This document shows positions 1 to 26,526 of a DNA stretch of 26,526 nt, one piece after another; positions within the stretch are counted from its first letter, which is position 1; every line of letters starts with the position of its first letter. The notes under the pieces were generated by a model, which saw only the letters and a list, made by a program, of their open reading frames with translations, ran no database searches and was not told where the DNA came from. A program made the position numbers and the translations under genes. Source of the stretch: a virus; IMG/VR virus record IMGVR_UViG_3300032293_000327, positions 1 through 26,526 of that record. One strand, 5' to 3'.

Positions 1-16
1 GAGTGTTGCACGGGCG

Positions 17-394
17 TCAAGTTCGCCGGGCTTCCCGGCATGCCTGACGCATCCACGTCCGGTTTGCCATGCTCTCGAACCAGAGCCGAGCGAACACCTC
101 GACAGCCTCACGCCCGACGTCAGCGTAGAGCGTCCGCAGTTCCGGCGAATCGCCCCACATCGCCTCGACGTCCTCACGCACCTTGCAGATCAGCACCTTG
201 GCGTCCATCACCGCAAGCATCTGCGACTCGGGCTGCGTCCGTGCCAGCTTTGTCCAGTGCTCTGCGTTCCAGCAGCGGCAGATGGCGTCTACGAACTCGT
301 CAAACGCACGCCCAGCCTGCACGGCTCGCGGGCCAATCTCTGCTCTGAGCCGGCCACGCAAGTGCGCCAGCATCCCAGCCGGCGCGGTGCTCAC
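17..394 (-). CDS. Helical protein of unknown function at the window end
   Basis: The 125-residue product is almost all helical (MLAHLRGRLRAEIGPRAVQAGRAFDEFVDAI, then ARTQPESQMLAVMDAKVLICKVREDVEAM, and PELRTLYADVGREAVEVFARLWFESMANR) and has no membrane segment. I choose the GTG at 394, which has GGAGG five bases upstream. The alternative GTG at 400 overlaps the previous TGA. A longer frame to 535 lies inside the previous gene. It resembles, from memory, hypothetical proteins with LRTLYADVGREAV in Planctomycetota-linked phage regions. It ends 16 bases from the window edge, so further genes may follow. Confidence 0.6.
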   Translation of the reverse strand: MSTAPAGMLAHLRGRLRAEIGPRAVQAGRAFDEFVDAICRCWNAEHWTKLARTQPESQMLAVMDAKVLICKVREDVEAMWGDSPELRTLYADVGREAVEVFARLWFESMANRTWMRQACREARRT

Positions 395-396
395 CG

Positions 397-705
397 TCAC
401 CTCCCGCCCGCAGGCCGAGCAGGTGCAGCAGGCGTGAGCACCGCGCCGGTCGGGCTTTTGCACTTGCACGACGCTGGGCACGGGCACGCAGTCCGGTGCC
501 CGTCTCCATGAACGATGTAGCCGCGACCGCCGCACTCAGTGCAGCAGCCGGGCTTGGGAGGCTCTGGCGTGGGCTCTGGAGCCTTCTCTGTCGCCGTGGT
601 GGAATATGCCGCCGAAACTGCCGCAGAGGCTCTAGGAGCCTCTAAGTCCATTTGCGTTTGGTCAGCCGAAACGCTAGCCAATACTGCAAGTAGCCATTCC
701 CACAT
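397..705 (-). CDS. Exported Cys-rich mini-protein with zinc-finger-like cluster
   Basis: The 102-residue product begins with a likely signal peptide (MWEWLLAVLASVSA), then a low-complexity Pro/Ala/Glu linker (EKAPEPTPEPPKP) and a Cys-rich block GCCTECGGRGYIVHGDGHRT followed by ACPCPASCKC. The CxxCGGxG start is like the zinc-binding repeats of DnaJ, with a second Cys set in C-x-C and C-x-C form. It starts three bases after the stop of the preceding small membrane protein gene, and its TGA lies between two GTG codons at the beginning of the last gene. A role outside the cytoplasm is inferred from the leader. The function is unknown. Confidence 0.55.
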   Translation of the reverse strand: MWEWLLAVLASVSADQTQMDLEAPRASAAVSAAYSTTATEKAPEPTPEPPKPGCCTECGGRGYIVHGDGHRTACPCPASCKCKSPTGAVLTPAAPARPAGGR

Positions 706-708
706 GCG

Positions 709-969
709 TCACCATCCCTGTCCGTGATTGAGGACTCGGTGCCCGTGCTCGTCAACGCGAGCGTGTACCACGTATGCCTGCTCTGCCGGTGGCGGCTCGG
801 CAAACGCCATCACCCAGAGTCCTAGCCGTGCGAGACGCTGAACGAATCGCAGGACCGGGCGGGCTGGCTCGGGCTTAACCGGCGAGTAATCCGATGTCGC
901 TGCCCACCAAGTGAGCATCACCGCCACCAGGCCGACGACGACGGCTGTCTGAATCTCACGCTTGGTCAT
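709..969 (-). CDS. Small membrane protein of unknown function
   Basis: The 86-residue product has one membrane helix near the start (TAVVVGLVAVMLTWWAA, 8-24), then a Pro-rich linker (SPVKPEPARPVLRF), a second hydrophobic helix (RLARLGLWVMAFA) and a polar end (VHARVDEHGHRVLNHGQGW). It starts with ATG inside an ATGA overlap with the GlsB-like gene. Its size, membrane helix and position suggest an accessory in a lysis or membrane module, such as a spanin-type part, but no lipobox or known motif is present to support this. Confidence 0.55.
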   Translation of the reverse strand: MTKREIQTAVVVGLVAVMLTWWAATSDYSPVKPEPARPVLRFVQRLARLGLWVMAFAEPPPAEQAYVVHARVDEHGHRVLNHGQGW

Positions 970-1193
970 CGGTCTACGCTCCAGATCGAATAGAGGAACA
1001 TGACGACGCAGGCACCGATGACGCTGCCAATGAGCCCGGCAGGTGCGTCACCAAACGGCAGGCCGCCGGCGAGCGAGCCGATGATGCCAAGGCCGATGGT
1101 CGGCACCCATCCCTCGGGACAGCGTCCCGGCATCAGCCACTTGGCGATACCACCGACGATGGCACCGAAGATGAGCCACATGACGAGCGACAT
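966..1193 (-). CDS. GlsB/YeaQ/YmgE-like three-helix membrane protein
   Basis: The 75-residue product has three likely membrane helices (MSLVMWLIFGAIVGGIAKWLM, WVPTIGLGIIGSLAGGLPFG, AGLIGSVIGACVVMFLYSIW), with the Gly-rich GAIVGG-A-KW and LGIIGSLAGG motifs of the GlsB/YeaQ/YmgE (transglycosylase-associated) family. In bacteria these are stress-related membrane proteins of uncertain action. In a phage lysis region a holin-like pore role is possible, but that is inference. AGGAG lies six bases before the ATG and overlaps the TAG stop of the peptidase gene. The gene's TGA overlaps the next start as ATGA. Confidence 0.75.
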   Translation of the reverse strand: MSLVMWLIFGAIVGGIAKWLMPGRCPEGWVPTIGLGIIGSLAGGLPFGDAPAGLIGSVIGACVVMFLYSIWSVDR

Positions 1194-1202
1194 AGGGAAC
1201 TC

Positions 1203-2339
1203 CTAGAGTCCGAGGTGATAGACGTCAGCGATGAGGCGAGCGGGCGACGGTCGGCGAGCCTGCGTCTCGGGTGGTGCAGGGGCGAGCCAGTTGCCGTGGT
1301 GGATGTCCCGGTATTTGAATCCGTCCGTGTCGCCGATAGCCCAAGCGTCTTCGAGCATCCGAGTCTCAACGACAGAGCGACGTGCCCAGTAAGAGCCGTC
1401 TGGCATGTCTGCCGGAACCTTCGGGCCTGCAATCCAGTTTGGCCCCCACGAATTCAAGATCAGCACCAAGTCGTCAGGCGAGCCGTTCTTTTTGTGGCGG
1501 ATCGCAATCGCTACTTGTTGGTGCATCCATGTGCCGGATGCTTCTGCAATGCCGTCCTTGTTGCGGACAGACTGAAAGCCTTGGGAAGACGCGAGAGTTG
1601 CGGGATAGCCGCTCTCCAGCGCCGCCGCCAATTCCGCCCAAGAGCGAACGGCGACCACATGACGCAGCGGGTGCTTCTTCGCCTCGGCATCTAGCCTGCC
1701 GTTGTCGCCTTGGCCGCCGCAGCCGTAGGCACCGTATTGCTTGGCACGCTCGCCGGAATACTCAGTCAGGTCAACGGTCGGATACTTCTGGCGATAGACC
1801 ACGCCATACTCTCGGAGGAACTTGGCAACGCCGAACCCTGTGGCACCATCGGAGAATCCGCCGTATGGCTGGGCACCGTCACCCGGCTTTCCTCGGGCTT
1901 CGACGCGAGCGCCACCGTACAGCGGCTCGGTAGCCGGCAGCAGCGGCGGCTCTGGGAGTTTGCCAAGCGACCACGAGACGGCATCGGCGACCGCCACGGC
2001 GTGCATCCCTCCCCACGACGTGCAATCACCGATGAGTTGCCTGCCAACGACGAACGGCTTGCCGTACCGTGCTTGATGTGCGGCATCCAGTTGGCGATAC
2101 AAAAACGTATCGACGCCTTTGGCTTCCTTCATCGCCTCGGCACCCGCTTGGAAAAAATACTTCTCGTCACCGAGAGTGGCGAGAAACTGTCGAGTTCCCA
2201 CAGGATCGGGCGTGTATCCAAACCGTGCGTCAATGGCGTCAGCCGTGCGGCGAGTGGCACGCTCAACGAGCACGCCGAGAATCGCCATAACGATGACGAA
2301 CGACACAGCAGACAGTGACCAGCGGTCAGCGCGTGACAT
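1203..2339 (-). CDS. Membrane-anchored papain-like cysteine peptidase, possible lysin
   Basis: The 378-residue protein has an N-terminal membrane segment (LSAVSFVIVMAILGVLV, 9-25) followed by a papain-like (C1) peptidase domain. The visible catalytic set is Q101 and C106 in RQLIGDCTSWGG, H273 in TWMHQQVAIAI and N296 in LILNSWGPNW, so the three catalytic residues and the oxyanion Gln are present. Papain relatives cut peptide bonds. Here, next to membrane proteins, a peptidoglycan stem-peptide lysin held by a signal-arrest-release type anchor is a reasonable inference. The ATG at 2339 is used. A longer frame to 2363 only adds a stretch inside the previous gene. The GlsB-like gene starts ten bases past the stop, which also contains its ribosome binding site. 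Confidence 0.8.
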   Translation of the reverse strand: MSRADRWSLSAVSFVIVMAILGVLVERATRRTADAIDARFGYTPDPVGTRQFLATLGDEKYFFQAGAEAMKEAKGVDTFLYRQLDAAHQARYGKPFVVGRQLIGDCTSWGGMHAVAVADAVSWSLGKLPEPPLLPATEPLYGGARVEARGKPGDGAQPYGGFSDGATGFGVAKFLREYGVVYRQKYPTVDLTEYSGERAKQYGAYGCGGQGDNGRLDAEAKKHPLRHVVAVRSWAELAAALESGYPATLASSQGFQSVRNKDGIAEASGTWMHQQVAIAIRHKKNGSPDDLVLILNSWGPNWIAGPKVPADMPDGSYWARRSVVETRMLEDAWAIGDTDGFKYRDIHHGNWLAPAPPETQARRPSPARLIADVYHLGL

Positions 2340-2880
2340 CGGCGGCAGCCCTCGACAGGTCACGGAGTGCAGACACCCACGCAGCTCTGCTCTCGGGCGT
2401 CACGGGACCGCCAGACGAGCCCACAGAGTCGTCAAGAAACTTGTGTACGGCGTCTCGCACTTGCGGCTGGCGAGCACCGATGCTCTCGCCACGGCATCGC
2501 ATCTCACGGGCGGCAATGCGTAGCTCATCGAACGCCACGCCGGTCTTCAGACGCTGGTCGTGCTGCCCGTCGTACTCAATGCAATCTGCGAGGGATGCAC
2601 ACAACTCGGACATGATGATGGCGTCGGATGCGGCCCGCTCTCCGATGAACTTGCCCTTGAGCGTGAACGCATCCGGCGGCACTGGCACGGGCTGCGGCGT
2701 CGGCGCTGTCTTGCTCGGCATGAACGCAATCGCAGCAGCCACCACCAGGGCGATCGCTGCAACATGCTTCCCGTCGATGGTCGGCATCTTCGCCGTAGCG
2801 ATGAACGCCTTCACCTTCTCGGTGATCTGCTGACCGGCGAGGACATACACGGCGAAAGCCACGAGCAAGGCTGTGATCAC
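2326..2880 (-). CDS. Membrane protein with two helices and a soluble tail
   Basis: The 184-residue product has a membrane helix at residues 1-16 (MITALLVAFAVYVLAG) and a second near 40-55 (VAAIALVVAAAIAFM), then a Pro-rich linker (TAPTPQPVPVPP) and a helical soluble part (KGKFIGERAASDAIIMSELCASLADCIE, RIAAREMRCRGESIGARQPQVRDAVHKFLDD, TPESRAAWVSALRDLSRAAAD). It starts with GTG at 2880 inside a GTGA overlap. A role as holin, spanin-like or peptidase partner is possible because the papain-like peptidase gene follows and overlaps it. No lysis family can be named from motifs alone. Confidence 0.5.
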   Translation of the reverse strand: MITALLVAFAVYVLAGQQITEKVKAFIATAKMPTIDGKHVAAIALVVAAAIAFMPSKTAPTPQPVPVPPDAFTLKGKFIGERAASDAIIMSELCASLADCIEYDGQHDQRLKTGVAFDELRIAAREMRCRGESIGARQPQVRDAVHKFLDDSVGSSGGPVTPESRAAWVSALRDLSRAAADVTR

Positions 2881-3236
2881 GTTGACGACCTCACCATAGG
2901 GATCATGGACTCAATCGCACCGCTGGCGAGTGCCAGCACGAACGCACGCAGTGCGGGACGCAGGATTGCCCAAGCGGGCCACGCCATAAGCGGCACGCAT
3001 TGACCAGCCACGGCGTCGAACAGTGAGGCGACAGCCACAAGAGCAATTGCCTTCTTCTCTGGTCCGCTCAACGTCTTCACACGGTCAAGCGTCTCGATGC
3101 ACAGTCGGCACAGCGCCGTCATCAGCCCGCCGAACTCCTGCCAAGTCAGACCGTCAGCCGCCGCACGACGAGAGTCGGCGAGGAACTGCATGACGTTTGC
3201 GTCGATGACGACGGCGGTCGGCTGTTGGTCTGCCAT
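2877..3236 (-). CDS. Possible holin or holin-associated membrane protein
   Basis: The 119-residue protein is helical throughout (LTWQEFGGLMTALCRLCIETLDRV, SGPEKKAIALVAVASLFDAVA) and ends in a long hydrophobic stretch (CVPLMAWPAWAILRPALRAFVLALASGAIESMIPMV) that could sit in or on the membrane. The G-x-EKK-A segment recalls part of the LL-H holin family, but this is a weak likeness. Position just before another membrane protein and a peptidase favours a lysis role, in which a holin lets the lytic enzyme act at the right time. The stop overlaps the next gene's GTG start by four bases (GTGA). No clear ribosome binding site is seen. Confidence 0.45.
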   Translation of the reverse strand: MADQQPTAVVIDANVMQFLADSRRAAADGLTWQEFGGLMTALCRLCIETLDRVKTLSGPEKKAIALVAVASLFDAVAGQCVPLMAWPAWAILRPALRAFVLALASGAIESMIPMVRSST

Positions 3237-3265
3237 GCCGCCAGACTAGGTGGGGCGGGTGGCAA

Positions 3266-3283
3266 ACTAGACCGGCTCTGCCG
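3266..3283 (-). repeat. Recurrent 18-bp motif, copy C
   Basis: The minus strand reads CGGCAGAGCCGGTCTAGT, overlapping the TAG stop of the DUF6378-like gene. It matches copy B at 15 of 18 positions and copy A at 14. It is again at a gene end, in the same orientation, followed by a 30-base gap before the next gene. Confidence 0.45.
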
Positions 3284-3989
3284 ACTCGCACTCGGCGAGG
3301 CAGGCTGCGTAGCCAGCGAGGTCAATCGGCCCGTCTGCTGTCTTATTTGGCCCGAGGAACCGTGCCACCTTGTCAAAGGTCATGAAGATTGCCCAATCGC
3401 TTTCAGTGAGCGGACGCTTCAGCACGTCGGCGAAAGCGGCGTTGATCATCCCGATGGTGCGTCGGAAGTGATGCCGTGGCCCGCCGTACTTTGGGCGACG
3501 ATCACGAATCACGGCGAGTGCTTCCAGCAGCAGCCGCTCGGCGGGCGTGCTCGCTGTCGGTTCCTCTCGCAGTCCGTCAGGCGGCGACGCGAGGATGCTG
3601 TCACCCGTCCACCGGATGTCGTCCGGTGCCGCGTCCATCTCCTTCTGTCCCTGGAGAATCCAATCCACCGGGATCTGCTCGTCTCGCTCGGCGGCGTACT
3701 TCTCGGCGCTGGCCTGTGCCGCCACCTTCCACCGCTCGGGTGCGTCGTCGGCCGGCTGGCACTTGCCGCCGTCGCAGCAGCCGCCAGCCATGCGAGTTTC
3801 CACAGCGGCTCGGAGTTGTGCGTTCGTGTTCTCAATGTCCGTGATGTGTCCTTGCATGCGTTTCCTTTCGATGAGAAGTCTGGCGACGTCTGCCGCCAGT
3901 GATCCTGCTGTGCCGGTCCATTGCCCTTGGTAGCGATACGCTCGCTGGCGTGCTTCGGCGATGTACTCGTCAGTTAAGTCGTATGACAT
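3267..3989 (-). CDS. DUF6378-like protein (MazG-type NTP pyrophosphohydrolase fold)
   Basis: The last 85 or so residues of this 240-residue protein match the DUF6378 pattern: RRPKYGGPRHHFRRTIGMINAAF, then LTESDWAIFMTFDKVARFLG, and DGPIDLAGYAACLAE near the end. Relatives of this all-alpha group are thought to hydrolyse nucleoside triphosphates to monophosphates, as phage dATP/dGTP pyrophosphohydrolases do, but catalytic residues here are not certain. The first 150 residues are helical (YIAEARQRAYRYQGQWTG, SLAADVARLLIERKR) with a small Cys cluster (GGCCDGGKC). The gene may adjust the nucleotide pool or act together with the metallophosphoesterase, three bases upstream. Its stop lies within motif copy C. 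Confidence 0.7.
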   Translation of the reverse strand: MSYDLTDEYIAEARQRAYRYQGQWTGTAGSLAADVARLLIERKRMQGHITDIENTNAQLRAAVETRMAGGCCDGGKCQPADDAPERWKVAAQASAEKYAAERDEQIPVDWILQGQKEMDAAPDDIRWTGDSILASPPDGLREEPTASTPAERLLLEALAVIRDRRPKYGGPRHHFRRTIGMINAAFADVLKRPLTESDWAIFMTFDKVARFLGPNKTADGPIDLAGYAACLAECESAEPV

Positions 3990-3992
3990 ACG

Positions 3993-5177
3993 TCAAGCCT
4001 TCACTCCTGCAACGTGCATTGACGACAAGCCGCCAGCAGGGTCGTACAGAAACGTCTCCATCGCTTGCCGAGAGCCGATGAATCCGTTGACGCTGTGCCA
4101 ATCGTCTGGCGGACAGAGAGCCGGTGCGGTTCTGACGATCACGCCGTCAAGCGTCTCAATCGGTCGCTGCCATTCCGCAGCTTGTGAGTGGAAGTGACCT
4201 GTGTGCCACTCACGGTATGGGCACTCGCTCCACTGGCTCGACGCTTCCAGTGCCATGATCTGTGGCAGTTTCTTCTTTGCTCGATGTCCGTGAGCGAAGC
4301 CCAAAAGGTTCCGCCCGTGCGTGAGGTACTGCCGTCCGGTGAAGTCTGCCTTGACCGTCACAGACTTAGACCCGCGAAAGCGTTCTTGCATGATTCGCTG
4401 AAACGTCCACGACAGCACCTCGTCGTGGTTGCCGTTGACGATCACGACGTCGGTTGGCACCGTCTCGGCGGACTGATGCACCAGAGACAAGAGCGTGTCG
4501 CAGCCAACTTCAATCATCTTCTGAAGCCGCCCGTCACGCTCTAGCGGTGTACCACTTGTGGTACTGCCGTCCGGTCGGTCGTAGTGGAAGAGATCGCCAA
4601 CGAAGGCAATAGTGCGTCTCGCTGGCTTGTGTGCGTCGCCGGTCGCAAGCAGCTGCGTGCCCGTGTCGCCCACCAGGCGAGCGGCGATGTCGAGGTCGTA
4701 GTCATCGCCGCCGGTCGTCTTGCCCCATGCGTATTTCCCGAAGTGCGGATCGGCAATGACGAGCACTTGCCACGGTGCGTCACGCTTTGCCGCTTTGACA
4801 GACTTGGGCAGAGGCTTTCGGATGTCCTTGCGGGCGGCGTCAATCATCGCCTGCACAACCTCGCGAGTCGTCGGCCCGCCCTTGGGCTTGAGCCTGACGA
4901 ACACGCGATGCAGTTCAATGCTGCCGCCGTCGCCGTCGCCGCATTCCCACTTAGTCGCCTCGCTGGCTGCAATCTCAAAGCGGCTCATGTCCGCCTCGAT
5001 GTGCTTCAGCAAGTCGTCAACTGTCTTGATTCGCTTGGACGTTGAGCGTGCCTCAAGCACGTCGCCTGACTGCGACTGCGTCACCTGCTCTGTGTCAGGG
5101 TTGGCGGCAGCAGCCTTGCCGACGCTGTCCTTGGCGACGTCTCGGGCAACGTCAGCTCTCAGACTTTTTCGAGCCAT
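3993..5177 (-). CDS. Metallophosphoesterase
   Basis: The 394-residue protein carries the full calcineurin-type set of metal ligands: IADPHFG (D143, H145), FVGDLFH (D195, H198), VNGNHDE (N250, H251), FAHGHR (H296, H298) and HTGHFHS (H328, H330). These enzymes cleave phosphate mono- or diesters with two metal ions. The N-terminal 130 residues are helical (KTVDDLLKHIEADMSRFE, TREVVQAMIDAARKDIRK) and may bind DNA or regulate the enzyme. Phage relatives are usually annotated as DNA-metabolism nucleases or phosphatases, and the substrate is not known here. GGGGGTG lies six bases before the ATG. The gene overlaps the small HTH-like gene upstream by 19 bases and lies three bases before the DUF6378-like gene. 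Confidence 0.9.
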   Translation of the reverse strand: MARKSLRADVARDVAKDSVGKAAAANPDTEQVTQSQSGDVLEARSTSKRIKTVDDLLKHIEADMSRFEIAASEATKWECGDGDGGSIELHRVFVRLKPKGGPTTREVVQAMIDAARKDIRKPLPKSVKAAKRDAPWQVLVIADPHFGKYAWGKTTGGDDYDLDIAARLVGDTGTQLLATGDAHKPARRTIAFVGDLFHYDRPDGSTTSGTPLERDGRLQKMIEVGCDTLLSLVHQSAETVPTDVVIVNGNHDEVLSWTFQRIMQERFRGSKSVTVKADFTGRQYLTHGRNLLGFAHGHRAKKKLPQIMALEASSQWSECPYREWHTGHFHSQAAEWQRPIETLDGVIVRTAPALCPPDDWHSVNGFIGSRQAMETFLYDPAGGLSSMHVAGVKA

Positions 5178-5428
5178 GCAATCACCCCCTGCATGCCGAC
5201 GTCGGAGATACCACGGACACGCATGTTCTCAGCGAGCGCCCTCGCCACGGTTTTCTTCCGCTTGCCTAACTCGCCAGCCACCCAATCGGCTTTGATGGCG
5301 TCCAGTTCCTCGCGGTGCTCGGGTGCCAGCCGCTCGTACCACGTCGCAGGACCGTGGCGAGAGTCACTTACTGCCTTTCGCACGTCGTCTCGCAGGCTGC
5401 TTCGGCTTTTCGTCTTCACTCTCGGCAT
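5159..5428 (-). CDS. Small HTH-like protein of unknown function
   Basis: The 89-residue product opens MPRVKTKSRSSLRDDVRKAVSDSR, then GPATWYERLAPEHREELDAIKADWVAGELG, followed by KKTVARALAENMRVRGISDVGMQGVIAWL. The last part looks like a helix-turn-helix (an ARALAENM helix, turn, then a GMQGVIAWL helix), so DNA binding is possible. The ATG at 5428 has AAAGGA four bases upstream, which decided the start over a longer frame to 5503. The stop overlaps the metallophosphoesterase start by 19 bases, and the two genes are probably co-translated. It might be a small packaging or repair subunit. The family is not recognised with certainty. Confidence 0.55.
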   Translation of the reverse strand: MPRVKTKSRSSLRDDVRKAVSDSRHGPATWYERLAPEHREELDAIKADWVAGELGKRKKTVARALAENMRVRGISDVGMQGVIAWLEKV

Positions 5429-5558
5429 CCTTTCCTTTGAGATGAATCCAGCCGTCATCATCTGGAATGCCACCGCCGGCACACTCTTCGTCGTCCTCGT
5501 CAAGCTCTGGCGGCAGGATCACCGCTTCGGCTGGTGGCTTGGCTTTGGCGCGTCCCAT
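5364..5558 (-). CDS. Small acidic-basic protein of unknown function
   Basis: This 64-residue product has a Pro/Ala start (MGRAKAKPPAEAVILPP), a strongly acidic middle (ELDEDDEECAGGGIPDDDGW) and a Lys/Arg-rich tail (KPKQPARRRAKGSK). It has no visible fold motif and is likely disordered. It starts about 20 bases after the previous stop with AAGG two bases before ATG, which is a poor spacing. Its 3' end overlaps the next gene by 65 bases in another frame, unusually long for this operon, so one of the two starts may be different from the one given. Codon usage and length leave it plausible but unproven. Confidence 0.45.
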   Translation of the reverse strand: MGRAKAKPPAEAVILPPELDEDDEECAGGGIPDDDGWIHLKGKDAESEDEKPKQPARRRAKGSK

Positions 5559-5579
5559 GCCTTGAGAATGGCAGGACTG

Positions 5580-5948
5580 TCAAGCGTTACGCCTGGCGTT
5601 GGCAATCGCCCGCCGCACGAGCAGCCGCCCGGCAATGTCGAGGAATGGCAGACCGCGAGCCTCGGCCTGTTCGCGGAGCCAGCCCACGATGGTGTCGAGA
5701 TTGGCCTCGCACCACTCGACGCCCTGGCGGTCCATCTCGGCGGCGCGAGCGTTGCAGGAGCAGTCGGGGCTGGCGGTAATGCCGACCTTGGCGAGAAGTT
5801 TCTTTAGCTCGGTGCCGGGGCCGTGGGTGGGTGGGGCGACAGGCTGCGGCAATTCCGATGGTGCTGGGCACGCACGTGCAGAGCCGCAGAAGAAGTCCTC
5901 GACGCCGCAGGCCGTGCAGCGTTTTGTGGCTGGATCGCAGACGCACAT
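5580..5948 (-). CDS. Small Cys-rich protein, probable end of tail module
   Basis: The 122-residue product opens MCVCDPATKRCTACGVEDFFCGS, a C-x-C, then C-x-x-C, then C arrangement, and has a second set at SPDCSCNARAAEMDRQGVEWCEAN. It ends in a helix-rich part (IVGWLREQAEARGLPFLDIAGRLLVRRAI). An upstream ATG at 5969 would overlap the previous gene by 14 bases and add seven Ser-rich residues. I prefer 5948, seven bases after the stop, but neither has a clear ribosome binding site. The second half resembles, from memory, hypothetical proteins encoded next to Planctomycetota-linked phage tail genes. Function is unknown. A metal-binding assembly role is possible. Confidence 0.5.
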   Translation of the reverse strand: MCVCDPATKRCTACGVEDFFCGSARACPAPSELPQPVAPPTHGPGTELKKLLAKVGITASPDCSCNARAAEMDRQGVEWCEANLDTIVGWLREQAEARGLPFLDIAGRLLVRRAIANARRNA

Positions 5949-5955
5949 GAGAGAA

Positions 5956-6732
5956 CTACTGGAAGCCATTGATTGTCAGAGTGTAGGAAAATGTTCCGCT
6001 CAAGTTTGGCGATATTCCCTGTGCGGAAATGGCCCCATCACCAGAGCTAGTTGATCCAGCAAAACGCGAAAAACAAACTCCTGCCCCAATTCCGTTGCCA
6101 GTCGTTAGCCTAGAAAGGAAAAACTCCCTGCCGCCGGTCACAGTTATTCGGTTCCTTGGAGCGGCAAACGGCAGGCACGCTGGGCCGTACACCTTGAACT
6201 GAGTGGCAATTGACTCGCCGGGGGCGTCGTTCAATGCCACACCTACGTTGAACTCAAAGTCGCTGTTTTGGAAAAAATAAGAATAGCATTGCACGACGCC
6301 GCCAAAGCTAGATGAGTTCAGGTATATGCTCTGCTGCCTTCTTGTTAGCGTGACCGTTTGCTGGTTTGAGGCATTGCACGCCTCGTAGTTTGTTTCGTAC
6401 CTATACGAAAACGTGACGTTGATGAATCTCGGCACAGTGCCACCATTCGCAGTGCAATAGCAGTAGCATATTTCAACGCCAGAGCCCGATTTTGGGATGC
6501 CATTTGATGAACAAAGCTCGCATGCGCCCACCGTGCACGTGGTGCCAATGCCTCGAAACTTTTGCTCATCGCCCTGGCACTGACACGCTGGCTTGACGCT
6601 GCACGAAGTGCCCTCGCAGCACGCGCCTTCCCGGCAGGCTTCGTTGCACTCGGCCTCGGTGGCGTGGCCGCCGCCTCCGGTTTTGCCGGAGCCAGTGGTG
6701 CCGTTAAATGTGGAGACTTGTCGGCAGGGCAT
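5956..6732 (-). CDS. Cys-rich tail-tip protein with knot-like N-terminus
   Basis: The 258-residue product has 18 Cys, 14 of them in the first 95 residues (for example ECNEACREGACCEGTSC, SVKPACQC, TTCTVGACELC, EICYCYC). That density suggests a small disulfide- or zinc-stabilised module ahead of a beta-rich C-terminal part (FINVTFSYRYE, QTVTLTRRQQSIYLN, NRITVTGGREFFLSRL, GTFSYTLTINGFQ). It follows the previous gene by 12 bases with no clear Shine-Dalgarno sequence. The local DNA is visibly AT-richer than the rest of the window, which may reflect separate acquisition. No enzyme motif is seen. A receptor-contacting role at the tail tip is possible but not shown by sequence. Confidence 0.45.
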   Translation of the reverse strand: MPCRQVSTFNGTTGSGKTGGGGHATEAECNEACREGACCEGTSCSVKPACQCQGDEQKFRGIGTTCTVGACELCSSNGIPKSGSGVEICYCYCTANGGTVPRFINVTFSYRYETNYEACNASNQQTVTLTRRQQSIYLNSSSFGGVVQCYSYFFQNSDFEFNVGVALNDAPGESIATQFKVYGPACLPFAAPRNRITVTGGREFFLSRLTTGNGIGAGVCFSRFAGSTSSGDGAISAQGISPNLSGTFSYTLTINGFQ

Positions 6733-6744
6733 GTGTTGGCGGTG

Positions 6745-7311
6745 CTAGTACACAACTCCCGTGATGTCGATCTTACAAAACCTAGCGTATAGGTCATCGC
6801 CTGACGGCGTGTAGGTTGAATACGACTTGCCGATAATCCAGTCCCACCTACGCAGGGCGCTCTCCACATCAGCGCATGGGTGCGACTCGGTAGCCTGCGT
6901 CGTAACTGGCACAAAAAAGCCTTGCGATGATGTGCCACCGCACTCCAGTGCCATTGCGGGCAGTATCCCTGCGTCAATCATAGTGAACTGCATCGCAGAA
7001 CTGGATTCACCAAGCCTTAGCCTCGCAGTCCTTCCGTCAGTTGAACTCGTGGCCGGTCTTATCACCTGATGCGACCAAGCTGGAGATGAATCATCAGGTA
7101 ACGCTGTTTGCGATTCTGCCGCAAACGTAAGCCGCGAACCGGACAGAGAACATTCAAGATATCCGCTCAACGAGAATACGACAGAAACAGGACCACCACT
7201 GCAACACGACCCAAAGGCTGGATAGCAATACCACCCACCGCAGCACCCGCAGTCCTCTGCGAGCTTGCCGTCCTTGACGATCAACGAGCCGTTTTTGGTG
7301 GCGAGTGTCAT
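6745..7311 (-). CDS. Cys-rich tail-tip protein of unknown function
   Basis: This 188-residue protein opens MTLATKNGSLIVKDGKLAEDCGCCGGWYCYPAFGSCC, so that six of its ten Cys lie within the first 35 residues in C-x-C-C, C and C-C pairs, as in metal-binding or disulfide-bonded knots. The rest is beta-rich (VVFSLSGYLECSLSG, SRLTFAAESQ) and ends DDLYARFCKIDITGVVY. The ATG at 7311 forms an ATGA overlap with the upstream gene, and a TTG two codons earlier is not needed. This gene and the next have a lower GC content than their neighbours. I recall similar N-termini in hypothetical Planctomycetota-linked proteins but cannot confirm this. A virion surface role is inferred from place. Confidence 0.45.
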   Translation of the reverse strand: MTLATKNGSLIVKDGKLAEDCGCCGGWYCYPAFGSCCSGGPVSVVFSLSGYLECSLSGSRLTFAAESQTALPDDSSPAWSHQVIRPATSSTDGRTARLRLGESSSAMQFTMIDAGILPAMALECGGTSSQGFFVPVTTQATESHPCADVESALRRWDWIIGKSYSTYTPSGDDLYARFCKIDITGVVY

Positions 7312-7994
7312 GTGCAAGCCGTGGTGGAAATCGTCGTGTCGGCTGGCTTCGGGTCTTTCTTGCCGATGACGTAGACGGTTTCCTTAGTGATCTTGATACC
7401 ACCCGATTCAAGCGTCACGCCGGTCACGACATCGAGCTCAGTCGTCGCCGTGGTGCCAAGTCGCACGAGTGCCCACTTGCCTGCACCCGTGCCGCCTTCC
7501 TTCCAGAGAATCAGCCCTTCGCCTTTGACGCCGGTCTTCAGTTCCGCCGCCGACGCCTTGCAAGCAACGAACCTGTCGTCAGCCTTGTCTACCTCCACCT
7601 TGCACTGCACCACCCCGCCAACCGCTACCCTGCCGATCTTGCCGCTCTCAATCGGCTCCACGGCCACGCACCATGCCGTCGTCGTCGCGGACGGCGTGCC
7701 ACCCTGCAAGACAGGCATCTCCTCGAAAGACGCTGTAGCACCGCCTGACGACGACGTGGGCGTGATCTCCATGCCAGTTATGGCAAGCACGCCCCAGCGT
7801 GCGACGGTCACAGAAGGCTTGCAGTACGCCCACGTATAGGGCTTCAGCACAGGCGAGCCGGGAGCACCGCCTTCCGTGCCAGCGTATGCACCGAGCACCA
7901 CGTCAGCAGCGTCCTGCGCCCGGTTCCACGCCCGTGCCGAGATGGCACCGCGTAGCGGCTGGCCCGGCTCTAGGCGTCCGTCTGGGCGTGGCAT
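7308..7994 (-). CDS. Tail-tip protein of unknown function
   Basis: The 228-residue protein opens RPDGRLEPGQPLRGAISARAWNRAQDAAD, a helix start that I recall from hypothetical phage-associated proteins, followed by a mainly beta C-terminal part (WAYCKPSVTVARWGVLAITG, then FVACKASAAELKTG, and VVTGVTLESGGIKITKETVYVIG). It has no signal peptide or membrane segment. Position in the tail-tip run and a closing beta strand rich in V/T suggest a structural role. The gene shares one base with its upstream neighbour, and its TGA overlaps the start of the Cys-rich gene that follows (ATGA at 7308-7311). No enzyme motif is visible. Confidence 0.5.
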   Translation of the reverse strand: MPRPDGRLEPGQPLRGAISARAWNRAQDAADVVLGAYAGTEGGAPGSPVLKPYTWAYCKPSVTVARWGVLAITGMEITPTSSSGGATASFEEMPVLQGGTPSATTTAWCVAVEPIESGKIGRVAVGGVVQCKVEVDKADDRFVACKASAAELKTGVKGEGLILWKEGGTGAGKWALVRLGTTATTELDVVTGVTLESGGIKITKETVYVIGKKDPKPADTTISTTACT

Positions 7995-8881
7995 CAGGTG
8001 TACCCCGTGCCAAGCCCAAGGAGTGAGAAGTCAGAGTCTTTGTATACCTTGGACACGTAGACGGCTTTCGGCTGCTTGAGCAGCGTGTTGCTTGACACGG
8101 CATCCTCGTACCGCACCCACAGGTACTCGTGGCCTTTTTTCTCAATGCCGCTGATGCTGCCAATGGTCTGCCCGGTTACGTTCTTTGACGCCACAAAGCG
8201 AAACGACAGCGACCACGGGCCGCTCCCCTTTTCGTTGTCCCACTCTTGCGATCCCGAGCAGCCGACGAAAAGAACCTCGCCAGCATCAAAGCCTCGGAAG
8301 CTGGCGTTGTTCGTGGTGCCAGTGATGCCGGCAACACCTCGCACGTACGCAGCCGTCACGTACGCATTGGGAACGTCGTACTGCTCCTGCCATTGCAGCT
8401 GTGGAACGACAATGTCCACGCCGTTGACGCCGTTGGAGTCAACGCCAATGGCACCGCTCATGTTTGTCGCGGATGACGGGAACCGCTTCTCAAAGTCAAG
8501 CGTGCCGCCAGATCCTACCGAGCACGCTTGCGTGATGTGCTGCGTGCCGCCGGTTGTGTCAAACGACCTCGCCCGCTTCATCGGGTCGGGCGTTGACGGC
8601 TCGGCTCCCGTCTTCTCGTAGTTGATCGTGACTTGCCAGGCGTTATCGCCCAAGAAGGAAATCGAGTAGCTCTCTGCCCACAGCTGTGCATCGGCGACGC
8701 CGGGATACTGCCAGCCGTACCCGACGCTGCTGATCTGCTGGTTGACGGCAGCGTGAACCTCGACGTCGTTGGCAGTGCCAAAGAGCTTGTAGCTCTTCGT
8801 CATTGTTGACGCTGCCTTTCGGCCACGGCGGACAATCGTCGCCTGCCGTGAGTCGCCGTCTTCTACCCAAACGAGTGACAT
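7994..8881 (-). CDS. Distal-tail or tail-tip protein
   Basis: This 295-residue protein lies directly after the tape measure gene, where distal tail (Dit) or gpM-like tip proteins are found. It opens MSLVWVEDGDSRQATIVRRGR, has a central SYSISFLGDNAWQVTINYEKTG strand pair, then VPQLQWQEQYDVPNAYVTAAYVRGVAGITG, AGEVLFVGCSGSQ and SLSFRFVASKNVTG, and ends EYLWVRYEDA. The AGEVLFVGCSG and FVASKNVTG elements recur, from memory, in uncharacterised tail proteins of environmental phages. I cannot assign a known tip family by motif, and the call rests on position and an all-beta layout. The stop shares one base with the next start (TGATG). Confidence 0.5.
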   Translation of the reverse strand: MSLVWVEDGDSRQATIVRRGRKAASTMTKSYKLFGTANDVEVHAAVNQQISSVGYGWQYPGVADAQLWAESYSISFLGDNAWQVTINYEKTGAEPSTPDPMKRARSFDTTGGTQHITQACSVGSGGTLDFEKRFPSSATNMSGAIGVDSNGVNGVDIVVPQLQWQEQYDVPNAYVTAAYVRGVAGITGTTNNASFRGFDAGEVLFVGCSGSQEWDNEKGSGPWSLSFRFVASKNVTGQTIGSISGIEKKGHEYLWVRYEDAVSSNTLLKQPKAVYVSKVYKDSDFSLLGLGTGYT

Positions 8882-11409
8882 TACGCTGCTACTCCTACTG
8901 CGCCTTGTTGCACAAGCTGACCAACGCCCTTGGCAGTGTCTTCCGCAGCCTTCGCTGTGCGTTCAGCGAGCGACGAGCCGAATCCCATGCCGCCGAGGTT
9001 GACGCTGGAGAACGTGCCGGCGATTTCCGCCTTGCTTGTGGCAGCATCAGCACCAGCGGCACCGGCGTTGGCTGTAGCCGCCTGCTCGGACGGAGACGAC
9101 GCCGCACTTGCGACATTGACTCGAGAGAAGGCTGCGTAGTAGCTGTCCATCAGCTTTGACTGCATCTCGTTGCTTATGTTGCCACGCTCAACCAGTGCAT
9201 CAATGCTTGCGCCGATATTCGTGATGTCATCAAGCGACGATGCAGAACCAAGGGACTTCATTAGCTCTGCCGCCGTGGCTGCATCTTTTCGCCCTTCGTC
9301 TTTTCCAGACACGACGCCGGCGAGATTCTGCTCCGCTGCCTGCGTGGCAGCACGACGGTCTGCGGCTCGCCTCTGATTCTCTGCCTGTCTGCCGTCCTTC
9401 GTCGCCTGTGCGTCGTCTCGGATTGCTTGCTCTCTGTCCTTGCGATCCTGTTCTGCGTCTTTGTTTTCCTGCTCTGCCTTTGCCGTCCGCCCCTCAATGC
9501 CGGGATTTTCCTGCTCCCGCTTTTCCTTGTCCAGCGCCGTCTTGTCCTTGATTGCCTGAATGCGTTGTTCTGTGTCCTTCGCACCCGTAACAAAACCCTG
9601 CGCCCGTGCCCATGCAATCTGAATGTTCTGCACAAGCGTGTCGAAAGTGTTCATCACGCCGTTGGTGATGTTGTCGAAAAACCCAAGGATGTACGCGCCC
9701 ATCGTGTTCAAGATGGACTTAGAGTTCGTGTAGATGGAATCCCATGCGATGTAGATGCCTGAGCCGATGTCCGTGAACACGTCTTGAAACGCTGCTACCC
9801 ACGGATCAACGTAGGACATCAACGCTTCAGTCCCACGCAGCCAGCCAGCGACAAGCCCAGCCCAGAGGACGTCCATCGCACCGGACAGGTCGCCGGCAGC
9901 GACGGCTTCGTATACGCCGTTGAAGGTGGTCGTGGCGGTGGCTGCCAAGTCATTGAGCACCACCATGCCGTCAGATACGGCAGAGCCGAAACCCTCGCCG
10001 ATGGCTCCTGCCGCCTGTTGGACTAGCGGAGCCACCGGGCCGAGGGCCGCACCGATCTGGTCCTTGAACTTATAGAGAGCAAAGACCGCCGCACCGATGC
10101 CAGCCGCAACCAGCAGCACCGGGCTAGCAAGGGCAGAAAAGAGACCGAAGCCCTTCAAGACAAGACCGATTGAGCCGCTCAACGCCTGCAACGCATACCC
10201 GACAGTCGCCATTGCGGCACCGATGCCAATGGCTGCGGCGGCGACTTGAGCAAACAAAAGGATGGCTTCCTTGTTTTCAGTCGCCAACTTTGCCAGCCCG
10301 TCGATGAAGCCCGTGATGAACGGGCCGACGCTGGCGAGAGCCGGTGCCACAGCGTCAGACACGGCGATAGCCATCCGCTGCAACGCTGCGAACACCTTGG
10401 CAGCAGAGCCAGCCAGACCGCTCATGAGCAGCTTGTACTTCTCGCCAACTGGCAGAGCGGATGCCATCGCTTCACGCATGCCGTTGAATCCGTCCACACC
10501 GGTCGTCGCCAGGATCGACGCGGCACGAATGGCGTCAGCACCGAAGATGCGGCGGAATAGATCGTCTTTCGCTGTCTGGTCTAGCCCGCCCATCGCTTGA
10601 TTGAGCGTTCCGATGATGTCCACCATCGGTTTCATCTGACCGTCAGCACCACGGAACGAGGCGACCGATAGCCCGAGTTGGTCAAGAGCACCAACGGCAT
10701 CGTCTGCCGGTGCCATCAGACGCATCAGCATTGTCTTGACGCTAGTGCCTGCGTCGCTGCCCTTCACGCCGTTGTTGGCGAGGATCGCCAGCGTCGCCGA
10801 CAAGTCCTCAATGCTCTGTCCCGCCAAGCCGGCGACGGCAGACGACATCGAGAACGCTTCCGACATCTGAGCGATTGAGGTGCTCGACGCATCCGCCGCC
10901 GATGACAACGCATTGGCAGCGACGTCAGACGACACCTTGAAAACGTTCATGGCGTCCGACATCACCACAGCCGCCTGGGCAACGTCCATCTCGCCGACCT
11001 TGGCGAACTCCAACGCTGTCTGACCAGCACCGCCGAGGACGCTATCGAGCGACATGCCAGCCTTCAGCAGCTCGAGCATTCCTTGAGCCGCCTCGGTAGG
11101 CCCGACGCCGAGAGCCTTTGACATGTCCATCGACGACGCTTTGATCTGGTCAATCTGCGCCGATGTCGCACCCGTGCTCGCCCGAATGTTGAGCAACGTG
11201 GATTCAAAGGCAGCACCCTGCTGCACGGCAGCGGCAATAGGTGCCGCCATGCCAATGCCAGCAGCTGCGAGTCGCCCGCCACCCGACGAGAGCGAGCGGC
11301 CCATGTTACCGAGCGACTTATTGACCTTGGTCAGTGCCGAGAAAAACTTCCTCGGGTCGGCACCGATCTCGACAAACACGCCGCCGGCTCTGACTGCTCC
11401 CGCGCTCAT
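8881..11409 (-). CDS. Tape measure protein
   Basis: The 842-residue product sets tail length and is ejected ahead of the DNA. It has the TP901-type core near residues 50-280 (SLGNMGRSLSSGGGRLAAAG, AAFESTLLNIRASTGAT, GPTEAAQGMLELLKAGM, DLSATLAILANNGVKGSDAGTSVKTMLMRL, FRRIFGADAI), two hydrophobic blocks (ILLFAQVAAAAIGIGAAMATVG, and SALASPVLLVAAGIGAAVFALY) and a long charged helix near 620-700 (KDKTALDKEKREQEN, DRKDREQAIRDD). The ATG at 11409 is used because it overlaps the chaperone extension's TGA as ATGA. A TTG five codons earlier has no support. At about 0.15 nm per residue, the usual ratio, the tail would be near 126 nm. The stop shares one base with the next start (TAATG). Confidence 0.93.
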   Translation of the reverse strand: MSAGAVRAGGVFVEIGADPRKFFSALTKVNKSLGNMGRSLSSGGGRLAAAGIGMAAPIAAAVQQGAAFESTLLNIRASTGATSAQIDQIKASSMDMSKALGVGPTEAAQGMLELLKAGMSLDSVLGGAGQTALEFAKVGEMDVAQAAVVMSDAMNVFKVSSDVAANALSSAADASSTSIAQMSEAFSMSSAVAGLAGQSIEDLSATLAILANNGVKGSDAGTSVKTMLMRLMAPADDAVGALDQLGLSVASFRGADGQMKPMVDIIGTLNQAMGGLDQTAKDDLFRRIFGADAIRAASILATTGVDGFNGMREAMASALPVGEKYKLLMSGLAGSAAKVFAALQRMAIAVSDAVAPALASVGPFITGFIDGLAKLATENKEAILLFAQVAAAAIGIGAAMATVGYALQALSGSIGLVLKGFGLFSALASPVLLVAAGIGAAVFALYKFKDQIGAALGPVAPLVQQAAGAIGEGFGSAVSDGMVVLNDLAATATTTFNGVYEAVAAGDLSGAMDVLWAGLVAGWLRGTEALMSYVDPWVAAFQDVFTDIGSGIYIAWDSIYTNSKSILNTMGAYILGFFDNITNGVMNTFDTLVQNIQIAWARAQGFVTGAKDTEQRIQAIKDKTALDKEKREQENPGIEGRTAKAEQENKDAEQDRKDREQAIRDDAQATKDGRQAENQRRAADRRAATQAAEQNLAGVVSGKDEGRKDAATAAELMKSLGSASSLDDITNIGASIDALVERGNISNEMQSKLMDSYYAAFSRVNVASAASSPSEQAATANAGAAGADAATSKAEIAGTFSSVNLGGMGFGSSLAERTAKAAEDTAKGVGQLVQQGAVGVAA

Positions 11410-12145
11410 ACGTGTTTCTGCCAATCTTGCCCAAAAAGGCGTTTTAGGTCATCGGGCGTCGCCTGTCGCGGCTTCGTTTTCTTTGCGTACGGATTGAGCT
11501 TGCGAGGGTCTGCCTTCGGCGAGCTCTTGTCTCGGTTGATGTTGGCTTGCTGTGCGAGGATGTTTGCCGTGTGCCACCAATCGTGCTCTAGGCGGCTGTC
11601 GCGAGCGGCGAAGAGTTGTCTGACGGTCCACTTGCCGGGATGGACTCCGAGGATTCCTGCGGCTTCCCAGACTGCATCCCAGACGCTCCTGCCAGACTCT
11701 CCACCGTCGCCTTCTCTAGTCCCGCCTCCGCTCTGCCGAGCATCTCGTTTTGCACTTCGTCCATCTTGGACGCGAGAAGCCCGATCATCTTGCGGAGGCG
11801 CTGCGGGAAAAAATCGACAAGCTCTTGCTCCAGTGCTTTCGTCGCAGCGTCCAGCGAATCCCCACGCAGACCGTCAAGGAAATCTTCTCGCGACAGTCCC
11901 TTCGTCTCGACTTGCTTGGTGAGCAGTGCGTAAAGGATCTCGCCGATCTTCGCGTATTGGCTTCGCAGCACTTGGAACGTCTGCGAGATGTTGGCGGCAT
12001 CGACCATGTCAAACGGCACAGCCTTCCGCTCACCGGTCTCCTCGTCCACGACGTCAACGGTGACGTTATCGCGGACACGCAAAGCCGAAGCGACGGTCAA
12101 CGCCACTTGCCACGGTCTGCCTTGGTCATCACGGAACTCACGCAT
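11406..12145 (-). CDS. Tail assembly chaperone, long form by -1 frameshift (gpGT-like)
   Basis: Reading 113 codons from 12145, slipping back one base at the heptamer 11807-11813 and continuing in the -1 frame gives 133 more residues and a TGA at 11406-11408, for a fusion of about 246 residues. The extension has a disordered linker (about 40 residues) and then a clear T-like domain: KWTVRQLFAARDSRLEHDWW, HTANILAQQANINRD, and a KLNPY motif, the layout of lambda gpT relatives (W, then A-x-L-A-x-x-A-N, then R-D, then a Pro-rich N-P-Y/F). The -1 frame is open from about 11876 and has no ATG, GTG or TTG before this domain, so independent translation is unlikely. Its TGA overlaps the tape measure ATG as ATGA. 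A slip site further downstream cannot be excluded. Confidence 0.75.
11588..12145 (-). CDS. Tail assembly chaperone, short form (gpG-like)
   Basis: The 185-residue frame-0 product sits between the tail tube and the tape measure gene, the constant place of tail chaperones, which bind the tape measure protein while the tube forms. It opens MREFRDDQGRPWQVALTVASALRVRD, has SQTFQVLRSQYAKIGEILYALL at 54-75, and ends in a low-complexity tail (QESSESIPASGPSDNSS). A strong GAGGT lies five bases before the ATG at 12145. Codons for Asp111-Phe112-Phe113 contain the slippery heptamer T TTT TTC in the right phase, from which ribosomes could move to the -1 frame (see the long form). The frame-0 end continues 72 residues past that site and still reads as a plausible helix, so both products are likely made. 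Confidence 0.8.
   Translation of the reverse strand: MREFRDDQGRPWQVALTVASALRVRDNVTVDVVDEETGERKAVPFDMVDAANISQTFQVLRSQYAKIGEILYALLTKQVETKGLSREDFLDGLRGDSLDAATKALEQELVDFFPQRLRKMIGLLASKMDEVQNEMLGRAEAGLEKATVESLAGASGMQSGKPQESSESIPASGPSDNSSPLATAA
11807..11813 (-). other. Slippery heptamer T TTT TTC for -1 frameshifting
   Basis: The minus strand reads T-TTT-TTC within codons 111-113 of the chaperone gene (GAT TTT TTC), exactly in the X XXY YYZ phase. Slippage gives TTT TTT and the next codon becomes CCC. The -1 frame is then open for 133 codons to the tape measure start. I did not identify a downstream stem-loop or an upstream Shine-Dalgarno stimulator with certainty. Confidence 0.7.
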
Positions 12146-12148
12146 CTG

Positions 12149-12511
12149 CTACCTCACAAGCCTCGGGTCGGTCATCTTTCCTTCAAGCGTGAACGTCGCC
12201 ACGCCATCCACCGGGTCTGTCTCACTGATTCCGGTCATCACGGCGAGGAACGAAAATCCAGCAGCACCGCCTTGCACCGTGAACGTGCCGCCCGTGTGCA
12301 TCCGCTCAAACGCTGTGCCGAGACCAGCGACATCGTTGAGCTCAACGCTCACGGTGCAGTCGTAGCCAGTGTTGTAGGTTGCCGCGTAGCGACTGCCGTA
12401 TGGGTTGACGTCGATAGTGCGTGCCGACTCAGTCAGCGTCACGTTGCGAGCGCTGGCGATAAAGCCACCATCGAGAACGATGGCGCAGTCTTTCCCCAGC
12501 GTGATCGCCAT
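12149..12511 (-). CDS. Tail-tube-like protein, paralogue 3
   Basis: The 120-residue product opens MAITLGKDCAIVLDGGFIASARNVTLTESARTIDVNPYGSR, then YDCTVSVELNDVAGLG, and ends DPVDGVATFTLEGKMTDPRLVR. It is the longest and, by its Asp/Thr pattern (SARTIDVNPYGSRYA), the closest of the three to typical small tail tube proteins. It directly precedes the tail chaperone gene, which is where the major tail protein gene normally lies, so it is my best candidate for the main tube subunit. No C-terminal Ig domain of the lambda gpV kind is present. The chaperone gene starts three bases after the stop. Confidence 0.7.
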   Translation of the reverse strand: MAITLGKDCAIVLDGGFIASARNVTLTESARTIDVNPYGSRYAATYNTGYDCTVSVELNDVAGLGTAFERMHTGGTFTVQGGAAGFSFLAVMTGISETDPVDGVATFTLEGKMTDPRLVR

Positions 12512-12834
12512 CAGAACTCCTTGGCGGTCACGTTGTAGGTGACTGCTCCGTCAACGCCGATGTTTTCCGACACACTCATGATCGAGAACGAGCCAGCGGT
12601 GCCGGCAGCGGTCAGCGAAGCGATGAGTCCATCGGGATCGTGGCACTCGATTTCCCAAGTCTTCGTCACGAAGCCAGCACGACTGACCCTGCGGCCAGGA
12701 GCACCAGCAGTGCCGCCGACGTTGGAGCGGTTCGAGATGTCAATCGTTTCGCATTCCTCGGTGAACGTCGCCGAGATGATGCCCTCGCCAAACGGAGGGG
12801 CGGATGCTGCGTCTCTGCCGAGTGTGATAGCCAT
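12511..12834 (-). CDS. Tail-tube-like protein, paralogue 2
   Basis: This 107-residue product opens MAITLGRDAASAPPFGEGIISATF, then TEECETIDISNRSNVGG, WEIECHDPDGLIASL and ends VDGAVTYNVTAKEF. The same MAITLG-R/K-D start and VDG-x-x-T closing strand as its two neighbours mark it as a diverged copy, with the family's typical paired-strand core and an added loop (GAPGRRV). AGGAA lies upstream of the ATG. The stop and the next start share one base (TGATG). It has a different middle from the other two, so recent duplication is unlikely. The three copies have probably specialised. Confidence 0.65.
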   Translation of the reverse strand: MAITLGRDAASAPPFGEGIISATFTEECETIDISNRSNVGGTAGAPGRRVSRAGFVTKTWEIECHDPDGLIASLTAAGTAGSFSIMSVSENIGVDGAVTYNVTAKEF

Positions 12835-12858
12835 GTAAGCAGGTTCCTGGGTGAGTGG

Positions 12859-13191
12859 TTAGGCGCTGACCGTGCGAGATCCGCTGACCGTGAAGGTGAT
12901 AATGCCGTCGAGCGGCTGGCTCTGGGCAATGTTGGTGCAGACGTAGGTGGCGTTGCCGGTCTGCGTGCCGCCGACCGTGAACGTGCCGCCGACCGTGACG
13001 CCGGGGACGTCAACGCATTCAAGCTCAATCGTCTGCTCAATGAGAGCCTTGCGGAACTTGCGTGAAGTGTCGCCGAACTTGGTGACGTCCACGTCGCTGG
13101 CAGAGTTTGTCACGGTGCATGACCGAGCGTTCGTAACGCCCGTGATGGTGACGTCTCGTCCGAGCGTGATTTCAACTGAGCCAATTGGCAT
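12859..13191 (-). CDS. Tail-tube-like protein, paralogue 1
   Basis: This is the first of three tandem, related genes. The 110-residue product opens IGSVEITLGRDVTITGV, has TVTNSASDVDVTKFGDTSRK in the middle (the family's 'distinguishing' loop with paired D/T) and ends PLDGIITFTVSGSRT. The layout (ITLGRD start, beta-rich body, DG-I/V-x-T/F-T/N-F/V end) resembles a phage tail tube or major tail protein core domain. AGGG lies six bases before the ATG. Which of the three paralogues forms the tube, and whether others cap it or form the tail start, cannot be read from sequence. It follows a 91-base gap, so it may begin a separately expressed unit. Confidence 0.6.
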   Translation of the reverse strand: MPIGSVEITLGRDVTITGVTNARSCTVTNSASDVDVTKFGDTSRKFRKALIEQTIELECVDVPGVTVGGTFTVGGTQTGNATYVCTNIAQSQPLDGIITFTVSGSRTVSA

Positions 13192-13261
13192 TTGGTGCCC
13201 TCTCGTGTGCGAGTGCCAGCGGTGCGGCTGGTTCGCTCACGGTATGGGCAGCAAGGCGGAA

Positions 13262-13279
13262 TCTAGACCGGGTGTGCCG
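13262..13279 (-). repeat. Recurrent 18-bp intergenic motif, copy B
   Basis: The minus strand reads CGGCACACCCGGTCTAGA, starting three bases after the stop of the gp10/gpZ-like gene and before the first tail-tube gene. It differs from copy A at two positions, both transitions, and from copy C at three. The rest of this gap holds only a GAGAGGG ribosome binding site for the next gene. Confidence 0.5.
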
Positions 13280-13282
13280 TGG

Positions 13283-14098
13283 CTAGTTTCTCGCCAACAT
13301 GTTCCGCCATTTCTCGTTAGCCTTGCGGACGGCTTCGTCTACTCGCTTGGAGCCCTGCATGTACGGGCGGGCCGGATAGCGTGCCATTCGGGTGATCGTC
13401 GTCTTCTCCCAGTTGCGGCTGTAGCGGAACCCACCCTTATCAATAACCCACTGAAGAGCACCGTATTCGTACTGGTTTCTCTGCGGCAATGCGTTCGTGT
13501 ATCGCCCTCTCTCGTCCCGTCCCTGCCTTCCGTTTCCACGCTTCCGCAGGTAGGCATTCCGTGCAGCCCCGACGCCGATCCGCCAAGCCGTTTGCTTGAC
13601 CGTGCCGCCGAATTGGTGCAGCTGTGCCAGCCACGGCTTCGTTTTTTCCGTGCCGATGACGGCAGTCATCCTTGCTGGATCAAAGTAGTCTTTGATGTCG
13701 TAGTAGAACCATTTCTTAGGTGCCCACGACTTAATCGGCTGGCCGGCAGCCCGAGGCGTTCCAGACCCGTAAGCCGTGATGTCGAGGTACAGTCCGCCGA
13801 CGAACTCCACCGGCCTGCCACGACCAGCACGACGCATCGCTGCGCCGCTGATCTTGCCCATCCCTCGACCGATGCCAGCCTTTGCAGCGTTCTTGATATT
13901 GAGCCCAAGGTTGGACAACACCTTGGCATTCATCTTGCCAATCATCCGAGCGACCTTCGGCCTATCAAAGAAGTTTCCACGGATCGTCGCCCGCAGCTTG
14001 AGCCTTCCAAGCGTATCCGCCGACATCTCACGGCGATTGCCGCCGATCATGCCGGGGCGGATGAATGCCCGGCTCATGCCAGAAATCATCGACGGCAT
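13283..14098 (-). CDS. HK97 gp10 / lambda gpZ-like tail completion protein
   Basis: The 271-residue, strongly basic protein has the features of the gp10/gpZ minor tail proteins: a helix-rich N-terminal half with KMNAKVLSNLGLNIKNAAKAGIG, a central region WLAQLHQFGGTVKQ (the family usually has an E/QFG element near this place), and a late MARYPARPYMQGS segment, matching the family's typical P-A-R-P-F/Y near the end, followed by a final helix. These proteins act at the head-tail joint during tail completion. The ATG at 14098 has AGGAGG five bases upstream (14104-14109), overlapping the tail terminator's TAG stop. A gap of 91 bases follows the stop, the longest in this part, and contains motif copy B. 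Confidence 0.75.
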   Translation of the reverse strand: MPSMISGMSRAFIRPGMIGGNRREMSADTLGRLKLRATIRGNFFDRPKVARMIGKMNAKVLSNLGLNIKNAAKAGIGRGMGKISGAAMRRAGRGRPVEFVGGLYLDITAYGSGTPRAAGQPIKSWAPKKWFYYDIKDYFDPARMTAVIGTEKTKPWLAQLHQFGGTVKQTAWRIGVGAARNAYLRKRGNGRQGRDERGRYTNALPQRNQYEYGALQWVIDKGGFRYSRNWEKTTITRMARYPARPYMQGSKRVDEAVRKANEKWRNMLARN

Positions 14099-14107
14099 AG
14101 CAGCCTC

Positions 14108-14566
14108 CTACGCGGGCAGCACGTTCGTCTCAAACACCCTGTATGACGCCGTGATGACCGCACGCCAGACGTTCCGCTCAGTCAGTGCATCGTCAGGATT
14201 CAAGTCGATGCTGACCGTCTGCGGACTCGTGACGCCAGCCGGCCACGTTACCGCAGGACCGAACGAATGAGCACGCACGTAGAGCATGACGCTGTCGGCG
14301 AGATCGAGCATGCCGTCAACCTCGGCGTCAGTCGTGACGTGACGCCCAACAAACACTGTGACGGTGTAATCGACCTGCATTACCTGGCGGCTGATGCGTG
14401 TCACGTCTGCATTGCCGGGAACGACGAACACCCTCGGCACGCTCATGGCGTCTACGTCAATGTTCGCCCAGTTGCGACGCTCGACAGTGGTGGAAGGAAT
14501 GCCCCACGTCACCGACTGCAAGCCGGTAGCGAGGCTGTCAGCGATAGTGCGTAGGACGCTGCTCAC
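14108..14566 (-). CDS. Tail terminator-like protein
   Basis: This 152-residue protein has the length and layout of siphovirus tail terminators (lambda gpU and relatives), which cap the finished tail and join it to the head. It opens with a helix (SSVLRTIADSLATGLQSV), then strands around VPRVFVVPG and MQVDYTVTVFVGRHV, a helix (EVDGMLDLADSVMLYVRA) and a last strand (WRAVITASYRVFE). The DYTVTVFVG strand followed by a helix is common in this group. It starts with GTG at 14566, inside a GTGA overlap with the miniprotein stop. The gp10/gpZ-like gene follows after nine bases. The call rests on fold pattern and place rather than on a firm motif. Confidence 0.65.
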   Translation of the reverse strand: MSSVLRTIADSLATGLQSVTWGIPSTTVERRNWANIDVDAMSVPRVFVVPGNADVTRISRQVMQVDYTVTVFVGRHVTTDAEVDGMLDLADSVMLYVRAHSFGPAVTWPAGVTSPQTVSIDLNPDDALTERNVWRAVITASYRVFETNVLPA

Positions 14567-14727
14567 TGCACTCCCTCCTCGAGTTGCTCGATCTCACGCC
14601 GCCGTTCCACCGCCATCCGCACCACGGCGTGGGCTTCTGCGATCACGCGGGGCATGAGGGCTGCACATCGCATGACGCAGTAGGTGCCGATGCAGCCGCA
14701 GAGGAGGAATTCGATGAGTGGTTTCAT
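14563..14727 (-). CDS. Membrane miniprotein of 54 residues, unrecognised
   Basis: A short gene fits exactly between its neighbours. Its ATG overlaps the LamG gene stop as ATGA, and its TGA overlaps the GTG start of the tail terminator gene as GTGA. The product begins MKPLIEFLLCGCIGTYCVM, a single likely membrane segment with three Cys, and ends in a charged helix (VERRREIEQLEEGVQ) that could form a coiled coil. Two perfect four-base overlaps and an open frame without gaps make a real gene likely, although no Shine-Dalgarno sequence is visible and translation would depend on coupling. The end of the gene carries GGAGGGA, which can serve the next start. I do not recognise a family. A lysis accessory or small membrane role is possible. 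Confidence 0.65.
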   Translation of the reverse strand: MKPLIEFLLCGCIGTYCVMRCAALMPRVIAEAHAVVRMAVERRREIEQLEEGVQ

Positions 14728-15848
14728 GAGTCAGGGAACGCTGCTGCGGGGACGGTGATGGTGGAGCCGGTCATTCCGCGAGACGACCCAACGGTGATTC
14801 TGAGTTCGTCGATGAACCCGTTCATAACGAATCCGCCAGACCCGTTGCCTATGAACGTAGTTGCCGACGATGCGTAGTTTGTCGAATCCGAATACGTTGA
14901 GCCTACTTGCGTTCCGTCGATATACATGCGAGTGCTACCCGACGCTCTCGCTACGGCAACGTGATACCACTGGCCTGTGCTAAGGCTGCTGCCTGTGATT
15001 TCAAAAGCATTGCCCACATACCAAGAGATGTTGCTTCCGTTCAGGACCAGTGCCGGGTAAGCACCGTTGACGCCGGGCCTGCCGTCGTAAATGCCTGTAT
15101 ATTGGCCGCTGATCGAATTGAAATACAGCCAGCACTCTAAGACAAAGTCGCCAGTGCCAAACGCAATTTGCGGAATCGTCAAATAATCGCCACTGCCGTC
15201 AAACGCCGCAGATTTTCCCCCAAACTTACTTTGCGCCGTGGACTGCGTAGCGTTGCCGACTGCCGTGATATTTTTCGGCAGCGGCGAGGAGTCAACAAAC
15301 GTGTTGCCGGTGCCGTCCATGTGCAGCAAGAGAGCAACGCTGCTGAACAGCGGATCGCCCGCCGTTGGCGTCACCGCAGCACTCTGGGTGCTATACGGCC
15401 CCGTGCCGATCCCGTTGATTCCTGCCACTCGGAACACGTGGGCCGTGCCGTTGGTCAGTCCCGTGATCGTCGCACTCGTCGCCGTAGACACCGTGTCGGT
15501 CGCCGTAGTCCAGTTGGTGCCGCCGTTGATGCTGAACTGCACCGAGTAGTCGGTCACGGGTGGCACTACGATTGCCGGGGCCGTCCACGAGACAACCGCT
15601 TGTGCGTTGGTAGCCGTGGCCGTCACGCCCGTGGGGGCAGCGGGTTTGAAGTAGTCCCAGCGTGCATCGTCGCCACCACCGCCGCCACCGCTTCCGCCGA
15701 GCGTGATGCTGACAATGTTGCCTGCGGCATTCTTGGTGTACGCGATGCCGTCCGTCCAGTTGATCGCCAGCTCGTTGGCGTCCAAGTCGCTCGTCGTCGG
15801 CACGGCGTTGGCGGTGTAGCTGCGCTTTGGCTTGATCTTGCTTGGCAT
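14724..15848 (-). CDS. Appendage protein with fibronectin III and LamG domains
   Basis: The 374-residue product begins with a typical fibre attachment sequence (KRSYTANAVPTTSDLDANELAINWTDG, which matches many phage fibres with VPT-x-x-DL-x-x-NELA-IN), then a Gly linker (51-59). A fibronectin type III domain follows at about 69-162 (APTGVTATATNAQAVVSWTAP, then ATITGLTNGTAHVFRVAG). Residues 165-355 form a LamG/concanavalin-like domain (LLLHMDGTGNTFVDSS, AAFDGSGDYL, FVLECWLYF, WYHVAVARASGSTRMYIDG, FIDELRIT), a fold that often binds sugars. It is therefore a likely glycan-binding virion appendage. It starts one base after the large fibre stop, and its own stop overlaps the small gene that follows (ATGA). 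The bound sugar cannot be inferred. Confidence 0.85.
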   Translation of the reverse strand: MPSKIKPKRSYTANAVPTTSDLDANELAINWTDGIAYTKNAAGNIVSITLGGSGGGGGGDDARWDYFKPAAPTGVTATATNAQAVVSWTAPAIVVPPVTDYSVQFSINGGTNWTTATDTVSTATSATITGLTNGTAHVFRVAGINGIGTGPYSTQSAAVTPTAGDPLFSSVALLLHMDGTGNTFVDSSPLPKNITAVGNATQSTAQSKFGGKSAAFDGSGDYLTIPQIAFGTGDFVLECWLYFNSISGQYTGIYDGRPGVNGAYPALVLNGSNISWYVGNAFEITGSSLSTGQWYHVAVARASGSTRMYIDGTQVGSTYSDSTNYASSATTFIGNGSGGFVMNGFIDELRITVGSSRGMTGSTITVPAAAFPDS

Positions 15849-15849
15849 G

Positions 15850-18036
15850 TCAGGTCACCGTGAGGGTTGCAGAGTTTGTGGTCACGCTCGACGCGCCCGT
15901 GGCCGACAGGACGCACCGGTAGCGTTTGCCGTTGTCAGCGGCGGTCAGACCAGACAGCGAGAGCGTCGGCGACGTCGCACCGGAGACGTTGGCCCACGTA
16001 GAGCCTGCGTCAGTGGATACTTGCCACTGGTAGGTAATCGTGTTGCCGGAGAAGAATCCCGAGACAGTAAACGCTGCCACGGCAGTGGCCGAGCCGATTT
16101 GCAGATAGGAAAACGCTCCGCCGCTCTGGCTGGCGTAATACCCGTCGCTCCACAACACGAACGAGCTACCGTAACTGGGATAAGCCCGCGTGGCCTGCGT
16201 CCAGTCCACGCCATTCGACGACGTGAAGTAGATCGTGCCCGGGTTTGTGGGAATGAAGCTGCCTCCGCTCGTGATTTCCTGCGCCATCACCAGCACGAAC
16301 TTGCCGTTGGCGTGCAGAAGATGACCGCGCTTGCCTGTTATCAGCGAGATCGGCAGCGTTCGCTCCACAAACGTCGTGCCGTTGGTGCTGCTGAAAATCT
16401 TCCCAACGTAGCTGTATGCCACGATCACGCTGCCGTCAGTCGCAAACTGGCAGCCATAAGCATTTCCGTATTGGCCCGAAAACGACGTGCCGCCCCATGT
16501 TCCGCTGCTGTACGTCGCACCACCACCGTTGTACTGGCCGATGTATTGCTTGCCGCCAAACGTCACTACGTTTTCAATTCGTCTGCCGTTGCTGCCCGTG
16601 CCTATTGCCGACCACGTTGCGCCGTCAGTGCTGACTCGCATGCCTTGGTTGTAGTCGAACGAAAACCACTTGCCGTCGGAGTATCCAAACGTCATTTCGC
16701 CAGACTGAGACGAGAACGTAGCAGCCTGCGTCCACGTCGCCGCGTCGTTCGAGAAAAACAGTCCGGTCTGCGTTGCCCTTACGAACTTGCCGCCAGCCGC
16801 AAACACGCTGCCACGGCTGAAGCTGATCGTTGACGCTGACCAATTCGTCAGGTCGGACGAGTAGGCCACGGTGTTGCCCGACTGCGTGGCGTAGACGCCG
16901 TTGGCGTATTGCACAGCGGACCACAGCCCCGCGCTCGGTAGCCCGGTCTTTCGCGTCCACGTCACGCCATCATCACTCGTCGCAATGTAGTCGGCCTGCG
17001 TGTTCTGATTACCTGACACAAACCATTTATCGTTGGCACGCGACACCGCGCCCCACGTTCCGCTCGGCAGCGTAGACGCCACCTCGTTTACAGCGTTGAC
17101 GCTCGTGCTCCGGCTGGCAGGCTGCGCCGTGATCGTGATGGTCGGCGTCGGCTCCACGACGACGCCGACGTAGTCGCCGCCGTCGATGGTGTCTACGTTG
17201 ACGCTAGCCAGGGCGTCAGTCAGACCGTCGATGTCGGTTGTGCTGATGACGATGTCGCCCGTGCGGCCTGCGACCGACGTCGCCACAGACGATGACAGGT
17301 CCGTGATCTGGCTGGCCGTGTGCGTGTGCGTCGATGGAGCAAACGTGCTGGGCACGTTGGTCAGGTTCGCATAGCTGATGACCGGCACAGCGTGGACGTG
17401 GTCGCTACGGCTGGCCGTCGTGCTCGTGCCCGCCGCCGCTGTGCCGAGAGCCGATGGCGTGGTGTTTGAGAGCGACGCACCGCCGCCAGCACCGTCGGCA
17501 CCGTCAGCACCGCGAGGAAGGCCGAACGCCAGGTCGACCTTGGCCCCGCCGTCGCTCGGCGTGGCCGTCACGGTGGCAGCACTGCCAGCGGCGAGCGTAG
17601 TGGCACTGACGGTGATTGTCGGCGTCGTGCCGTTTGTTCCGTTGCTTCCAGCAGCACCGGCAGGAATGCCAAACGCCAGCGAAAGGCTTCCGCCGTCCGC
17701 CGTGCCGGTTACAGTCGCACTGCTGCCAGCGGCAAGCGTCGTCACCTTGCCGACAGTTACGTTGGTTGCAGGCCCAGCCGGGATGCCGATGTCGAGCTTC
17801 GCAGCGAATGCGGTGCCGGTGTCGTTCTTGACGTACGCCTGCGAGCCAGCGGCGAGCGTCGTCACGCTGTTAATGGCTAGCGTGCCAGAGACGACCGTTG
17901 CATTGCCAGGCGAGATCGTGCCGGTAGACACGTTGACGGCACCGCCATTGCCAACAGTTGCGTTGACAGTCGAGCCGCCAGAGACGGCGACTTTCGCGGC
18001 ACCAGCGTTCGTGACTGTGACGTTGATTTCGCTCAT
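15850..18036 (-). CDS. Large fibre: repeat stalk, His-x-His motifs, Asp-box region and Ig-like domain
   Basis: This 728-residue protein is a likely receptor-binding fibre. Residues 57-180 hold three copies of a stalk module (TTLAAGS-A-VT, then FGIPAG or a variant). Residues 211-247 carry SDHVHAVP and STHTHTASQITDL, the His-x-His segments common in phage fibres, where they can bind metal along the trimer axis. Residues about 330-640 contain six Asp-box-like motifs (TSDDGVTW, YSSDLTNW, FSNDAATW, VSTDGATW, SSTNGTTF, TSSNGVDW), as in BNR/sialidase-type beta-propellers. The end (645-728) is Ig-like: TYQWQVSTDAGSTWANVSG, then LTAADNGKRYRC. The stretch ITITAQPASRSTSVNA (300-315) looks like the first strand of that Ig domain, so the propeller may be inserted within it. 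A substrate or receptor cannot be named. The next start follows one base after the stop. Confidence 0.8.
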   Translation of the reverse strand: MSEINVTVTNAGAAKVAVSGGSTVNATVGNGGAVNVSTGTISPGNATVVSGTLAINSVTTLAAGSQAYVKNDTGTAFAAKLDIGIPAGPATNVTVGKVTTLAAGSSATVTGTADGGSLSLAFGIPAGAAGSNGTNGTTPTITVSATTLAAGSAATVTATPSDGGAKVDLAFGLPRGADGADGAGGGASLSNTTPSALGTAAAGTSTTASRSDHVHAVPVISYANLTNVPSTFAPSTHTHTASQITDLSSSVATSVAGRTGDIVISTTDIDGLTDALASVNVDTIDGGDYVGVVVEPTPTITITAQPASRSTSVNAVNEVASTLPSGTWGAVSRANDKWFVSGNQNTQADYIATSDDGVTWTRKTGLPSAGLWSAVQYANGVYATQSGNTVAYSSDLTNWSASTISFSRGSVFAAGGKFVRATQTGLFFSNDAATWTQAATFSSQSGEMTFGYSDGKWFSFDYNQGMRVSTDGATWSAIGTGSNGRRIENVVTFGGKQYIGQYNGGGATYSSGTWGGTSFSGQYGNAYGCQFATDGSVIVAYSYVGKIFSSTNGTTFVERTLPISLITGKRGHLLHANGKFVLVMAQEITSGGSFIPTNPGTIYFTSSNGVDWTQATRAYPSYGSSFVLWSDGYYASQSGGAFSYLQIGSATAVAAFTVSGFFSGNTITYQWQVSTDAGSTWANVSGATSPTLSLSGLTAADNGKRYRCVLSATGASSVTTNSATLTVT
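17497..17868 (-). repeat. Triple stalk repeat in the large fibre gene
   Basis: The region encodes three successive modules of about 35-48 residues, each with a TTLAAGS start and an F/I-G-I/L-P-A/R-G end (residues 57-90, 98-130 and 146-180 of the fibre). The repeat is clearer at protein level than at DNA level. Confidence 0.65.
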
Positions 18037-18401
18037 GGTGCCTTCGGGATAAAGTCACCGCTGACGACCGTACGAGTCACGCCAGCAGGCGTCACGTAGC
18101 GAACGAAGTGCCGGTACTTGATGGCAGGCGACAGCGTTACCGTCTGAGCCTCGCTCGCACCCCAAGAAAGCGTGCCGGCGGCAGCATTGACAACCGTGAT
18201 CGTCGGCGTGATTGCAGTCGCACCAACAGCGTTGATGGTGCCGCCGCCACCACCGAAAAAGCCATTCGTGCTGACGACGTAGACGCCAGCGGAGAACGTG
18301 TACGAGGTGACGTCGATGTCCAGATCGAGCGTGAAGTTGAGTTCGTCTCCGACCACGAACTCAACGGTCAGGTCTCCCGGCAGCTGCGATACGGTAGGCA
18401 T
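18033..18401 (-). CDS. BppU-N-like structural protein
   Basis: This 122-residue protein opens LPGDLTVEFVVGDELNFTLDLDIDVTSY, has a Gly-run loop (FFGGGGGT) and closes HFVRYVTPAGVTRTVVSGDFIPK. That order (an opening Gly-Asp-Leu strand with a Gly-Asp turn, and a closing strand before TVVSGDF) resembles the N-terminal domain of baseplate upper proteins (BppU) and similar adaptor domains that link fibres to the virion. A strong GAGGAG lies eight bases upstream of the ATG. The stop overlaps the next gene, the large fibre, by four bases, which supports a working pair in which this protein is the adaptor. The 55-base gap before it contains nothing else that I can recognise. Confidence 0.55.
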   Translation of the reverse strand: MPTVSQLPGDLTVEFVVGDELNFTLDLDIDVTSYTFSAGVYVVSTNGFFGGGGGTINAVGATAITPTITVVNAAAGTLSWGASEAQTVTLSPAIKYRHFVRYVTPAGVTRTVVSGDFIPKAP

Positions 18402-18449
18402 TTCATCGACTCCTCGTGGTTGGCATTGTCATGGCGAAAAGCCAACAAA

Positions 18450-18464
18450 TGACCGGCTATGACC
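18450..18464 (-). repeat. Weak fourth copy of the intergenic motif (copy D)
   Basis: The plus strand reads tgaccggctatgacc, which overlaps the stop codon of the collagen-like gene. It matches the core of copies A to C (gaccggNtNtgccg) with a few differences and lies in the same orientation, again at a gene end followed by a gap of more than 50 bases. The match is weaker than the other three, and chance is possible. Confidence 0.25.
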
Positions 18465-19269
18465 CAAACGTGCCGCCGTCAATCGTCGCGTCGTCAAGGA
18501 CGCCAGCAGGACCGGCTGGACCTTGCGGACCAGTGGCACCGGCAACGCCAGCCGGACCGGCTGGTCCCTGTGGTCCTACATCGCCTCGATCACCTTTCGC
18601 ACCCGTAGCACCGGCAACGCCTTGAATGCCTTGGATGCCTTGCGGACCCACATCGCCAGTGTCGCCCTTCTGGCCTGCCACGCCCGGCGGTCCTTGAATG
18701 CCCTGCGGTCCCTGCGCACCAACTGCACCGGCTGGACCCGCGACGCCTTGGATGCCTTGCACGCCAGCCTCACCCGCCGGGCCGGCTGGACCGCGTTCGC
18801 CAGCGTCGCCCTTCGCACCAGCGACACCGGGAATCCCCTGCGGACCAGCAACGCCAGCGACGCCCGCTGGCCCCGCCGGGCCAACAGCCCCCGCCACGCC
18901 GGGGATTCCCTGCGGACCAGTGTCGCCGCGATCACCCTTTGCGCCCGCTGCACCGGCCACTCCGGGGATACCCTGCGGCCCCGCCACGCCAGCAACGCCA
19001 GGCACGCCTTGCGGTCCCTGCGGGCCAGCAAGGCTAATCTCAGACCACGCAGCGAGATCACTGGCAAGCCGCCAGAACTTGCCGTCTGACAGCGTCAGAA
19101 CCAGCATCCCCGCCTCACGCCGCAGCTGCGGAATAGCGTCACGCTCTGCCGTATCTGCAACGCTGCGGAAGCCACCCTTTCCGTACCGTGCCTCATGCGT
19201 GGCGTGCGTGTCGGTCGTGTCGAACGGCACGACCGGCGCGAGTACGTTGGTGCCTCGGATCTGCGTCAT
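18457..19269 (-). CDS. Collagen-like virion appendage protein
   Basis: This 270-residue protein has a short non-collagen head (1-81; THATHEARYGKGGFRSVA at 21-38, then AERDAIPQLRREAGM and WRLASDLAAW), followed by 59 uninterrupted Gly-X-Y triplets (82-258) rich in GPQ, GPA, GVA and GIP, and a 12-residue tail DDATIDGGTFGS. Such sequences form trimeric rods, and the head probably attaches to the virion or helps it to trimerise. The repeat region contains GDR, GDT and GER triplets, as in other phage collagens. Its place between a neck protein and a BppU-like protein suggests a neck or collar fibre rather than a tail-tip fibre. The IDGG tail motif also occurs in the large fibre encoded two genes downstream. 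The function is inferred from sequence type and position. Confidence 0.85.
   Translation of the reverse strand: MTQIRGTNVLAPVVPFDTTDTHATHEARYGKGGFRSVADTAERDAIPQLRREAGMLVLTLSDGKFWRLASDLAAWSEISLAGPQGPQGVPGVAGVAGPQGIPGVAGAAGAKGDRGDTGPQGIPGVAGAVGPAGPAGVAGVAGPQGIPGVAGAKGDAGERGPAGPAGEAGVQGIQGVAGPAGAVGAQGPQGIQGPPGVAGQKGDTGDVGPQGIQGIQGVAGATGAKGDRGDVGPQGPAGPAGVAGATGPQGPAGPAGVLDDATIDGGTFGS
18496..19026 (-). repeat. Collagen Gly-X-Y coding repeat
   Basis: This 531-bp stretch encodes 59 consecutive Gly-X-Y triplets. At DNA level it is a set of imperfect 9-bp-based repeats with several near-identical 20-30 base blocks, for example those encoding GPQGIPGVAG, which occurs three times. Such arrays are prone to gain and loss of triplets by slippage or recombination. 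Confidence 0.85.
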
Positions 19270-19955
19270 GAGACCACCAGATTGACGGTGCCGGTGATCG
19301 GATACGTTGAGCGATAGATGCCGTAGGACAACGCTGACTGCCCAGCGAACGTGATCGTCCGCTGCGTCGTCTCCCAGGCGGACGTCGTCAGACCGCTGAC
19401 GGCAAACGTCGGTACGCCAAAGCTCGTCGGAAGAACGACGTAGATATACGCAGTTTGTGCAGTGATTGTCCGCGACTGTGCCCGAGAGCCTCCGAGGTCA
19501 TTAGCGAGGCTTGCGACGATCTGAGCGTCAGTGATGGTCGTGGCAGCAAACGAGCCCCAGAAGCGACGCCTGAGCGTCGGAGCGACTTGCGAAGCCTCGG
19601 CAGTGGCAATCGTGTGGACTCGCACCGTCGTGCGGAATGCGTCACCGTAGTGAAACACCGGAACGCCACGCGGGCTCGTCACTTCGTACGTGATGTCAAT
19701 GCCGTTGACTGTGTCGATGATTTTGTCGTGCCGCAGCGGCTCGCCGAAGGGCAGCGTGCCAGCCTTGATGATGAAGTCTCGGGACTCCCACTGCTCGATG
19801 ACGCCGCTAGTGCCTTGCGACTCAAAGCGACTGCTGCCGATAGTGGCAAGCACTGTGCCAAAGTCCGCACCGCGAGAGTAGCGGACAGACCGCGACGCAC
19901 TCGCCGACAACTGGCCGGCGAGCCAAGACGCACCGCTGGCGAGTAAGTCGGACAT
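19266..19955 (-). CDS. Neck (head-tail joining) protein with C-terminal fibre-like domain
   Basis: The 229-residue product looks like two joined parts. Residues 1 to about 110 (SRGADFGTVLATIGSSRFE, then WESRDFIIKAG, DKIIDTVNG and VFHYGDAFR) resemble siphovirus head-tail joining proteins of the lambda FII type, which close the neck. From about 120 the protein reads RRRFWGSFAATTITDAQIV, then TAYIYVVLPTSFGVPTF, and ends YGIYRSTYPITGTVNLVV, a beta-sandwich pattern I associate with phage fibre ends. The start is ATG at 19955 with GAGG five bases upstream. A GTG two codons earlier overlaps that site. The stop overlaps the collagen-like gene by four bases (ATGA). The joint arrangement suggests that the neck itself carries an exposed appendage domain. 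The neck half is more certain than the fibre half. Confidence 0.65.
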   Translation of the reverse strand: MSDLLASGASWLAGQLSASASRSVRYSRGADFGTVLATIGSSRFESQGTSGVIEQWESRDFIIKAGTLPFGEPLRHDKIIDTVNGIDITYEVTSPRGVPVFHYGDAFRTTVRVHTIATAEASQVAPTLRRRFWGSFAATTITDAQIVASLANDLGGSRAQSRTITAQTAYIYVVLPTSFGVPTFAVSGLTTSAWETTQRTITFAGQSALSYGIYRSTYPITGTVNLVVS

Positions 19956-19975
19956 AGGCACCTCGAACTACAAGA

Positions 19976-20014
19976 CCGCCGGCGGCGCGGAAAGGAGGAC
20001 GCTGCCGCCGGCGG
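19976..20014 (-). terminator. GC-rich hairpin after the decoration gene
   Basis: Two 11-bp arms (19976-19986, CCGCCGGCGGC on the plus strand, and 20004-20014) form a perfect inverted repeat with a 17-base loop. Each arm is also nearly self-complementary. The hairpin lies 23 bases after the decoration stop and about 20 bases before the neck gene start. No T-run follows on the minus strand. A role in message stability or attenuation is inferred from its position. Confidence 0.6.
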
Positions 20015-20037
20015 CTTGCAGGTGGGACGGAACTGGA

Positions 20038-20373
20038 TCAGCCGACGTTGAGGATCACATGCACGGTCGTGTCGGTGGTCGAGGCAGCCCTAGCAGCCTT
20101 GCCAGCACGCTTGTTGTCCGTGGAGGTCGTGGTGATGTTGCCAGCCGTGGCGTCCCAGTAGACGAGAGCACCTTGGCTGATCGCCTTGTTGCTCGCCGCA
20201 GCCGCCTTCGGCATCGACCAGACACCATCGACAGCAACAACGCCGAGAGCGTTGGCAGCAATCGCCACGGGAGCGACGCACACGAGATCATTGAGCACCA
20301 CCACGCCACCGACCGCGACAGCGGACGAAGGCGTGTGGTCGATGAGGCAGCCAGCCTGAACGTAATCAGCCAT
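20038..20373 (-). CDS. DUF2190-type capsid decoration (cement) protein
   Basis: This is a small protein of 111 residues, almost all beta-forming, Ala/Val-rich and without Cys beyond two near the start. The pattern MADYVQAGCLIDHTPS, then VAVGGVVVLNDLV, GVVAVDGVW, ISQGALVYWDA and a late VHVILNVG matches the DUF2190 capsid cement family, whose members bind the outside of the capsid lattice and stabilise it, as lambda gpD does. The ATG at 20373 is chosen because AGGTGAT lies five bases upstream. A GTG three codons earlier would fall inside that ribosome binding site. The gene directly follows the capsid gene, as in many siphoviruses, and is bracketed by two GC-rich hairpins, which may help to raise its message level. 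Confidence 0.85.
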   Translation of the reverse strand: MADYVQAGCLIDHTPSSAVAVGGVVVLNDLVCVAPVAIAANALGVVAVDGVWSMPKAAAASNKAISQGALVYWDATAGNITTTSTDNKRAGKAARAASTTDTTVHVILNVG

Positions 20374-20421
20374 GAGGATCACCTAGCTTTCTGGAAGTGT
20401 GAGGAAGTGTTGGGAATCATG

Positions 20422-20453
20422 CCGCCGGGCGGGAACTGGCTCCCGCCCGGCGG
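20422..20453 (-). terminator. GC-rich hairpin after the capsid gene
   Basis: A perfect 13-bp inverted repeat (arms 20422-20434 and 20441-20453, first arm CCGCCGGGCGGGA on the plus strand) encloses a six-base loop. It lies 19 bases after the capsid stop and about 50 bases before the decoration protein start. There is no T-run after it on the minus strand, so a classical Rho-independent terminator is incomplete. It may act as a partial terminator or as a 3' stabiliser of the capsid message. Confidence 0.7.
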
Positions 20454-20471
20454 TCACGGTTTGTCTTCAGA

Positions 20472-22286
20472 TCAAGAAGCGTCAGCCTTCACGCCGGCGA
20501 GGTACTCAGCCTTGGAAACGCCAAAGTCAAAGTAACCACGCATCTGCACGCCGAGCATGTTGAAGTCGGCTTCCGCCGTCTCAACAATCGGGCTCTGCAC
20601 GCCGTTCAAGAACGCCACTTCCATCACCGGCAGATCAGCCGGCGACGCGAGGAGGTAGTAGTCCTCGGCGCTGGACAGGTAGCTGGTCGAAACGACCTGG
20701 TAACGACCGGCGAGCACGTTGCGATCCGGGCCAGCGGACGAGCCGCCAACCAAGAGCGACGAGCCCATGATCTCGGCAGCCGCCAACTCGATGTCGGCGG
20801 GAACCAGCAGCACGCGGGGCTCGACGGCAACCGGGTTGCCATCGGGGTCCTTGAGCTTGCGGAACATCGTGGCAATCGCCTTGAGGTTCGCCAGGCTCAG
20901 AGCACCCGCCGTGTTCTTCTTGTTGCCACGAGCCGTGGTGAAGAACGCCGAGTCATCCTGGAACGAAGCCCAGAAGACATCGTTGAGCTTCAGAGCACCG
21001 CCACGACCGATCCGCTGCGGAACCGCAGTCAGAGCACCGAGGTCATCGTTGATGAGGTCAGTGCGAGTGACGCTCGTCATGATGCCGTAGGTGTCCGCCG
21101 AGATCGTCCGCGACTCGTCGCTTGCACCAGCGTTCTTGAGCTCGCCGCCGTTGGCGACCTTCTCAAACTTGAAGCCGCCGTTGAGCCGGTAGCTCGTGAT
21201 CGCCTTGAAGTCGTTGACGCTACGGACAGCCGACATCGACCGCCACGAGGACTCCACGCCGTTGAAACCGGCGAGAAGGAACTTGTTGACGGTGCTCGAC
21301 AGAATGCCGCTGATGCTGTGCGTGGCCCAAGCAGCAGCAAGGATCGGACGCAGGGTCGCAGCGGAAATCCGACGCGAGCCCGTGTAGCCGCCTTCCTCGG
21401 CAGCCGAAAGCAGCACTTCGCCGAGCGACGTCGTCCGCTGAATCTTCGCAGCGGCTTCGAGGGTCTTGGCGTCGTACTGCTTCTCGACGTTCGGCAGGCC
21501 GCCTTGGAGGGCGAACGCAGCCTCAATGACTTCGGGCGTGCGAGCGGTCGGCTGTGCCATGTGAACGGCAGGAGCAGCAGGACGCTCGTCGCGGGTCGCG
21601 ATCAGCTTTTCCATGGTCTCTACTTTCTTGGTGAGTTCAGCAATCACGCTGGTGTGATCGACTTCGGGCTTGGCTTCCACGGCGACACTCGCCGTGGCTT
21701 CCACCGCAGCCACAACGGGCTCTTCGGTGGGCGTCTGGTTGGCGTGGTCCGCCATAGAAAACTCCTCGTCGGCTTCAGCCGCGATGGCGACGCTGGTAGC
21801 TGCATCAGCGCCCAAGGTGACGAACGAAACCTCCCGCAGCGCGGAGGCTTTGACGATGCGAACCGGCCCAACATGAGCCGACCCGTTGACTTGCGTGACG
21901 CCTTCGGCGTCGATCTTCTGGTGCCGGCGAACGTCAGCACCGACGCTCGCTTGGAACTGGTAGCCAGCGGCAGCGAGTGCAGCGACTTGCTCTGCGTTGG
22001 GATTCTGAGCGAGGATCTCGCCCTCGACGATCAACTGCCCGGCCTCGATGAACGGGCGACCCTGGCCGAGGATGCTGCCGAGCGTGTAGTCATGCCCGAG
22101 CACCACAGGCACAGTCGCCGGCAGCTGCATGCCAGCCATGTCGATCACGACAGGCTCGCGGCTCCAGCCTTGACGAATCGGAGCGCCGGTGTAGGCGACG
22201 ATGCGGAACCGCTTGCCAGCCGGTGCCGACTCGCCTTCGGCGGCTTGCAGAAACTCAACGCCAGAATCAAGTTTGATTGTGTTCAT
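20472..22286 (-). CDS. Prohead protease - major capsid protein fusion
   Basis: This 604-residue protein joins two head functions. The first 165 or so residues resemble a phage prohead protease of the herpesvirus-protease fold, with VVLGHDYT giving a candidate catalytic His at 65, ASVGAD giving a candidate Ser at 114, and the typical closing strand REVSFVTLGAD (151-161). Residues 170-260 are charged and Ala/Glu-rich with a short coiled-coil region (IAELTKKVETMEKL), as expected of a scaffold or delta region. From about 265 onward it is an HK97-fold capsid subunit, ending GVQMRGYFDFGVSKAEY. Such fusions are known in databases as protease/capsid fusion proteins. The protein would have to cleave itself or its neighbours during maturation. 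No separate scaffold gene is visible. A strong hairpin follows the stop. Confidence 0.9.
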   Translation of the reverse strand: MNTIKLDSGVEFLQAAEGESAPAGKRFRIVAYTGAPIRQGWSREPVVIDMAGMQLPATVPVVLGHDYTLGSILGQGRPFIEAGQLIVEGEILAQNPNAEQVAALAAAGYQFQASVGADVRRHQKIDAEGVTQVNGSAHVGPVRIVKASALREVSFVTLGADAATSVAIAAEADEEFSMADHANQTPTEEPVVAAVEATASVAVEAKPEVDHTSVIAELTKKVETMEKLIATRDERPAAPAVHMAQPTARTPEVIEAAFALQGGLPNVEKQYDAKTLEAAAKIQRTTSLGEVLLSAAEEGGYTGSRRISAATLRPILAAAWATHSISGILSSTVNKFLLAGFNGVESSWRSMSAVRSVNDFKAITSYRLNGGFKFEKVANGGELKNAGASDESRTISADTYGIMTSVTRTDLINDDLGALTAVPQRIGRGGALKLNDVFWASFQDDSAFFTTARGNKKNTAGALSLANLKAIATMFRKLKDPDGNPVAVEPRVLLVPADIELAAAEIMGSSLLVGGSSAGPDRNVLAGRYQVVSTSYLSSAEDYYLLASPADLPVMEVAFLNGVQSPIVETAEADFNMLGVQMRGYFDFGVSKAEYLAGVKADAS

Positions 22287-23722
22287 GCTTCGTCCTCTGG
22301 GTCGCCGTTCTCATCGAGAGCGCCGCCGTAGTTCACTTCCGGCGTGAAGTCCACGAACAAGCCGAGCTCATCCATCAGCGCCACCTCGGCGGCACGCTGA
22401 CGCAGTTCGACATCCCATTGCTTGCCTTGCTTGGCGTACTCTGCCGCCAGCGTGGTCGTGTGATTCCGTAGCCGAGTGTCGGCAGCGTCGGCCTCTTTTT
22501 TCGGGTCAACGTGTTCCTTGCCGTCCCACTGCCAAGACCAATCCCACTCAGAGAAGGCGGGAACACCTTCCGGCATGTAGCCAGCCAGAGTTGCTTCGTT
22601 GACCCAAGCCTCAAGCACGCGGTCAAGCAACTTGCGCTCAAGATCGTCACGCATGATTCGCTGCGTCGTCGCGTAGACCTGATGATCCATGCGACCCGAG
22701 GCGTAGTTGTAGGACGACGAGTCAAGTGCAGATACGTTGAAGGGAAGCCCGAGGCAGCGCCCGATCTCGCCGATGAGTTCCCGCTTGAACATCGCGTAAG
22801 TGCTGGTCGGCTGCTCTGCCTTTAACTGCTCGAAAGTCCAACCGTCTGGCAGCGTGACCATCGACCGCTTCTCAATCGGCATTTCCGCAAACGCCTCGAC
22901 CTCGTCCACCTCTGCGGCAGGCGAGTTCGTGCGAAGGAAGCCAGCGAAGTCGGCAGCAGTCTCGGCTGCAGCACACACCGCCTCGGTGTATCGCCGCAGT
23001 TGTGCGAACAGCTTCAGAGCCGGTGTCACCTCTGGCATGCCACGGTGTTGACCAGGCCGCAGCGGTCGGAACCAATGCACCATCTGCGACGCCGGCACCC
23101 GCTGAAACTCCAGCGTGTTGACGCGGAAGTTGCTGCCAGGGTGGTAGTTCAGCACTTGGTACGCCGTGACGTTGCCAACCGTGTCGAACTCAAGACCGTC
23201 AACAGTCGAGCCGTCAGGCGTGATGCTCTGAGCCATCAACTCAGTCGGCGTGGCGACCATCTCGGACTCAACGAGTCGCAGGTCAAGCTGCACGCCAGGC
23301 ATGCGTGGGTTGGTGATCATCATGGCGAACGCTTCGCCATCGACCACGAGAGCCTCACGCATCGTTCGCAGCTTCGACGCCAAGTCGATCTGCCACGACC
23401 AATCAAAGAACGCACGCTCAACCATCCGTGCGGTCTCGTCGTCGCCGAATTGAAGCTGTAGCCGTGGGCCGGTGCCGACCAAATCGTTGGCGAGCGTGGC
23501 CGACATGCCAGCGAGATAGGAGTTGTTCTGTCTCTCGTAGCGAGCCCGATTCCGCATGGTCCGTCGCACCATCGGCGACAGTGCAGCGTCGGCGGCGAAG
23601 GCATCAGCGTTGGCCCAGTGGCGTCGATCCTCGCCGCTCTCGGCGACGTCAAACTTGCCACGGACACGAAGCGGCACAGCCACAGCCTGCGGCTTCTGCC
23701 GAGCGAAAAGGTTGCCGAGCAT
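22283..23722 (-). CDS. Portal protein, lambda gpB family
   Basis: The portal is a dodecameric ring at one capsid vertex through which DNA enters and leaves. The 479-residue product carries the features of the lambda-type family: ARYERQNNSYL and LANDLVGTGPRLQ near residues 60-90, a HRGMPEVTPAL segment before a long helix rich in Ala, the LPFNVSALDSSSYNYASGR segment, and a late WDWSWQ...HVDPKKEADA stretch, where the family usually has Asp-Pro-x-Lys-Glu. I take the ATG at 23722 (MLGNLF...) as the start. A longer open frame to 23830 would cover the end of the gpW-like gene and reads as its shadow. The stop overlaps the protease-capsid start by four bases (ATGA at 22283-22286). Confidence 0.93.
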   Translation of the reverse strand: MLGNLFARQKPQAVAVPLRVRGKFDVAESGEDRRHWANADAFAADAALSPMVRRTMRNRARYERQNNSYLAGMSATLANDLVGTGPRLQLQFGDDETARMVERAFFDWSWQIDLASKLRTMREALVVDGEAFAMMITNPRMPGVQLDLRLVESEMVATPTELMAQSITPDGSTVDGLEFDTVGNVTAYQVLNYHPGSNFRVNTLEFQRVPASQMVHWFRPLRPGQHRGMPEVTPALKLFAQLRRYTEAVCAAAETAADFAGFLRTNSPAAEVDEVEAFAEMPIEKRSMVTLPDGWTFEQLKAEQPTSTYAMFKRELIGEIGRCLGLPFNVSALDSSSYNYASGRMDHQVYATTQRIMRDDLERKLLDRVLEAWVNEATLAGYMPEGVPAFSEWDWSWQWDGKEHVDPKKEADAADTRLRNHTTTLAAEYAKQGKQWDVELRQRAAEVALMDELGLFVDFTPEVNYGGALDENGDPEDEA

Positions 23723-23729
23723 GCCCACG

Positions 23730-23933
23730 TTAGATCGTCCCCGGCGGCAGGAGCTTGTTAAACCGCAGACCACGTCGCTTGTTCGTGCCGGCACTCGCAG
23801 CCTTGGCAGACAAATACTTGTCGGCCTCAATCATGGCGGCGACGTCCTGCGACTCGACCTCGCCTGCGTCGGTACGCACCCGCTTCGGGCCGGATGCAGT
23901 CTCAGCGATTTTGTCGCGCAGTTCGTCGCTCAT
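23730..23933 (-). CDS. gpW-like head-tail connector
   Basis: This small protein of 67 residues resembles phage lambda gpW (68 residues), which binds the portal after packaging and forms the site to which the neck attaches. The resemblance is in the order of elements: a basic GPKRVRT strand, then SQDVAAMIEADKYL (28-41) matching the gpW helix with its conserved YI/YL, and a basic tail RRGLRFNKLLPPG. Position supports the call, because lambda has W between the terminase gene A and the portal gene B, as here. The portal start follows seven bases after the stop. I am fairly sure of the family by length, motif and position, although no profile search was made. Confidence 0.75.
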   Translation of the reverse strand: MSDELRDKIAETASGPKRVRTDAGEVESQDVAAMIEADKYLSAKAASAGTNKRRGLRFNKLLPPGTI

Positions 23934-23963
23934 GCGAGCAACGCTACGGGAAACGCTGTGCGT

Positions 23964-23981
23964 TCCAGACCGGGTATGCCG
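23964..23981 (-). repeat. Recurrent 18-bp intergenic motif, copy A
   Basis: The minus strand reads CGGCATACCCGGTCTGGA, starting one base after the GNAT stop codon and about 30 bases before the gpW-like start. It matches copy B (13262-13279) at 16 of 18 positions and copy C (3266-3283) at 14 of 18, all in the same orientation. The core is close to an inverted repeat (AGACCGGGTAT), so it could be an operator, a promoter element or an RNA processing site. Its function is not known. Confidence 0.5.
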
Positions 23982-24392
23982 TTAGACCTTGACCCAGTCC
24001 GTGCCAGACCGCTCGTACTCGACCACGTTGAGCACGCCCAGCTTTCGAGCAATCGCCGCAGTGGCAGGAGCGAACACCGCGAGCGACTTGTTGCGGTCGA
24101 TAGTTCCGTGGATGACCAGAGACGCAGACAGTGCCAATGCCATGCACGATGCCCGGTGCCGAGGGTCAACGAACATCTCAAGCGTCGTCGTGTCTCGCCA
24201 GACGTGCGAGCAGGCCCAGCCAACAAGAGCGCCGTCGATGTGGCAGACGGCAATCGGCGTGCAGCTGGACGACTCGCCCTCAAGAACGCCAGAGACTTCC
24301 CGGTGGAACTCACTGTCTGGCTTCGTCAGACGCGAGCGAATGGCGAACAAGTCCCGAGGGTCAAGCCCATCGACGCTGACGACGCTAATCAT
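23982..24392 (-). CDS. GNAT-like N-acetyltransferase
   Basis: This 136-residue protein resembles the GCN5-related N-acetyltransferase fold, which moves an acetyl group from acetyl-CoA to an amine. The visible signature is a strand VGWACSHV (57-64), then TTLEMFVDPRHR (69-80) followed by a long helix, and a late segment PATAAIARKLGV (109-120), which in this family packs beside the cofactor. The usual CoA pyrophosphate loop (R/Q-x-x-G-x-G/A) is degenerate here, reading RHRASCMA, so activity is not certain. The gene sits between the terminase and the gpW-like connector, with a four-base ATGA overlap with the terminase stop. Its substrate is unknown. It could modify a capsid protein, a host protein or a small molecule such as an antibiotic. 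It is followed by a 48-base gap holding a repeated motif. Confidence 0.7.
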   Translation of the reverse strand: MISVVSVDGLDPRDLFAIRSRLTKPDSEFHREVSGVLEGESSSCTPIAVCHIDGALVGWACSHVWRDTTTLEMFVDPRHRASCMALALSASLVIHGTIDRNKSLAVFAPATAAIARKLGVLNVVEYERSGTDWVKV

Positions 24393-26488
24393 TTCCCGAG
24401 CCTCTTCACCTGTATGACTCTCTTCCCGCTGGCATCAGTCGGGATTGTCACCTTCTTCCGCTGCCTGCCTCCCGCCTCTGTCGCAACTGGATGCACGCCC
24501 GCAATCGACGCCGCGACGGCAGATCCAACGAGGCAGTCCCAGAAGTGATTCTCTCGCCTGTTGTCCAACTTCCATTCATCCACCACTCGCCCGCGAGCCT
24601 CAGTCCTCACCGGGTACTCGCTGGTCAGATGCTCGATGAGCATGTCGTGATCACCAGCGTGAAGCGTGATTGCCTCGGGATCACCCAGCGTCAGTCGCAG
24701 CCGGGCAGCTGAGAACGTCTTCCAAAAGTTCGTTTCGTAGACGCCGTATCGCTGGTTCGTCGCCGTCTGACGCATCACCCAGTTGAGACCCAGCTTTTCG
24801 CCACGCCCCTTCTTCTCGGTGAGCGAGCCGCCCGACGCACCGATGCCTTTGCCGTGAGTCGGCAGCAGCGAGCCCGTGAACGTGGACCGCCGGCAGAACG
24901 TCCGCACCACCTCGGTGGACTGACCCCAGTTGGCATCGACGCACACCTGACGAACTCGCATTTCGACGCCGTCTTCACGCAGCCAATCCCTGCCCAGCAG
25001 GATTTGCGTCAGCGACTCAAGCCCAGCCGACAACGCACCTTCAAAGCCTGCACCCTTGGCTGCCAGTGCCAACGTCTTCTTTGCGTTCTTAGCCTCAAAG
25101 AACGTGCTGGCTTGGTCAGGGTAAGTGCCGTAGGCCACGACGTGACCGCCGAACGACTCGCCCCACGAAGCGACAAGCCAGTACAGCAGTTTGTCTTGAA
25201 CGTCGATGAACGCCGTCAGCGTCTGATGTGCCAGCGGCACCGTGCCACGCGGCAGCGTCAACGCCCTGGCGGCGAGCGACCGCTTGTCTAGTTTCTCGGA
25301 CGATATGTCGTCGGCAAGTGGTGCGTTTTGGTATTCCGCTTGGAACGCAGACTCACCACGGTCAATGCGTAGATTCCATGCGTGCTGAATGGCGCTGAGT
25401 TCGTCGTCGTGCTTCCGCTCGGGCCACGCAACTCGAGAGCCGGCATCCATCACCGCTTGGTTGGCAGCGTAGAAAGCGTCGGCGGCTGCGGTCCCTTCGC
25501 CGCTACGCTGGCCCTCGCGCCGCATCTCGGCGTACTGGCCCCAGAGTTCATCAGCGGTCGGCCACTCGTAGACCAGCTTGGTGCGTTCTCCCTGCCACGA
25601 CGGATGTCGCATCCGGTCAAGCAGCCGGTCAGCCAGGTCATCCGGGCGGATGACGGTGATGGTGGCAAGCCCTGCGATCTTCTTGCCGGGACCGGACAGC
25701 CCGAGGATTGCACCGGCAAGGATGCGTTCACGGGTAGCCACCTGCGACGGCGATGCCGAAGACTCGTCAGTCTGTGGATCGTCAATGAGGCACAGGTCAG
25801 GACGTATGGTCTTGCCGTCCGGTCGAGTGTGGCTGACGCCACGAATACGCCCAGTGATGCCAGCGACTCGCACAGCGGCACCAGCAGACGCAGCTTTGCC
25901 GATCCACGGCAGCGTCACCTTGTCAGCCGTCCAGCCCATGTGGGTAGGCTCGCCCTCGCACGTCTGCCCACGCACCCGAGCCGTGATGCCTTCCAACGCA
26001 CGCACTGGATAGCACGCCGCTGGGAAGTCCTCGGCAAGCAAGTCGTTCTGCTCTAGGTGACTCTTGAGCGTGTCGAGCATCTGGCAGGCTATCTCCTGGT
26101 CGGAGCCCACGAGCATGACGAATGAGCGGTGCCCGTACAGACAAGCCCAGAGGCACGCCCAGATCGAAAGCGTGGACTTGCCCGACCCGCGAGGCATGGC
26201 GAAGGCGAACAGTTCGCCACGCAATACGGCTGCTTCGATCTTGGCGATAGCCGTCAGATGGTCAGGAGACCACGCCAGAGGGAACGACTCAGCGCCGTAC
26301 GTCTCGCAGAACTGGCGGAAGGAGTCACGGCAGGCGTCGCGGCGTTTGGCGTCCTTCACCGGCGGAATGCTGCCGATGTCGCGACCGGCTGCACCGACCT
26401 TGCGTGAGCGTTCACCCGTCCGACGCTTGATGTCGTCGTATCGCTTCTTGGCGGCATCCTGTCGGTCTTTTTGGTCAGAGCGAACCAA
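24389..26488 (-). CDS. Terminase large subunit (GpA-type packaging ATPase/nuclease)
   Basis: This is the motor that pumps phage DNA into the prohead and cuts the concatemer. The 699-residue protein has an N-terminal ATPase domain with a Walker A motif PRGSGKST at about residues 99-106, a Walker B stretch LCLIDDPQTDES at about 232-243, and a coupling-type LATIT motif near 274. The C-terminal half looks like the RNase H-fold nuclease, with candidate metal-binding aspartates at FIDVQD (D429), CVDANWG (D518) and FWDC (D651). Length and the late FWDC motif fit the lambda gpA family, which usually packages from cos sites. The start is TTG at 26488, chosen because GGAG lies five bases upstream and an in-frame stop lies a little further up. 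The small terminase subunit, expected just upstream, would be outside the window. The stop overlaps the next start by four bases (ATGA). Confidence 0.95.
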   Translation of the reverse strand: MVRSDQKDRQDAAKKRYDDIKRRTGERSRKVGAAGRDIGSIPPVKDAKRRDACRDSFRQFCETYGAESFPLAWSPDHLTAIAKIEAAVLRGELFAFAMPRGSGKSTLSIWACLWACLYGHRSFVMLVGSDQEIACQMLDTLKSHLEQNDLLAEDFPAACYPVRALEGITARVRGQTCEGEPTHMGWTADKVTLPWIGKAASAGAAVRVAGITGRIRGVSHTRPDGKTIRPDLCLIDDPQTDESSASPSQVATRERILAGAILGLSGPGKKIAGLATITVIRPDDLADRLLDRMRHPSWQGERTKLVYEWPTADELWGQYAEMRREGQRSGEGTAAADAFYAANQAVMDAGSRVAWPERKHDDELSAIQHAWNLRIDRGESAFQAEYQNAPLADDISSEKLDKRSLAARALTLPRGTVPLAHQTLTAFIDVQDKLLYWLVASWGESFGGHVVAYGTYPDQASTFFEAKNAKKTLALAAKGAGFEGALSAGLESLTQILLGRDWLREDGVEMRVRQVCVDANWGQSTEVVRTFCRRSTFTGSLLPTHGKGIGASGGSLTEKKGRGEKLGLNWVMRQTATNQRYGVYETNFWKTFSAARLRLTLGDPEAITLHAGDHDMLIEHLTSEYPVRTEARGRVVDEWKLDNRRENHFWDCLVGSAVAASIAGVHPVATEAGGRQRKKVTIPTDASGKRVIQVKRLGK

Positions 26489-26526
26489 GGCGGCTCCGGT
26501 GGCTAAAAAACATCACAAATATGGCA
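26489..26526 (-). promoter_or_regulatory. Leader and ribosome binding site of the terminase gene
   Basis: The 38 bases upstream of the terminase start hold a GGAG Shine-Dalgarno sequence (26494-26497) five bases before a TTG start codon. An in-frame TGA further upstream limits how far the gene can extend. A run of six T lies in the leader. I see no convincing promoter boxes in so short a stretch. Confidence 0.5.

Follow-up and report, generated by a model that had tools for sequence, protein, structure and literature searches.

A fibre and adhesin cassette between the stopper and presumed tail terminator genes of an uncultured freshwater phage, with a probable neck site for its collagen-like rod

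Fibre and adhesin genes at the head–tail border

To which part of the virion do fibres belong when their genes lie between those of the head and those of the tail? The question is raised by the window (the whole 26,526-nt stretch analysed, from an uncultured virus record), in which the first-pass annotation had placed fibre and adhesin genes between a neck gene and the tail terminator and had suggested that they encode head, neck or collar appendages. The arrangement itself was borne out by family searches and by the loci of relatives. Receptor-binding genes of lambda-type phages follow the tape measure and tip genes, whereas the cassette described here lies upstream of the presumed terminator. 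The uncultured freshwater phage is probably a siphophage of planctomycete bacteria; a literature search for phages of Planctomycetota turned up almost nothing.

All structural genes of the window are on the minus strand. Their order, as given by family searches, is TerL, portal, MCP-protease, cement protein (PF09956), a head–tail joining protein (PF25138) and a four-gene block, past which come a 152-aa gene, a tail completion/Neck1-type gene (phrog_26), three small MTP-like genes and the tape measure. The cassette genes adjoin closely or share 4-nt overlaps, in an operon-like manner. The 152-aa gene that closes the cassette (14108–14566) is presumed, by position and conserved adjacency alone, to encode the tail terminator; its best family match is PF11367 (SPP1-gp17 type, E=0.012), obtained in one of 16 homologues, and its profile found nothing usable among PDB sequences. 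The three tandem genes at 12149–13191 (107–120 aa) have similar starts (MAITLG...), one of them weakly matches a major tail protein family, and together they perhaps encode a tail tube built of several paralogues.

Neck or collar appendages encoded beside neck genes include T4 fibritin (wac) and phi29 gp12, which differ from the window in folds and viruses. Fibre genes at the head–tail border are also already known, so that the layout is not unprecedented: in S-LBS1 a fibre gene lies between the MCP/head genes and the tail terminator/TMP, and in S-CBS1 Mtd and fibre genes lie between head and tail genes, as in the window. Profile comparison of the head–tail genes (portal to TMP) of both phages with those of the window detected no homology, and the likeness in layout is therefore one of analogy. 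The position is thus known from Synechococcus phages.

The stopper carries an extra domain

The gene preceding the cassette does encode a neck-type protein, as first annotated, but one that is better described as a stopper carrying an extra domain. Its 231-aa product (19266–19961) matches PF25138 with E=2.7e-24, which exceeds the curated cut-off. An AlphaFold2 model built on a 47-row alignment contains two domains, an N-terminal domain with the stopper fold (residues 1–121; 19599–19961) and an additional C-terminal domain, or CTD (residues 131–231; 19269–19571), the proposed docking site, separated by a low-confidence linker at residues 122–130. The N-terminal domain matches lambda gpFII (8k37_M/8xow_f) and the R4C and T1 stoppers (Foldseek E from 4.5e-4 to 1.1e-2, target TM 0.49–0.62). 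The likeness extends to the N-domain fold and gene position, as those stoppers have 102–123 residues and no CTD. Among viral models, the matches of the whole stopper comprise, with others, tail fibre proteins and baseplate proteins, though the overall TM-scores are low.

The stopper sequence found no match among 50,697 phage records, and the stopper and CTD profiles gave nothing usable in PDB sequence searches. The CTD is missing from the stoppers of all planctomycete prophages seen and of 15 more distant IMG/VR relatives. Among the first set of relatives it did not occur outside the stopper, and elsewhere it was found only in other phages.

The CTD is paired with the N-terminal domain of the collagen-like rod

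The first cassette gene (18457–19269), which at its start shares 4 nt with the end of the stopper gene, encodes the collagen-like rod protein that had been expected after the neck gene (Pfam Collagen PF01391, E=3.5e-29). It consists of an 85-residue N-terminal domain, collN (residues 1–85; 19015–19269), one unbroken run of 59 Gly-X-Y triplets (about 18493–19026), which corresponds to a rod about 50 nm long, and a 12-residue tail. Counted across IMG/VR contigs, dereplicated by contig, CTD and collN occur together in 77 cases, the CTD alone in two (L059 and L073), collN alone in none and neither in 49. Within one clade such co-occurrence could reflect linkage, given that the genes adjoin, and unrelated phages were therefore examined.

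A tblastn search with a divergent CTD identified phages of Bacteroides and Vibrio as well as uncultured ones, and collN matched 99 records, several of them shared with the CTD matches. In these unrelated phages the CTD forms the C-terminus of a fibre-type protein, and the gene that immediately follows starts with collN. The gene ending in the CTD directly precedes the collN gene in SJC03 and DAC19 (Bacteroides) and in D93, pVp-1 and Pylo (Vibrio), and the same order is found in Tunturi_5 (Tunturiibacter) and Gundel_1 (Tenacibaculum). The 642-kb phage LR756502 (L240) has two CTD–collN gene pairs in tandem, which suggests a multi-segment fibre. In MT835639 both domains are present about 3.6 kb apart. 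Borderline cases came from jumbo phages of Erwinia/Dickeya/Yersinia and from CKB-S2, and Bacillus phage G is an exception to the pattern. A CTD match in phiAS5 was antisense and spurious, and a collN match to tachylectin-2 (PDB, 2e-4) was discarded, as it was made of weak repeated pieces; the collN profile otherwise gave nothing usable in PDB sequence searches.

A scan of IMG/VR by collN alone fetched 23 loci, some of them near-duplicates of one another, in which 18 of the 23 upstream genes end in a CTD, compared with 0 of 242 control frames. With the relatives used for profile training and the stopper clade set aside, the CTD is found in 12 of 17 upstream genes, with scores above every control frame. 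(Alignment A8 includes one stray row, L137:1-3, which carries no information.) One upstream partner is a 994-aa collagen-like fibre, which is why the pair seems to join fibre segments. CTD and collN thus look like the two halves of a docking joint, one closing a virion protein and the other opening the fibre that follows; that they bind one another is our inference from sequence, the PDB searches having provided no structure for either domain. Since the CTD partner in the window's clade is the stopper, the collagen-like rod would sit on the neck, and a neck site is probable on the grounds of this pairing.

Ring adaptor, large fibre and FnIII/LamG protein

The second cassette gene (18033–18401) encodes a 122-aa protein, the predicted ring adaptor, whose AlphaFold2 model (pLDDT 83.8) matches DT57C 8hqz_T (Foldseek E=2e-6, TM 0.65), T5 7qg9_J (6.5e-6), the Bas63 connector 9mt4_G (9.7e-5) and a mycobacteriophage baseplate, with moderate TM-scores. 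The predicted fold is that of LtfC/BppU-N-type ring subunits, so that the earlier description as BppU-N-like holds for the fold, but not for a sequence family: the sequence has no match in Pfam, PDB or the 50,697 phage records and no homology to LtfC, BppU or NPS, and its best PHROG is phrog_1084 (E=0.0045), a function-unknown family. For this reason the protein is termed LtfC-like and not a family member. LtfC of DT57C forms a ring of twelve subunits that accommodates the fibre N-terminus (PMC10713586). In the LtfC–LtfA pair of DT57C/T5, a single-domain ring protein of about 140 aa is likewise encoded beside its fibre (PMC10713586), whereas LtfC surrounds the tail tip, with the genes of the pair located close to those of the tail tip. 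As the matched rings belong both to the tail tip (T5/DT57C) and to a neck connector (Bas63), the modelled fold would support an adaptor role and not a location.

The adaptor appears to be matched to its fibre. Class I adaptors occur with fibre N-terminus N1 (32 cases) and class II with N2 (15 cases), and no crossed combination was seen. Adaptor divergence correlates with that of its own fibre (r=0.82), and no neck or tail-tip gene gave a comparable distance correlation; being strong with its own fibre only, the co-divergence is uninformative on where the adaptor sits.

The third gene (15850–18036), whose start overlaps the adaptor stop by 4 nt, encodes a 728-aa fibre with N-terminal attachment repeats (PTR, E=0.006) and an Ig-like C-terminus (15853–16089; phrog_613, E=7e-10). 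It had been described as a large Asp-box fibre; three to five Asp-box-like motifs can be recognized by eye (about 16200–16977), but Pfam BNR reaches only E=0.56, which makes the Asp-box assignment a weak call. The last gene (14724–15848) encodes the FnIII/LamG protein, a fibre or adhesin in which both annotated domains were recovered, FnIII at 15378–15638 (Pfam fn3, 2.5e-12) and LamG at 14796–15200 (Laminin_G_3, 7.7e-19), and the N-terminus is of fibre type (phrog_1699 long tail fibre, E=3e-6).

Conservation and origin of the cassette

Searches of IMG/VR with the stopper and the MCP yielded 130 loci, several on contigs of about 40–44 kb. The synteny check proposed in the first-pass annotation could be made in the 38 loci that span both stopper and terminator (a few are two cuts of one contig): the two genes are 3.1–8.5 kb apart and the cassette is kept between them, in the order stopper, collagen-type gene, 122-aa gene, fibre, usually LamG-type genes, and terminator. 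Across these loci the layout is not due to chance.

Genome scans traced the distant relatives mostly to Planctomycetota, Zavarzinella formosa DSM 19928 among them, and 36 of the 392 planctomycete genomes have the stopper. The terminator directly follows the stopper, with a gap of 3–407 bp, in about 40 prophage loci of planctomycetes; the freshwater clade has therefore most likely acquired the cassette by insertion, as a derived trait. Three more distant relatives (G006–G008) lack the adaptor–fibre module, while G006 already has the CTD–collN pair; hence the module was probably added after the pair. The fibre cassettes of G007 and G008 at this site contain neither CTD nor collN, and the site therefore does not need the joint. 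An origin on which we are evenly divided is that a modular joint, with which phages of several bacterial phyla connect pieces of their fibres, was grafted onto the stopper, letting the rod emanate from the head-completion ring, and that a second module, the ring adaptor with its fibre, was gained next to it later.

Other genes are found in this region of relatives. The cassettes of L150/L152 (G006), L154 (G007) and L156/L158 (G008) have what from sequence impression are a GT2-type glycosyltransferase gene (346–351 aa) and a glycosidase-like gene (316–343 aa), possibly for fibre or virion glycosylation. Two planctomycete prophages (L216 and L217) have, between the tail-completion and MTP-type genes, a 482–498-aa gene that, from sequence impression, combines segments resembling trypsin and thioredoxin with a membrane stretch at the C-terminus. 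Two prophages of one Phycisphaerales MAG (L175 and L232) have three conserved genes between the terminator and the MTP-type genes, one of which (416–420 aa) starts in a signal-peptide-like manner. In the planctomycete prophages L226, L225 and L231, fibre-like, beta-helix-like or collagen-like genes lie just after the terminator and not before it, and the neck region is thus a recurrent insertion site.

Location of the fibres on the virion

The site of a fibre does not follow from gene order by itself: the neck fibre of TP901-1, ORF51, is encoded at a site that we take to be past the baseplate genes. For the cyanosiphoviruses that share the window's layout, no fibre localisation was found in the S-LBS1 paper (PMC6157547). 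TP901-1 has a BppU-N-type ring at the neck, with ORF51 as the neck fibre (PMC10747895). The NPS (collar-whiskers) of TP901-1 and the 936 phages are long neck-anchored fibres with saccharide-binding ends (PMC10747895, PMC6669499); in lactococcal NPS the N-terminal ring domain has been likened to BppU-N (PMC10747895), and the N-terminus is conserved and the C-terminus variable (PMC6669499). NPS combine ring and fibre in one protein, whereas in the window, which is known from its genes alone, the ring-like protein and the fibre are separate and, unlike NPS, the rod seems to dock on an additional domain that the stopper has gained by fusion.

Putting together the computed layout, conservation, stopper fold, extra domain, CTD–collN pairing and adaptor–fibre class matching, we consider it rather likely that a siphophage, probably one infecting planctomycetes, has gained an adhesin cassette by insertion between its stopper gene and its terminator gene, and that the cassette works as follows. 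The first gene would give a collagen-like rod of about 50 nm, presumably trimeric, whose collN would dock on the stopper CTD, so that the rod would project from the neck. The second and third genes would provide a small LtfC/BppU-N-like ring adaptor and a large fibre held by its N-terminus, and the last a FnIII/LamG adhesin. The fibres may allow the phage to bind surface polymers of its host reversibly, in addition to a tail-tip device whose genes would follow the tape measure. Of the appendages originally suggested, this retains the neck for the collagen rod, through the CTD–collN pairing; a capsid site for the cassette proteins finds little support.

It is somewhat unlikely, yet the strongest competing reading, that the cassette fibres belong to the tail tip or the distal tail, with the 122-aa LtfC-like ring holding the fibre at the tip, and that the head–tail border merely tolerates insertions. 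Other cargo does occur near the border (the GT2 and glycosidase-like genes of G006–G008, the trypsin/thioredoxin genes of planctomycete prophages, an integrase in S-LBS1), the best fold matches of the adaptor are the tail-tip rings of T5/DT57C, and the collagen-type fibre gene of the Zavarzinella prophage lies after the tail-tip genes t295/t228. A fibre-joint domain on the stopper would, however, be left unexplained, and several relatives retain a separate, variable gene of 867–1150 aa at the tail-tip position. Head appendages decorating the capsid, Hoc-like or as head fibres, are quite improbable. The cassette genes come after the cement protein, host-contacting head fibres are known (PMC12796354), and phrog_613, which the 728-aa protein matches at its Ig-like C-terminus, is a 'head protein'; but domains of the Ig-like type occur widely, the cassette proteins showed no capsid-binding domain, and the single anchoring signal points to the stopper.

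The joint itself could be read differently, if CTD and collN were neighbours that do not bind, for instance with the CTD as a fibre folding partner or the two as parts of one former gene that was split. The genes overlap or abut by a few nucleotides, and translational coupling alone could keep their order. This is unlikely, since the two domains occupy the very ends of their proteins, the CTD the C-terminal and collN the N-terminal one, on partners as different as a stopper, a collagen fibre and other long proteins, as expected of a joint. If a docking joint is what the pair forms, a sequence rule (a CTD ending one protein, collN starting the next gene) predicts which virion protein bears which fibre, the neck included, and it becomes possible to test directly whether hosts are bound by collar fibres. 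On this reading, the attachment machinery of a phage lineage linked to Planctomycetota would be described as well.

Tail tip

Two genes after the tape measure, t295 (7994–8881) and t228 (7308–7994), are conserved in planctomycete prophages, t295 with a mean column identity of 46%. Neither matched Pfam, PHROGs or PDB by sequence (t228 searched as single proteins only), and both are candidates for new tail-tip families. In a comparison with L166, L148, L163 and L150, the region after t228 is highly variable. In some relatives it holds the single gene of 867–1150 aa, one of these with a weak BACON match. A second adhesion device at the tail tip is plausible; such a device would fit neck fibres with an auxiliary role. 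In the window, the same region holds small Cys-rich genes (5580–7317).
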